A stretch of DNA of 50,047 bases, taken from a virus. Shown piece by piece: positions 1 through 50,047 of the stretch (position 1 is the first letter of the stretch; each line of letters starts with the position of its first letter). The position numbers were made by a program, and so were the translations under genes. The notes beneath the pieces are model-generated. The model searched no databases, was not told where the DNA came from, and was given only the letters and a program-made list of their open reading frames with translations. The stretch spans positions 1 through 50,047 of IMG/VR virus record IMGVR_UViG_3300032893_000070. One strand, written 5' to 3'.

Positions 1-94
1 CTTGGGGAGAAGCATTCGGGTCCGAGACCCAAAGGAGCCCCGCACTGGACGGTGTGGTGATGGTATTCAACCCCGGAATGGTCTGGTTACTCAA
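1..94 (-). CDS. Tail/receptor-binding-like protein, N-terminal fragment (second allele)
   Basis: This is the first 31 codons of a minus-strand gene cut by the window edge. Read from a TTG codon at 94-92 it gives SNQTIPGLNT..., nearly the same protein start as the complete gene at 48951-49904 (MANQTIPGLNT...), but with many base changes. A strong ribosome binding site (GGAGGTG, complement of 101-107) sits 6 bases upstream of the TTG, which decides the start. It is therefore a diverged allele of the same tail protein, not a second full gene. The start codon differs from the intact allele (TTG versus ATG). The rest of this allele is outside the window. Confidence 0.75.
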   Translation of the reverse strand, partial: MSNQTIPGLNTITTPSSAGLLWVSDPNASPQ

Positions 95-107
95 TCAAAC
101 CACCTCC

Positions 108-136
108 TTGACAGTTTGATTAGCCAAAGCTACACT
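108..136 (+). promoter_or_regulatory. Sigma-70-type promoter of the HNH gene
   Basis: TTGACA (108-113), a 17-base spacer, then TACACT (131-136). The predicted transcription start, about 7 bases beyond the -10 box, falls on or next to the ATG at 143, so the message would be leaderless. The -35 box overlaps the region just upstream of the divergent tail gene's ribosome binding site. The same -10 sequence (TACACT/TACACA) is seen in the two divergent promoters at 10.2 and 10.9 kb. Confidence 0.6.
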
Positions 137-142
137 CTCTGT

Positions 143-580
143 ATGACACGAGGACAGAGAAGGTGGAAAGAACTTTCCCCAGAGGAAAAGAAAAAGGTTA
201 TCGAGCAGCACAAGGCTTACAGGAGAGCCAACAAGGAAAAAGTGAACGCATGGGTTAACGCTTACAACGCCTCTCGACCTGAAGAGAAAAGGAGGTCGGC
301 GAGAGAGACCCAAAGAAAGCGACGAAGACAGATATTGGTTCACTATGGAGGCAAATGCGCGTGCTGTGGTGAGAAGCGTTTCGAGTTTCTTCAAATCTCT
401 CACAAGCATCAGAATGGTGTTCCTTCGGCAAGGAGAGTTGGTGGTACTTCCCAAGTAGTCAACATCATTATCAGGACTTGGCCGAAGAATATCCAAGTTC
501 TTTGTGCTAATTGTCATCAGGCTCTCGATCTCTGGGGCTTTTGCCCGCACAAAAAACCTCACAAGACTACCCCTCTATGA
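143..580 (+). CDS. HNH homing endonuclease
   Basis: 145 residues. The first half is basic and helical (residues 1-65). The second half is a zinc-stabilised HNH module: CxxC at C72/C75, the catalytic His segment ISHKH around residues 85-89, and CANCH at 121-125. Such proteins cut DNA and spread their own gene. The gene lies alone on the plus strand between two minus-strand virion genes, has its own promoter, and its end overlaps the end of the gene at 567-1118. The corresponding place at the right end of the window (49905-49912) has no insert, which shows it is an optional, mobile gene. ATG 143 is the first Met after the promoter; no ribosome binding site precedes it. Confidence 0.85.
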   Translation: MTRGQRRWKELSPEEKKKVIEQHKAYRRANKEKVNAWVNAYNASRPEEKRRSARETQRKRRRQILVHYGGKCACCGEKRFEFLQISHKHQNGVPSARRVGGTSQVVNIIIRTWPKNIQVLCANCHQALDLWGFCPHKKPHKTTPL

Positions 581-1118
581 TCGGAGGAACGATCCGCTCG
601 CGCCCAATCCCGTCGGGTTTGTAGCGTCGAGCACGTTCGGTCTTCAGGATCGACGCAATGTCCTTGTAGTCTCCATTCGGGATGCAGTAGTACTTCCCGC
701 GAAACTTCCGTATGAGCCTCTCGGGAAAACTCTGGTTGCACACCGTGCAGATCCACGATCTCTCGCCCATCTTCGCATCGGTCTGTCCCTGGTTGGCGTA
801 AAGGACATACCCATGGGAGAGCGTGATGGTTCCCCCCGCAGACTCCGGCAGAACGCTTCCATCAATCACGATCATCTTCTTGGGCGCGACGTTCTGGATG
901 ACATACTGTCGCCCATTATTCGCCCCCGAGGAGGTAATCGTGATGAGCATTCCCGCCGCGTAGCCCGAAGTGACGAAGTTCGTGGAAGTGCTGTTGATCG
1001 AGTTGTCGGAAGAAAGGAAAGAGATATCCGTCCCCGAAACAGTGGGGACCCCCGTAGTGGAGGTCCCCGCAAGCACTTGCTCCTTGGTAAAGAACTGGAT
1101 CTGACCCGCGTAGGCCAT
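567..1118 (-). CDS. Virion-associated protein with a Cys-containing C-terminal domain
   Basis: 183 residues, family not recognised. Residues 1-115 are Ser/Thr/Gly-rich and beta-like, as in phage decoration or head-completion proteins. From about residue 118 a WICTVCNQSF...YYC segment suggests a small metal-binding knob, followed by a basic tail. It is downstream of the capsid gene and a related small virion gene and upstream of the tail gene, so a head-tail joining or tail role is inferred. The stop (TAG at 569-567) differs from the right-end allele, which ends one residue later with TGA. The 3' end overlaps the HNH gene on the other strand. Confidence 0.7.
   Translation of the reverse strand: MAYAGQIQFFTKEQVLAGTSTTGVPTVSGTDISFLSSDNSINSTSTNFVTSGYAAGMLITITSSGANNGRQYVIQNVAPKKMIVIDGSVLPESAGGTITLSHGYVLYANQGQTDAKMGERSWICTVCNQSFPERLIRKFRGKYYCIPNGDYKDIASILKTERARRYKPDGIGRERIVPPIIEG
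571..705. repeat. Terminal overlap, left copy
   Basis: Corresponds base for base to 49913-50047. Bases 619-705 are identical to 49961-50047; seven mismatches fall within 594-618. Leftward of 571 the copies diverge completely because only this one is followed by the HNH gene. It is an assembly overlap of a circular or permuted genome, not a biological direct terminal repeat. Confidence 0.8.
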
Positions 1119-1130
1119 GACCCAAAGTCC

Positions 1131-1535
1131 TTAGTTCTTCGCGCCCATCTTGTCCTGCTGGTCAAAGATGACGAACAGGAACGCAGCCGACCCAATGGCA
1201 CCACCGGTCAGACCGGTGAGCGTCACCTGGTTGTCAGCCGTGATGGAGGCGGTCGCAGTCACGTCCCTCGGCGCCGCCTTGGCGCTTGCCGGCACGAGAA
1301 ACGCGCTCTTGATGACATCCGTATTGGGAAGAGCCGTCCCGTACTGGCTCCCCGTGGGCGGCGTTCCCCCCTTCTTCTGGATGTCCCCGACCATGGTGTA
1401 CGCCCCCGAGGTCCCCGTGGCGTTGATCCCCATGGCCATCTTGGTCCCGGTACCCCTCGCCTTGGGGTTCCCCGAGATGTCAGGCGGCCCGATGAAGCTC
1501 GTCAGGCCCGTCGATACGGTTGAGCCGTACGCCAT
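1131..1535 (-). CDS. Small virion protein downstream of the capsid gene
   Basis: 134 residues, not recognised as a named family. Gly/Thr/Ala-rich with predicted beta strands and no charged core; starts MAYGSTVSTG and is followed 12 bases later by a gene whose product starts MAYAGQ, a similar beginning. A good ribosome binding site (GGAGGT) precedes the ATG at 1535. The position directly after the capsid gene and the composition suggest a decoration or accessory head protein; this is inference. Confidence 0.65.
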   Translation of the reverse strand: MAYGSTVSTGLTSFIGPPDISGNPKARGTGTKMAMGINATGTSGAYTMVGDIQKKGGTPPTGSQYGTALPNTDVIKSAFLVPASAKAAPRDVTATASITADNQVTLTGLTGGAIGSAAFLFVIFDQQDKMGAKN

Positions 1536-1550
1536 CCCGTACCTCCTTTC

Positions 1551-2453
1551 CTAACCCGTCGAGCCTACGACGCCCCTCCAGTGGAAGAACGTAGCCAGAG
1601 CCCGCATGTGGGCCTTCCACAGGACGTTTCCCGTGATGAAGTCCATGGCCGGCTCGTACTTGATCTTGCGCCTCCAGACCCAGCGCAGGTCGTGCATCTT
1701 CCTGTCGGCGAGCACCCACGTGGTGGTCGAGGTGAAGAACGGGACCATGCGGAAGGAGAACTTCTCCTTCACCGCGTTGATCGCATTCGAGGCGCTGTCC
1801 GGATCGTACTCGCTTGCCCCGAGGATCTCTGCCATCCACCGGTTGGTCGGATGGATGAGAAGCTCAAACGGAGGCATCGCGTAGATCGGGATGTTGCGCT
1901 CGTTGACGAGCTGGGCGAACTTGTCCATCGCCGCCTGGAGGTTGAGCTTCGAGAGGCTTCCCGTCACGAGGTTTGAGATCGTGCCGCCCTGCGGCCCGTA
2001 CATCGGATGGGAGGCCGAGAAGAGCGCCTGCGAGTCCAGGCCCACGCGAGCCGTGGTGACGAACCCCGAGTTGATGAGGTCCCACCCCTGGAGCTCGATG
2101 GTGTAGGCCATGGCCTTCGCCTGCTCGCTTGCCACCTTCTTCATGATGTCCTGCCGGTCGTCTTCCATCATCACCCGGGTGGCCTGCGCGGCGAACCCGT
2201 ACTCGTTGAAGTAGACGATCTTCTCAGGACCCTGGTAGAACGCGTCGAACGGGAAGGCCTGGCCATCGAAGACCTGGGGCGCCGAGCCGAAGCTCGTCAT
2301 CAAGCCTTCCTTGATGTAGTGGTCCTCTCCGTTGGAAGTGGTATGAAGCACTCCCGTGGCGATTGCCGGCCACCGTTCGTACTCGTCGAAGAACTCCCTT
2401 GTGAGATCCTTTTCCCAAAGCTGCGTAAGTCGCGCAGCAGACATCAGTGCCAT
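1551..2453 (-). CDS. Major capsid protein
   Basis: 300 residues, about the usual size for HK97-fold capsid proteins of the Mu-F-like type. Family-like signatures are the FSASHP segment near residue 145 (compare the common FxxxHP) and LLIHPTNRW near residue 200 (compare LLVxPxL in related capsids), plus an N-terminal helix-rich arm. It assembles the icosahedral shell around the scaffold. The order portal, scaffold, other head proteins, capsid supports the call. A ribosome binding site (GGAGG) lies just upstream of ATG 2453. No obvious protease site or prohead protease gene was seen nearby. Confidence 0.8.
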   Translation of the reverse strand: MALMSAARLTQLWEKDLTREFFDEYERWPAIATGVLHTTSNGEDHYIKEGLMTSFGSAPQVFDGQAFPFDAFYQGPEKIVYFNEYGFAAQATRVMMEDDRQDIMKKVASEQAKAMAYTIELQGWDLINSGFVTTARVGLDSQALFSASHPMYGPQGGTISNLVTGSLSKLNLQAAMDKFAQLVNERNIPIYAMPPFELLIHPTNRWMAEILGASEYDPDSASNAINAVKEKFSFRMVPFFTSTTTWVLADRKMHDLRWVWRRKIKYEPAMDFITGNVLWKAHMRALATFFHWRGVVGSTG

Positions 2454-2471
2454 GTTGCTACCTCCTTACGC

Positions 2472-3005
2472 TCAACCAGCACCAAAGAACGCGCCACGGC
2501 GGATGATGACGAGCAACTCCGCGTACGTTCCGAGGGCCGATCCAGGGGCCAGCCCAATCACCCCCAGCACGCCACCGGTGGTCTTCGACAGGTCGATCCC
2601 GATGGACCCCGAGGTCGCATTTCCGATCCGGTAGGCCTTCGATGCCACCCCGATGTAGCCCTGCGTGACGTTCACCGTCCCGATGCTCTGGACCCTCCAG
2701 ATCATCGAGTCATCCGCCGGGATCAACTCGGGGTAATGCTTCTGCGTGGCCGTCTCGTTGAACCCCGGCACCGGAGAGTTGCAGATCCCGTAGATCGCGT
2801 TCGTCCCCGTGGCAAGGTATCCTATGCCAAGGGAACTCTTGATCGGGTCTCCAACCTTCAGCGTCGTGGCCGAAGCGATCGCAAGCGGTCCTGAAGAGGA
2901 CAGCGTGCCGCCCGCAGCAGCGCCCGGAGTGGTCGGGCTTGAGCCCGGTCCTCCTACCCCACGGGTCCACAGCCGGAACCCGTAAGGCGCATTGCTATTT
3001 GCCAT
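2472..3005 (-). CDS. Head decoration / structural cement-like protein
   Basis: 177 residues starting MANSNAPYGFRLW, a beginning shared by many phage head proteins of the MANxNAPFGLRP type. The rest is Gly/Ser/Thr-rich with short beta strands and ends with a basic hydrophobic segment. It lies 18 bases upstream of the capsid gene in the same operon. Its likely place is on the capsid surface; whether it trims the shell or covers a vertex cannot be told. Confidence 0.7.
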   Translation of the reverse strand: MANSNAPYGFRLWTRGVGGPGSSPTTPGAAAGGTLSSSGPLAIASATTLKVGDPIKSSLGIGYLATGTNAIYGICNSPVPGFNETATQKHYPELIPADDSMIWRVQSIGTVNVTQGYIGVASKAYRIGNATSGSIGIDLSKTTGGVLGVIGLAPGSALGTYAELLVIIRRGAFFGAG

Positions 3006-3059
3006 TCCTACAGCATCCTTTCAGGGCTCGTCAGGCCGCCCCACGCCTTGATCGGCGGA

Positions 3060-3893
3060 TCACTTTCGGACCCGTCTCAACTCCTTGATCCCATTATGCT
3101 CCTCCTCGCGGATATCGTCAAGGTCATACTCCGGGGCGATCACCTTCTCCCGGCCCCCCAGCATATCCCTGGAAATGTTCTCCATCCCCTCGCGGAACTG
3201 CATCTTGTTCTGCCGATACCCGTTGTGGCTTGCCATGCTCATCGCCTTGAGGTTGTCGTCCCAGACCTTCCGTCGGATGACGACCATGACGTTTGAGATC
3301 TCGTCTCCCGAGGTCTTGTCCGCTGTCCCGTCGCGGATCTTCCAGATGTCCCCGGTCCAGTCGAAGGGGCTCTTTGCCTTCTCCTCCTCCTCGTCCTTCG
3401 GATGCCGTATGATCTTGAACCCGGCCTCCAGGGCATTCGTGATGTCCCCCTCGCCCCCCTGGACCCTCCACGTGACGTACCAGTCCTTGCCGAGGATCTT
3501 CTGCACCCGCTCCCCGTCCCGTGTCAGCGGATTGCTCCTTCCTCTCGGCCGGTCGAGAATCTTCGAGAGCGGATCGACCCCGCCGTCGATCGAATGAAGG
3601 GCGATGTTCGCCTGCCGAACCCTGCTATCCCACTCACCTTGAGCGATCCAGTACGCCTTCTGGTTCGGCGCCTTCAGCCCCGAGACGAAGTCATCCGAGA
3701 GCTTCTTGAAGTGCACGAAGTCGAACTCGATCCGAACCCCCGGCATCCCGTCGGCTCTCACGATGTCCGCCTCGCTCGTGTCCTCCGACACCTTGAACAC
3801 CTGCTGGAGGTCCATCGTGTCCTTCGGCACGTCCATCACCACGGTGGGAATCGCCTCGGCCTTCGCGGCCTTTGATGCTCCTGCCTTTGCCAT
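3060..3893 (-). CDS. Hypothetical head-region protein
   Basis: 277 residues, not recognised. The N-terminus is Ala/Lys-rich (MAKAGASKAAKAEA), the middle is mixed alpha/beta with many Trp and Asp residues (for example WIAQGEWDSR, DWYVTWRVQGG), and residues 165-175 are a short acidic run (HPKDEEEEKAKS). The C-terminal 60 residues are helical and charged. It sits between the scaffold-like gene and the decoration gene, which suggests a virion or assembly role. The Ala/Lys-rich start could bind DNA or the scaffold; that is inference. Confidence 0.65.
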   Translation of the reverse strand: MAKAGASKAAKAEAIPTVVMDVPKDTMDLQQVFKVSEDTSEADIVRADGMPGVRIEFDFVHFKKLSDDFVSGLKAPNQKAYWIAQGEWDSRVRQANIALHSIDGGVDPLSKILDRPRGRSNPLTRDGERVQKILGKDWYVTWRVQGGEGDITNALEAGFKIIRHPKDEEEEKAKSPFDWTGDIWKIRDGTADKTSGDEISNVMVVIRRKVWDDNLKAMSMASHNGYRQNKMQFREGMENISRDMLGGREKVIAPEYDLDDIREEEHNGIKELRRVRK

Positions 3894-3905
3894 CTGTTCC
3901 TTCCT

Positions 3906-4760
3906 TTACTGGATGTATCCTTTGATCCGCAAGAGGTCGGAAAGCTCCAAGCCCTTGCGTTCCGCCTCGGCCTCAAGTGCTTTCCTCGTCGCCGCATCCG
4001 GGAGTCTTACCGTGACCTTCCGAGTTCCCGTCGAAACCGTCGGCGCGCTCCGTCCCTCGCTATTCACATGCGCGGCGGGACGCCCCGCAGGCTTTCCCGG
4101 CTCAATCCCGTGTTCCTTGAGGACTGCCGCCACGGCTTCCTTCACCTTCGCATCGACGGTTTCCATCTCGATCTCGGAGGAATGCTTTGCCCTCACCGAA
4201 GCCCACGCTCGCTCGTAGATATCCGGCTGCGAGCGGACCTCTGCCGGCTGCTGGGCCACAAGCGCCTCCACCTCGCCCTTCCAGCGCTTGAAGTGCGGGT
4301 CTCGGCTCTCAAGTAGCTCCTTCCTCGTGTTGGCGAGCGAGGAAGAAAGCCCCTGGAGAAGCGGTCCGTACTTCTTCTCCGCCACCATCTCGTTGTACTT
4401 CGCAAGGATCGCCGCGCCCTTCTCCTTGTCGAAGATGTCATCGGCGTGCTTGGCGAAGTACTCCTCGGGCGTCTCGGTGGGCACGTTCGCGGGCGGTGCC
4501 ACGACCGTCGGCTGAGAGAGCCTTGAGCCAAGTCCTTCGATACCCTCGCGGATTGCCTTCGTCGAGTCACTCTGCGCCTTCAGTGCCGCGAACTCCTCGG
4601 GCGTGAGGGTCACCACGTCGGGCTTCTTCTCCTCCTCGGGCCCCACTGCGACCTCAAGCTCCTCCTGCGCCTCTTCCTCGTTCTTGGCGACAGTCTTGAG
4701 GTCCGCCATCGCTGCGTTCTCAGGGTTGTCGGGAGAGAAATCAATCTCCTGCTTTGCCAT
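3906..4760 (-). CDS. Putative scaffolding protein
   Basis: 284 residues, very rich in Glu/Lys/Ala and predicted mostly helical, with a long acidic N-terminal half, an NVPTETPEEYFAKHADDIF segment and a basic C-terminal region (TRKVTVRLPDAATRKALEAE). That pattern, and the place between portal and capsid genes, fits a scaffold that guides capsid assembly and leaves the head. ATG 4760 is chosen over an upstream Met because GAGAAGGAAG lies immediately before it. The first 20 bases overlap the gene upstream. Confidence 0.65.
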   Translation of the reverse strand: MAKQEIDFSPDNPENAAMADLKTVAKNEEEAQEELEVAVGPEEEKKPDVVTLTPEEFAALKAQSDSTKAIREGIEGLGSRLSQPTVVAPPANVPTETPEEYFAKHADDIFDKEKGAAILAKYNEMVAEKKYGPLLQGLSSSLANTRKELLESRDPHFKRWKGEVEALVAQQPAEVRSQPDIYERAWASVRAKHSSEIEMETVDAKVKEAVAAVLKEHGIEPGKPAGRPAAHVNSEGRSAPTVSTGTRKVTVRLPDAATRKALEAEAERKGLELSDLLRIKGYIQ

Positions 4761-5088
4761 CTTCCTTCTCCTCGAAGCGCATCTTGGCAAGCTCGATGAG
4801 AGTGTTATACGCCCGGGTGTAGGCTTTCGCCTCTCCCTGTCTCACCCTCAACTCCTTGTCCGATACGGCTTCGCTTTCCAACGCAGCCTTCGCCACTTCC
4901 AGTCCATCGACGATCAAAACCTCTTGGAGCAACTGCCAGTACTCGCTACCCCGCAGGCCCCGAGCCAACTCCGCCAACCTGCGGAGCACCCGCGACTGCT
5001 CCCTGTACTCCGGGCTGGCCAGCTCCTGCGGGTCCAGCGACATTAGGAGCGACAGGGACTCCGGCCTGTCCTCCAGGATTCCCGCCAT
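4741..5088 (-). CDS. Small helical protein overlapping the portal gene
   Basis: 115 residues, not recognised; largely helical (ESLSLLMSLDPQELASPEYR, AELARGLRGSEYWQLLQEVL). ATG 5088 is preceded by GGGAGGTGCA, an excellent ribosome binding site. The first 143 bases lie within the portal gene in another frame, over the portal's Gly/Pro-rich tail. It overlaps the scaffold start by 20 bases. A head-assembly role is inferred only from position. Confidence 0.65.
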   Translation of the reverse strand: MAGILEDRPESLSLLMSLDPQELASPEYREQSRVLRRLAELARGLRGSEYWQLLQEVLIVDGLEVAKAALESEAVSDKELRVRQGEAKAYTRAYNTLIELAKMRFEEKEDGKAGD

Positions 5089-7024
5089 TTGCACCTCCCA
5101 TTTGATTCCGTGCAGCATCCAGGGCACTCATCTGCTGGGCGTTCACCGCTCTCAACATCTGAATGACTTTCTCCCACTTCTTCACGTCCTGGAGATAGTT
5201 CTCCGTGTCGTCGAAATCCGCGAAGTGATAGCTCTCTTTGAGCAGGTTCACGCTTCCCACGTAGATCTCAAGAAGTTGCGACCAAGCGTCAGGCGCGACT
5301 TGTTTCAACTGCATACCCTGCGGGCCGAACACCGCCTGAGAGAGCTGAACGAGCTGCGGCTGCGCCTGGAAGGTGAGTTCCATGAGCTGGATGAGGGTTT
5401 CCCTCCGCGCTTCGTAGGAGTGCTCGATGTCGGTGGTATAGATGTCGAACTTGAATCTCCTCGGGATGTCACTCACATCCATGTTGAGAATCCGGTCGAG
5501 CTGAGAGATCTCCTCGTCGGTGAGCCTTCCAAGCTGCCTCTCGTTCCAGATCACCCGCTCGCGGTTCCTCACGAGCTGAAAGACCACAAGAAGCCCCACC
5601 CGTGACCAGCTCTCCGACGTGCTCTCGATGGTGGTGGCCATGATGCCCTGGGAGGCCTGCATCCGCATCTCCTGACCCCGAAACGTGTCCCTCGTCCCGA
5701 GGGTCGGGTCGGCAAAGCCCCGGTCGGGACTCGACACTCCCGTGGCCTGAGCGGCGAGAGACCAGACCAAGTTCTCACTCTGGAGAGAGGAAGCGGGGAC
5801 CTCTCCCAGAGCGATCGGCTCCATGTCCTCCTTCGGGTTGTCGGTGATCCAGACCTTTCCCTGGTAGATCGTGTTTTTGTTCTCGCGAAGGACGGCCCGT
5901 CTCACCGCGAGCATCTTTATGGATGCAAGCTTCATCCCATCGTTTCGGAGGCGGTGGGTGCCCGAGGCCTCGTCCTGAAGGCCCTCGCAGATCTGCCCGA
6001 TCCCACGGCTTTCCAGCATGAAGCTCCTCGGGATGTACCCGAACTCCTGGAACTCCCTCGCTGCAATCCCGTTGAAGACCTTCCGAAGGATCGTCCGTGA
6101 GGGCGTATGGACGGTGAAGATCACGTCCTCCCACACCCCGTCGTCATCGATGTCCCAGAAGAAGTGAAACTCCATGAAGTCGATGACTTTCGGGCTCCCC
6201 GGGGCGAGATACCTCAGTTTCGCATTCGCCTGCTCGCTCTCATTCAGGTTCTCCCGCTCCCATGTCTTCGGGTCGATCTCTTTTCCGTCGGCAGTCTTGG
6301 GCTCATCGTAGATTCCCTGCTCGACCTTGTTCTGGAACTCATGGAGAGGGAGGTGGAGTTCATGCGCGATCCACGGCATCCTCTGGATCTCGTCCCAGAA
6401 CGGCGGATAGTAGGTGTCCTCCTGCGAGATCGGGATGATCGCCGGCCCGTCGTGGTAGGTCATCGTTTTCGTCTGCCCGTCATCGCCCTTGAACTTCCAC
6501 TCCAGCGTGTCCCACACGACTTTCACCATGAGCAATCCCATGAACGTCGCCTCGTCGCTTACGATACGCTTGATTTTCGGCATATTGAGGTCCGTCTGCG
6601 AGTAGGCGAGAATCCCGAGGTACTTTGTCATGAACTTCGCGTCATCGTGGCTTTCCTGGGTGTCGGCGTAGCTTTTCAGTTGCCAGAAAAACGGCTTTCC
6701 CGTGTCGTAGTACCCCTTCACCTTCGCGTAGGCCGTCTGCGCGTGGATCTGGGTGAGCGGCGGCATGATTCGAGACGCATTCGAGAGTGCGTGCTCGGCC
6801 GCAGTGGTCTCGGGCTGGGCTTCCCGCTGCTGGCGCCACTTCATCCACTTCTTCACGCGTTCGGCCCTCTCGCTTTTCGACGTTTCAAGCTCCTGAAGAA
6901 GGTAGTTGAGGATCTCGTCTCTCTTCTCATCCGAAAGTTCGATCGTAAGGGGGCTCGGCGAGGGCCGATCTTTCCTTGGGGTGTCATCATCGGTCTCGAT
7001 TTCTATGGTGGTCTGGTCACTCAT
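4946..7024 (-). CDS. Portal protein
   Basis: 692 residues, the size of podovirus portals, and placed directly after the large terminase. The protein is mixed alpha/beta with a helical N-terminal arm (DEILNYLLQELETSKSERAE), an early YAKVKGYYDTGKPFFWQ segment, a central region with a long helix, and a flexible Gly/Pro/Ala-rich tail from about residue 640. It would form the dodecameric ring through which DNA is packaged and ejected. The tail overlaps the next gene by 143 bases in another frame. Assignment rests on size, neighbourhood and composition; alternatives are unlikely. Confidence 0.8.
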   Translation of the reverse strand: MSDQTTIEIETDDDTPRKDRPSPSPLTIELSDEKRDEILNYLLQELETSKSERAERVKKWMKWRQQREAQPETTAAEHALSNASRIMPPLTQIHAQTAYAKVKGYYDTGKPFFWQLKSYADTQESHDDAKFMTKYLGILAYSQTDLNMPKIKRIVSDEATFMGLLMVKVVWDTLEWKFKGDDGQTKTMTYHDGPAIIPISQEDTYYPPFWDEIQRMPWIAHELHLPLHEFQNKVEQGIYDEPKTADGKEIDPKTWERENLNESEQANAKLRYLAPGSPKVIDFMEFHFFWDIDDDGVWEDVIFTVHTPSRTILRKVFNGIAAREFQEFGYIPRSFMLESRGIGQICEGLQDEASGTHRLRNDGMKLASIKMLAVRRAVLRENKNTIYQGKVWITDNPKEDMEPIALGEVPASSLQSENLVWSLAAQATGVSSPDRGFADPTLGTRDTFRGQEMRMQASQGIMATTIESTSESWSRVGLLVVFQLVRNRERVIWNERQLGRLTDEEISQLDRILNMDVSDIPRRFKFDIYTTDIEHSYEARRETLIQLMELTFQAQPQLVQLSQAVFGPQGMQLKQVAPDAWSQLLEIYVGSVNLLKESYHFADFDDTENYLQDVKKWEKVIQMLRAVNAQQMSALDAARNQMGGANGGNPGGQAGVPVAPNVAGPAGAGQPGVQGAVAGAPQVGGVGSGPAG

Positions 7025-7040
7025 CTCGTTTCTCCTTGCG

Positions 7041-8903
7041 TCACGCCATTCCTACGGAGTGCAAAAGATGAGACACGACCCACGCTGCACTTCCGAGGGC
7101 CAAAAGGATGCCATAACCGAACAAAGAGTCGTTTTCGACGAGTGAAAGCTCGTGCTCGATGTCGCTTTCCACCGCCATCTCGATCTCCTCGGCGTTCGCC
7201 GGCCGTCTCATCCACGAAAGCGCCTTCTCCGTCTCATCCAGCACGTCCACCCGGCGCGACGGAAAGGCATCTTTCTCCTGTTGAAGCTCGATCACCGCCT
7301 CAGGTGTAGCATAGATGAGGCCTTGCGCGAAATACCACCCCACAACGGCCCGTATCCGCGCGATCTTGTCGCCCTTGGCGGGCGCTTCATGGAGCGCGAT
7401 GTAGATTTTCCTCCGCTCCTGCTCTTTCTCAAGGAGTTGATAGAGCCCTTTCTGCATCGCGTTGGTCTCAAAGAGCGTTGCCTGAAGCAATCCCGGGAAA
7501 AGCTCCCACGCCTCGAAGATCGCATCGAAGGTTTCGTCCATCGTGAGGTACCCGACCTTGTTCCAGACACGGAAAGCGCGGTTTCCATCGTCCATGAACC
7601 ACACGGCGATGGAAGTCCGGGAGGTCAGAGCCGTCACCTCGCGGTCTTTCGAGGCCGCGTCAGTAGAGATCACCCCCGTTAGGGTCGCGCAATTCAAAGT
7701 TTTCACATCATCCGACAGCTCATCACGATATGATAGAAGAAAGAGATTGCTTCGCTTGTCCTCGAAAAGCTTGCAGGGCTTCACGACGTACTTGGTGAAC
7801 TCATTCAGGCCCGACTTCTGCGGCTTGTTCCAGTACTGGAGGGCTGCCGTCCAGGAGTCGAGCTTCGAAAGCTGCTTCTCATCTATCACCTCGGGGGCGA
7901 GCATCTCGCCTTCTTCCTGCACGAGGCGATAGTAGATGCTCCAAGAGCCTCCGGGGACGGGTCCCACGTCCTCGTCCATGGCCCCGACGACCTCTTTCGC
8001 ATCCTTGACGAACGCCGCGTAGCAGTCATCCTGGGAGTAGCGCGTCCCGACAACCCCGATACGCCCACGCTTTGCGCTCCGCAGGAGCGCCGATAGGTTC
8101 GTGTTCATGTACTTCTTGGCGTTCTCCATCATCACCGTGGCTTGGTATTGCCAGTCCACGGCGTCCAGCCCTATCGGGTCGTCGATATCGAGGTCGGTGA
8201 AGTGGTCTCCTTCTCCAGAGGAAGTGATCCCCGAGGCCTTGATGGTCGGCTCGGCGGCGAACCTCACCCGGTTGGGCATCACGATCACCTCGCCGTTCCA
8301 TTCCTTGGAGTTGGGAACGGGAACGCGCGAGGGAATGGGCGAGCCATCCGGGTACGCCCACCCGGGACCATAGAGAGCGGCGTAGAGGGCATTCGAGTCG
8401 ATCGTTTTCTTGGAAAGATTCTTGAATCCTTCCGCGCGCGAGATGACGGCGTTCACGAGGTTGATCGCAACGCTTGAGTCTCTCGTTGCCATCCAGGTGT
8501 TCGCACCGTGGGAGAAGATCGAAGACTTTCCATGTCCGCGCGGCATGAGGGCAAGCCACCTCGACCCGGGTGCCATGCAGGAGTCGCTCTGCCGCCAGTT
8601 GCACATGTCGAGATTCAGCGTGTCGTTGAGCCACTCGTAGGGGCCGAACGCACCGGCAATCACCTTGAGAAAAAACCACAGGTTGACAAGACCGGCCTGT
8701 CGCATGACGTCCATGGTTTGGCGCGATGAGGTCGTGGGATGGGCAGAGGTGATGTCGGCGTAGAGATCGGTGAGGACCTTCTGGCCGGTAGAGAAGTTGG
8801 GAAAGTCCCACGCCTCGGGATGCGGTCGGATGGCGAAGTGCGAGGGGATCTCGAAGGTGAGGAGAGAGCCGTCGTCGGATGCGATGCGCTTGTAGGTTTT
8901 CAC
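7041..8903 (-). CDS. terL: Terminase large subunit
   Basis: 620 residues. The ATPase half has a Walker A of the MPRGHGKSS type (residues 120-128) and a hydrophobic-Asp-Asp Walker B region (DLDIDDP, 237-243). The second half has an Asp-containing nuclease start (ISTDAASKDRE) and later acidic segments typical of the RNase H-like nuclease. It pumps and cuts concatemeric DNA at the portal. GTG 8903 is chosen because it overlaps the upstream stop (GTGA). The C-terminus ends in a predicted hydrophobic segment (YGILLALGSAAWVVSHLLHS), unusual for a terminase and possibly membrane-associated. Confidence 0.88.
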   Translation of the reverse strand: MKTYKRIASDDGSLLTFEIPSHFAIRPHPEAWDFPNFSTGQKVLTDLYADITSAHPTTSSRQTMDVMRQAGLVNLWFFLKVIAGAFGPYEWLNDTLNLDMCNWRQSDSCMAPGSRWLALMPRGHGKSSIFSHGANTWMATRDSSVAINLVNAVISRAEGFKNLSKKTIDSNALYAALYGPGWAYPDGSPIPSRVPVPNSKEWNGEVIVMPNRVRFAAEPTIKASGITSSGEGDHFTDLDIDDPIGLDAVDWQYQATVMMENAKKYMNTNLSALLRSAKRGRIGVVGTRYSQDDCYAAFVKDAKEVVGAMDEDVGPVPGGSWSIYYRLVQEEGEMLAPEVIDEKQLSKLDSWTAALQYWNKPQKSGLNEFTKYVVKPCKLFEDKRSNLFLLSYRDELSDDVKTLNCATLTGVISTDAASKDREVTALTSRTSIAVWFMDDGNRAFRVWNKVGYLTMDETFDAIFEAWELFPGLLQATLFETNAMQKGLYQLLEKEQERRKIYIALHEAPAKGDKIARIRAVVGWYFAQGLIYATPEAVIELQQEKDAFPSRRVDVLDETEKALSWMRRPANAEEIEMAVESDIEHELSLVENDSLFGYGILLALGSAAWVVSHLLHSVGMA

Positions 8904-9085
8904 CGAAGCGTTGCCAGGTCCTCGGCGCTCACGCGGCCGTTTTTGACATAAGGCTCGCGCCATGCGTAGTTGTGCGCCTGGGCGGTCAGCTTAAAGGCCT
9001 CGGGTGAGAGGTAGAAGGACGGAGGGAAGACGGCGAGGATGGAGCCTCCGACGAGCCGTATCCGGGTCCAGCCGAAGGGAATCAT
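8900..9085 (-). CDS. Small hypothetical protein upstream of terminase
   Basis: 61 residues, not recognised: a hydrophobic first half (MIPFGWTRIRLVGGSILAVF) and a polar tail. ATG 9085 overlaps the previous stop (ATGA) and its own stop overlaps the terminase GTG, so translation is probably coupled across all three. A membrane or DNA-packaging accessory role cannot be decided. Confidence 0.6.
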   Translation of the reverse strand: MIPFGWTRIRLVGGSILAVFPPSFYLSPEAFKLTAQAHNYAWREPYVKNGRVSAEDLATLR

Positions 9086-9249
9086 TTCTTGAACCCCTCG
9101 GCGTTGTATTGCTTCTGGGAGTCTTCCATCCCCGAGAGCTTCATGGGAGAGAAGGACTCGCCACGAGTGGAAGGGCCACGAGTGGAGACCGGGGCTTCGC
9201 CCCGGCGCGGGGGCTTACCTTTCTTCGAGGTCTTTGAGGTCTTCTTCAT
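9082..9249 (-). CDS. Small basic hypothetical protein
   Basis: 55 residues starting MKKTSKTSKKGKPPRRGEAP, with 30% Lys/Arg in the first half. AAGGAG precedes ATG 9249 by 7 bases. It overlaps the 3' end of the upstream gene by 35 bases and the next gene by 4. The charge suggests nucleic-acid binding in packaging; no family recognised. Confidence 0.55.
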   Translation of the reverse strand: MKKTSKTSKKGKPPRRGEAPVSTRGPSTRGESFSPMKLSGMEDSQKQYNAEGFKK

Positions 9250-9691
9250 CGAAAATCTCCTTGGGCTCAAGCCCATTTTCCACAAGCACCCGGGGCGGAA
9301 GGACGGGAGGTCGATTGAGAGGCGAGTCATCGGGAATGAAGGTGAGCCGGGGGTCGGCTCTCGCGGGGGTCACGTCTCGTAGCTTCTCGCTTTCTGTCGT
9401 GGCCCCTGCGATCTTTGCGAGGGAACCCAGGCCGAGGAGAGCGACTTTGAAGATCTCTTCGGAGAGACCGGTCGGGAGTGACTTGGAGGTGTCCTCGGCC
9501 TCGGCGAACTTCATGATGCGGTCGGCCGCAAGGACGCGGGCGCCGGGGTCATCGTCGTCGTCCATGACCTCCTCGTAGGTCCGCATGGCTTTTTCTACGA
9601 GGAAGCGGCTTCGGGCCTTTACGGTCTGTCGGAAATCGGGGTCAGAGAGTGTGGTGAGTTCCTTTCCGTCAATACCGTCGAAGGGATTCAT
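9215..9691 (-). CDS. Possible terminase small subunit
   Basis: 158 residues, helical, with an acidic cluster (EEVMDDDDDPGARVLAADRI) and a KFAEAEDTSKSL stretch. Its second half is Pro-rich. The size and the position just upstream of the large terminase are those expected for the DNA-recognition subunit, but I see no clear helix-turn-helix. Start ATG 9691 overlaps the upstream stop. The function is inferred from context. Confidence 0.55.
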   Translation of the reverse strand: MNPFDGIDGKELTTLSDPDFRQTVKARSRFLVEKAMRTYEEVMDDDDDPGARVLAADRIMKFAEAEDTSKSLPTGLSEEIFKVALLGLGSLAKIAGATTESEKLRDVTPARADPRLTFIPDDSPLNRPPVLPPRVLVENGLEPKEIFDEEDLKDLEER

Positions 9692-9936
9692 AAGACGGGA
9701 CCTTTCAGGGTCTCTCGATCCTTCTCGGGAAGATAGAGAAGATCAAAGAGACGGTTGATTTCGTTCTCCGACATAAGGCGCAAGGCCTGGATCTTTACGT
9801 CATCGAGATCGATGTCAAGGGAGAACTTGCGCTGGGTGACGGCCGTGGAGCCTACCGGCTTGAGATAGAGGGTGAGAGAGCGGTAGCCGTCGCGGCCGAA
9901 GATGCGACGATGGAGGGCCCGAAGGGAATCACTCAT
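9688..9936 (-). CDS. Small hypothetical protein
   Basis: 82 residues, unrecognised; a basic start (MSDSLRALHRRIFGRDGYRS), a beta-like middle and a helical end with LMSENEINRLFDLLYLPEKD. Start ATG 9936 (GAGGAAAAG upstream) overlaps the preceding stop as ATGA. Early member of the packaging operon. Confidence 0.6.
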   Translation of the reverse strand: MSDSLRALHRRIFGRDGYRSLTLYLKPVGSTAVTQRKFSLDIDLDDVKIQALRLMSENEINRLFDLLYLPEKDRETLKGPVL

Positions 9937-10157
9937 GAGGTCTTTTCCTCGCGAAGACGTTCGAGGAAGGATTTGGCCGTCTCGACTTGATTGGAGCCCC
10001 AAGGGGTGCCGCACTTGGAGCAGGTGTAGGTAATGTCGAGGATCGCTTCGGGATAAGGGTCGAGCATGTCGGGGACCTGGATGGTCTTGAAGGAAGGCTT
10101 GGGAAAGTCTTCGGGCTTAAGGGAACAGGAGCACTTCTGGCGAAAGGAGATCCGCAC
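9933..10157 (-). CDS. Small zinc-ribbon-like protein, first gene of the leftward operon
   Basis: 74 residues from GTG 10157, with CSC near the start and a CSKCG pair near the end, so probably a metal-binding fold. GTG is chosen because a promoter lies at 10216-10188 and its transcript would begin near 10181, leaving a short leader with GGAAAGCGGAAAG. Longer readings would extend through the promoter. It is coupled to the next gene by an ATGA overlap. Exact start uncertain. Confidence 0.5.
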   Translation of the reverse strand: MRISFRQKCSCSLKPEDFPKPSFKTIQVPDMLDPYPEAILDITYTCSKCGTPWGSNQVETAKSFLERLREEKTS

Positions 10158-10187
10158 TGGACATCCGGCTTTCCGCTTTCCAAGAGA

Positions 10188-10216
10188 TGTGTAGCACTGA
10201 AATGACCTGGGGTCAA
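10188..10216 (-). promoter_or_regulatory. Leftward promoter of the packaging/structural block
   Basis: On the minus strand: TTGACC (10216-10211), 17-base spacer, TACACA (10193-10188). The arrangement equals the rightward early promoter at 10924 (TTGACC-17-TACACT). It faces the packaging and head genes. Confidence 0.6.
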
Positions 10217-10246
10217 TAGCGGGGTGGTGGCGACGGAGATGTTGTC

Positions 10247-10495
10247 TTACGTCCTGGGGACGATAGCGGGAGGGACATACTCCCCCCGTCGCATGGCCGT
10301 TTCCCATTCGCTCTCCTGCCGGCTCGCATCGCACGCGGGCGCACAGTTCGCGCCAGTGTTCCGCGCCCAAAGCCGGCGCAGCTTCGCGCCCGAGACCCGC
10401 CTCCATGCCCACTCTGTCAGCGCCAGGATGGCCTGCGCCGTCGAACGGCCGTTAGGATCGCCTAACGCGTGTTCGTTTGCATCGTTTCGGTGCAA
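10247..10495 (-). CDS. Doubtful small protein gene
   Basis: 82 codons from a TTG. The product is Trp/Arg-rich (ILALTEWAWRRVSGAKLRR, then ESEWETAMRRGEYVPP) and third positions are mostly G or C, like real genes here, and unlike the AT-rich DNA to its right. Against it: no ribosome binding site at the TTG and no clear promoter. It may start at an internal codon, be a remnant, or not be a gene. Confidence 0.35.
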   Translation of the reverse strand: MHRNDANEHALGDPNGRSTAQAILALTEWAWRRVSGAKLRRLWARNTGANCAPACDASRQESEWETAMRRGEYVPPAIVPRT

Positions 10496-10499
10496 GGAA

Positions 10500-10923
10500 T
10501 GGACACAAATGATGCACTACGTTAACCGATTTGTGAAATCAAAACCTTTCGCACGTTCTCATGACTTTCTCGTAAATCACGCGAACATCATAACTCCATA
10601 CTACATAACTACATACTACTACTTTACTACTACTTTTCTCTACTTTTCGCGTAATTCTCGTATCCTCGGCACTTTATATAACACGGGTTTGGAGATATTG
10701 GACTATATTGCCCCCTTAAACGTTCGCGATGAGAAAACGCGAAAAGCACCCTTTTTGCCTGTGCATAACTATCGCAAATCACGCCCCCACGTGACTTACA
10801 GCGTTCGCGTTGAAAACCGCGAATTTCGCGCGAACGCGCGAATTTTTTCCCTCCCCACTACACAAGCGTGTAGGAAGATAAATGTCTTTTAGACAAAAAT
10901 CTCATCTTTTTTTCGATAGGTGA
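10500..10923. promoter_or_regulatory. AT-rich divergent control region with CGCGAA/TTCGCG cluster
   Basis: About 420 bases without a convincing gene between the two divergent blocks. The left part has CACAAAT...ATTTGTG arms (10505 onward) and a run of short ACTACT/CATACTAC units (about 10590-10640). The right part (about 10640-10845) holds roughly eight copies of TTCGCG or its complement CGCGAA, including the palindrome TTCGCGCGAA near 10823. Low GC with clustered repeats is what replication origins or repressor-binding regions look like. Which one it is cannot be decided by reading. Confidence 0.45.
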
Positions 10924-10952
10924 TTGACCGCTCTTTTCGTCTCCGATACACT
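10924..10952 (+). promoter_or_regulatory. Rightward early promoter
   Basis: TTGACC (10924-10929), 17-base spacer, TACACT (10947-10952). It is the only good promoter upstream of the first early gene at 11011. The predicted start, near 10959, is just before a perfect inverted repeat. Confidence 0.65.
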
Positions 10953-10962
10953 CTCTCTTGAA

Positions 10963-10983
10963 AACAAACACGTTGTGTTTGTT
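10963..10983. promoter_or_regulatory. Perfect 9-bp inverted repeat just after the early promoter
   Basis: AACAAACAC, loop GTT, GTGTTTGTT. At about +4 to +24 of the transcript it could be an operator for a dimeric repressor or a 5' RNA hairpin. No T-run follows, so it is not a terminator. Confidence 0.5.
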
Positions 10984-11010
10984 CCATCCTTTCCCTCGGA
11001 GGTTTAAGAA

Positions 11011-11205
11011 ATGACGATGAACGAAACGGTACAGGGTTCTTACCGGAGGGAATTGTCCCTCTTGGCGCAGTGGATCCGGGGCGGGTTCGGAGAGTGCGAG
11101 GGTCAGAGCATTCCCGAAATGATTCTTGCGCTTGCCAAAGATTACAACAAGACGGCCGAGACGGTTTACGTTGACTTGCTGGCGCTGGGAGTCGCGTGGA
11201 AATGA
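11011..11205 (+). CDS. First early gene, small hypothetical protein
   Basis: 64 residues, unrecognised, mostly helical (YRRELSLLAQWIRGGFG, EMILALAKDYNKTAETVYVD). TCGGAGGTTTAAGAA precedes the ATG. As the first product from the early promoter it may be a host-takeover protein, by position only. It ends ATGA-coupled to the next gene. Confidence 0.65.
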   Translation: MTMNETVQGSYRRELSLLAQWIRGGFGECEGQSIPEMILALAKDYNKTAETVYVDLLALGVAWK

Positions 11206-11387
11206 CCGACACCCCGATCACTCGCGTCATGGTCGCAAAACCCTCCGGCGCAATCCTTCACATCTCCGATCTCTCCGAACCCATCTCCCGGAACGAATTG
11301 AGGGCAACGTTCCTATCGTTGCACCTCCCTCGTGCCTTCACCACGCACGTTGACGAGCGCGGCACGGCCCTCGTAACCCTTCTATAG
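11202..11387 (+). CDS. Small hypothetical early protein
   Basis: 61 residues, unrecognised, alpha/beta (VMVAKPSGAILHISDL ... VDERGTALVTLL). ATG 11202 overlaps the previous stop; an in-frame GTG at 11196 is less likely. Confidence 0.6.
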   Translation: MTDTPITRVMVAKPSGAILHISDLSEPISRNELRATFLSLHLPRAFTTHVDERGTALVTLL

Positions 11388-11399
11388 AAAGGAAAAGCA

Positions 11400-11600
11400 A
11401 TGGCAACCAAGCAGTGTGAACTTTGCGGCGCTGAACTCCCCACCCCACCGAATGATGGCTTCATTCTGTACAACTACCCCGGGGCTCACACGCATGATCG
11501 AACCGCCCGCAAGGTAGTCTGCCCCTCATGCATCGCAAGCGGTGTTGCCCTCGGGCGCTACATTCGCGTATCGAATTTCGCATTCGAGCGGACCGAATAG
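11400..11600 (+). CDS. Small zinc-ribbon protein
   Basis: 66 residues with two Cys pairs, CELCG at residues 6-10 and CPSC near residue 42, a typical zinc ribbon. AGAAAGGAAAAG precedes the ATG. Function unknown; one of several small Cys-pair proteins in the early block. Confidence 0.65.
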   Translation: MATKQCELCGAELPTPPNDGFILYNYPGAHTHDRTARKVVCPSCIASGVALGRYIRVSNFAFERTE

Positions 11601-11665
11601 AAAGGATGGCGGAAAATCTTCCCCTATCCAAAGCGCTCACCGACGCACAAAGCGAATAGGCCGAA

Positions 11666-11705
11666 ACGGCGCGTACCCACGCGCCGTCAGCCGGTGTTAC
11701 CGGCT
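11666..11705 (+). ncRNA. Twin hairpins in an intergenic leader
   Basis: Two adjacent perfect hairpins: ACGGCGCGT-ACCC-ACGCGCCGT (11666-11687) and AGCCGGT-GTT-ACCGGCT (11689-11705). They lie in the 139-base gap 11601-11739 and are followed by a leader ORF, not by a T-run. Probably an RNA processing or stability element of the early transcript, or part of an attenuator. Confidence 0.5.
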
Positions 11706-11739
11706 CTGAAGAGGCCTTAGAGAATCGGAGGTTTAAACC

Positions 11740-11784
11740 ATGACGTATGAAATGAAAGGCAAGGAGGACATATGTACACTCTGA
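11740..11784 (+). CDS. 14-residue leader peptide
   Basis: MTYEMKGKEDICTL. It has a strong ribosome binding site (TCGGAGGTTTAA) and its end overlaps the ATG of the next gene (11772) by 13 bases in another frame, so it probably couples or tunes that gene's translation. The next gene also has its own GGAGG inside this ORF. Confidence 0.45.
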   Translation: MTYEMKGKEDICTL

Positions 11785-12041
11785 CTCTCACCGAATCCGA
11801 ACGCGAGGCCTTTGATTGGGTGGGCAATCGCTATTCCAACGGAAATGCGATGGCAAAGCTCATTTGTGAAGGATTGCCTATTGACACAGAATGGGGAGAC
11901 AAAGGCGATATCACTTTCAACATCCCCGAAAGCGCTGCATGGGCCATCGCCGAACTTGCTAAAGAAGATGACGAAAGCTTCCCTTGTTTCTCCGAAGATC
12001 TCACCCTGAAAATGCTTTCCTTCCTCGAAAGGATCGTGTGA
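11772..12041 (+). CDS. Small acidic hypothetical protein
   Basis: 89 residues, acidic, unrecognised: a helical start (TLTESEREAFDWVGNRY), beta middle (GDITFNIPES) and helical end. AAGGAGGACAT precedes the ATG. Overlaps a leader peptide at its start. Confidence 0.65.
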   Translation: MYTLTLTESEREAFDWVGNRYSNGNAMAKLICEGLPIDTEWGDKGDITFNIPESAAWAIAELAKEDDESFPCFSEDLTLKMLSFLERIV

Positions 12042-12042
12042 T

Positions 12043-12438
12043 ATGACGTGGCTTGCATTTCTCTACACCCTTTCACTCGGCACCATGCACTACCAGCTCG
12101 CTACGCAAGACAGCGCATCTCTATCCGCCTACATGACGCCCCCGGGAACCTTCACCACGAACCTTTCCGCCGAGCTTGTCATCGCCGGGCTCGCATTCCT
12201 TCGTGGTTCCGTAGAAACCTGGGAAACATCCAACGGTCAAGGCCTTTTCAACCCTTCTCAATCCTTCTACACCGTGACCGTCGGCATCCGTTCCCACGGT
12301 ATCGAACTCGGCTATGTCCATGAGTGCGACCATATGACTCTCTCCTCATTCCTCTGGCCCGACAGCGGCTTTATGTCAAACCGGGACAGCGTTTATCTCA
12401 AGTTCTCTGGCTCCGTGGATCTATGGAAAGAGAAATAG
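12043..12438 (+). CDS. Hypothetical early protein
   Basis: 131 residues, unrecognised. A hydrophobic start (MTWLAFLYTLSLG) is followed by a Ser/Thr-rich, beta-like body. It could be secreted or simply hydrophobic at the N-terminus. The ATG follows the upstream stop by one base (TGATATG), so coupling is likely. Confidence 0.6.
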   Translation: MTWLAFLYTLSLGTMHYQLATQDSASLSAYMTPPGTFTTNLSAELVIAGLAFLRGSVETWETSNGQGLFNPSQSFYTVTVGIRSHGIELGYVHECDHMTLSSFLWPDSGFMSNRDSVYLKFSGSVDLWKEK

Positions 12439-12446
12439 GCTCTCGC

Positions 12447-12463
12447 CGGCGCCGTAGGCGCCG
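12447..12463 (+). ncRNA. Perfect GC hairpin
   Basis: CGGCGCC-GTA-GGCGCCG, followed within 30 bases by GACAG...CTGTC. It fills the 77-base gap before 12516. No T-run, so more likely an RNA processing or stability element than a terminator, like the hairpins at 11666. Confidence 0.4.
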
Positions 12464-12515
12464 TTGTCTTCGACAGTCTAAGGGCTGTCGCAAACCGTTT
12501 CCTTCGGAGGTCCTT

Positions 12516-12773
12516 ATGTTTATCCATTTTCGCCACAAGGCAACCGGCCGCCTCTACTGGTCCGTCCGCCTCGGCCGTGTCCAGCTCTCCCACAACCCCG
12601 TCTTTACCCCCGCTCTCATTCCGTGGGGCGGAGGCGCCGCCGGCTCCCGCTACCTCTACTTCTTGCGCTTCTGCCTTGACATCCGACCCAAGACGCGACA
12701 GCCCGAAGATCCGCGACACTCCGCCGTGGATTCTCCCCTTGCGCCCAACGACGGCTGGAGGGTAGAAGAGTGA
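12516..12773 (+). CDS. Small hypothetical protein
   Basis: 85 residues, unrecognised, basic and Pro-rich (MFIHFRHKATGRLYWSVRLG). CGGAGGTCCTT precedes ATG 12516. Its stop overlaps a GTG start of the next small gene. Confidence 0.6.
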   Translation: MFIHFRHKATGRLYWSVRLGRVQLSHNPVFTPALIPWGGGAAGSRYLYFLRFCLDIRPKTRQPEDPRHSAVDSPLAPNDGWRVEE

Positions 12774-12931
12774 GAATCACAACCATCAGCGGGAACAACC
12801 CCAAAGCGGTAATCTCGGCAGCCCTGCGCTCTCTTATCAAACGCTACGGGGAGTATCGCGCTGTCTCTGACCCCCTTCTCCTCAAACACCCATGGGTGGT
12901 CCTTCAAATCACACTCTGGAGGCGGTCATGA
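12770..12931 (+). CDS. Small hypothetical protein (GTG start)
   Basis: 53 residues, MRITTISGNNPKAVISAALR and onward, with a helix and a basic C-terminus. The GTG overlaps the upstream stop (GTGA), and its stop overlaps the next ATG (ATGA). The coupling at both ends supports a real gene. Confidence 0.55.
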   Translation: MRITTISGNNPKAVISAALRSLIKRYGEYRAVSDPLLLKHPWVVLQITLWRRS

Positions 12932-13092
12932 AAATCACCTCCAAGCCCTTTCCCATCGCCCCCGGCCGCCGCATCTACGCTTGGTGTCGAAAGGACATGG
13001 GCGAGTCCTTCAACCAGTGGGATACCCATGGCATCTGCCCCGAGTGCTACGCCCGCGAGATGGCAAAGATCGAAGGGAGGAAAACCTCATGA
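12928..13092 (+). CDS. Small Cys-pair protein
   Basis: 54 residues. One Cys (YAWCRKDMG) and a CPECY motif suggest a partial zinc ribbon. ATG 12928 lies in GGAGGCGGTCATG and overlaps the previous stop; it overlaps the methyltransferase-like gene by ATGA. Confidence 0.6.
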   Translation: MKITSKPFPIAPGRRIYAWCRKDMGESFNQWDTHGICPECYAREMAKIEGRKTS

Positions 13093-13712
13093 ACGTCCTC
13101 ATTGCCTGCGAGTACTCCGGCCGTGTCCGAAACGCCTTTGTTCTCAAAGGCCACGACGCAATGTCGTGTGATCTCCTCGCCAGCGAAACCGAACGCCCCG
13201 ACGGATGGGACGGGCACTATCAGGGAGACGTAAGGGATCTCCTTTCCGACAAGTCCTACTCTTTCGATCTCATGATCGCCCACCCCCCGTGTACGTACCT
13301 GTGCAACTCCGGCGTCCGGTGGCTTGCCCCGGGAGGAAAGCTGGACCCTTCCCGTCACAAGCTCATGATGAAAGCCTGCGACTTCTTTGCCCTTCTCTAC
13401 TGGACCGACATTCCCCGCATCGCCATCGAAAATCCCGTCATGCACAACTACGCCCGGGACTACCTGTGGTCCGCGTGGAAGGTCCCCACCTTCACTCAAT
13501 CCATCCAGCCGTGGCAATTCGGCCACGGGGAAACCAAGCGTACCTGCCTGTGGCTCCGTGGACTTCCCCCTCTCACCCCGACGTGCATCGTCAAGGGCCG
13601 AGAAGCCCGTGTCCATCGCATGTCACCCGGCCCCGACCGGTGGAAGGAACGCTCGCGGACCTACCAAGGCATCGCCGATGCGATGGCCTCGCAGTGGGGA
13701 GGAAAGTCATGA
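13089..13712 (+). CDS. C5-cytosine DNA methyltransferase-like protein
   Basis: 207 residues. It has a glycine-containing start (MNVLIACEYSGRVRNAF), a PPC catalytic-type motif (HPPCTYL, residues 65-71) and an ENP segment (IAIENP, 112-116) in the place of the ENV motif. These match the short phage C5-methyltransferase-like family. It would methylate cytosine in DNA, perhaps to evade restriction. It is shorter than typical Dcm-type enzymes and lacks an obvious target-recognition domain, so specificity and activity are uncertain. No matching restriction enzyme was seen. Confidence 0.7.
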   Translation: MNVLIACEYSGRVRNAFVLKGHDAMSCDLLASETERPDGWDGHYQGDVRDLLSDKSYSFDLMIAHPPCTYLCNSGVRWLAPGGKLDPSRHKLMMKACDFFALLYWTDIPRIAIENPVMHNYARDYLWSAWKVPTFTQSIQPWQFGHGETKRTCLWLRGLPPLTPTCIVKGREARVHRMSPGPDRWKERSRTYQGIADAMASQWGGKS

Positions 13713-13978
13713 CCACCGCCGTCTATCGCCTCCCCATGTCCGCGACGGTCTCGCGCGATTCCCTCGTCTGTCATCTCTCCTCGATCTCGTCCCAGGACGC
13801 GATAGAGCGTCTCTCCCGTGCCGGCGTCCTTGCCATCGAAGGTCCCGAGGAGAACTCGATCCTTCTCCTTGGCTTCCACCGTGAGATCCGAAAGCTCCTT
13901 GCCTTCTGGCGAAACCCTCGCCTCTACACCGACGACATCTCTCTCACCATAGCCAAACTAAGGAGGCTTTCCGCATGA
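13709..13978 (+). CDS. Small hypothetical protein
   Basis: 89 residues, unrecognised. SSISSQDAIERLSRAGVLAI and the following segment could be a winged-helix-like fold, but I cannot support it. ATG 13709 overlaps the methyltransferase-like stop (ATGA). Confidence 0.6.
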   Translation: MTTAVYRLPMSATVSRDSLVCHLSSISSQDAIERLSRAGVLAIEGPEENSILLLGFHREIRKLLAFWRNPRLYTDDISLTIAKLRRLSA

Positions 13979-14265
13979 AAAAGCGCAAAGTGTTTTGCGA
14001 GCACTGTCGGTGGTACCGCATTGATGTCGAAGGAGGGATGGACTGGTTTCTCTTCTTCGATTGCGACTCACCGAAAAACCGATTCAAGGAGAAAGACACC
14101 TATTCCCACCCGGGCGGATTCAAACGAGAGAAGCCCGAAGTTCTCAACGCTGCGAATGACTGCCCGCTCTACCAAGCCGCAAGCGCAGTCGCAGTCGAGT
14201 GGTCAAGAGGAAAGTTCGCGGGCCCCGCGAACTACTACACGCTTTTTGAAAAGGAGAACGCATGA
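13975..14265 (+). CDS. Small Cys-containing protein
   Basis: 96 residues with CEHC near the start (residues 8-11) and further Cys at FDCDSP and NDCPLY, so a metal site is likely. The family resembles small phage proteins with CxxCxW beginnings; not named. Coupled at both ends by ATGA. Confidence 0.65.
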   Translation: MKKRKVFCEHCRWYRIDVEGGMDWFLFFDCDSPKNRFKEKDTYSHPGGFKREKPEVLNAANDCPLYQAASAVAVEWSRGKFAGPANYYTLFEKENA

Positions 14266-14912
14266 AAACCAAGTCACGACAGCTCTCTCCCAAGAAGACC
14301 CGCGCCGTCGCGACCGTCTCACCCGAAGCCCGCGAGCTTCAGACCCTCAAATCTCGCGCACTCTCCCTCGTCGAGTCCTCTCGCTCCATCCAGGTGAAAG
14401 ACACCCCGAGCTTCGAACGTGCCGGCGACCTCGTGAAAGACGCCGTGGGGCTCCGAAAGGATCTCCAGTCTACCGCCTTCTACCGCGCCCTCGTCGAAGC
14501 CAAGGCCGACCTGAAGACGAAAGACCAGCTCTACAAGAGCGTCGAGAAGCTCGTCAAAGACGCCGAGGACCTCATCCGCGACTCCCTTTCCCGCTACGCC
14601 GCCGAGCAGCGCTGGAAGCAGGAGAAGGCCATCGAACGCGCCATGGAGAAGGGAAAGGACGAGAAGGCCGCCACCATCGCCGCCACGCCTTTCGTACCGC
14701 CCGTCCAAGGCTTGTCCTTCACCGAGCACTGGCACGCCGAGGTAGAAAGCCTCCACGCGCTCGTCAAGGCCGCTGCAAGCGACGCAAACCTCCTCGCTTA
14801 CCTGGATGCCAACATGGTCGCTTTGAACGCTCTGGCGAGGCTCCAGAAGGACTCCATGGCCATCCCCGGCGTCAAGGCGGTGAAGGAAACCTCCTCCTCG
14901 GTGAGAGCATGA
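14262..14912 (+). CDS. Coiled-coil hypothetical protein
   Basis: 216 residues, almost all helical and Lys/Glu/Ala-rich (residues 45-140 look like a coiled coil, with a KQEKAIERAMEKGKDEKAA basic stretch). It could be a DNA-end-binding or oligomeric protein, but I recognise no Gam-type or other family. Coupled to the membrane protein gene by ATGA. Confidence 0.65.
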   Translation: MKTKSRQLSPKKTRAVATVSPEARELQTLKSRALSLVESSRSIQVKDTPSFERAGDLVKDAVGLRKDLQSTAFYRALVEAKADLKTKDQLYKSVEKLVKDAEDLIRDSLSRYAAEQRWKQEKAIERAMEKGKDEKAATIAATPFVPPVQGLSFTEHWHAEVESLHALVKAAASDANLLAYLDANMVALNALARLQKDSMAIPGVKAVKETSSSVRA

Positions 14913-15091
14913 AAAGCCTGCCATTTTGGCTCTGGGGGGCGTTCGTCTTGGGTTGGGTATCAGGGATCTTTCTCACCGTGATACCCTCGGGCACCATTCA
15001 CTGGCTCTTCATCGGTGGTGTAGTAGTCCTTTTCGGGGTCTACTCCAGCATCGCAAGGCGCTTTCTTGGAGGAAAGAAAGACGACACTTGA
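14909..15091 (+). CDS. Small membrane protein
   Basis: 60 residues with two predicted transmembrane segments (about 6-26 and 30-47) and a basic end (RRFLGGKKDDT). Last gene before the structured RNA region; the promoter there overlaps its stop codon. Confidence 0.6.
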   Translation: MKSLPFWLWGAFVLGWVSGIFLTVIPSGTIHWLFIGGVVVLFGVYSSIARRFLGGKKDDT

Positions 15092-15118
15092 CACCGTAGG
15101 GCCATCCTATGGTATCTT
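15088..15118 (+). promoter_or_regulatory. Promoter of the structured RNA region
   Basis: TTGACA (15088-15093), then either GTATCT (18-base spacer) or TATCTT (19) at the -10. The -10 is weaker than at the other promoters. It overlaps the stop of the preceding gene, so transcription would start near 15125 and run into the structured region. Confidence 0.5.
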
Positions 15119-15312
15119 CTCCTTGCTTTCCAACAGCATCCGGGGTGGTCGAGAGGAAAGTCTTACTACGGCGTTGCCGCTTACAGACACCTTTCGACCC
15201 GCCCCACTCTTTGACAAGCCATTTCGAAGCGCCTGTACGGGTGGAACGGGTAGCCCGGTGAAGACTTCACCCTCACCGGTTGCGCTTGATCCCGAGTCGT
15301 ACAGGCGTCTCG

Positions 15313-15387
15313 ACCCTCCACGGACAAAAGGAAATACCACGGAACGGGTCTCCGGCCTTCGGCGAGGCACACCGTGGAGGGTTTTTT
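15313..15387 (+). terminator. Terminator-like hairpin inside the RNA region
   Basis: 11-bp perfect stem ACCCTCCACGG/CCGTGGAGGGT followed by TTTTTT. Its 48-base loop holds its own hairpin, GTCTC...GAGGC around GCC-TTC-GGC. The right arm CCGTGG could also pair with a second CCACGG at 15337-15342. It ends immediately before the tRNA-like element. Confidence 0.6.
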
Positions 15388-15503
15388 CGGGGGTTAGGTG
15401 TAGTGGGAACACCGGGGGTCGCGCCCCTTTCTGCTGCTGGATCGGTAGGGGCGGCCTTACCGCTGGCTGTGCAGACGCGCAGGTTCGATTCCTGCACCCT
15501 CGA
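15388..15503 (+). ncRNA. tRNA-like element with no readable anticodon arm
   Basis: Acceptor CGGGGGT (15388-15394) pairs with ACCCTCG (15496-15502); T8/A9 analogues TA; D arm GGTG-TAGTGGGAA-CACC (15397-15413) with canonical AGxGGxA-type loop; T arm GCAGG-TTCGATT-CCTGC (15479-15495). Instead of a 17-base anticodon arm plus short variable loop there are 65 bases, with a GGGG/CCCC hairpin, an outer TCTGC/GCAGA stem (15430/15471) and an 8-bp hairpin (15443-15462). No loop gives a Y-T-anticodon-R pattern, and no CCA is encoded. It may be a tRNA-like domain, like that of tmRNA, or a degraded tRNA. Confidence 0.5.
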
Positions 15504-15616
15504 CAAAGCGGCGTTGCCGCTCAGAGGCTCGGGCGCCGGGGCGTGAACAGCCACGGTTCTCCCGGGATCGGGTTATTCCCGGCGACCCGCGCCTCGTCTC
15601 TGGAAAGAGAAAGATT

Positions 15617-15750
15617 GACGGCAGAAGTAGGGGCGTCGGGAAAAACCAGGTGCGAACTGGCGACAGGGCACTACGCTAATACAATACCCGCCGCACTTCC
15701 CGCGTACTATGGGGCCGAAAGGCAAGTTAGGCGCGGGCTGCCGTCTTTTT
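15617..15750 (+). terminator. Closing stem and T-run at the end of the RNA region
   Basis: GACGGCAG (15617-15624) pairs with CTGCCGTC (15738-15745), followed by TTTTT, just before the AAGGAG of the next gene. Inside are GTCG/CGAC, CCAG-7 bases-CTGG, CCCGCG/CGCGGG and a GAAA tetraloop. It may terminate the RNA or, if read through, act as an attenuator for the Maf-like gene. Confidence 0.55.
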
Positions 15751-15761
15751 AAGGAGATCCC

Positions 15762-17009
15762 TTGAACCTTACCCCAGAGCAGAAAGCTTCCATCGAGTCC
15801 TTCAACACAAACGCGACCACGACCAACGAGAACGTCATCGAGAAGTACGTCTCCCGCTGGTCGAAGAACATCGGCTCACTCATCCGCTCGGGCATCGAAC
15901 TCCGAGGAGCCAAGCCCCTCTGTGAGAAGCTCTCGCGCTTTCAAGACTTCCTCGTCTTGGGCTCAGGTCCGTCGATCCAAAGCATTTGCTCCGACCTTCC
16001 AGACAACGACTGGAGGGATTCGCCCGCAATCCTCTGCGGCCCCACGGCCTACGGGGCGCTTCGCGCAATCGACGTTCACCCGACGGTCATCCTCGTCGCC
16101 GACCCCTCTCCGACCCAATACCGCCACATGGTCGAGAACCTTTTCGACTCCCCGTGCGACTTCCTTCTCCCTGTCACCTGCGACCCCGCGTGGTACGCGA
16201 AGGACTCGATCATCCCCAAGTCGCGCCTTTTCTTCTACCTTCCGTTCTTCTCCTGGCTCGGGGACACCCAGATCGCCTTCAACGCGATGCTTCAGGACCT
16301 CTTTCCCGAGATCTCCCAGAGCTGGTTTCTCCAGGCGGGCTCCGTGGCGAACCTTGCCGTCCATTTCGCCGACAAGACCTGCGGTATGGACCCTTCCAAA
16401 CGCATCTACATCGCAATCGAGAACTCCTGGACCGAGGGCGGACCCTACCGTGCCCCCCTCCGATTCGCCCTCCCGCACTACTCCGAGAGCCTTCGCTCAT
16501 GGTTCAATTCCCCCCAGAACCAGATGCTCACCGAGCCTCGCTCCCGCCGCCAGACCGACATGACCTCGCTCAACTACGCGGTGAGCCTCTTCTACTCCAT
16601 CCACTGTCTCATCTACTTCGAGGGCGAGGAGGCGAAGAAGGCCCGCGAGAAGCGCTACCATCTCGTCCACGAGGCCTCTTCCCTCTATCTCTGGGCCTCA
16701 CCCGCATCCTTCCGTCCGCTCTTCTACCCCGCCCCCTACCGCTATCTCGACTCGCGCCTCGACGTGACGGTCGAGCACTGGACCTACAAGCTCGTTCTCG
16801 ATCTCATCGCCCTCACCGAAAAGCTCATGAGCGAACTCCGAGACGCGGCGGTGGAAGACGCCCTTCGCGTCTGGAAGGAAGGCAAGGCCACCGCAGTCGA
16901 GATCCCGGTCCCGAATGATACCGAGGCCCGAAAGGTCGAGAAGGCCATCCATGACATCGACCCCTCGGTCAAACTCATCTTCAAGAAACCGGAGGTGGAG
17001 AAGGCATGA
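15762..17009 (+). CDS. Maf/DUF115-like protein (MptE-like fold)
   Basis: 415 residues from TTG 15762, preceded by AAGGAG. The Rossmann-like core has VLGSGPS (residues 65-71), CGPTAYGALRA (92-102) and a VADPSP segment (112-117), the pattern of the DUF115/Maf_flag10 and 6-hydroxymethylpterin diphosphokinase MptE-like group. Bacterial Maf proteins attach nonulosonic sugars to flagellin. A phage copy could act on a sugar or modify a surface or DNA component; the methyltransferase-like and GT2 genes 3-5 kb downstream fit a sugar pathway. Substrate unknown. Confidence 0.65.
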   Translation: MNLTPEQKASIESFNTNATTTNENVIEKYVSRWSKNIGSLIRSGIELRGAKPLCEKLSRFQDFLVLGSGPSIQSICSDLPDNDWRDSPAILCGPTAYGALRAIDVHPTVILVADPSPTQYRHMVENLFDSPCDFLLPVTCDPAWYAKDSIIPKSRLFFYLPFFSWLGDTQIAFNAMLQDLFPEISQSWFLQAGSVANLAVHFADKTCGMDPSKRIYIAIENSWTEGGPYRAPLRFALPHYSESLRSWFNSPQNQMLTEPRSRRQTDMTSLNYAVSLFYSIHCLIYFEGEEAKKAREKRYHLVHEASSLYLWASPASFRPLFYPAPYRYLDSRLDVTVEHWTYKLVLDLIALTEKLMSELRDAAVEDALRVWKEGKATAVEIPVPNDTEARKVEKAIHDIDPSVKLIFKKPEVEKA

Positions 17010-17212
17010 AAGAGAAGATCATCCAGCAGATAGGGTACAAGAAGAACGCCGTGCGCTTTCGGGACATATCCAAGGTGTTCAAGCCCGAGGGCTTCAACGG
17101 GCTTCTGCCTGACGAAGCCTACATCGACTCTGTGGGGATAGTGGAAAGAGGAAAAGAAGAACTGGAGTTTCAGGTCATCCGTGTCTATTTCAAGAAGGAG
17201 AAGGCGACATGA
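17006..17212 (+). CDS. Small hypothetical protein
   Basis: 68 residues, unrecognised, charged, alpha/beta (MKEKIIQQIGYKKNAVRFRD). Coupled by ATGA to the Maf-like gene and to the next gene. Confidence 0.6.
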   Translation: MKEKIIQQIGYKKNAVRFRDISKVFKPEGFNGLLPDEAYIDSVGIVERGKEELEFQVIRVYFKKEKAT

Positions 17213-17463
17213 AAATGATCTGGAAACCCGATTGGAGCAGCGCTCCTCACGACACCATCGGTGCATCCTTCAACGCCGACGGCTCGGCGTGGTGGTGGAG
17301 CGTCAAGCCCGAGATCCGTGGAAGCGAGAAGCGTCCCAACGATCTCAAGTTCAGAGGGCCAGTCTATGGAGAAGGCTACACAGACATGGACTACAGGGTT
17401 CCGAACACCATACGGGACTTCTGGAAGGATTCATGGGTGGACGCTCCTAAGAGATCCAAGTGA
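17209..17463 (+). CDS. Small Trp-rich hypothetical protein
   Basis: 84 residues, unrecognised, with many Trp (MIWKPDWSS, AWWWSVKPEI, FWKDSWVDAP). Coupled at both ends (ATGA, GTGA). Confidence 0.6.
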   Translation: MKMIWKPDWSSAPHDTIGASFNADGSAWWWSVKPEIRGSEKRPNDLKFRGPVYGEGYTDMDYRVPNTIRDFWKDSWVDAPKRSK

Positions 17464-18389
17464 CAGAGCGTTCTGCTTCCCCGGCGGGGATTCACTTTTT
17501 TAACCTGTTCCAATGTTGTCCCCGGAAGGGGTATATCCGCTTCGGCCCCCCGCGCTTGGAGCCGATGTACATTCCCACGCCGCTCCTCCAAGGCAGCGCC
17601 TTCCACGCCGGCAAGGCCGAGTTCTACAAGACCGAAAAGGAAAAGAACGCCCTCGCCCTAATCCGTTCGGAACTGAAAGAGCGAAAGGCCGAGTTCGAGT
17701 CGAGGAAAGAATACCTCTCGACGCTCGAAAGAACTCCCGCCATGCTCGCCTCGTGGATCGCCGAGTTCGGTCGGGATGATCTTCGTCACCTCTCCATCAT
17801 CGACGTGGAGCGCTCCATACGGATTCCCTTCCCCGGCCGCCCTTCCTGGCACTTCACTGCGAGGATCGACATGGTAGCCGAGGATCGTTTCTCCAACACC
17901 CTTATCTACGAGACGAAATCCACCTCGTGGTCGATCAAAGGAACCCTCATCTCCATCCAGCTCGGAGACCAAGCCACCGCGTATCTCTGGGGCGGGGGAA
18001 AACACTACAAGCGGAAGATCACCGCCGTCGTTCCCGACATCACGATGTTTTCCTCAAACGCCAACAGTCCCGCGTCGATCAAAAACTACCGGGGGGATTT
18101 CGTCTACCGCGAGCCCGAGGACTTCACCTTCTTCTCAAACGCAACGCTCCAGCAGGCGTCCGAGATCTCCCAGAAGATGAAGGCCGTCTACGCGGGCCAC
18201 GACCCGGCGATCTTTCCCCGGAATCCCTTCTACTGCTCGGCCTACGGGCGCCCCTGCGAGTTTGCCGACATCTGCCGTCAAAACCTCACCGCGAAGTCCA
18301 AGGTTCCGACCGGCTTCAGGAAACGCCCGGGCAAGTTCTCAACCCCCGAGATCTTTGAGCCCACAGAAGATCTTCTCTCAGGAGGATGA
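17460..18389 (+). CDS. Cas4/RecB-like PD-(D/E)XK exonuclease
   Basis: 309 residues from GTG 17460. The PD-(D/E)XK core is clear: H49, D137 in RIDMV, E151-T-K153, and the QxxxY motif (Q171...Y175). A Cys near the start (C19/C20) and three near the end (C259, C266, C272) match the iron-sulphur cluster of Cas4/AddB-type nucleases. It probably acts as an exonuclease in recombination or replication, alongside the Sak4-like ATPase 2.5 kb downstream. No Cas1/Cas2 or CRISPR is present, so a CRISPR role is not suggested. Confidence 0.8.
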   Translation: MTERSASPAGIHFFNLFQCCPRKGYIRFGPPRLEPMYIPTPLLQGSAFHAGKAEFYKTEKEKNALALIRSELKERKAEFESRKEYLSTLERTPAMLASWIAEFGRDDLRHLSIIDVERSIRIPFPGRPSWHFTARIDMVAEDRFSNTLIYETKSTSWSIKGTLISIQLGDQATAYLWGGGKHYKRKITAVVPDITMFSSNANSPASIKNYRGDFVYREPEDFTFFSNATLQQASEISQKMKAVYAGHDPAIFPRNPFYCSAYGRPCEFADICRQNLTAKSKVPTGFRKRPGKFSTPEIFEPTEDLLSGG

Positions 18390-18390
18390 C

Positions 18391-18804
18391 ATGCAGCGCT
18401 ACCAAAGCGTAGGACCAGATGATATGTTGTACCCATATCCATACAAAGAAGGTGAATGGGTTCGCTTTTCCGACGCCGAGGCCGAGATCGAGAAGGCGTG
18501 GAAGCAGGGCCAAATGGAGTGTGCCGACGAAGTATATCGCAATGGCGTTGACATCCGCGCCGACGAGCGGGAGCGCTTGAGGAAAGCAATCTTCGACGGG
18601 ATAGAACGGGAAGGACTCTCAATCACTCACTACATGGAGAACATCCTGAAGGAGGCGTTCTTCCCCAAGCCCCCCGCGCCGAAGCCGCTGGAGAAGCTGA
18701 CGATACCCGAACAGGAAAGGGGGATAACTCTCACCCATTCCTCGTTGCGTAAAATCAACGCTGCCATCGAAGCCCTGAACGAACACCTCGGGAGGAAGTC
18801 TTGA
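18391..18804 (+). CDS. Hypothetical protein
   Basis: 137 residues, unrecognised, helical and charged (FSDAEAEIEKAWKQGQMECA, RADERERLRKAIFDGIERE). ATG 18391 follows CAGGAGGATGAC, an ideal ribosome binding site. Coupled to the next gene by TTGA. Confidence 0.65.
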   Translation: MQRYQSVGPDDMLYPYPYKEGEWVRFSDAEAEIEKAWKQGQMECADEVYRNGVDIRADERERLRKAIFDGIEREGLSITHYMENILKEAFFPKPPAPKPLEKLTIPEQERGITLTHSSLRKINAAIEALNEHLGRKS

Positions 18805-19130
18805 CCCCTACCCCGGAAGAGAACGTTCTCAAAGATGCCTTCCTTCGAGAGATGGGTTTCTCGGAAAGCGAGATCCCGAAGGTCTCATCCATACGTAACC
18901 GCGAGAAACGTCGTAGCCAGTGGGGATGGAAGTCCTATGGAGGGTCCTTTCGCTACGACGAGGAGGGAAAGATCATCGAGGATCACTCACGGCTTCCCTC
19001 CGCCGACCTCAAAGACAACGCCACGCGGCTTTCCCAAATCTCGAACCCTTTCTACTGGCGCGACTGGATCCGCTTGAACCTCGGAGACAGTGGAAAGCGC
19101 CGCGTAGCCTTCTCGAAAAGGAGCACCTGA
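18801..19130 (+). CDS. Hypothetical protein (TTG start)
   Basis: 109 residues, unrecognised, basic with aromatic residues (NREKRRSQWGWKSYGGSFR). TTG 18801 overlaps the previous stop (TTGA); GGGAGGAAG lies upstream, supporting this start. Confidence 0.6.
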   Translation: MTPTPEENVLKDAFLREMGFSESEIPKVSSIRNREKRRSQWGWKSYGGSFRYDEEGKIIEDHSRLPSADLKDNATRLSQISNPFYWRDWIRLNLGDSGKRRVAFSKRST

Positions 19131-19319
19131 ATGCCTACCACATGGCTCATCGTGGTCCTCATCTTGTCCTACATTCTCGTGTACTTCGCAGGTCTTTTCT
19201 GCGGCTGGTACACGACCCTTCGACGGAATTGGTTTCTCTGGAAGACCGGCTCCCCCGAGCATGACCAGATGACTCTCATGGAGTTCCGCCGTCGAAACCT
19301 GGAGAAGTACCAAAAATGA
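19131..19319 (+). CDS. Small membrane protein
   Basis: 62 residues with one N-terminal transmembrane segment (about residues 4-25, WLIVVLILSYILVYFAGLFC) and a basic cytoplasmic tail. The ATG abuts the previous stop. Unknown role; next to a second small membrane protein. Confidence 0.6.
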   Translation: MPTTWLIVVLILSYILVYFAGLFCGWYTTLRRNWFLWKTGSPEHDQMTLMEFRRRNLEKYQK

Positions 19320-19504
19320 GCATCCACGACGGCCCCCAGACGCGCCAGCTCAAATGGCTTCGCCTCCAGGCCTTTTGGAGGAAAGCCCGCGATGTCCTTT
19401 TCGCCATCGCACTCCTCATCGGGATCATCCTGATCCTGCCGGTGACCCTTCCGATCGCTCTCCTCAAACCCTACAAAGGAGATGACTTCGATGGATATTG
19501 TTGA
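19316..19504 (+). CDS. Small membrane protein
   Basis: 62 residues, a basic start, then one long hydrophobic segment (about 28-50, LFAIALLIGIILILPVTLPI). Coupled by ATGA to the gene before; overlaps the next gene by 14 bases. Confidence 0.55.
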   Translation: MSIHDGPQTRQLKWLRLQAFWRKARDVLFAIALLIGIILILPVTLPIALLKPYKGDDFDGYC

Positions 19505-20135
19505 GTATCTCAAAAAGAAAGCCCTCGATATCCCCTCACAGTTTGTCGGCGGGTCGTGGTCTCGGAGGCTTGGAGAGATCCGCGAGAAGATCGCCAAGGG
19601 CGACTTCGATTACCTTTCTTGGGACTTCACCAAGAAATATCTCCTCGTCACCGCCACCGAGGAGGTGATGCGGCGGCAGCTTTCCCTCTACGGTGACCAG
19701 TATTTCAACAACGTCTACGAGTTCGGTGCAGGTCTCCTTACCCGCCGCTCCTGGGTTCGCCACATGAACTACACCGTCTACGACCTCCCCGAGATGACCC
19801 TCCTTCAGCGCTACATCTCCCAGACGGTGAACATCACCTCGGACCTCTCGACGTTCCTCTCTTTCCTTCGGGACAATTCCTTCGGCCCCACGGCGTTCTT
19901 CGCCACATGGAGCCTCTCGGAGTGCCCCATCTCCATCCGAGACATCGTGCTTGAAACCGTGGCCGAGTGCTGTGATACGATCTTCCTCGCCTACCAGCCG
20001 GTGTTCGATTTCATCGACAACGAGGCGTACTTTTCGACTTTAACGTTCAAGCACAAGGAGTTCCAGTGGACATGGTACGAGGCCAAGCCCCTTGACGGCT
20101 CGTATCTCATAGGAAGGAGAAACCGATGGACGTAG
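19491..20135 (+). CDS. Methyltransferase-like protein, possibly on a sugar
   Basis: 214 residues. The YEFGAG segment and the later VYDLPEMTLLQRYI are like the SAM-binding core of putative sugar O-methyltransferases (xEFGAGxG, then an acidic second strand with DLPE). ATG 19491 is chosen over ATG 19482 because AAAGGAG (19475-19481) would be too close to the latter. It sits just before the GT2 gene, so it may methylate a sugar in the same pathway as the Maf-like protein. Family call moderate. Confidence 0.55.
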   Translation: MDIVEYLKKKALDIPSQFVGGSWSRRLGEIREKIAKGDFDYLSWDFTKKYLLVTATEEVMRRQLSLYGDQYFNNVYEFGAGLLTRRSWVRHMNYTVYDLPEMTLLQRYISQTVNITSDLSTFLSFLRDNSFGPTAFFATWSLSECPISIRDIVLETVAECCDTIFLAYQPVFDFIDNEAYFSTLTFKHKEFQWTWYEAKPLDGSYLIGRRNRWT

Positions 20136-20902
20136 AGAACTTCAAGGACCGCGTGACCCTCATCATGACGACATTCAACAACATCGACTTTACCCGAAGC
20201 GCCCTGTGGGCTTTCAAGCGTTTCTACCCCGAGGTCCGGGTGGTCTTTGCCGACGGTGGGAGCGACTTCGAAGATCTTGAAGACTTGAGAAACCTTGTCG
20301 GAGAAGTTGTCGTAGCGTACGAGAAGACATCCGAGGAGTGCTGCAACGTCGCTTCGGCTCTCGTGGACACTCCCTACATCCTTTTCATGGACAACGACTG
20401 CAAGGTGATCGGTCCCACGGCCCTTCCCCTCCTCGTCCGCGAACTCGAAGAGGACGCAGGGGTGGCGTGCACAGGTGCCTACGCGGTGAAGGTAGTGGAC
20501 TGGACCCGTCACGTCGCCTACACGGGAACCGTCTTCACCGACCACATGCGGGTGGATGCAACGGCTCGGTACTTCCAGCTCCACCGTACCGAGATGTTCC
20601 GCCGGGTGGGGATGTTCCCCACCGACGAGTGGTTCTACCGTGACCAAGGAGAGGTCTTCGACCCGAAGGCCTATCCCCAAGGGTGCCAGGGAGACATGGT
20701 GATCTCTCGTCGCTACGAGGCCAAGGGCTGGTGGACCATCACCCCGAGATCGACGGTCCCGGTGATACATTGGGGCGCGGCGAAGGTGACGGCACAGGAC
20801 GGAGACCGTCAGCGAGAACCCGAACGCTGGTACGCCGCCCATACCAATCACACACGGCTTGATCCCAAGCCTCTGAATGAATGGGAGAAGCACCTTGGCT
20901 AA
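20126..20902 (+). CDS. Family 2 glycosyltransferase
   Basis: 258 residues, GT-A fold. The first strand is TLIMTTFNN (11-19), followed by FADGGS (41-46) and the DxD metal motif DND in ILFMDNDCK (89-91); then a conserved acceptor-binding region. It transfers a sugar from a nucleotide donor. It starts inside the end of the methyltransferase-like gene (10-base overlap), which links their functions. Target could be a phage particle, a host surface or modified DNA. Confidence 0.8.
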   Translation: MDVENFKDRVTLIMTTFNNIDFTRSALWAFKRFYPEVRVVFADGGSDFEDLEDLRNLVGEVVVAYEKTSEECCNVASALVDTPYILFMDNDCKVIGPTALPLLVRELEEDAGVACTGAYAVKVVDWTRHVAYTGTVFTDHMRVDATARYFQLHRTEMFRRVGMFPTDEWFYRDQGEVFDPKAYPQGCQGDMVISRRYEAKGWWTITPRSTVPVIHWGAAKVTAQDGDRQREPERWYAAHTNHTRLDPKPLNEWEKHLG

Positions 20903-21707
20903 AACCACCGCGAAGAAGAAGTACTCTCAGGGACTCTCGGACATCGCCTCGGCCTACGTCCGTGGTCTCTCGGTGGGATACTCGAAGGTCGGGAAGACCC
21001 ATTTTGCCCTGACCTTCCCGAACCCGGTCATCGCGAACGCCGACGCGGGCCTTGCCACTGACATCCCGGTGAACTGCAAGACCGACCCTTGCGTGTTTCC
21101 CTTCGTCCGCTGGACCGAGGACGTGGGAGAGAACGAGCTGTGGTCTTGGCGGGATCTTCACCAGCTTGTCCTGGAGCTGAAGTACCGAAAGGGAAACCTC
21201 TGGGACGAGGTGAAGTCCTACGGATACGAGCCCGAGACCCTCATCATCGACTCGGGCACGACGTTCTGCGACATCTTCGCCCACGAGATCACCGTGGACA
21301 AGGCCCACACGGACAAGAGCGGAACCCACATGGAGACCCTCCAGCTCCAGGACTACAACCTCGTCATGCAGAGGTTCTTCAACATTCTCGACGCCGTGAA
21401 GACCCTCCCTATGCACGTCTGGATGACCGCAGAACTCGCCGACAAGCAGGATGACATGCAAAGGAGATACCAGCAGCCGGCGATGACCGGGCAGGCCCTC
21501 GGGAACCGACTCCCGCATTTCTTCGACGAGATCTACTACCACTACACCGAGGTGGACAAGGAGGGCGGGATGAAGTTCTACCTCACCCCCCTCCAGTCCC
21601 GGGGGATCGAGTTCACCGGGTCCCGCAAGGGCATTCCCCTCGATGTCCACGAGAATCCGTCGTTCAAGAAGTTCGAGAAGTACTACGTGAAGAAAGGGAA
21701 AGCGTGA
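20895..21707 (+). CDS. Sak4-like RecA-fold ATPase (AAA_24 type)
   Basis: 270 residues from TTG 20895 (GGGAGAAG upstream, GT2 stop overlapping). Walker A is GYSKVGKT (residues 28-35), with a Walker B-like TLIIDSGT after residue 110. This matches phage AAA_24/Sak4 single-strand-annealing-type recombination proteins. It likely works with the Cas4-like nuclease and the protein at 25144-25710. The in-frame ATG 20877 is a less likely start. Confidence 0.75.
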   Translation: MAKTTAKKKYSQGLSDIASAYVRGLSVGYSKVGKTHFALTFPNPVIANADAGLATDIPVNCKTDPCVFPFVRWTEDVGENELWSWRDLHQLVLELKYRKGNLWDEVKSYGYEPETLIIDSGTTFCDIFAHEITVDKAHTDKSGTHMETLQLQDYNLVMQRFFNILDAVKTLPMHVWMTAELADKQDDMQRRYQQPAMTGQALGNRLPHFFDEIYYHYTEVDKEGGMKFYLTPLQSRGIEFTGSRKGIPLDVHENPSFKKFEKYYVKKGKA

Positions 21708-22012
21708 AGCGCGAACCGTGGCTCAACTTCACTCTCATGGCCGCATCCGTCAACCCTGACCTCACCATGGCCGCCACGATGTGCCTGTGGAACCGCGCAC
21801 AGGAGTGCATGGCATGCGGCCCTTGGATGGAGTACCATGAGGACTTGGAAATGGAACCCGATTGGTACCTCTGTCACATCGTAAACATGGCAAAGACTCC
21901 AGGGAATCCGTGGACCGACGGCTTCGAGGTGCTCCACCTTCCGCCCCGGGACTACCACTACGCCCCCGCCATTCGGATCGCCCATTACGCGCAGATACGG
22001 AGGCCCGAATGA
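21704..22012 (+). CDS. Hypothetical protein
   Basis: 102 residues from GTG 21704 (overlaps the stop before). Many Trp/Cys/His (CLWNRAQECMACGPWMEYHE), unrecognised; a possible metal site. ATGA coupling to the next gene. Confidence 0.6.
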   Translation: MKREPWLNFTLMAASVNPDLTMAATMCLWNRAQECMACGPWMEYHEDLEMEPDWYLCHIVNMAKTPGNPWTDGFEVLHLPPRDYHYAPAIRIAHYAQIRRPE

Positions 22013-22239
22013 AGTTCCTCAACATCATCGAGGTCAGGGACGAAGGAAATGGCGCGGGAAAGGCAAGCTTCTGCGAGCAGGTGGGGTACTTCATCTCCCA
22101 CCACGAGGTGGTTGAAATGAAGTTCCAGCGAAATGTTTTCTACTCTCTGGCCGGAAGCGATGAGACCGAGGGAGCCGAGAAGATCAAGCGGCTCGTCCAG
22201 GAGTACGTGGCCTTTATGGTTTACGAGGTGACGCCATGA
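22009..22239 (+). CDS. Hypothetical protein
   Basis: 76 residues, unrecognised, alpha/beta (MKFLNIIEVRDEGNGAGKA). Start overlaps the previous stop; end overlaps the next ATG. Confidence 0.6.
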   Translation: MKFLNIIEVRDEGNGAGKASFCEQVGYFISHHEVVEMKFQRNVFYSLAGSDETEGAEKIKRLVQEYVAFMVYEVTP

Positions 22240-22520
22240 GCCTTCTTTCTAAGACCAGAGACGAGGTTGCCAAAGCTCGCGATCTCTTTGCCATGGCCGA
22301 TCTCTCCTACTGCGACGAGGCCTTCAGGACCGAGGTGAAGGGTCGGGTGGATGGATTCGACCTTGCCTTGGAGATTCTCGACAAGACCATCGCAGTGAAT
22401 GAGGCGAGATTCGTGAGACCCCTCGGCCAGCTCAACGGGGCGCAGATCCCCAATGTCGTTCACTACAAGATCGACGAGATCATCGAAACCCTCAACTATC
22501 TCCTCGGGAAGGAAGGATAA
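22236..22520 (+). CDS. Helical hypothetical protein
   Basis: 94 residues, helical and acidic (KTRDEVAKARDLFAMADL, FDLALEILDKTIAVNEARF). Unrecognised. ATGA overlap at the start. Confidence 0.6.
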   Translation: MSLLSKTRDEVAKARDLFAMADLSYCDEAFRTEVKGRVDGFDLALEILDKTIAVNEARFVRPLGQLNGAQIPNVVHYKIDEIIETLNYLLGKEG

Positions 22521-22521
22521 C

Positions 22522-22848
22522 ATGGCCTTCATCGAGTTCTTCCAGTTTCTCGGGTTCCACGCGCCCGCACTCGGTGCCTTTCTCCTCACCCTCCTCGTGG
22601 TCGCGGGGATCCTGTGGCTTTCCTACCACCTCGGGAAACGAGAGGCCAACCGCCGCTGGACCTGGGACGTCGAACACATGCCCAACGTCATCGGGCAGGA
22701 CATACGAGAGCGTTACCAGAGGAAGATCGCAGAGCTTTCCAAGGCCGTCGAGATGTACAAGGAGCGCGAGCAACGCCTGGGACCGGCCGTGGCGGGAGCC
22801 ACCGAGCTTCTCGCGAGAGTCAATCCTTCTATCGGATCGAAGCTTTAG
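22522..22848 (+). CDS. Membrane protein with C-terminal coiled coil
   Basis: 108 residues: a transmembrane segment at about 17-36 (ALGAFLLTLLVVAGILWLSY), then a charged coiled coil. The shape is like an inner-membrane spanin, but it is in the early block, far from the lysis genes, so I do not call it one. Confidence 0.55.
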   Translation: MAFIEFFQFLGFHAPALGAFLLTLLVVAGILWLSYHLGKREANRRWTWDVEHMPNVIGQDIRERYQRKIAELSKAVEMYKEREQRLGPAVAGATELLARVNPSIGSKL

Positions 22849-22858
22849 GAGGCAAACC

Positions 22859-23221
22859 ATGACCGCAAGTGAGCACAGGGCCCGGTGTGAGGCGCTTAGG
22901 GGCGGGGTGACCGAGAGTGAGCAGGCCATCCTCGCCGACCTTGAAGCCTGCGAGAAGGAACGGGACGACGCAATAGAACGCGCTGAGTTTGCAGAGCGTG
23001 CCAAGTTTGGAACGCCATGTAAGTGCCAATCGTGGATAGACACTTGTGGAAAGGCCGAGGACCGTGCCGAACGCGCCGAGGCGCTGCTCCGGGAGGCACG
23101 GGACCTGATCTGTAATGCTGGGCCTCTTGCATGGATAGCGAACACGGATGAAGACGGAGCGAAGGTGTGGGAGATTAAAGCAGTCGCCCTGCTCGCCCGC
23201 ATAGGAGAGGTAGTGAAATGA
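22859..23221 (+). CDS. Helical hypothetical protein
   Basis: 120 residues, Glu/Ala/Arg-rich with coiled-coil character and one CKC pair (GTPCKCQSW). TAGGAGGCAAACC precedes ATG 22859. Unrecognised. Confidence 0.6.
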   Translation: MTASEHRARCEALRGGVTESEQAILADLEACEKERDDAIERAEFAERAKFGTPCKCQSWIDTCGKAEDRAERAEALLREARDLICNAGPLAWIANTDEDGAKVWEIKAVALLARIGEVVK

Positions 23222-23541
23222 GCCAGACGGATGAACTGAGGCAGGCGCTGGAGGAGTTGAACACGTCCGAGACCAACATGGCGTTTCGGTCGGGTTTCTA
23301 CACCGCAAAAAGGGAGGCGCTGGACGCAATAGCTTCCCACCCGCCCGAGCCTGCCGAGGGGACGTGGCTTAGGGAATATGCTGAGCACAAGCCGGGGTGC
23401 GCCAAGTACATCAACTGGACTGAGACGAACTGTGCCCCCCGACATTCGGTGGTGCAATTCGAGTATGACGACAATCAGCAATGCTCGTGCGGCCTCGACG
23501 CAGTCCTCCGCGCCCAGCCGCCAAAGGAGACGAAGGGATGA
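23218..23541 (+). CDS. Hypothetical protein
   Basis: 107 residues, helical start (TDELRQALEELNTSETNM), later Cys residues (KPGCAKY, CSCG). Unrecognised. ATGA coupled at both ends. Confidence 0.6.
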   Translation: MSQTDELRQALEELNTSETNMAFRSGFYTAKREALDAIASHPPEPAEGTWLREYAEHKPGCAKYINWTETNCAPRHSVVQFEYDDNQQCSCGLDAVLRAQPPKETKG

Positions 23542-23690
23542 GCATTTGTCAGAACTGCGGATGCACCAAGCCGTGCGCTTGCGACAACTACACGCCGAGC
23601 CACCAGAGCACCTGTGTCCGTTGCGGCTGCACAAAGCCTTGCGGATGCGACCAGTACACGAGACGGGACGACGAGCGGAGGAAGCCATGA
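23538..23690 (+). CDS. Cys-rich protein with duplicated knuckles
   Basis: 50 residues made almost entirely of two copies of a 16-residue unit: CQNCGCTKPCACDNYT and CVRCGCTKPCGCDQYT. Each unit has five Cys (CxxCxCxxxCxC), so each could bind one or more metal ions like a small metallothionein or a double knuckle. No family recognised. Coupled at both ends. Confidence 0.6.
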   Translation: MSICQNCGCTKPCACDNYTPSHQSTCVRCGCTKPCGCDQYTRRDDERRKP

Positions 23691-24439
23691 GTCAGAAAGA
23701 GCGTGATGCGTTTGTGGCGTTTGTGCAAAGCGATCCGTGCTTCGATGAGTTGCAGGCATTCTGCATGCGGACCGACGCCGAGAAGTACGGACGGCTTTCG
23801 CCCGTTCGCTTCGCGGAGATCATCGTCGATCTGTTGAAGAGCAGGGCAGAGGCGGTAGCACTCCGCCGCTACCCCGACGAGACGCCCGATTCGGCATGGC
23901 TCGTGGAGTTGTCGCTCCCTGTAGATCACGCATGGTGGGATGGAGCGGGATTCACGATCGATGCTTGGAAAGCACGTCGCTTTGCTACTCGGGAAGAGGC
24001 GGTACAGGCGGCTCGATCTTTCCACCGTGCTCACGCAACCGAGCATGTTTTCCTCAAACCCGACGAGACGCCCGATGAGGATGAGTTCGGCCCCGTAACG
24101 GAGGCGGAGCTTGATGCGGCGCGTGGTCCTATCTACGGAATGGATAGGATGACCGCCGGAGACATCCTGCGCGAGACGCCAGCCCCCGCCGGGCCGATTG
24201 GAGTCGCTCCCTGCACCTGCATAAGGAATGTTCACTGCTCCGTTCATGGCGAGGAGAAGCCCGCCCCTCCCGAGGCAGCGAGGCGGTGCACGCGTTGCGG
24301 CGAAGTGGTCAAGGCGACTGACCTCAGCAAGCAGGGAGGGAAGTGGTACCACCCGGGCCACCAAAAGGCGAAGGGTGAACGGTGGATCTTGTGGTGCGGC
24401 CCCGTCATGGAGGACCCAAGCGCAGGAGGCGGGAAGTGA
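23687..24439 (+). CDS. Hypothetical protein with C-terminal zinc-ribbon
   Basis: 250 residues. The N-terminal half is alpha/beta and unrecognised. The last 80 residues carry two Cys clusters (CTCIRNVHCSVHG and CTRCGEVV), so probably a zinc-binding tail. Two nearly repeated YPDETPDSA/KPDETPDED stretches occur. ATG 23687 overlaps the previous stop. Confidence 0.6.
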   Translation: MSQKERDAFVAFVQSDPCFDELQAFCMRTDAEKYGRLSPVRFAEIIVDLLKSRAEAVALRRYPDETPDSAWLVELSLPVDHAWWDGAGFTIDAWKARRFATREEAVQAARSFHRAHATEHVFLKPDETPDEDEFGPVTEAELDAARGPIYGMDRMTAGDILRETPAPAGPIGVAPCTCIRNVHCSVHGEEKPAPPEAARRCTRCGEVVKATDLSKQGGKWYHPGHQKAKGERWILWCGPVMEDPSAGGGK

Positions 24440-24552
24440 GTGACCTCCTTCTTTCTATAGTCCTCGCTGCCATAGTCTACGTGATCCTCATGGCAACTGC
24501 GTGGGTGGCATGGATGTGCTTGAAGTCGGACTACCCGGAGGGGCATGAATGA
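24436..24552 (+). CDS. Very small membrane protein
   Basis: 38 residues from GTG 24436: MSDLLLSIVLAAIVYVILMA is a hydrophobic helix, with a short polar tail. GTGA overlap before and ATGA overlap after support it as a translated gene. Confidence 0.5.
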   Translation: MSDLLLSIVLAAIVYVILMATAWVAWMCLKSDYPEGHE

Positions 24553-24749
24553 TCGCGAAGTGCAGGGCCTGCGGGTGGGAGTGGGAACTTCTCTACGCCC
24601 ACGTGATTGCGCGATGTAACGGCCGTCGGGTATGTCAGTGCCCGAAGTGCGGCAAACAAGGATGGGTGGATGGAGCCTCGTGTCAGGAAGAAGAGAAGGC
24701 TTTGCCTGAAGTGCCGAAAGCCCCTGTCCTATACCCTTCCGTGGGTTGA
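24549..24749 (+). CDS. Small zinc-ribbon protein
   Basis: 66 residues with CRACGW (residues 5-10) and CQCPKCG near the middle, a clear zinc ribbon. Overlaps the following gene by 80 bases. Function unknown. Confidence 0.6.
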   Translation: MIAKCRACGWEWELLYAHVIARCNGRRVCQCPKCGKQGWVDGASCQEEEKALPEVPKAPVLYPSVG

Positions 24750-24972
24750 AAGCATGGGAGTGGCGATGCACACGGGGTGTCTCTTTCACGACGATTTCCC
24801 TTCCCACCGTGAGGGCTTTGTGTGCTACACTTCCCTCGGATCGGCACTTGTGTCCGGCGAACCGGTGCCTTCCCTGGGCCTTTCGCATGCAACCTCCTCC
24901 GAAGGATCTTCTTCAGAAGCTTGGGAGCCCTCGCCGGAAGGGCTCCCTTTTCATTTCAAGGAAAGGAGGTGA
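24670..24972 (+). CDS. Possible Cys-containing protein overlapping the previous gene
   Basis: 100 residues, with a basic start and CLKCRKPLSYTLPW...MHTGC, which looks like a zinc site. The last 40 residues are low-complexity and run through a terminator at 24923-24951, so the real gene may be shorter or misread. Weak ribosome binding site (AAGGATGGGTGG). Confidence 0.45.
   Translation: MEPRVRKKRRLCLKCRKPLSYTLPWVESMGVAMHTGCLFHDDFPSHREGFVCYTSLGSALVSGEPVPSLGLSHATSSEGSSSEAWEPSPEGLPFHFKERR
24923..24951 (+). terminator. Rho-independent terminator
   Basis: GGGAGCCCT-CGCCGGA-AGGGCTCCC followed by TTTT: a perfect 9-bp stem. It ends the upstream part of the early block, or a short RNA (see Findings). 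Confidence 0.7.
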
Positions 24973-24988
24973 GGCCAACTGACATGTC

Positions 24989-25147
24989 TTGAATGTGGAG
25001 GAGTGCATCGTCGCGGGGAACCGCACGAAGAACACCCTCTACAGAGACTTCCGGAGTGAGCGCGCCGGGGAACAGAAAGACGCTCTTCGATTGAGACCTA
25101 CCAAACTGGGAGTGATGCTGTTGGAAGCGATGAGGAGTTTTTCATGA
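24989..25147 (+). CDS. Small hypothetical protein (TTG or GTG start)
   Basis: 52 residues from TTG 24989 (or GTG 24995): NVEECIVAGNRTKNTLYRDF and onward, ending RSFS. Third positions in the first half are nearly all G/C, and the stop overlaps the ATG of the next gene, as expected for a real coupled gene. AAGGAGG is 19 bases upstream, too far to fix the start. It fills the 190-base gap after the terminator. Confidence 0.4.
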   Translation: MNVEECIVAGNRTKNTLYRDFRSERAGEQKDALRLRPTKLGVMLLEAMRSFS

Positions 25148-25710
25148 AGGTAAAGGTTCCAGGGGCCGAGAGTTCCACGGGAGTGAAGCCGCTTGACTTC
25201 ACCCTTCCCAAGGGCGACTACGTGCTGGAGCTGGGCGCGGCGTCCATCAAGGAGTGGGGAAAGTCCCCGGGGCAGAGCCACAACTTCCCCGGCGTGGTGA
25301 TCGACGGCCCCGAGTTCACCGAAGGACCGAACAAGGGCAAGAGCACGCAGGGTCGGAAGTACACCCACCGGATCTCCGAGATGTTCCCCGAGCACGAAAG
25401 CTTCTCCGAGGCATCGAAGCAGCGAACGGCCGACGAGATCGCCGACATCTGCAAGGCCGCAGGCGTGGAGTACGATCCCGAGGAGGGCTACGAGACGGAG
25501 GACTTCGCGGGAAAGCGCATCCGCGTTCGCCTGGGCATCCGCCAGGGCAAGGACGAGGCAGGAGAACCGCGCCCCGAGAACGTGGTCCAGCAGCAGCGCG
25601 ACGAAGATGGCCACGTCCACCTGTTTCTCTCCGACGACGGAAAGCCCATCGGGGGGTCCTCGAAGGCTCCCTCCAAGAAGGCCTCTTCCTCCTCCTCGCG
25701 CCGCAGGTAG
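25144..25710 (+). CDS. Possible ssDNA-binding-type phage protein
   Basis: 188 residues. A beta-rich core (residues 15-150, for example LPKGDYVLELGAASIKEWGK and KRIRVRLGIRQGKD) and a Ser/Lys-rich tail (SSKAPSKKASSSSSRRR) are like DUF669-type proteins that accompany Sak4 and DNA polymerases. The role in replication or recombination is inferred; the tail is basic, unlike the acidic tip of bacterial SSB. Confidence 0.5.
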   Translation: MKVKVPGAESSTGVKPLDFTLPKGDYVLELGAASIKEWGKSPGQSHNFPGVVIDGPEFTEGPNKGKSTQGRKYTHRISEMFPEHESFSEASKQRTADEIADICKAAGVEYDPEEGYETEDFAGKRIRVRLGIRQGKDEAGEPRPENVVQQQRDEDGHVHLFLSDDGKPIGGSSKAPSKKASSSSSRRR

Positions 25711-25716
25711 ACCGTC

Positions 25717-25935
25717 ATGGTAACCTTCAAGAAAGGGGACAAGGTGGCGTGGAAGGCAGGAGGTCGCGGGGGAAGTCACTCGGTCGAAGGAACGATCGTG
25801 GCCGTGGTGGCACCCGGGGCGCTTCCGAAACTTGCCGTATCTGGAACGACGCGCCCCCACAAGAGCTTCATCGTCGAGGACGCGAACAAGAGGCTCTACT
25901 GGCCCCGCGTGACAAGTCTGGTGAAGGTGGCCTGA
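25717..25935 (+). CDS. Small SH3-like protein
   Basis: 72 residues, beta-rich and basic, starting MVTFKKGDKVAWKAGG, similar in feel to hypervariable SH3/KOW-like phage proteins. Unrecognised otherwise. Confidence 0.6.
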   Translation: MVTFKKGDKVAWKAGGRGGSHSVEGTIVAVVAPGALPKLAVSGTTRPHKSFIVEDANKRLYWPRVTSLVKVA

Positions 25936-25936
25936 C

Positions 25937-26503
25937 ATGCGCGTAACCTCGATTCGCTACCAACCGATCGAGGGTGGGGGACAGGGCGGCTACTTCGCCC
26001 TTCATGTGACCCTTGGGGCCGGCGACGGCCCCGGGGTCGTTTTCTCTCCCACCGCTCTCTCCACAAAACTTCATGAGGCCTTCGAAAGCCTCTCGCTGAA
26101 ATCCCCCGTTCGTGGCGTCCTCCTGGACTGCCGCGAAGCGGTGGGCACGAACGAGGAGATGTCTTCCCTTATCGGCTCCCTCAAAGACTGGAAGTACATC
26201 GTGATCCTCTGGGTGGGGGAATCCACCCGCTACCCGTGGTTCGAGGGTTGCTTCGTCACAGCTTTCGTCACCTCGCAACATTGGCCGAACTTCAAGGCCA
26301 CCGAGATCCGCTACGTCCTTCCCACCACCGAGGACTGGATCGAGCCCGATGTCTACGAGGTGAATGCCACCACCCCATGTTTCCTTGTCGCGGGCGAGGC
26401 GAAGGGAAAGGACATCCTTTCCTTCGTCACCGACTGCAAGCGCCTGTGGGGGGTGATCTTCGAATGCCGGGGAGTGGCCGCGATCGACTTCCCTCTTCTC
26501 TAA
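25937..26503 (+). CDS. Hypothetical protein
   Basis: 188 residues, alpha/beta, with a Gly-rich start (QPIEGGGQGGYFALHVTLGA) and several Trp. GDGPGVV recalls a radical-SAM entry segment but the Cys cluster is absent. Unrecognised. Starts one base after the previous stop. Confidence 0.6.
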   Translation: MRVTSIRYQPIEGGGQGGYFALHVTLGAGDGPGVVFSPTALSTKLHEAFESLSLKSPVRGVLLDCREAVGTNEEMSSLIGSLKDWKYIVILWVGESTRYPWFEGCFVTAFVTSQHWPNFKATEIRYVLPTTEDWIEPDVYEVNATTPCFLVAGEAKGKDILSFVTDCKRLWGVIFECRGVAAIDFPLL

Positions 26504-26513
26504 GGACAAGGCC

Positions 26514-26690
26514 ATGAAACAAGCCTCGGTGGAACTTCCAAGAGGTGGAAGGAAAGTGAGACTCATTCCAGGAGGAGACCCCGAACGACGTGTTCGGCAC
26601 GCGATCTATCGTCCTTCGGGTAGATATTGGTGGACAAAAGGTGGTACGTGGGAGCTTAACCCAAAAGACGAATGGGAGTATGAAGAGTGA
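26514..26690 (+). CDS. Small basic hypothetical protein
   Basis: 58 residues (MKQASVELPRGGRKVRLIPG ... RYWWTKGGTWEL). Its stop overlaps the GTG of the UDG-polymerase gene. Base composition here and in the first 450 bases of the next gene is more AT-rich than around it. Confidence 0.55.
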   Translation: MKQASVELPRGGRKVRLIPGGDPERRVRHAIYRPSGRYWWTKGGTWELNPKDEWEYEE

Positions 26691-28534
26691 AGCTCTTCCG
26701 AATCACCCGTACGAAGTCCAAGTGCTCGGTGTGTCCTCTGGACGGATACTGCACGAAAGTGAGGGGGGAAAGTGTCACAGAGACGCCAAAGATCGCCTTC
26801 ATCGGTGAGGCACCGGGCGAAGAGGAAGACCGATTTGGGCATCCCTTCGTTGGAAGTGCGGGTAAAGAGCTTGATCGAGTGCTTGCAAAAGGTGGAATCC
26901 ACCGACACAATGCTTATCTCCTCAATCTTATCAACTGTCGCCCACCTGCGAACGACCTTGACTCTCCTGAAGGAACGGAAGCAATGGTGGCGTGTCGGAC
27001 CGGACTCGAACAAGAGCTTGGCGAACTCCACAAACTCGGTGTACGGACGCTGGTTACTTTGGGAAATGACCCGACACATGCCCTCGGCATTGAAGGAACA
27101 ATTGGAAAAGTACGTGGCTCAGTTTACGAAGTCACAGTTGCGGGTCTGAACTTCTGGGCCGTCCCGACCTTCCATCCCTCCTACATCATAAGGGGCCAGT
27201 GGTCGGAGGAACCCACCATGGTCTCCGACGTGGCGAAGGCCGTCGATATCGCCCTGAAAGGGTACAGCCCGCCGAAGGAGAACTTCCTCCTCTTCCCTAC
27301 GGTGAAAGACATCGAGATAAGGACAAAGGACCTTCTCAAACGAAAGCCTCTCCTCGGCGTGGACATCGAGACCACGAGCCTCAAACCCTGGGACGGGGAG
27401 ATTTTCGTGGTGGCACTCGCCGTGTCGGGCGAGGAGGCGTTTTCCATCCCCTTCTTTTCCCAGGGCTACAAGCCCTACTGGAAGAACGGAGACCTCCATG
27501 TGGTCCAGGATTGTCTCAAGGAGATTCTCTTCGAGTGTCCGACTATGTATCAGAACGCTCCATTCGATGTGGGCTATCTGGAGCACCACGGATACCCCGT
27601 CGGGCGAATCGCTCACGATGTTCTTCTCATACACCACGCGATCCATCCTGAGCTTCCGCATCGGCTTGCTTACATCGTTTCAATTTACGGCGCCACCCCG
27701 TACTGGAAAGACGTCAAGTTTCCTGGGCAGAAGATGGGTGAGGTGGATGATGAGAAACTCAGGACCTACAATGCCCGGGATGCCGTGGTCCTCCATCAGG
27801 TGCTCCCGCCTCTCCTTGAGGATCTTAAGGACACGGGAACCGAGCACATCTACTACAACTACTCCCTGAGGCTCATCCGCCCCATCCTTTCCATCCAGAG
27901 GAACGGAATGCTGCTCGACCGAAACCGACTTTCCAAGTGGAAGAAGGAACTCGAACATGATCTCTCAGAGACCGAACGCAGTCTACGAAGTACCGCCGAA
28001 CTACCGGTGGGGTTCAACTTCCAGTCTCCTCATCATCTCTCATGGTGGTTCTACGGAGAGGCACCCTCAAGTCTTCCGAAGTGGAAGGCGGAGCTTGCAA
28101 GCTATGAGGAAGAAGGCACGCGAAAGAAGAAGGCTTCGGCCAAGTACAAGGATCTCACAGAGCGCGTTGCGATCTTCGAGAAGATCACGCCCTTGGCCCG
28201 GTCCCGTTCCAAGACCAAGCGGACGAAGACCGGGTTTGCGAAGGATGAGAAGGCACTCCTTCTGGCAAAGCTTGCGGCGACTACTGAGATTGATCTCATC
28301 TCTCGGTTTCGCCGTCCGACGCCCGAGCACCTCGCACGGTTCGACGAGCTGAATCATCTCCGAGATTGCCTTACTCTCTTTCAGAAACGGCAAAAGCTGG
28401 CCAAACTTCTTTCTACCTATACCGACTTCGAGACCGCACCCGACGGCCGCGTCCACGCCGGGTTCAAGATCCACGGGACGGCCACGGGGCGCCTCTCATC
28501 GGGTGAGGGCCAGGAAGAGAGTGAGAGCGTATGA
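26687..28534 (+). CDS. Uracil-DNA glycosylase fused to N-terminal part of DNA polymerase A
   Basis: 615 residues from GTG 26687. Residues 1-190 are a family-4-like UDG: four cluster Cys (C13, C16, C84, C103), motif GEAPGEEEDRFGHPFVG (40-56) and FHPS (162-165). Next is a 3'-5' exonuclease starting LLGVDIETTSLKPWDG near 225, then the pol thumb and a K/R-rich insertion. The protein ends just after TGRLSS, the conserved start of the pol palm, with ten extra residues (GEGQEESESV). The catalytic half is in the gene at 28863-29735. It would remove uracil and edit and extend DNA; why it has a glycosylase is open (see Findings). Confidence 0.85.
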   Translation: MKLFRITRTKSKCSVCPLDGYCTKVRGESVTETPKIAFIGEAPGEEEDRFGHPFVGSAGKELDRVLAKGGIHRHNAYLLNLINCRPPANDLDSPEGTEAMVACRTGLEQELGELHKLGVRTLVTLGNDPTHALGIEGTIGKVRGSVYEVTVAGLNFWAVPTFHPSYIIRGQWSEEPTMVSDVAKAVDIALKGYSPPKENFLLFPTVKDIEIRTKDLLKRKPLLGVDIETTSLKPWDGEIFVVALAVSGEEAFSIPFFSQGYKPYWKNGDLHVVQDCLKEILFECPTMYQNAPFDVGYLEHHGYPVGRIAHDVLLIHHAIHPELPHRLAYIVSIYGATPYWKDVKFPGQKMGEVDDEKLRTYNARDAVVLHQVLPPLLEDLKDTGTEHIYYNYSLRLIRPILSIQRNGMLLDRNRLSKWKKELEHDLSETERSLRSTAELPVGFNFQSPHHLSWWFYGEAPSSLPKWKAELASYEEEGTRKKKASAKYKDLTERVAIFEKITPLARSRSKTKRTKTGFAKDEKALLLAKLAATTEIDLISRFRRPTPEHLARFDELNHLRDCLTLFQKRQKLAKLLSTYTDFETAPDGRVHAGFKIHGTATGRLSSGEGQEESESV

Positions 28535-28866
28535 AAGAAATCATTCTGCACAAGATCCGTTTTGGATTGTCTACTATGGTTTCTCGAAAAGTAATCGAAT
28601 CCGCAAAGATTGAAGAGTACGATGACTTGTTGTCTGGCTCTGTAGTGAGAGCTTTCAAAGGATGGCTCTATGGGCAATGGATGGACCCTATTATCATAGA
28701 GACTCCTACATCTTGGTGGCAGATGTTCAAACGAGACGTTCTTCACACGAAGTACAGGAAGCACATAACTGAATACAAGCCAAGCGTTGTCTATCCGAAG
28801 ATAGACCTCCCGAGCGAGGAACACTACATCCATATCAGCAAGCTTGAGTACGGAGACAAAAAGTGA
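28531..28866 (+). CDS. Cargo gene inserted in DNA polymerase A
   Basis: 111 residues, AT-richer than its neighbours. It interrupts the polymerase between TGRLSS and NAQNLP. ATG 28531 overlaps the N-half stop (ATGA) and its stop overlaps the C-half GTG (GTGA). No HNH, LAGLIDADG or GIY-YIG motif is visible. It has SWWQMFKRDVLHTKYRKHIT and VVYPKIDLPSEEHYIHI, similar in feel to small conserved phage proteins of unknown function. It fills nearly the whole insert, so there is no room for a self-splicing intron. Confidence 0.65.
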   Translation: MKEIILHKIRFGLSTMVSRKVIESAKIEEYDDLLSGSVVRAFKGWLYGQWMDPIIIETPTSWWQMFKRDVLHTKYRKHITEYKPSVVYPKIDLPSEEHYIHISKLEYGDKK

Positions 28867-29735
28867 ACGCCCAGAATCTACCGGAGGACGCCCGAAAGGT
28901 TTTCGTCCCCGCCCCGGGAAATGCCTTTGTCTCAGGCGATTTCTCCAACCTTGAGCTTCGCGTCATGGCTTATGACTTCGACGACGAAGTGCTTCAGAAG
29001 ATGTTCGACGAAGGGAAAAACATTCACGATGAAAACACGAAAGCGATGTTCGGCATCACCCCGTCCCATCCCGACTGGAAGCACATCCGAAAGGCAGCGA
29101 AGATTGCGGTCTTTGGAAGATCGTATGGCGGCGGAGTGCGTGGTATCTTTGAACGTGTCAGTGCAAAAGTCCCCGAGTTCAACTTTACCATGGCAATGTT
29201 CCGAGATGCGGATAGAAAGTATTTCGACTTTCATCCAAAGCTTGCAAAGGGTTTTGAACAGGCATCGGAAGCTGCACGGAATACTCGTGTCTGTACAACT
29301 GCGACGGGACGAAAGCGCTTCTTCCTCGGCACCCCAGATGAGGTCTCGCGCGAAGGGATAAACACCCGCATCCAGTCTCCCGCTGGGGACATCGAAAACG
29401 AGTCGCTCATCGGGCTGTGGGAAGAGTGCGAGCGACACCCGGGGTGGCTCCTCCTGTGGCCGATCCATGACTCCAACACGATCGAGTGCCCGATTTCCGA
29501 CATCCCGCTTTGCGCCTCTACCATGAAGGCGATCATGGAAAAGCCTCGAAAGCTCTGGGGAAAGACCGTCGTCTTTCCTGCCGACATCAGTGTGTCTACG
29601 ACTTCCTGGGGAGAGATGAAAGCCTATGAAGAGTGGCTCAAGGACCAAAGCACCACCGGCAGCAAAACCTCACTCCCACAACGGAAGCGAAAGCCTCTCT
29701 CCCCCAAAGGCCGAGTACCTTCCCGTCGCGTATGA
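28863..29735 (+). CDS. DNA polymerase A, C-terminal catalytic part
   Basis: 290 residues from GTG 28863. It begins with NAQNLPEDARKVFVPAPG, the segment that directly follows TGRLSS in intact family A polymerases. Motif A is SGDFSNLELR (D26), the O-helix (motif B) region is RKAAKIAVFGRSYGGG, and motif C is IHDSNTIE, which has HDS where most have HDE. It must pair with the N-half for activity. The last 110 bases overlap the DUF3987 gene, and the protein ends in a Ser/Lys/Pro-rich tail. Confidence 0.85.
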   Translation: MNAQNLPEDARKVFVPAPGNAFVSGDFSNLELRVMAYDFDDEVLQKMFDEGKNIHDENTKAMFGITPSHPDWKHIRKAAKIAVFGRSYGGGVRGIFERVSAKVPEFNFTMAMFRDADRKYFDFHPKLAKGFEQASEAARNTRVCTTATGRKRFFLGTPDEVSREGINTRIQSPAGDIENESLIGLWEECERHPGWLLLWPIHDSNTIECPISDIPLCASTMKAIMEKPRKLWGKTVVFPADISVSTTSWGEMKAYEEWLKDQSTTGSKTSLPQRKRKPLSPKGRVPSRRV

Positions 29736-31146
29736 TGAAGAGCGGGCAAAGAATCACTTCTGGAAGGCCGACCCTGGGGACGAGGTACTCCCAAAGCGAA
29801 AGGGCTTCATCACCGACTGCGTGGCGCGTCATCGTGGAAAGCAGGTCTCAACCCTCTACACCGTGTGGAGTACCCTTTTCATCCTCTCTACCGCCGTCAA
29901 GCGCGAGGCGTGGCTTCGGTTCGGTGAGAACCACCTGTGGTCGAACTTCTACTGCATCCTCGTGGGGCCTGCCGGGATCGCCCATAAGGGCGAGGCGATC
30001 AACGATGCGGTCTCGATCCTCGAAGGTTTCCGCGACTACATCGAAAGTCCTGAGTTCTCCGTGATGAAAACCATCAACATCGTAGAGGACAAGGCCTCAC
30101 CCGAGGCGCTCTTGGAGAGCATCCACCCGAGAAACAAGCGTGCGCTCCTTCCCGGGATGTTCCGTGGGGCTTCGGGCTGTTACCTCAAGGACTCAAAAGG
30201 AAACCGCCTGAAGAACCCTGCGACGGGAAGAGACGCATGGTACTCCCTCACCTCCGAGGTCGGGATCGTTGCGGGAGAGTTCGCAACCCTCGCAGGCCAG
30301 CAGCGCTACAACACCGGTCTCATCGACAACCTCCTTCGACTCTATGACTGTGACCGGCCCTTCATCTGGCGCACCGTCAAGCGCGGCCGTGCCATGGTCC
30401 TGAAGAACCTTCACACGACCCTTCTCGCAGGAACGACGATGACCGGGTTCCGTAGCTCGCTTTCCGACGCCGTACGGACAGATGGTTTCCTCTCTCGCTC
30501 TGCGATCGTCTACTGCCCGAAGACTCCCTATCGTCGGTTCTCCCGCCCGCGTATCGTGGAGGAGGCCCCGTCGAAGAAGGAACTTCAAAGGAGACTTGCC
30601 TGGATCACCGAGCACGCGGTGGGCGAGTTCGACCTCACCCCTGAGGCCGACAAGTACTATGAGAAGTGGTACAACAAGTGGTGGGATGATCTCGAGGAAG
30701 ACACGCAGTACCAGGGCCTCAAGAGCCGCATCCACGTCCTGGTCCTTAAGATCGCGATGCTCCTTCGAATCCAGCGCTACGAGATCGGGCCGAAACTCGT
30801 GGACAAGGATGACATCAAGGATGCGATCCACCTCATCCAGCGGACGTGGTTTGAGGCTCTTCCCGTCATGAAAGGCTTTGAGGCCGGGGATGAGAAGCCG
30901 TATCTTGGCCGTATGGAAGAGTACTTAAGAGAGCGCGGCGAGGTCTCCCGGCAGAAGCTCCTTCGTCAGGGCCACTTCACCACCCAGGAAGCGAAGGACG
31001 GGATCACGATGCTTGTAGACGAGGGGAAGGTCGAGATCCGCCGGGGTGAGAAGGTCTTTCCCTATCCCTCATCCGATGGAAAGGAAATATATCGATGGAC
31101 GGGCGAGAAGTGGCTGGGCTACCAGGACGTGGAGGAAACGAAATGA
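29626..31146 (+). CDS. DUF3987-type primase/helicase-like protein
   Basis: 506 residues. The body matches the DUF3987 (YfjI-like) layout: a helical lead-in, VSTLYTVWSTLFILSTAVKR, then a P-loop-like LVGPAGIAHKGEAI near residue 112, then a long middle with the FLSRSAIVYCP segment, and a helical C-terminal DNA-binding-like domain. Such proteins act in phage DNA replication. The P-loop is unusual (GPAGIAHKGE rather than GxxGxGKS/T). The start inside the polymerase gene is the only Met before the conserved part; the first 35 residues may not be translated. Confidence 0.65.
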   Translation: MKSGSRTKAPPAAKPHSHNGSESLSPPKAEYLPVAYDEERAKNHFWKADPGDEVLPKRKGFITDCVARHRGKQVSTLYTVWSTLFILSTAVKREAWLRFGENHLWSNFYCILVGPAGIAHKGEAINDAVSILEGFRDYIESPEFSVMKTINIVEDKASPEALLESIHPRNKRALLPGMFRGASGCYLKDSKGNRLKNPATGRDAWYSLTSEVGIVAGEFATLAGQQRYNTGLIDNLLRLYDCDRPFIWRTVKRGRAMVLKNLHTTLLAGTTMTGFRSSLSDAVRTDGFLSRSAIVYCPKTPYRRFSRPRIVEEAPSKKELQRRLAWITEHAVGEFDLTPEADKYYEKWYNKWWDDLEEDTQYQGLKSRIHVLVLKIAMLLRIQRYEIGPKLVDKDDIKDAIHLIQRTWFEALPVMKGFEAGDEKPYLGRMEEYLRERGEVSRQKLLRQGHFTTQEAKDGITMLVDEGKVEIRRGEKVFPYPSSDGKEIYRWTGEKWLGYQDVEETK

Positions 31147-31475
31147 GAGAGATCAAGTTCAGGGCGTGGAACCCTCACGAGAAAATAATGGACTTCGACG
31201 AATTGATTCCGGCGCAGGAGGTATGGTTCGATGAAGGAACCATCCTTATGCAGTACACTGGCTTGAAGGACAAGAACGGCCGAGAGATCTACGAGGGCGA
31301 CGTCGTCGAGGTCGTGGGTCATGCATGGCGCGACGATTGGGGAGGAATTGAAGAAGTCGTTTCCTGGAGGGAAGACGGTCACTTCTTTCCGTTCGGAGAC
31401 GACGACTATGCCTTCACCGGAGAGAATGTGAAGGTCATCGGCAACATCTATGAGAACCCGGAGTTGTTGAAGTGA
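31143..31475 (+). CDS. YopX family protein
   Basis: 110 residues, a typical YopX: MREIKFRAWNPHEKIMDF, then LMQYTGLKDKNGREIYEGD and VIGNIYENPELL at the end. Widely spread in phages, function unknown, possibly regulatory. ATGA overlap with DUF3987. Confidence 0.9.
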   Translation: MREIKFRAWNPHEKIMDFDELIPAQEVWFDEGTILMQYTGLKDKNGREIYEGDVVEVVGHAWRDDWGGIEEVVSWREDGHFFPFGDDDYAFTGENVKVIGNIYENPELLK

Positions 31476-32020
31476 TCGCAAAGGAAGTCTCAACCTCGAA
31501 ACTGATTGCCGCGTATCGTCACTTCGGGTCACTCCGTCCTGCCGCCCGATCCTGCGGGATCTCGAAAGATCTTGCCCGAAAGATCCTCATGGCAAACGGA
31601 GTGGAGAAGCCCAAGGCCTTCTTCCCCAAGAAGCCCTCCTACAATCCCAAGCGGAGGTACTCCGACTTCGCGAAATGGCACAAGGACCACGCCTCCGATC
31701 CGAACCTCCCGTTCTCTCTCAAAGAGATCGCCTCTCTCGCCGGGGTCTCGGAGAACGTCGCAAGGTGCTACTTCTACCGCCGACGGAAGCAGGCACGGGT
31801 GATCCTCTCGGATCTTCCCGACCTTCGAAAGGTCAACCTCGTCCTCGAAGACATCGAGGGAAAGAAGTTCTCCTCCCGAACCCTTGGCCCCTACCACTAC
31901 GCGATCCATCGTTACAGCGAGCGGGCGGCGATCCAGGGAAGCGTTGAGGGAAAAGAGGTGACCGTCGTGATCGCCTCGATAGATCAATTCGCCTCTCGCG
32001 TGAGAAAGGCTTCAGCATGA
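31472..32020 (+). CDS. DNA-binding protein with two helix-turn-helix motifs
   Basis: 182 residues from GTG 31472. SLRPAARSCGISKDLARKIL (residues 20-39) and SLKEIASLAGVSENVARCYF (82-101) are both good HTH shapes. The C-terminal part is beta-rich. It may regulate phage genes, perhaps the late leftward promoter. It is near the end of the early block. Confidence 0.7.
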   Translation: MIAKEVSTSKLIAAYRHFGSLRPAARSCGISKDLARKILMANGVEKPKAFFPKKPSYNPKRRYSDFAKWHKDHASDPNLPFSLKEIASLAGVSENVARCYFYRRRKQARVILSDLPDLRKVNLVLEDIEGKKFSSRTLGPYHYAIHRYSERAAIQGSVEGKEVTVVIASIDQFASRVRKASA

Positions 32021-32178
32021 GAAGAAAAGACGGAAAAGTGGAATGTCCTGTCTGTGGTGCAATATTTCCTTCGGACGCTCCTGACATTGAGGACCCTGAA
32101 GGTCTTCACACAGTCCACACTACCGCTTGGTATATAGCAAAATATCTACTTGGGCGCTCGGAGGTCAGGCCGCACTGA
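32017..32178 (+). CDS. Small C2H2-type zinc finger protein
   Basis: 53 residues: MRRKDGKVECPVCGAIFPSD, then HTVHTT, a CxxC...HxxxH arrangement (C10, C13, H31, H34). ATG overlaps the HTH stop. The last 33 bases overlap the end of the convergent 1619-residue gene. Confidence 0.6.
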   Translation: MRRKDGKVECPVCGAIFPSDAPDIEDPEGLHTVHTTAWYIAKYLLGRSEVRPH

Positions 32179-35100
32179 GAACCCGCCTGCAGTGAGAAAC
32201 GCCGCGTAGGGTCTTCCCGCCTCGATCTGTTTGATGACCTCGACGGCTTGGGTAACTTGGGAGCCCATGGGAGCGAGGGCCGTCACTTCCTTCATCGCCG
32301 TCTGAAGCTCTCTCTTTCCCGGCTGGCTCGATGAGAGGTTCACCATTGCCTGCCAAAGCGGGCCACCCCTCAGCGTCACCACCCGCCACGGCATGAGGTT
32401 TCCGCCCGAGAGCCCCGCCATACGGTTCGCCCCGTAGAACGCGGCGGTGTTCTTCGCAAAAGTCGCCAGCGCGGCCGTCCGATCGAAGAACCCTCCCGAC
32501 CCGGCGAGCCTCGTGAGCGCTGCCATGTAGTGCATGGGAACGACGGTGAGCTGGCCGAACATCTTTCCAAGGATGCCGGTATTCAGTGCCCTCCCCTGGT
32601 CCTCGGGTCGGAAGCCGAAGGCGATCTGGTCAGTCATGTTCTGCGCGTACGCGTGCTTCGCCCCCTCGTAGTCTCCCTGGGAGAGAAGCGTTTCGACCTG
32701 ATCCAACGCGCCCGGGTCAAGCCTGAAGGCCTTGATGGCTTTCGCCTTCTGGGTCCAGTCCCCGACCTTCCCGCGATCGAACCACGCTCTCAGGTGCTTG
32801 TCGAAAAGCCACGAGGCGGCGTCGTAGACCCCGGCCCTCCCAAGAATATGCCCGTTCTGGACGAAGTAGCCCGAGGCTTTCCCCAGGCGGTTGAAGAGCG
32901 ATGCCAGTGTCCCTCCGCCTCCCGCCGCCTCGTTGAACCCGTACATCGGAACCTTGCCCGTGAACACGCCCTTCTGGAAGAGATCCTTGAGATGATCGAG
33001 CCCTCCGTCGGAGGCCATCTTGAACCCCCGGTTCATCGCCTCGGTCCCGAGGAAGCCCGACCCGAGGAGGTAGTTGTGTTCCAGGATCGTGAGCGCACTG
33101 GAAGGCTTGAACCCGTACGCGCCCATTCCCGCTGCCGTCTGGAGGTAGGAAAGAATGATCTTCTGGGGACCTTCGCCTTCCTTTCCGAGAGCCTTCAAGA
33201 CATCGAGTGCTTCGCTCCTCGATCCATTCAGCGCCTCGTCGATGTAGTGCTGCCCAAGGATCTGTACGTGCTTGGGAACGTCGGGCTGCGCCAAGCGCTC
33301 GGCAAACGCCTTGAAGTTCTCCCCTGCCAGCGCCCACCGGTTTGCCATGTGGGAATAGGCGATGAACTTGGAAATTGCGTTCTGGTCCTTGAGAATCCCA
33401 TCCACGTCAGCCACACGCTCGTACTGAGACATGAACCCGAGGTCTTCGGGAACCCTTCCCCCGTAGACCCTTTGCACAAGCTGTTGCATCCCGTCGGGTC
33501 CTGAGAGTTCCATCTCCTGGTAGGCCTGTGGATTTGCCTGCTTCCAGTCATGAACCTTTCGAGCGAAGTCGATGAGCATGATGTCGGGGTTCTGGCCCGT
33601 ACGGGTGTAGGAGGCGTTGTAGAGCGTTCGCATCCGAGAAGCCGCATCCTGAATCTGTGCTCGTTTCGGTGAGCCCTCGGTGTACCCGAGGTCTTCGAGA
33701 GTCCGCTGTCGGTCCTCTTCCCCGAGGGCCTGCATCACCTTGTCTACGGCGATCCAGTCCTTGTTTGAGAGATTGTAGAGTCGCTCGATGGAAAACGCCT
33801 TCTGCGCGTCCACGTAGCTCTGGTTACTCGCGGCCTTGATCCCCTCACCAACTTTGGAGAACGCCTGACCCAATCCCTTGATCCCGTATTCCACTTCGGC
33901 CCGTGCCATCGAGGTCCTCGCCGGTGCGAGCCAGTCGGAGATCACCGACTTCGCGCGTGAGATTGCCTGTCCGAGTGGTCCTCGTCCTGCGTACTTCCCA
34001 AGCGGGATCACGTCCGAGGCGAGCTTGGGTACGTCGGCGCTGTTCTTAAGCGTCACCCCCGCGTCGAACTGCCCACCGGGAGCCCACCTCGGGTCAGGAG
34101 TCTTCGCGAGGATCTTCCCTACCTCATCCATGGAGTGAACGGTGTAGGTTCCCGTCGCATCCGAGAGGACATACCCACGCTTGGGGTCATAGGTGAAGGC
34201 AAAGCCCCTCTCATTCGCAAGCCTTTCGGCGTTGTCGTACTCCTTGTACTTGCCGTCCAGGTACTCGTGCGCTTCTGCCGATGAGGCAAAGCGCTCGCGG
34301 ATTCCCCACCCGGGGATCTCAACCGTGTACGCCCCGTCATGATCGGCAGTGAGCTTGCCATCTCCCGTGGAAGCAACCGTTTTCCTTCCTTCCTCTGCCG
34401 CGACATCCATGAACTGCGAGGCAAGCTTGTAGACATCCCGAAGGCTTCCGCTCACCCCATCGCCTGAGTAGCGAAACCGAGAGCCCTCGGGAAGGATCTC
34501 GATGTTTCGAGGCCCGAACCGACCGTCCAGAAGCTTCGGGCGGTACTTGGCTTCCCACATCGCCTGGGCCACGTTGGCTCCCGACCCCAGCACCTTCCCG
34601 TCCGTGTCGAGGATCGAGTACTGACCACCCTCCTGTCGAAGGGACATCCCTTCGCTCTCAAGGCTTGCACGGAGATGCGAGGGTGTGGTCGAGCGAAGAA
34701 GGAACGCATCCGTCACCTCATCGAGTGAGCCTTGGAACGGCGGGTATCCCTTCATGGAAAGGGCGTAGTTGTCAGTGCCGAACTTGGCGATGTTCCCGGT
34801 GCCTTCTCGTGCCACCGCGTTCATGAACCACTCGGCCCGCTCCTGAGGACCCAGACCCTCCGGTGCCCGGTACATTGTCGGACGCTCGGGGCTCATCACC
34901 GAGGCCCCGCCAACGGTGGGAAGCTCTTCTGGAGCGGTGTATTCCCTCGACCACTTGTTCACGAACTCAGTGACGTGCTTGATCTGCTCCCTGGGGTAGA
35001 GTGCGGTCACCGACCCGTCGGCGTGCTCAACCGCGTCATATCCTCCATCCCGAAGCTTCCAGAAGGCAAGGTCCTCACGCGTTCCCTCGGCTCCCTTTTT

Positions 35101-37005
35101 GAGCGCCTGGTCGGCCCACGAGAGAGAGGCCTGCCACACCCCATCGGGTGCGGCCTTCGCATACACGATCGCCCCGTTGTAATCTCCCGAGGAGACGGTC
35201 TGGAGGTTCGTCGGGCGGTCGGTGGGAAAGAGCGATCCCTGCTTCTCGATGTTGGAAAGGCCTTCCCTCGGTACGTCCACGGAGATCCGAGCCACTTTCA
35301 TCCCGTTGGCCCGAAGCTGCCCCACCTCGCCGTAGGAGAGCATCGGGCCTTCGGAAAGCCCCTTCGCCGCCCCTTCAGGCCGAAGCCTCTCCATGTTTCC
35401 CTCGATGATGGTGAGGGAGTCACGGATCATTCGGTCGTGAGGGAACGCATCTTGGAGGGCATTCAGGTGCATGTCGTGGGACTGGATCTGTCGAAGGTCC
35501 TCCTTGCCGCCTTTCTCCTCCCACGCGGCCTGCCACTTCGCAGTCTGCGCCCGCTCCTGCTCGATGGCATCGCTCCACTGCCCGTGCGAGACCATCTCGG
35601 CCTCGGGAAGAGTGAGGTGTTCTCCAAGGAGTTCTCCGCCCCGTCCGAGGCTCGTTCGCATCCGCCACGTGTTCGGACCGTCGGAGACCATCGAAACACC
35701 GAGAGGCCTCTGGCTGTCGGAAAGGATGAAGGTATTCGCAACCTTCATCGCGGCCACCGGGTTGTCCATGAGGGCCATGGGATTCTCTCGCGAGTAGTCC
35801 AGTGCCTCGGAGTAGTTCTGCGACCAGTCCTTCGCCGTGGCCCCAAGCTGGCTCCGTGCGGCGGGATCGACGTTCCCTTTGAAGAACTGGTCTTGGAGTC
35901 GCGCAGCCTCCGGGGTGTACTCCCCCCCAGCGGTCTTCTCGAACATCTCCGCATGGGGAAGCGCCTTCCCTCCCTGTCCGAGGAGCGCCCGTCCAAAGGT
36001 CTTTCCGATCCGAGCGACCCCTTCGGCCGCTCCCTGTCCCAGCATCCCGAAAGCGGCATCCTGTGCGGCCCACTGGCCCCAAAGGAGCCCGATGCTCTTC
36101 ACCGTCTCCACGATCCCGTGAGAGGTGTCGGTAGCCCCCTCAATCGGTGCCACCCCGGGACGGGCCGCATTCACCGCCTCTGCCACTTCGCCACGGATCA
36201 CCCCGAGGGTTCCGGTCACCGCAGCTCTCGCTCCCACCTTCGCAAGAGCAGAGGCGCCCGCGGCCCCCGGGACCGCCTCTGCCACTCCCTTCATCGCAAG
36301 GAGGTCCGTCCCGTAGCCCAGAGCCGACCCGAGAAGCTGCGTGGGAGTCTGCCCACCGATGAGCGGGATGTTCGGGTTCACCGGGTGCTCGTACTTCCTC
36401 TGGAGATAAGAGGCGAGCTTCACCCCATCCTTGTCTCCCGCGATGGCTCTCGCCATGAGTTCGTCGGGAGACGCATTCTGGAAGTACTCGAAGGCGTTCA
36501 CACGCTGACCGGTCTCAGGTGTCCTTCCCTCCGCTTGAAGGAGACGAAGATCGAGGTCCGAGTACGTAGACGGGTGAACCGTTTGCCGCGCTCCCCCTGT
36601 AAAGAACCTCCCTACGCTGTCCACCGCACCCGAGAGCGCCCGTCCCGCGTTCACCACTCCACGCGTGAGAAGCCCCGTCGAGCCCATCTGCGTGTCCATG
36701 TCGTAGAGGAACCGAAGGGTCTTCCCCTGTCCCGTGGGGCTCTCGAGGACTTGACGCAGGTTCTCATACCGGGTGTCGGCAAAAGCGGGCGGATAGAGGT
36801 CTTTCACGCGCTTGAGCGCTGCGATCTTCATGTCATCCGGGGCCTGTTGCCACGCAGGACTCGATGCCGCCTTGGACGCAAAGAGCCTCATCCGCTCCCG
36901 CTGCTGGTCCTCGTAGGAGAGGTCACGAAACTTCGGGTCCATCATCTGGACAGCGAACGGGCTGGGTGCCTGCTTTCCCGGCTGCTGCGCATAGGGGTCG
37001 GACAT
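32146..37005 (-). CDS. Very large virion protein (ejection/internal protein candidate)
   Basis: 1619 residues, the longest gene here, at the end of the structural block after two Ala/Gln-rich virion proteins; that position and size match the large internal virion/ejection proteins of podoviruses (16 kb-end proteins of T7 or gp16 type). Composition is mixed with many helical stretches; the N-terminal 250 residues have a hydrophobic Gly/Ala-rich patch (KGVAEAVPGAAGASALAKVG). No lytic transglycosylase, protease or nuclease motif was recognised, so enzyme activity is open. It likely enters the host with DNA. Confidence 0.7.
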   Translation of the reverse strand: MSDPYAQQPGKQAPSPFAVQMMDPKFRDLSYEDQQRERMRLFASKAASSPAWQQAPDDMKIAALKRVKDLYPPAFADTRYENLRQVLESPTGQGKTLRFLYDMDTQMGSTGLLTRGVVNAGRALSGAVDSVGRFFTGGARQTVHPSTYSDLDLRLLQAEGRTPETGQRVNAFEYFQNASPDELMARAIAGDKDGVKLASYLQRKYEHPVNPNIPLIGGQTPTQLLGSALGYGTDLLAMKGVAEAVPGAAGASALAKVGARAAVTGTLGVIRGEVAEAVNAARPGVAPIEGATDTSHGIVETVKSIGLLWGQWAAQDAAFGMLGQGAAEGVARIGKTFGRALLGQGGKALPHAEMFEKTAGGEYTPEAARLQDQFFKGNVDPAARSQLGATAKDWSQNYSEALDYSRENPMALMDNPVAAMKVANTFILSDSQRPLGVSMVSDGPNTWRMRTSLGRGGELLGEHLTLPEAEMVSHGQWSDAIEQERAQTAKWQAAWEEKGGKEDLRQIQSHDMHLNALQDAFPHDRMIRDSLTIIEGNMERLRPEGAAKGLSEGPMLSYGEVGQLRANGMKVARISVDVPREGLSNIEKQGSLFPTDRPTNLQTVSSGDYNGAIVYAKAAPDGVWQASLSWADQALKKGAEGTREDLAFWKLRDGGYDAVEHADGSVTALYPREQIKHVTEFVNKWSREYTAPEELPTVGGASVMSPERPTMYRAPEGLGPQERAEWFMNAVAREGTGNIAKFGTDNYALSMKGYPPFQGSLDEVTDAFLLRSTTPSHLRASLESEGMSLRQEGGQYSILDTDGKVLGSGANVAQAMWEAKYRPKLLDGRFGPRNIEILPEGSRFRYSGDGVSGSLRDVYKLASQFMDVAAEEGRKTVASTGDGKLTADHDGAYTVEIPGWGIRERFASSAEAHEYLDGKYKEYDNAERLANERGFAFTYDPKRGYVLSDATGTYTVHSMDEVGKILAKTPDPRWAPGGQFDAGVTLKNSADVPKLASDVIPLGKYAGRGPLGQAISRAKSVISDWLAPARTSMARAEVEYGIKGLGQAFSKVGEGIKAASNQSYVDAQKAFSIERLYNLSNKDWIAVDKVMQALGEEDRQRTLEDLGYTEGSPKRAQIQDAASRMRTLYNASYTRTGQNPDIMLIDFARKVHDWKQANPQAYQEMELSGPDGMQQLVQRVYGGRVPEDLGFMSQYERVADVDGILKDQNAISKFIAYSHMANRWALAGENFKAFAERLAQPDVPKHVQILGQHYIDEALNGSRSEALDVLKALGKEGEGPQKIILSYLQTAAGMGAYGFKPSSALTILEHNYLLGSGFLGTEAMNRGFKMASDGGLDHLKDLFQKGVFTGKVPMYGFNEAAGGGGTLASLFNRLGKASGYFVQNGHILGRAGVYDAASWLFDKHLRAWFDRGKVGDWTQKAKAIKAFRLDPGALDQVETLLSQGDYEGAKHAYAQNMTDQIAFGFRPEDQGRALNTGILGKMFGQLTVVPMHYMAALTRLAGSGGFFDRTAALATFAKNTAAFYGANRMAGLSGGNLMPWRVVTLRGGPLWQAMVNLSSSQPGKRELQTAMKEVTALAPMGSQVTQAVEVIKQIEAGRPYAAFLTAGGFSVRPDLRAPK

Positions 37006-37015
37006 GATTCCCCCT

Positions 37016-38674
37016 TTACTTCATGGCTTGGTCGATGAGGTCATCGACGCTTGACTGCTTCTGCTGCGCCGTGGGTTGGGTGGGAGTTCCTCCCGTCCTC
37101 GGCTTGGGCGCGGGCTGCGCACCCGGGGAGGTCTGGGGATTCGGGATCTGGGGCACCGTCCCCGACTGCGCGGGTCTCGTCTCGGGAAGAAAGGGGATGC
37201 CTGCGAAGTACTGAGCCTTGAGCTGGATCTCTGCTGTCGGGATGTCGCTGTAGCCAAGGGCATTTCCCCAGAGCTTCGCCGCCACCGAGAGCGCGGAGGA
37301 CAATCCGCTGTTCGTTCGGATCATCTCCTGCCCGAGGTAGTCGTTCACCTCTTCCTCACTCGCACCCTTGTGGTCCTTGAGGTACTGGTCCCGAACCTTG
37401 TCCGCCACCGCGTCGTAGTTCTTCACCGCCGCCAGGGCGGCGTTGTACGCGTTGAGTTCTTCCTGCGCCTGCTTGTTCTTCCCGTTGGCCGCCTCGATCT
37501 GAAGCCTCTGGACCGCCGTAGCATACTTCAGTTGATCCCCGAAAGCCTGCGTGGCCACGGCCATGTTCCGCTGGTTGGTTGCGCGGTCCTGTGCTTGGAC
37601 GCGGGCGAGTGCCGCCTGGAGTCGGTTGTCGTTTGCCACGAAGGTGTCGTAGGCCGTCGTGTCCTTGTCGTTGAAGATGTTCGCCGTCTTGATGAACTCG
37701 GCAAACTGCGGGTTCTGCATCGCCTCGTTGAGCTGGTCGGCCCCGCGCTGAAGCGCCTCTTGAGTCCCTCCCGCATCCAGAAACGCCTGGGTCCTTCCAT
37801 TCTTCAACACCTGAATCGTGGGCTTCACCGCCTGATCGATCGCGCGGTTCTCCTTCGGGGTGACCGCCGTCGAGGGATCGACATTCCCCATCGCGATCCC
37901 CGCGATCTTCGACAGGCCCGAGTTGGCCGCCTGCGTTACCGCGTTGTTTGCCAGCCCCTTCGTCATCTCGGTAATCGAAACCGAGGCACCCGGTCCCGTG
38001 GGAGCCAGCGCGATTCCCTGCTTTCCCTCGATCGCATCGGGAAGTCTCTGGAACGCTACTCCGGGAGCAGCACTCGGAGCAGGAGCAGCCGGAGCCATCC
38101 CCGGCGAGGGGTTGGCCGCTGTGCCCGAGGGAAACGGCATCCGGGGGGCGCTCATCGCGGGATTGGGCGGAAGCGCCGGGTTCGCAGGCTGGGGCGTCGG
38201 GGCTGCGGCCGCAGGAGACCCTCCGGGAGCCGTTCCGATGAGCCCCTGGGAGAGCATCTGGGAAGCTGACATCTTGTTCAGTGCCGCAGCCCCTCCCTCG
38301 TACATCGTCCGCGCGAGGTCCTTGTCCCCTCCCGCGAGAAAGCCGAAAAGCTGCGTCCACTCGGCCTTCCGATCCACGTAGCTCATCGCGCCGTTCTCGG
38401 TGAGATCCTTCTGGAGATCATTCGCAAGAAGGCTCATCTTCAGCCGGTCGCTCTCGGTCTGGGCGTTCTTCGCCTGAGTGTTCGCCTCCTGCTGGGCAAC
38501 CCCAATCTTCTGCTGCTCCAAGCCAAGCTGCTTCTGCTGAATGTAATTCGTTGCCGCGTCCTGCACGCCCTTTTGGAAAATTGCTGCCTGCCGCGTGGCG
38601 TTGTCCGCCGCTTGGATCTGTACCTCCGCAGGTGCCGGTCCCACAAACTGAGGCTGGGGAATACGGGTTACCAT
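37016..38674 (-). CDS. Internal virion / ejection-like protein
   Basis: 552 residues, Gln/Ala-rich, with a helical start (QIQAADNATRQAAIFQKGVQ), a Pro/Ala-rich linker around residues 155-205 and a helical C-terminal half. No catalytic motif seen. The order (small Ala/Gly-rich protein, this, very large protein) is that of the three ejection proteins of short-tailed phages. Confidence 0.7.
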   Translation of the reverse strand: MVTRIPQPQFVGPAPAEVQIQAADNATRQAAIFQKGVQDAATNYIQQKQLGLEQQKIGVAQQEANTQAKNAQTESDRLKMSLLANDLQKDLTENGAMSYVDRKAEWTQLFGFLAGGDKDLARTMYEGGAAALNKMSASQMLSQGLIGTAPGGSPAAAAPTPQPANPALPPNPAMSAPRMPFPSGTAANPSPGMAPAAPAPSAAPGVAFQRLPDAIEGKQGIALAPTGPGASVSITEMTKGLANNAVTQAANSGLSKIAGIAMGNVDPSTAVTPKENRAIDQAVKPTIQVLKNGRTQAFLDAGGTQEALQRGADQLNEAMQNPQFAEFIKTANIFNDKDTTAYDTFVANDNRLQAALARVQAQDRATNQRNMAVATQAFGDQLKYATAVQRLQIEAANGKNKQAQEELNAYNAALAAVKNYDAVADKVRDQYLKDHKGASEEEVNDYLGQEMIRTNSGLSSALSVAAKLWGNALGYSDIPTAEIQLKAQYFAGIPFLPETRPAQSGTVPQIPNPQTSPGAQPAPKPRTGGTPTQPTAQQKQSSVDDLIDQAMK

Positions 38675-38683
38675 TTCATTCTC

Positions 38684-39400
38684 CTATGCGAACGTGGCAA
38701 GAGCCGCCGCATCACCCAGAGCACTCGTTCCGCCTGCGGCCGTCGCCGCACCCTTTCCCGCGCCCCCAAGGCCCAGCGCGTTTGCGATCTGACTTCCCCC
38801 TCCTGCGATCGAGGGGGAGAGAAGCGACCCTCCAAGCTGGGTCCCGAGAGCCGTGCCGGTCTGCTTTCCCTGCTGGGAGGCGGTGTAGGCGGGGTTGGTG
38901 TAGTACGTGGGTGCCACGAGGCCTGAGGCGTGCTCCATGTAGTTTCCCGCCTGGTTGAGCCCGGTGTTGTACGCCGAACTTGAAATGTTCATGAGGTTCC
39001 CGAGGGCGGAGCTTCCCGCCTGGAGCTGCCCCTGCTGAAGCTGCGCCTGCGCCTGTGCGAAGGGGTTGGCAATCGCCTGCCCGAAGGCCTGGGCAGCCGC
39101 GCCCGAACCGAGCCCTCCTTGGTTTGCAAAGTTCGACGCAACGGAGTTCAAGGCGTTGTTTGCCTGATAGTTCGCAAGGCCCGAGAGCGTCTGCTGAAGC
39201 GGCCCCGACAGCCCTGCCACCTGTCCGAGGACCGGGTTGACGTTGGAGTTGTAGGTCCCAAGCGGTCCACCCGTGACCGCGCCACCTGTGCCGTAGAGGG
39301 CGTTTCCAATCGAAGCGCTCGCCCCCGAGGGATCCACGAAGCCGTAGTTCTGTGCCCCGCTCTGGCCCGAAACTGTCGATATAGGGTTTGGTGTAGACAT
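38684..39400 (-). CDS. Small internal virion protein
   Basis: 238 residues, rich in Gly/Ala/Ser/Gln/Asn with long helical low-complexity runs (AFGQAIANPFAQAQAQLQQG). Similar in style to the smallest ejection protein of podoviruses (gp7/gp14-like). First of three adjacent ejection-like genes. Confidence 0.65.
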   Translation of the reverse strand: MSTPNPISTVSGQSGAQNYGFVDPSGASASIGNALYGTGGAVTGGPLGTYNSNVNPVLGQVAGLSGPLQQTLSGLANYQANNALNSVASNFANQGGLGSGAAAQAFGQAIANPFAQAQAQLQQGQLQAGSSALGNLMNISSSAYNTGLNQAGNYMEHASGLVAPTYYTNPAYTASQQGKQTGTALGTQLGGSLLSPSIAGGGSQIANALGLGGAGKGAATAAGGTSALGDAAALATFA

Positions 39401-39403
39401 CTC

Positions 39404-39832
39404 TTACCTCCACACTCCGCACGGTATCATCACGCCCGAGAGGTTACGCTCCACGCACCCGCGAAGGATCATCCCCGCCGATCGTGCGAGCAACCTTGCC
39501 CCTCTCATTCTGTTAGGGATGATACAGCAAATCGGCCTTCGGTCAAAGGACTTCGCCGACACCTCGATGAGTTCATTCAGCATCTCGTTCGTATGGCGAA
39601 AGGCCGACGGCCCTAGCACGATCGGGTGAATCTCAAGGTAGTCGTGGTAGGCCTCAAGCCTCACCACCATCCCCTCGCCCCGAAAGACCTTCTCGCTTCG
39701 AAAGAGGACGCTTCGAAAGTGCTCTTTCGAGTATCCATCTCCAATCGAGTAGAAGCTTCCGCAGTGCTTCACCCGCTCCCACAGCTCATCGACCAAGCCG
39801 TCATCGACTGCGATCTCACTAAGGTAGTGCAT
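39404..39832 (-). CDS. GNAT acetyltransferase-like virion-region protein
   Basis: 142 residues, alpha/beta, with strands GMVVRLEAYHDYLEIHPIVL and RRPICCIIPN and a helix after it, resembling the GNAT fold found in podovirus gp13-type proteins in the same place. The acetyl-CoA loop (R/QxxGxG/A) is not clear, so it may be structural. Overlaps the gene upstream by 14 bases. Confidence 0.5.
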   Translation of the reverse strand: MHYLSEIAVDDGLVDELWERVKHCGSFYSIGDGYSKEHFRSVLFRSEKVFRGEGMVVRLEAYHDYLEIHPIVLGPSAFRHTNEMLNELIEVSAKSFDRRPICCIIPNRMRGARLLARSAGMILRGCVERNLSGVMIPCGVWR

Positions 39833-41750
39833 GCTGCTGTCTCGCCGACACTTGGGTTCCCCTCACGCTTGCCAACCGCGTCGCCTCCACGATGTAGTAC
39901 GGGGTCACCGCTGTCACCGAGGAGAACATGAAGCGGATATGGGGGCCGGTCGCTCGAAAGTTCACCCACCCCTCGGTCTCACCTTGGCGCACGGTGAGGT
40001 TCCCGACACTCCTCCACGTCTGACCGAGATCGAGTGAGATGGAAACCGCGATCACGATGTTCGAAGCCGGTGCGGTGTCCCATGCGATCTTCAAGCGAAG
40101 CATCCGCCAGAACTTCACCATCCCGGGGGCGCCCTCGTCGTAGTCCTGGGTTTGGACCGAGATGACGTTGGCCGTCCCATCGGGGTTCGTGGCGTTCTCT
40201 GCTCCCAGGTACGCCCACAGCGCCCCGCTCTGTTCCATGTAGATCCCACGGGCTTGAACCGCCTGATTGGAAAAGTTCACGAGCATGAGAGTCGAGCTTC
40301 CAAGAAGAGCCATCGCATTCCCGGTTACCGTGTAGATGCTCTGGGCGGAAAGGGACTGCGTGAGAAACGGGTCCCCGAGCATCCATGTCTTCCTCGGCTC
40401 ATAGGCCCATTCGTGGGTCTCCCAATCGTAGTCGTAGATGTTCTCGATGTAGGTATTGGATCGAGGGAACCCAAAACGGACACGACGCGTCTGCCAGTCC
40501 ACGACGGTCTGAATACGCTCGGGGTTCTGGCACTTCTGCACGCTATCCCGTACGATCTTCGACCCAACCGGTTGGAGGGTAAGAGAAGAGGCGGAGAGGA
40601 AGTAGATGTTATCCTGCCCGACGAAGAAGTGCCCCGAGATGTTCAATCCCCAGAGGTTCTGCTCATCGCGCGGGAGTACCACCGAGGCCACTGCCCTCGG
40701 CCCCGCAATCCCGATCCCTCCCGACGGTACCTGCTGGAACGCAAGGGGAAGGTTCGGCGTGTTGCTCGCCGTCCCCACGATGAGCGCATCATCGAGATAG
40801 GCGATCGCCGTGGCCCCCATCGGGACCATCCTTCTCACCGCCCCCGAGAACGCGCTCCCTTGGCCCAAAAGATTGATGTACGCCGTGGGGTCGGAGAAGT
40901 CCGTTAGGTCCGTGGCCTTGCTCCACCGAACGACCTGACGAGATTCTCCGTTCGTCCCGTCGTTGAGATGCGCCGCGAAGATCCTTCCCAGGAAGTACAT
41001 CACGCACTCGGCGGTGAATCCTCCCGTGGACGGCTGCTTCGCGGTGGCCGCCGTAAGGTTTGTGATCGCCGCCGTCGCCGGGTTGATGTAGATGAGTTGG
41101 TTGTTGTACGTGGCCACGACCAGCATCGGCCCGAGGGTAACGTCCGTCGCGTTACATGCATCGACCATCCACGGGTTTCCCGCGTGCATTCCCCGCGTGA
41201 TGCTGTAGGTCTTGTTCGACTGCGAGCCTGCCGACGATGCCAACGTGATCGAGCTGTCACTGTTCACCGAGGCGATCGTGTAGATGACGCTGTTCACCGT
41301 GAGGGTGTCACCTGCAAGGATTCCAAGGGTCTTCCACAACGGCGTCGATCCCGAGTGCGGCGTTACCGCCGTCCCGCTCGTGTCGATGTTTCCTACCGCG
41401 TAGCTCCACGTCTGCTGGGTGTAGCCGGCGAGAGAGAGGAGAAAGATGTAGTTCTCCGTGAACAGATACGGGTACTGGATTCCGTTCGTTCCCCACGTTC
41501 CCACGAGGAGAAGCGGGTTGTCCGCCGGGCTCCACGTGGCCCCTCCGAACGACGAGACATACGTCGAGTTTCGATACAGTCCCCTCGGCCGGATCGTCAC
41601 CCCCTGCGCGTCAAGGAGGCTCCCGGGCTTGAGATTGAGTGGTGAGTCCATCCAGTCGATCCCAAGGAACGGCCGTGTCACGAGTGCCTGAGGAGTCGGC
41701 AATCCCATCGAGAAGAATGGAGCGGGTGCGCCCGGTTTCGGTCCTGCCAT
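39819..41750 (-). CDS. Tail/stabilisation protein (beta-propeller-like)
   Basis: 643 residues, beta-rich throughout, with repeated strand patterns such as NPWMVDACN, GRIFAAHLND and NNQLIYINP. The start MDSPLNLKPGSLLDAQGVTI is like phage stabilisation/tail tubular B-type proteins. It probably plugs or extends the tail tube below the portal. Assignment from beta composition, size and neighbours. Confidence 0.6.
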   Translation of the reverse strand: MAGPKPGAPAPFFSMGLPTPQALVTRPFLGIDWMDSPLNLKPGSLLDAQGVTIRPRGLYRNSTYVSSFGGATWSPADNPLLLVGTWGTNGIQYPYLFTENYIFLLSLAGYTQQTWSYAVGNIDTSGTAVTPHSGSTPLWKTLGILAGDTLTVNSVIYTIASVNSDSSITLASSAGSQSNKTYSITRGMHAGNPWMVDACNATDVTLGPMLVVATYNNQLIYINPATAAITNLTAATAKQPSTGGFTAECVMYFLGRIFAAHLNDGTNGESRQVVRWSKATDLTDFSDPTAYINLLGQGSAFSGAVRRMVPMGATAIAYLDDALIVGTASNTPNLPLAFQQVPSGGIGIAGPRAVASVVLPRDEQNLWGLNISGHFFVGQDNIYFLSASSLTLQPVGSKIVRDSVQKCQNPERIQTVVDWQTRRVRFGFPRSNTYIENIYDYDWETHEWAYEPRKTWMLGDPFLTQSLSAQSIYTVTGNAMALLGSSTLMLVNFSNQAVQARGIYMEQSGALWAYLGAENATNPDGTANVISVQTQDYDEGAPGMVKFWRMLRLKIAWDTAPASNIVIAVSISLDLGQTWRSVGNLTVRQGETEGWVNFRATGPHIRFMFSSVTAVTPYYIVEATRLASVRGTQVSARQQHALP

Positions 41751-42071
41751 TTAGTTACCCGCCGCCTTCCATGCCGCTTTCCATGCCTGGATGAATGTAG
41801 CCCCGAAGGCTGTCGCGTTCGCCGGCACCGCCACAAGGTTATTGATCGCTTGGAGGGTCATCTGGGCAAGTGTCGCGTTGGCCTGCGCCACGGGGTCCGG
41901 CGGCGGGGCCACAGGAACGGGCTCGGTCTGTGTTACCCCGCCCTGCGAGAGCCACGCTTGCACCTGCGCCATGAGAGGGTCGGAGGGGAGAACCTGATAT
42001 GGAAGACCGTTGAAAGTGACTACGTAGGAGCCGTCCGCGCGGGCGTAGACCGGTTGGGTGAAGTCGATCAT
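41751..42071 (-). CDS. Small tail-region protein
   Basis: 106 residues: N-terminal IDFTQPVYARADGSYVVTFN and a Pro-rich linker, then a helical C-terminus (ANATLAQMTLQAINNLVAV). Unrecognised. ATGA overlap with the fibre gene upstream. Confidence 0.55.
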   Translation of the reverse strand: MIDFTQPVYARADGSYVVTFNGLPYQVLPSDPLMAQVQAWLSQGGVTQTEPVPVAPPPDPVAQANATLAQMTLQAINNLVAVPANATAFGATFIQAWKAAWKAAGN

Positions 42072-42670
42072 GCGATCCTCCAAGCAAGAGCGACACCGGT
42101 GTTCGATGGGGAGGCCGCCTGGATTTGCGTCCCACCCGCCGCGATACCAGCGTTCCATCCCCCCGAGGTCCCCGTGCTCAAGTTGGAAATCCATGAAAAG
42201 TAAGCCCACGTTCCTCCGGCGGGAAGGTTCAACGCGGTATTGGGGGCGCCTCCGTTGAAGACCTCCCACTGCCCCACTCCCGAAGCCGACTGCGGAAGGG
42301 GGGCCTTCGTCGACGGATCCACGTAGGGCGCTTTCCACTGGTAGGAAAGGCTATTGTACGCGGTGCTCCCATCCCCGATCTTGAAGTACTTCGTGTCCGT
42401 CTCGTAGCCGATCTGACCCTTCAGGAGTACGGGGTTGGAACTTGCAAGGTTCGCTGCCGTGTCACAGACCGCATTCGTGAGACCCGTCCCCGTTCCCGAG
42501 AACGTTCCCGAAGCCTTCATAAGCCATGGAGAAGAAAGCGTCAGCGTCGGCGGGTTCGTGACATTCGGGTCGTCGAACTGAAACGCCTTGAACGGAAAGA
42601 ACTGCTTCTGGTACTGCTGGCTCTGGTCCTGGGGGTTGGTCTGGGGGAAGTTCGGCGAGTCACCGGGCAT
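42068..42670 (-). CDS. Tail fibre with Mtd-N-like domain
   Basis: 200 residues. KGQIGYETDTKYFKIGDGST (about 85-104) is the classical Mtd N-terminal/phage fibre segment (GxxGxETDTxxFKIGDGxT), which trims trimer heads of fibres. The C-terminus is Gly/Ser/Thr-rich. Likely a fibre or fibre base contacting the host. No reverse transcriptase or variable repeat was found, so it is not a diversity-generating system here. Confidence 0.7.
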   Translation of the reverse strand: MPGDSPNFPQTNPQDQSQQYQKQFFPFKAFQFDDPNVTNPPTLTLSSPWLMKASGTFSGTGTGLTNAVCDTAANLASSNPVLLKGQIGYETDTKYFKIGDGSTAYNSLSYQWKAPYVDPSTKAPLPQSASGVGQWEVFNGGAPNTALNLPAGGTWAYFSWISNLSTGTSGGWNAGIAAGGTQIQAASPSNTGVALAWRIA

Positions 42671-42673
42671 CTT

Positions 42674-43678
42674 CTACCGGTCCTCTTCGATCCAAAGGCT
42701 GGGGAAGTCGTACTCAAACCGAAGCGCCCCGTCTTGGATCGCCGTCTGCATGTCGCTTTCGAACTCTTTTCTCAGGGCGTACGCCCCGTCCCACTCACGA
42801 TCCCGGAGCATCCCGGTCTTCGTGGCCCACTTCACGATCATCTCGGAGAACTGATCCGGGACAAGCGGCAACTGACTCGTGGTCAATAGCGCCTCACTCA
42901 ACCCGTAGTAATGAAGCTCGAAGACCATCGAGTTGACCGGAGCCACGTCGAACTCGATCCCCCCGCCGATCCCCGACGCATACCACCCGCCCGCAGGGGT
43001 CTCAAGGTCCCAGAACATCGCCGGGTACAGGTTCGTCAAAACTTGCTTGTAGAGGGGAGTTCGCTCGTCATACCTCCGTATGTCCTTCTGCATCTGCACG
43101 TCGTAGATCCACAGAGCCGATGCAAAATCCTCCTTCGGATCGACAGGGATGAACTCATTCGTGTGGTAGCCCGTTCCCGAGTTGAGCGAACAGGCCCACC
43201 ACTTCTTATAGATGTTCACGGTGGTCCCCACCGTCGGCGTGGAAAGAAGGTTGTCCGCAAGCGTCAGGACCGGAGATGTGGAGTTGTCACTCGCGATGAC
43301 GAGGTGCTGCTCCGAGCCCTGAGAGCTTGCGTTGGCCGCGCCGATGTCCACGATCCAGTTGACGTACTTGTTGGTCATCGCGATGAGCCCCGTGATCGCC
43401 ACCTGGTTCGTTCCCGGGACCGACGCCACCGTTCCCGTCACGACCGAGTTCTGGAAGAAGCTCCGGCGCTCCAGCGATCGAAACCGTACGAATGTCCCGT
43501 CGGAAAGTTGAGTTGAGCATACCTTCCGATACGCACGACCAAGCCATTTGAGAATCTTTTGTGCCCCTGCTGTCGTGAGATCTACTGTACCGTAGGTAGC
43601 TCCATACGGATACAAGTCCGTGCTCTCTCCAAGATTTTCGTAGACCTCAGTTATCATGTCTCCGACGCTGTACGACAT
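42674..43678 (-). CDS. Neck/adaptor-like structural protein
   Basis: 334 residues. The N-terminus (DMITEVYENLGESTDLYPYG, then ILKWLGRAYRKVCSTQ) is helical and like head-completion/tail-adaptor proteins; the middle is beta-rich. It lies before the tail proteins and after the inserted HNH gene. Function inferred from place and shape. Confidence 0.55.
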   Translation of the reverse strand: MSYSVGDMITEVYENLGESTDLYPYGATYGTVDLTTAGAQKILKWLGRAYRKVCSTQLSDGTFVRFRSLERRSFFQNSVVTGTVASVPGTNQVAITGLIAMTNKYVNWIVDIGAANASSQGSEQHLVIASDNSTSPVLTLADNLLSTPTVGTTVNIYKKWWACSLNSGTGYHTNEFIPVDPKEDFASALWIYDVQMQKDIRRYDERTPLYKQVLTNLYPAMFWDLETPAGGWYASGIGGGIEFDVAPVNSMVFELHYYGLSEALLTTSQLPLVPDQFSEMIVKWATKTGMLRDREWDGAYALRKEFESDMQTAIQDGALRFEYDFPSLWIEEDR

Positions 43679-44157
43679 TACAGTAGCCCTGCCATTTTGT
43701 TCGTGTACGCGAACTCTCCAAAGACTTCTATCGCTGCCTCATCATAGGCCCTTGCAGCTTCTTCTTCATCCTTGTAGGAACCCAAGCCTACGAACCTACC
43801 ATCCTTTCGATAGTAGGCCAGCCATCGGTTTCTCGACCTTCTCCAGCTTACTCCTTTGAACTTGGAAGAGCATCCCTCACGGAATCTTCTGGTATTGGCT
43901 GTGTTCTGTGATGCAGTACAAATACGGAGATTTTCCCTTCGATTATCAAGTCCGTCTCCATTGATATGGTCCACAGAATCTTTTCTTGAAGGGTTCAAGA
44001 TCAATCTGTGCATGGAAACAGAGTGGCCGTCTATCCAAGAGAAGGCGTAGAATGCCTTGTGGTTGGGGCGACAATTCCACTTGAAGTGGGACAACCATTC
44101 GAAGTCCGCATCGTCTACGAGAGCAACCTTGCCTCGGGTCAGGGGTATCTCTTTCAT
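43678..44157 (-). CDS. HNH endonuclease with AP2 DNA-binding domain
   Basis: 159 residues, a standard mobile HNH-AP2. HNH: HRLILNPSR, then VDHINGDGLDNRRENLRIC (about 62-80). AP2: SKFKGVSWRRSRNRWLAYYR and GSYKDEEEAARAYDEAA. It probably cuts DNA at a phage site and spreads. It is AT-richer than the genes around it. Its start overlaps the small gene upstream (ATGA) and its stop overlaps the neck gene (TAATG), so it fits into the operon without breaking coupling. Confidence 0.9.
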   Translation of the reverse strand: MKEIPLTRGKVALVDDADFEWLSHFKWNCRPNHKAFYAFSWIDGHSVSMHRLILNPSRKDSVDHINGDGLDNRRENLRICTASQNTANTRRFREGCSSKFKGVSWRRSRNRWLAYYRKDGRFVGLGSYKDEEEAARAYDEAAIEVFGEFAYTNKMAGLL

Positions 44158-44282
44158 TTCTCGTCTCTCTTCCAGCGGTCAAACGGCGGGTGCCCTGCGT
44201 AGTCGTGATGCTTGTCCTGGTAGTCGATGAGATCCCGAAGAATCCACGCGAGCACCGCCACGGCTACCATTTCCAGCCACAC
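44154..44282 (-). CDS. Small hydrophobic-start protein
   Basis: 42 residues from GTG 44282: MWLEMVAVAVLAWILRDLID then DYAGHPPFDRWKRDEK. A membrane-like first half and a conserved-looking HPPF tail. ATGA overlap with the HNH gene. Confidence 0.5.
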   Translation of the reverse strand: MWLEMVAVAVLAWILRDLIDYQDKHHDYAGHPPFDRWKRDEK

Positions 44283-44284
44283 CC

Positions 44285-44473
44285 TTATCCGCGACGTTTC
44301 TTCTTCCTTTTTCCCTGCCCGCTCTCGGAAAGCGAGATGGCTACCGCCTGTTTCCGCGAGGTGACCTTCTGCCCACTGGAGGACTTGAGGGTTCCGTGGG
44401 CAAACTTGTGCATCTCTTCTCGCACTCGCTCTCTCTTGGCCTTCTTGCTGGCAGACTTACCGAGTCTCGGCAT
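44285..44473 (-). CDS. DUF6496-like small basic protein
   Basis: 62 residues, basic. MHKFAHGTLKSSSGQKVTSR and KQAVAISLSESG are the hallmark of the small phage DUF6496-type proteins (KxxMxEFxxGxL...KQAIAIALSEA). Common near head genes; function unknown. Confidence 0.75.
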   Translation of the reverse strand: MPRLGKSASKKAKRERVREEMHKFAHGTLKSSSGQKVTSRKQAVAISLSESGQGKRKKKRRG

Positions 44474-44474
44474 G

Positions 44475-44543
44475 TCACTTCTTCCCGCTCATCGGAGGCT
44501 TGGGCATCGGCTTCTTCCCCCCGCATTTCTTTGCTCCCACCAT
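44475..44543 (-). CDS. 22-residue basic peptide
   Basis: MVGAKKCGGKKPMPKPPMSG then KK. GAGGGAAGTG precedes ATG; start overlaps the upstream stop as TGATG, and its stop is one base from the next ATG. Small basic peptides of this type occur in similar phage operons. Uncertain. Confidence 0.4.
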   Translation of the reverse strand: MVGAKKCGGKKPMPKPPMSGKK

Positions 44544-44728
44544 CACTTCCCTCGCTTTCGCTTGGCGGCAATCCGCTTCATGTTCTGGGCGAACACGGCC
44601 TTCTTCGCCTGCTTTCCACCGGCCTTCTTTCCCGCCGCGATCTTGGACTCCGTGGCCTTCCCGAACGACCCCAGTGTCCCTTTCTTCTTCATCCTGGCCG
44701 TTGCCTTCTGAATCCATTTCCCTGCCAT
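44543..44728 (-). CDS. Small Lys-rich protein
   Basis: 61 residues with over 30% Lys/Arg (MAGKWIQKATARMKKKGTLG ... KRIAAKRKRGK). Start overlaps the repeat protein stop as TAATG. Probably nucleic-acid or membrane binding; unrecognised. Confidence 0.6.
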   Translation of the reverse strand: MAGKWIQKATARMKKKGTLGSFGKATESKIAAGKKAGGKQAKKAVFAQNMKRIAAKRKRGK

Positions 44729-45309
44729 TACGACCCTCCCATCGGCCTTCGGGAAAGTGAGTTGTACCCCGAAGAGCCCATTTCCCGGTAGGCGTAGCTC
44801 GGCTGGGCCACATGCCATTCGTAGTCCGCCGACCCGCCTCTGAAGCTAAGATACCCCACGGTCGCCACGAGTGTATACGCCACCGGGCCGCCTGCTACCG
44901 TCAGTGTAGCATTCTCAGCGGTAAAGGCAAGTGTTCCGTACCCCGCCGATACCTTGTGCGCTGCCACGAGTGTCGCGCTTTCCGCAGTGAACGTGAGGTT
45001 CGTCTTCGTCGCAGTGATCCCGTGTCCTGCGGTCATCGTGGCACTCTCTGCCGTGAACACGAGATTGGTCTTTGCCGCGCTCACCTTATGTGCCGCTACC
45101 GCCGTGGCACTCTGGGCGGAAAAGGTGATCGAAGTCTTCGCAGCGATGACCCCATGACCGGCTACCAGCGTTGCCGTCTTCGCGGAGAACGCCAACGTCC
45201 CCACCGCTGCCGTAAGCGTGTAAGCCGTCCCAGAGTCACCGTGAGTCGGGTCTCGAAGGACTACATCGTAAGGATTGGCGTATCCAGATCGAAGGTAGAC
45301 ATCCGGCAT
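44728..45309 (-). CDS. Repeat-containing virion protein
   Basis: 193 residues. From residue 39 on it is made of 22-residue units, four full and one partial, beginning (L/I)xF(S/T)Axx-AT and alternating GHG and AHK halves every second unit. Such beta-repeat stretches are seen in phage tail or fibre decoration proteins. The C-terminal 45 residues are aromatic and not repeated. ATGA overlap with the upstream gene. Confidence 0.65.
   Translation of the reverse strand: MPDVYLRSGYANPYDVVLRDPTHGDSGTAYTLTAAVGTLAFSAKTATLVAGHGVIAAKTSITFSAQSATAVAAHKVSAAKTNLVFTAESATMTAGHGITATKTNLTFTAESATLVAAHKVSAGYGTLAFTAENATLTVAGGPVAYTLVATVGYLSFRGGSADYEWHVAQPSYAYREMGSSGYNSLSRRPMGGS
44887..45195 (-). repeat. 66-bp tandem repeats in the virion gene
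   Basis: Codes for the 22-residue units of the protein at 44728-45309 (residues 39-60, 61-82, 83-104, 105-126 and a partial fifth). Units share DNA identity, so copy number may change by recombination or slippage. Confidence 0.6.
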
Positions 45310-45647
45310 CAGCTCGCTACCAAGGTATTCACTGTGGTCCCTGCGACATCGGGAGATCCCGGAAGGTATGCCACGAGGTAGAACGGTCCCGAGGCGGTGG
45401 GAAGGAAGGTGAAGTTTCCCGATCCGTCGGAGATCGTGGTGGAGATCTGGGTGTCATTCAGGGCTTGGAAGAGGTGGACGGTGCAGCTTCCCAGGGGATT
45501 GCCGGAGCCATCGCGCGTGACTCCGCTCAAGGAGGCATTGCGGGTGTTGAAGACCGGGCCACGAAAGGCCATCCCTTTCCGTGGCATCCTGCCCGGCGAG
45601 GCGAATCCTGACGCTACTCCCGGGCGCCCCGCCGCGATCCCCGGCAC
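45309..45647 (-). CDS. Carboxypeptidase-regulatory-like beta-sandwich protein
   Basis: 112 residues from GTG 45647 (GAGGAG 11 bases upstream). Residues 35-110 look like an Ig-like/CarboxypepD_reg fold: SGVTRDGSGNPLGSCTVHLF, then FYLVAYLPGSPDVAGTTVNT. Probably a virion surface or fibre-associated domain. The start could also be an internal Met (residue 22 or 27). Confidence 0.55.
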   Translation of the reverse strand: MPGIAAGRPGVASGFASPGRMPRKGMAFRGPVFNTRNASLSGVTRDGSGNPLGSCTVHLFQALNDTQISTTISDGSGNFTFLPTASGPFYLVAYLPGSPDVAGTTVNTLVAS

Positions 45648-45649
45648 GG

Positions 45650-46213
45650 TTAGTTGATCTCCTCTACGATGTACTGATGGACGGTGAAGGAGCCCGTGGC
45701 CACCGTCTGCGTGAAGAAGAAGTCCACCGCGTTGGCGGCCGTATTGTCGAACCCCGTACCAACCGCAGGCGTTCCCACGGGGACGTTGACGCTGCCGTTT
45801 CCTCCAGCCGATGGCAGCGGAGATCCGACCACCGCCTCGCTCTGGAAGATGCCGAGGCCGAAGAGGTTCGAGGACGTACCCGACCCCACCGCGCGGCAAG
45901 TCAGCCACAGCTCGAACCACCAGGGCACCGTGGTCTTCGCCACCACGTTGAGGTTGACCGCCCCGCTGTCCCACGCGACGATCGTGCCGGACGGTCCAGT
46001 GCGGAAGTCCAGACGGGCCGTGCCGGGCGTGGTCACGACGCACGAGATTCGCCCCATCATGAAGACGTGCCATGCCTTGCCGATGTACCAGTAGTTGTTG
46101 GGAAGAATCAGACGCGAGGGGGTAGGGATGCAACTTGCCGCAGCCGCAGAAGTCAGGGTCGGCCCATCGACCGTTCCCACCACCAGAGGTTGTCGATAAT
46201 ACTGTACTGCCAT
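45650..46213 (-). CDS. Beta-rich virion protein
   Basis: 187 residues, Ser/Thr/Ala/Gly-rich with predicted strands (NNYWYIGKAWHVFMMGRISC, FTQTVATGSFTVHQYIVEEI). Unrecognised; lies among tail-fibre-type genes, so likely a virion surface component. Confidence 0.6.
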   Translation of the reverse strand: MAVQYYRQPLVVGTVDGPTLTSAAAASCIPTPSRLILPNNYWYIGKAWHVFMMGRISCVVTTPGTARLDFRTGPSGTIVAWDSGAVNLNVVAKTTVPWWFELWLTCRAVGSGTSSNLFGLGIFQSEAVVGSPLPSAGGNGSVNVPVGTPAVGTGFDNTAANAVDFFFTQTVATGSFTVHQYIVEEIN

Positions 46214-46217
46214 GGTC

Positions 46218-46373
46218 CTACTCCCTCACGTCCACGACGACGCTTGCCGAGAGCGTACACCCGTACTTGTCCAGCACCTTTTGGATCTCCTCGAAGCACT
46301 GACGCTTTCGGTCTTCAATTCCCTTCGCACTCAGGGTCAGGAATCCCGGTGCTGCTTTCAACTCGTAGTCCAT
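46218..46373 (-). CDS. Small conserved-looking phage protein
   Basis: 51 residues: helical middle (SAKGIEDRKRQCFEEIQKVL) and a TLSASVVVDVRE end. GGAGAAGAC precedes the ATG. Resembles small phage proteins with a D-K-Y-x-C core; unnamed. Confidence 0.5.
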   Translation of the reverse strand: MDYELKAAPGFLTLSAKGIEDRKRQCFEEIQKVLDKYGCTLSASVVVDVRE

Positions 46374-46383
46374 GTCTTCTCCT

Positions 46384-46803
46384 CTACGACGCCTGGAGAA
46401 CGCCGTTGGATGCGTCCAACGTAAGGGTGAAGGTACTTGATACCGCGAGGTTGATCTCGCTGCCGTAGTCGTAGTACCCCACGAGGTTGTTGGTCGTCGT
46501 ATCATAGAGCCACGCATAGCGGAATTGCGCGATGCTCCCTCCCGTCGCCGTCCACGCCGTGGGAGAGGCCAACACAAGCTTGTACGTCCCCGAGGTCTGC
46601 CCGTGGCTTGACACCGTGCAGGCATTCCCTCCCGTGGTGTACCCATTTCCCGAGGCGATCTCCGTCACATCGGCGTAGTTTGCCATCGTAGACACGTTTG
46701 GTGCTACGTCCGAGAGAAACACCTTGTAGGAGTCGCTCCCGAGATTCATCCCCTCAAGGGCGTTCGCCTTGAAGGCATAGACGAACACAATCGCGGTGGC
46801 CAT
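46384..46803 (-). CDS. Beta-rich virion protein
   Basis: 139 residues, Thr/Ser/Gly/Tyr-rich. NYADVTEIASGNGYTTGGNA resembles a segment common in phage tail or decoration proteins. The C-terminus (EINLAVSSTFTLTLDASNGV) is strand-like. Likely on the virion surface; exact place unknown. Confidence 0.6.
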   Translation of the reverse strand: MATAIVFVYAFKANALEGMNLGSDSYKVFLSDVAPNVSTMANYADVTEIASGNGYTTGGNACTVSSHGQTSGTYKLVLASPTAWTATGGSIAQFRYAWLYDTTTNNLVGYYDYGSEINLAVSSTFTLTLDASNGVLQAS

Positions 46804-46806
46804 GGC

Positions 46807-47109
46807 CTAAAGCCCGTACAGCCTTAGCTTCCCGCCTCCCGGGAACGTCCCCGCGCACTTCACCGGGGCCACCCACAGCGCGATCCCTCTCTGGAAGAAG
46901 TGCTCGTCCAACCACTGCGTGGAGTTCGTCCCTCCGGTGATGTCAAGCAAGGTCACTCCGTTGGCATCCTGGAGGATGATCCTCCCCGCCACCGAGAACG
47001 TTGCGATCACCCCTACCGGAAGGAACCTCGGTGTGCTCGTCACCGGGGTGTAGGTGTCGGTGGTATTGGAGATCGTCACGATCCCCGCTGAAGCCGTCAA
47101 AGCCGCCAT
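46807..47109 (-). CDS. Small beta-rich virion protein
   Basis: 100 residues, hydrophobic strands (GIVTISNTTDTYTPVT, VIATFSVAGRIILQDANGV). TAGGAGGGC precedes the ATG. Unrecognised; next to the lysis genes. Confidence 0.55.
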   Translation of the reverse strand: MAALTASAGIVTISNTTDTYTPVTSTPRFLPVGVIATFSVAGRIILQDANGVTLLDITGGTNSTQWLDEHFFQRGIALWVAPVKCAGTFPGGGKLRLYGL

Positions 47110-47118
47110 GTAGCCCTC

Positions 47119-47538
47119 CTAATGATTGCCCTGGACTCCCAGGGCCTTCTCTCCCGTTCGTGCCAGATACGATATTCCCAGCATCCCCGTAAGGATCTCT
47201 TTGAGCAAGGGATCGGTCTGAGGAAGCGTTACGGGGTGCCCGAAGAGCGCCGCAAACCCTTCGAAGAGCGGAACGAACAGCACCGTCCACGCAAACCCGA
47301 TCCCGCTCACCCATCCCACGAACGGCCTCCATCCCGAGATGAACACATTGGGGTTCGCCGCCTCGATTGCGTTCACATCGGTCTGCGCCTTCATGGCCTG
47401 CTGCTGGAGGTCGGCCAGCGCCTTCGTCAGCTCCGCCTGCTTGTCCGCCGGGAGCAGACCCGCCGAGTTCATGACCTTGCTCGCCGAGTCTCCGATCCCC
47501 GTCACGAGACCCGAGATGATGTCGGTGATCGCGCTCAT
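47119..47538 (-). CDS. 3TM-type holin
   Basis: 139 residues. FISGWRPFVGWVSGIGFAWT (about 66-85) is the hallmark of the GTA/3TM holin family, with hydrophobic helices around 70-115 and a helical, polar N-terminus. It forms pores in the inner membrane at lysis time. It sits next to other membrane and lysis candidates. Start ATG 47538. Confidence 0.8.
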   Translation of the reverse strand: MSAITDIISGLVTGIGDSASKVMNSAGLLPADKQAELTKALADLQQQAMKAQTDVNAIEAANPNVFISGWRPFVGWVSGIGFAWTVLFVPLFEGFAALFGHPVTLPQTDPLLKEILTGMLGISYLARTGEKALGVQGNH

Positions 47539-47539
47539 G

Positions 47540-47635
47540 TCACCACGGGAACTTCACGTACTTCGAGAGAAACCACCCGAGGAACATCGCGCCCACGGCG
47601 ATCAGCAGTCCCACGATCATTCCAAACACGAACAT
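47540..47635 (-). CDS. Very small membrane protein near the holin
   Basis: 31 residues: MFVFGMIVGLLIAVGAMFLG then WFLSKYVKFPW, one transmembrane helix. GGGGGGTGAGAG precedes ATG. Its position before the holin suggests a holin partner, antiholin or spanin-like peptide. Confidence 0.5.
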   Translation of the reverse strand: MFVFGMIVGLLIAVGAMFLGWFLSKYVKFPW

Positions 47636-47647
47636 CTCTCACCCCCC

Positions 47648-48070
47648 TTATGCCACGGTAATGACAACCTTCTCCACGAAGGTTGCATATTCCTTCATCA
47701 CATCGGGCCGATTCATCGAGTCCCACTCGATGTGGGTCTTCCCGTCTCCCACGACGAAGTGATCTTCCTTCACGTTGGAAAGGTAGAACTTCAGGATCTC
47801 CCTCTCATTCGGCTGACAGGTGTAGCCCTCAAGCGCCTTGAACTTCAAGCGCATCTTCGGTGACACGCTCCATACCACCTTGTCCCAATCGAGTATGGTA
47901 CACTCCGCGTCTACGAATCCCACGCCCTTCAAGGCCTCGAACATCGAGTTTACATCCGAGGGCTGGAAGAGCGTATCGGGTGCGATGTAGCACGAGCACA
48001 GAAGCGCACACCCGAAAGTCTGCACCACCGGGTCAAGTCTCGTGTCGGTCTGAAGCCATCCTTTTATCAT
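47648..48070 (-). CDS. DUF261/papain-like cysteine protein, lysin candidate
   Basis: 140 residues. C21 (QTFGCALLCSCYIA), H104 (KEDHFVVGDG) and D117 (EWDSMN) form a Cys-His-Asp pattern like that of DUF261 and C39-like phage proteins. It may cleave peptide bonds, perhaps in peptidoglycan, since it is beside the holin and no other endolysin was recognised. ATG 48070 is used because the upstream stop is two bases away. Confidence 0.55.
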   Translation of the reverse strand: MIKGWLQTDTRLDPVVQTFGCALLCSCYIAPDTLFQPSDVNSMFEALKGVGFVDAECTILDWDKVVWSVSPKMRLKFKALEGYTCQPNEREILKFYLSNVKEDHFVVGDGKTHIEWDSMNRPDVMKEYATFVEKVVITVA

Positions 48071-48071
48071 G

Positions 48072-48650
48072 TCAGTTTTCCTTGAGTCCGTCGAACTCCT
48101 GCTTTCCAACCGAGTGATTGCTCTGGAACTCCGCCTCCTTGGCCTTCTTGCCCTCGGCCTTCAGAAGCCTCTCAACGGTCTGGAGACTATCCTCGCCCTG
48201 AGCTTCCATCTCGAAGATCTTCTGAATGTCCTCGACCATCGGGATGATCGTGCCTTTCTTCGCCAAGAGAAGCCTCACCTCCTGCTCGCAGGCCGATGCG
48301 CTTGCGTGCGCCTTCTCGTAGTTCCACCCCAGCCACTTCATCCGATACCGCTCATGGGTCTCGTGAATCCCCGTGCAGAACTGGTCGATCACGCTCATGA
48401 AATCCTCCAACCAGATCTGGTCCTCGGGAATCCACCCATACCGGTAGAAGTGCCCTCCCTCCACGTATCCATTCGACACCTTCCGTCGGATGAAGGCCCC
48501 ATTCACAAGCAGGTAGGAAAGCTTGTCATTCACTCCCTGGACGTCGAACCACGCGTTGATGAGCGGCTCGGCATCCTCGGGCGAGTAGTCCACGGTCCCC
48601 GAGTATTCCTTGTCTCTCGCAAGCTGATCCTTGAGCCACGCGCGGGCCAC
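48072..48650 (-). CDS. Hypothetical protein in the lysis region
   Basis: 192 residues from GTG 48650, mixed charged, helical, with many Trp/Tyr in the middle (GGHFYRYGWIPEDQIWLEDF). Ends in a charged helical tail (LKAEGKKAKEAEFQSNHSVG). Unrecognised; could be an assembly or lysis accessory protein. Confidence 0.55.
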   Translation of the reverse strand: MARAWLKDQLARDKEYSGTVDYSPEDAEPLINAWFDVQGVNDKLSYLLVNGAFIRRKVSNGYVEGGHFYRYGWIPEDQIWLEDFMSVIDQFCTGIHETHERYRMKWLGWNYEKAHASASACEQEVRLLLAKKGTIIPMVEDIQKIFEMEAQGEDSLQTVERLLKAEGKKAKEAEFQSNHSVGKQEFDGLKEN

Positions 48651-48653
48651 GAT

Positions 48654-48947
48654 CTACTGTCCGTTCCCCGAAAGGATATGGTCCATGAGAAGCTTGTGGG
48701 TCTCCTCCTGTCCTTTCAGGATCGAGTCCAGTTTCGTGTCGATCACGCGAAACGTCCCATCCCCGTCGTTGAGTCTCTTCTCGTGATCCTCAACGCTTTT
48801 CACCGCTTTTTCCATCTGCTTTCCCATATCGGCCACCCTCTGGCGTAGCCGTCCAAAGGCCACGGCTCCTCCGATGAGTGCAATCGCAACGCCAGTAAGT
48901 GAGGAGATCGCTTCCCAGGATGCCACGCTTTTCCTCCCTTTCTCCAT
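48654..48947 (-). CDS. Membrane-anchored coiled-coil protein
   Basis: 97 residues: one transmembrane segment (ISSLTGVAIALIGGAVAFGR, about 14-33) and a coiled coil (RVADMGKQMEKAVKSVEDHE). Shape like XhlA-type lysis proteins or spanin parts. Located between the tail protein and the lysis genes; role inferred. Confidence 0.55.
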   Translation of the reverse strand: MEKGRKSVASWEAISSLTGVAIALIGGAVAFGRLRQRVADMGKQMEKAVKSVEDHEKRLNDGDGTFRVIDTKLDSILKGQEETHKLLMDHILSGNGQ

Positions 48948-48950
48948 GTC

Positions 48951-49904
48951 TCAATCGCCCATGTAGTATCCGACCGCTGCAATGATCACTATGCAACTTG
49001 CCACCGTCACGTTTGCCGACGTGTTATAGAAGTAGAACTGGCCGCTTGAATTGAGTGGGATATCGACCTCGCCCCATAGATAGGTACTTCCCCCCGAGAA
49101 AGTGTATGCCAGAAGACCAATGGCAGGATGCGCGGTGATGTCTGAAGGCGTGTTGGAGTTGTTGTCCGAAAAGTAAAGCACAAGTTCGCCGTATGCAGTC
49201 GAAGGAACACTCGTGACAAGTCTGACCTTTACCCTTACTGCCTTGGCTCCCGAAGGCACCCCTACGATTCCTGCCGCCGAAACAGCGGCTGACCACACTC
49301 CTGTTGCCGGAGGTGCCGCGTTGTACAACTGCCGAGATGTAGTGTTCCCAAGCGGAAGATGTCGCAGCTTCCCAAGCTGATACTGCGAGCCATCCGTGTC
49401 GGTTCCTTGATGCGGAGCAAACGTTCCTCCCAGCACCGTCCACTGTCCGCTCGCCGAAGCCTGAAGCGTCAAGCTCTGCCACTGAGCCCCGAGGTAGATC
49501 GAGACATTCCCCGCCTTGTCGATGACATCCGACCCGTTCGGGGCAATCTGGATTGCCCCCGCCCCACTGTCGGCCTTCACAATCGTCACCGGGCCGTTTC
49601 CAAGCGCAGAAGCCGCCGTGGGAAGATTGAACACGAACGCTGATGCCCCCGTAGTCACATAGAAAACCGCGTAAGGGAACGGCACCGCGAGTGTATACGG
49701 AGTGCTCGACAGAGCCTTTCCCGAGGCTCCGATGACCTGACTTACAAGGCTCACTCCGATGTTTTTCGCTATGAGATACGCCTGGAGGTTTGCGAGCGTA
49801 AGGCTTCGATCCTGCGGGCTCGCGTTCGGGTCCGAGACCCACAGCAGTCCCGCACTGGACGGCGAGGTGATGGTATTGAGGCCAGGAATGGTTTGGTTCG
49901 CCAT
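48951..49904 (-). CDS. Tail/receptor-binding-like protein (complete allele)
   Basis: 317 residues. The N-terminal LTLANLQAYLIAKNIG region resembles phage fibre bases, the middle has a TLPTAASALGNGPVTIVKAD-type segment found in phage fibre or decoration proteins (a repeat of Ser/Gly/Ala with strands), and the C-terminal half is beta-rich (VRVKVRLVTSVPSTAYGELV). Such proteins contact the host. It corresponds to the truncated allele at 1-94. Confidence 0.6.
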   Translation of the reverse strand: MANQTIPGLNTITSPSSAGLLWVSDPNASPQDRSLTLANLQAYLIAKNIGVSLVSQVIGASGKALSSTPYTLAVPFPYAVFYVTTGASAFVFNLPTAASALGNGPVTIVKADSGAGAIQIAPNGSDVIDKAGNVSIYLGAQWQSLTLQASASGQWTVLGGTFAPHQGTDTDGSQYQLGKLRHLPLGNTTSRQLYNAAPPATGVWSAAVSAAGIVGVPSGAKAVRVKVRLVTSVPSTAYGELVLYFSDNNSNTPSDITAHPAIGLLAYTFSGGSTYLWGEVDIPLNSSGQFYFYNTSANVTVASCIVIIAAVGYYMGD

Positions 49905-49905
49905 G

Positions 49906-50047
49906 TCAACTTCCCTCTATGATCGGAGGAACGATGCGCTCTCGCCCGATGCCCTCCGGCTTGTAGCGTCGAGCACGTTCGGTCTTCAGGATCGACGCAA
50001 TGTCCTTGTAGTCTCCATTCGGGATGCAGTAGTACTTCCCGCGAAAC
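49906..50047 (-). CDS. Virion protein, C-terminal part (second allele)
   Basis: The last 46 codons of the gene whose full copy lies at 567-1118, cut by the window edge. It ends with GGS and TGA at 49908-49906, where the left copy ends with GG and TAG. Sequence right of 49960 is identical to the left copy. Confidence 0.8.
   Translation of the reverse strand, partial: FRGKYYCIPNGDYKDIASILKTERARRYKPEGIGRERIVPPIIEGS
49913..50047. repeat. Terminal overlap, right copy
   Basis: Corresponds to 571-705 (see that entry). It marks where the contig closes on itself, but from a variant without the HNH gene. Confidence 0.8.

Follow-up and report, generated by a model that had tools for sequence, protein, structure and literature searches.

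What does the interval from 15,120 to 15,752 of this phage genome, lying between a small ORF upstream and an MptE-like gene downstream, encode, and does it act as one RNA? The window, that is, the whole stretch of DNA analyzed, is the complete IMG/VR virus record IMGVR_UViG_3300032893_000070 (50,047 nt) of a tailed phage (a virus of bacteria), and its genes include those for terminase, portal, and DNA polymerase, as judged by profile matches. The protein encoded at 26687 to 28534 has a uracil-DNA glycosylase domain at its start and also matches DNA polymerase A and a 3′-5′ exonuclease. No DNA-level similarity of the window to known phages and plasmids was found, and a host search with the nuclease against bacterial genomes returned no relative.

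The features discussed below are as follows; the last lies in a relative.

14262 to 14912, + strand: conserved upstream gene, exonuclease-like (phrog_10477, E 6e-7)
15088 to 15118, + strand: promoter TTGACA-N19-TATCTT (same arrangement across relatives)
15130 to 15210, + strand: module A, leader RNA, a long stem with internal loops and an apical GGC-GUU-GCC hairpin (covariance model and covariation)
15211 to 15312, + strand: module B, long imperfect hairpin (z −3.5; comparison with L002)
15313 to 15387, + strand: module C, terminator-like hairpin, an 11-bp base stem with an inner hairpin and then T6 (11-nt perfect arms)
15388 to 15505, + strand: module D, tRNA-like structure (Rfam tRNA model, 22.4 bits, E 7e-4)
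15506 to 15600, + strand: module E, two hairpins, a long one and GCGGCGUUGCCGC, which duplicates the apical hairpin of the leader (comparison with L002)
15601 to 15755, + strand: module F, structured domain that contains a GAAA-loop hairpin and has GACGGCAG/CTGCCGTC as its closing stem, then T5 (8-nt perfect arms, z −2.4)
15762 to 17009, + strand: downstream MptE-like gene (PF01973), 415 aa (Pfam E 3e-7, which narrowly misses the curated cut-off)
L019 183 to 214 (G004:C1 about 17,682 to 17,713), minus strand of L019: solitary CRISPR repeat of phage G004 (identity to array repeats)

Coding state and folding of the region

A 228-aa frame crosses the region (15066 to 15752, + strand), and its length and openness could suggest a translated gene. 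However, its codon-usage score of −0.23, which is also that of 15,120 to 15,752, lies below the range of +0.27 to +0.47 that almost every gene reaches and is akin to the scores of spurious antisense frames, unlike those of 12 of the 13 reference genes. Because the frame scores as spurious frames do, the region is taken to be non-coding, as the first-pass annotation had described it, and coding was rejected on codon usage. The frame is also not kept in the nearest relative, L002, and module C has single-base indels, both of which speak against a real gene; that this frame is translated is hardly credible.

The first-pass annotation had also seen structure beyond chance in the region, with nested complementary arms, a GNRA loop, and a terminator-like end, and this description held. 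The minimum free energy of the region was −300.3 kcal/mol compared to −261.6 ± 7.0 for dinucleotide shuffles (z −5.5), and none of the 20 shuffles was as stable. Each of the six modules A to F also fell below its own shuffles (z −2.4 to −4.9), and modules B to F taken jointly gave a z of −7.0. Paired arms were located, among other places, at 15142-15156/15190-15204 (the leader), 15224-15239/15298-15313 (16 nt, 88%), 15313-15323/15372-15382 (11 nt, 100%), and 15617-15624/15738-15745 (8 nt, 100%). The GCC-GAAA-GGC hairpin lies at about 15714 to 15723, and the closing stem of the region is followed by TTTTT, directly 3′ of which is the Shine-Dalgarno sequence AAGGAG of the MptE-like gene. The antisense strand folded equally far below its own shuffles, so folding alone leaves the strand undecided; the plus strand was assigned because of the promoter, the T-runs, the tRNA-like features, and the ORFs found in L002.

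The promoter and the leader RNA

The predicted promoter has TTGACA at 15088 and TATCTT at 15113, and its −35 box overlaps the stop codon of the small ORF upstream. A strict scan for spacers of 16 to 18 nt did not pick it up; the actual spacer is 19 nt. Relatives were gathered from IMG/VR through protein anchors (terminase, nuclease, and MptE-like), and the leader was present in six phages: the window, G001 (L002), G002 (L017), G004 (L019), G008 (L074), and G009 (L080). TTGACA-N18/19-TAnnnT occurs in all six at a nearly constant distance from the leader, so that the promoter noted at first pass is kept in five relatives. On the reverse complement of L080 (11388 to 11556), another promoter of this type lies just upstream of the leader promoter; the ∼170 nt behind it, closed by the strong terminator AGAGCCCC..GGGGCTCTTTTATTT, may represent an additional small RNA.

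The leader, about 70 to 85 nt long with its stem at 15142 to 15205, stands at the start of the region. A covariance model, R1, built from four leader sequences gave one match per genome in five phages (E 1e-15 to 1e-19), four of which match by construction and the fifth of which, L002, lies outside the model as a near-identical copy. Strong matches were confined to these 5 of the 23 records searched, all of this clade. The only independent match, in L074, was weak (E about 0.1 per genome); this leader is diverged, but it lies at the same site behind the same promoter and folds into a stem of this kind, to which one hairpin is added. No leader was detected in G003, which has the MptE-like gene. 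Among the four distinct sequences, compensatory changes were found in 7 of the 15 leader pairs, which none of 500 shuffles reached. The covariation score was 0.478 compared to 0.133 or less in controls, and no slid register reached it; four sequences are few and the structure was derived from those same four, and the slide control was clear. A good example is the apical hairpin, in which GGC-GUU-GCC becomes GCC-GUU-GGC in L080, and another is the stem, where GGGG..CCCC becomes GAAG..CTTC in G004. The leader is identical between L002 and the window, and the sample comprises only five distinct lineages. Conserved sequence was found in the apical GNCGUYGNC and on the 3′ side of the internal loop. 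The comparison thus established the structure and position of the leader as conserved. As far as Rfam and the collections searched go, the leader is a previously undescribed small structured RNA, confined so far to one phage clade.

Pattern scans of IMG/VR for further leaders returned 52 and 46 stretches, and only the phages already known proved real by fold and model. A match to the apical hairpin in L203 stood in a different context and was chance-like, and a nested stem around GGCGUUGCC in L025 gained no model score; both were set aside. As a separate observation, the leader apical hairpin CGGCGTTGCCGCT at 15169 to 15181 has one further copy in module E (15509 to 15521), which L002 shares with the window; it may represent a binding site used twice.

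The exchangeable slot and its tRNA-like module

The first-pass annotation had proposed a single large structured RNA. What stood of this is a structured, promoter-driven region with terminator-like ends and with covariation in its first ∼80 nt; modules B to F are not kept as a block in relatives. The genes flanking the slot in L002 are about 87 to 88% identical to those of the window, and in the slot itself a 73-aa ORF takes the place of module B and a 72-aa ORF that of module F, interleaved with modules C, D′, and E. Modules C and E are 81% identical to their L002 counterparts. Module C folds in the same way there, and module E keeps its fold, is identical over its first 40 nt, and is followed by T7 in L002. 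The 630 nt are therefore not conserved as one molecule. Modules B and F were kept in no relative, and C and E were kept only in L002. The slot holds a 57-aa membrane peptide in G002, a 209-aa ORF in L080, and a non-coding stretch with a tRNA-like form in L074; the small ORFs of the slot gave no informative family. The exonuclease-like gene adjoins the slot in G002, G004, L074, and L080. By sequence comparison the region is a mosaic, with a fixed leader and swapped contents behind it.

In G004, the slot contains a solitary 32-nt CRISPR repeat, GTCGCGCCCTTCGCGGGCGCGTGGATTGAAAC, between the leader and the MptE-like gene. It agrees in every letter with repeats from the CRISPR arrays of many bacteria, is present as a single copy in the G004 stretch searched, and is of a sequence that we take, from the repeat consensus, to be type I-C. 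The window slot had no match to it at up to nine mismatches, and 688 spacers from arrays with this repeat gave no convincing match in these phages. A degenerate repeat-like 32-mer ending GTTGAAAC, with up to nine mismatches to the G004 repeat, lies on the minus strand of L005 near 14227 and is probably due to chance. Many viral solitary CRISPR repeats act as RNA anti-CRISPRs, often just behind a promoter (PMC10651486). Like these Racr or solitary repeat units, the lone repeat of G004 is identical to array repeats and stands directly behind promoter and leader (PMC10651486), which makes it a candidate RNA anti-CRISPR by analogy; unlike them, it is found in G004 only, and the cargo of the window resembles tRNA instead.

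That resemblance lies in module D, a tRNA-like domain inside the region that bears out the earlier hint of tRNA association. It has a 7-bp acceptor (CGGGGGT/ACCCTCG), a D-arm-like hairpin, extra arms, and the T-arm GCAGG-TTCGATT-CCTGC. The L002 counterpart is almost wholly different in sequence (acceptor GCCCCCG/CGGGGGC, T-arm CACGG-TCCGACT-CCGTG), and the form in L074 is about 57 nt long (GGGAGCG..GCGGG-TCCGAGT-CCCGG-CGCTTCC); the second T-loop position is C in both. The acceptor and T-arm combination arose in 19, 7, and 6 of 1,000 shuffles for the window, L002, and L074, respectively, and its presence was established by the comparison, as were the mosaic slot and the exact CRISPR repeat in one relative. 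The acceptor begins right after the module C T-run in the window and L002. In all, three of the six phages (the window, L002, and L074) have a tRNA-like structure in the slot and half lack one. The sole window match of the Rfam tRNA model (RF00005) falls exactly on module D, and the sole G008 match falls on the L074 form (10.7 bits, E 1.1); because both lie below the cut-off of 29 bits, these forms are regarded as tRNA-like and not as tRNAs. A normal anticodon arm was found in neither: in the window it needs a 25-nt "intron," and in L074 the arm is absent. Module D shares with phage tRNAs and viral tRNA-like structures the 7-bp acceptor, the T-arm GGTYCGANTCC, and the D-arm-like hairpin, and differs from them by a ∼45-nt extra insert; the L074 form has little beyond acceptor and T-arm. 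A search for tmRNA with ARAGORN -m made no credible call.

With introns allowed (ARAGORN -i), module D was called as tRNA-Pro GGG with a 25-nt intron, and this call and the 22.4 bits from Rfam would fit a decayed or intron-bearing ordinary tRNA gene. However, the score is under the cut-off, an acceptable anticodon arm is missing, and the relatives differ inside yet keep acceptor and T-arm intact, which simple decay would not do. We know of no bacterial precedent for so short a tRNA intron. An ordinary tRNA gene is thus a doubtful reading, and as to the function of module D, it may be a decoy or a processing site, two readings that compete.

One large RNA, antitermination, or a cargo cassette

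GOLLD, one of the two analogues named in the first-pass annotation, is a symmetric RNA-only multimer (nanocage). Both GOLLD and ROOL occur in phages, frequently close to tRNAs (PMC12286853), and the region shares with them the phage setting, a size of several hundred nucleotides (about 630 nt), and the tRNA association. These likenesses, together with folding well below shuffles, would suit one large ornate RNA belonging to a new class, in which the tRNA-like domain would be internal and module F would be the terminator. The covariance models gave the GOLLD/ROOL assignment no support: an Rfam cmscan of the window had no match at gathering and only chance-level ones at E ≤ 10. GOLLD (RF02032) was absent from the window at either threshold and from the six phages, and ROOL (RF03087) was absent from the window cmscan and from a search of the six phages, in which it matched no control genome either. 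A reading of GAGGAAAGUC as an RNase P conserved region was dropped because Rfam support was absent. Terminator-like hairpins internal to the region also argue against one molecule, as does L002, which has an identical leader and interleaves modules with ORFs; the region is modular, and we consider a single large RNA quite unlikely.

The position of the terminator-like stems bears on what the leader may do. In the window, L002, and L074, fewer than 35 nt separate the end of such a stem from the start codon that follows: the T5 run lies just before the start at 15762 in the window, T7 and then a Shine-Dalgarno sequence occur in L002, and GGGGCG..CGCCCC-TTTT precedes the MptE-like gene in L074. 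Because there is no room for a promoter between stem and start codon, the downstream genes seem to need read-through in these three phages, and because read-through seems needed, the conserved RNA at the 5′ end is an obvious element to consider for antitermination in cis. Downstream expression could also be served by terminators that leak or by some other arrangement. The genes behind the leader in G002, G004, and L080 have no evident terminator, so antitermination is not required there, and the downstream operon showed only a slight excess of terminator-like sites (24 on both strands, compared to 17.4 ± 4.8 by chance). The put RNA of phage HK022 suppresses terminators through the zinc-binding domain of the RNA polymerase β′ subunit. 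It acts on its own RNA polymerase without protein and, as putL and putR, is a short, folded RNA located immediately downstream of a phage promoter, with terminators to pass (PMC9378689). The leader resembles it in lying just behind the promoter, in its length of ∼70 nt, in its fixed stems with bulges, and in the terminator-like stems to be passed downstream. However, put has two stem-loops whereas the leader is one long interrupted stem with an apical hairpin, HK022 has two put copies compared to one leader per genome, and the leader had no sequence match in the phage collection. By structure the leader is not a put RNA; that it is a protein-free antitermination element working as put does, a sharper form of the main reading, is possible by analogy and offered tentatively. 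A new class of protein-free antitermination leader, unrelated to put and driving a dedicated slot of RNA decoys that would mimic a CRISPR repeat in one phage and tRNAs in others, appears unlikely. Alternatively, the leader might merely protect the 5′ end of the transcript or tune its translation or processing, with the tRNA-like modules as RNase P/Z sites that cut a multipart transcript. The stable stem at the 5′ terminus and the acceptor right behind the module C T-run are consistent with this, and an acceptor with a T-arm is the minimal RNase P substrate. However, the conservation of GNCGUYGNC and of the 3′ internal-loop sequence exceeds the needs of a protective stem, and half of the phages have no tRNA-like module; such a role is somewhat improbable.

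The reading that we prefer, at a probability of about 45%, is that of a phage promoter followed by a conserved cis-acting leader and an exchangeable cargo slot, likeliest a host-takeover or anti-defense cassette. The promoter would yield a transcript, the first ∼85 nt of which would fold into the leader. The leader would be fixed in the clade, and everything between it and the conserved gene that follows would be exchangeable cargo. In the window this cargo would be non-coding, with long hairpins, a tRNA-like RNA, and a domain closed by a terminator; relatives would have small ORFs or tRNA-like RNAs there, or else a solitary CRISPR repeat, presumably of type I-C sequence. The leader would have a cis effect on transcription or on early expression; it may help RNA polymerase to read through the terminator-like hairpins, which would allow cargo and downstream genes to be expressed. 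RNA cargo would serve as decoys of host RNAs (crRNA repeat and tRNA). Transcription, antitermination, decoy, and anti-defense functions are what we infer from these features; the anti-defense role is suggested, by analogy, by the CRISPR repeat of one relative and the resemblance to tRNA. An anti-defense cargo locus would be expected to look like this slot, in which one phage has a solitary repeat and the related phages have small elements of other, unrelated kinds.

The fixed leader may therefore provide a handle for finding anti-defense cargo, including RNAs that are invisible to protein searches, and it makes testable whether leader RNAs other than put antiterminate.
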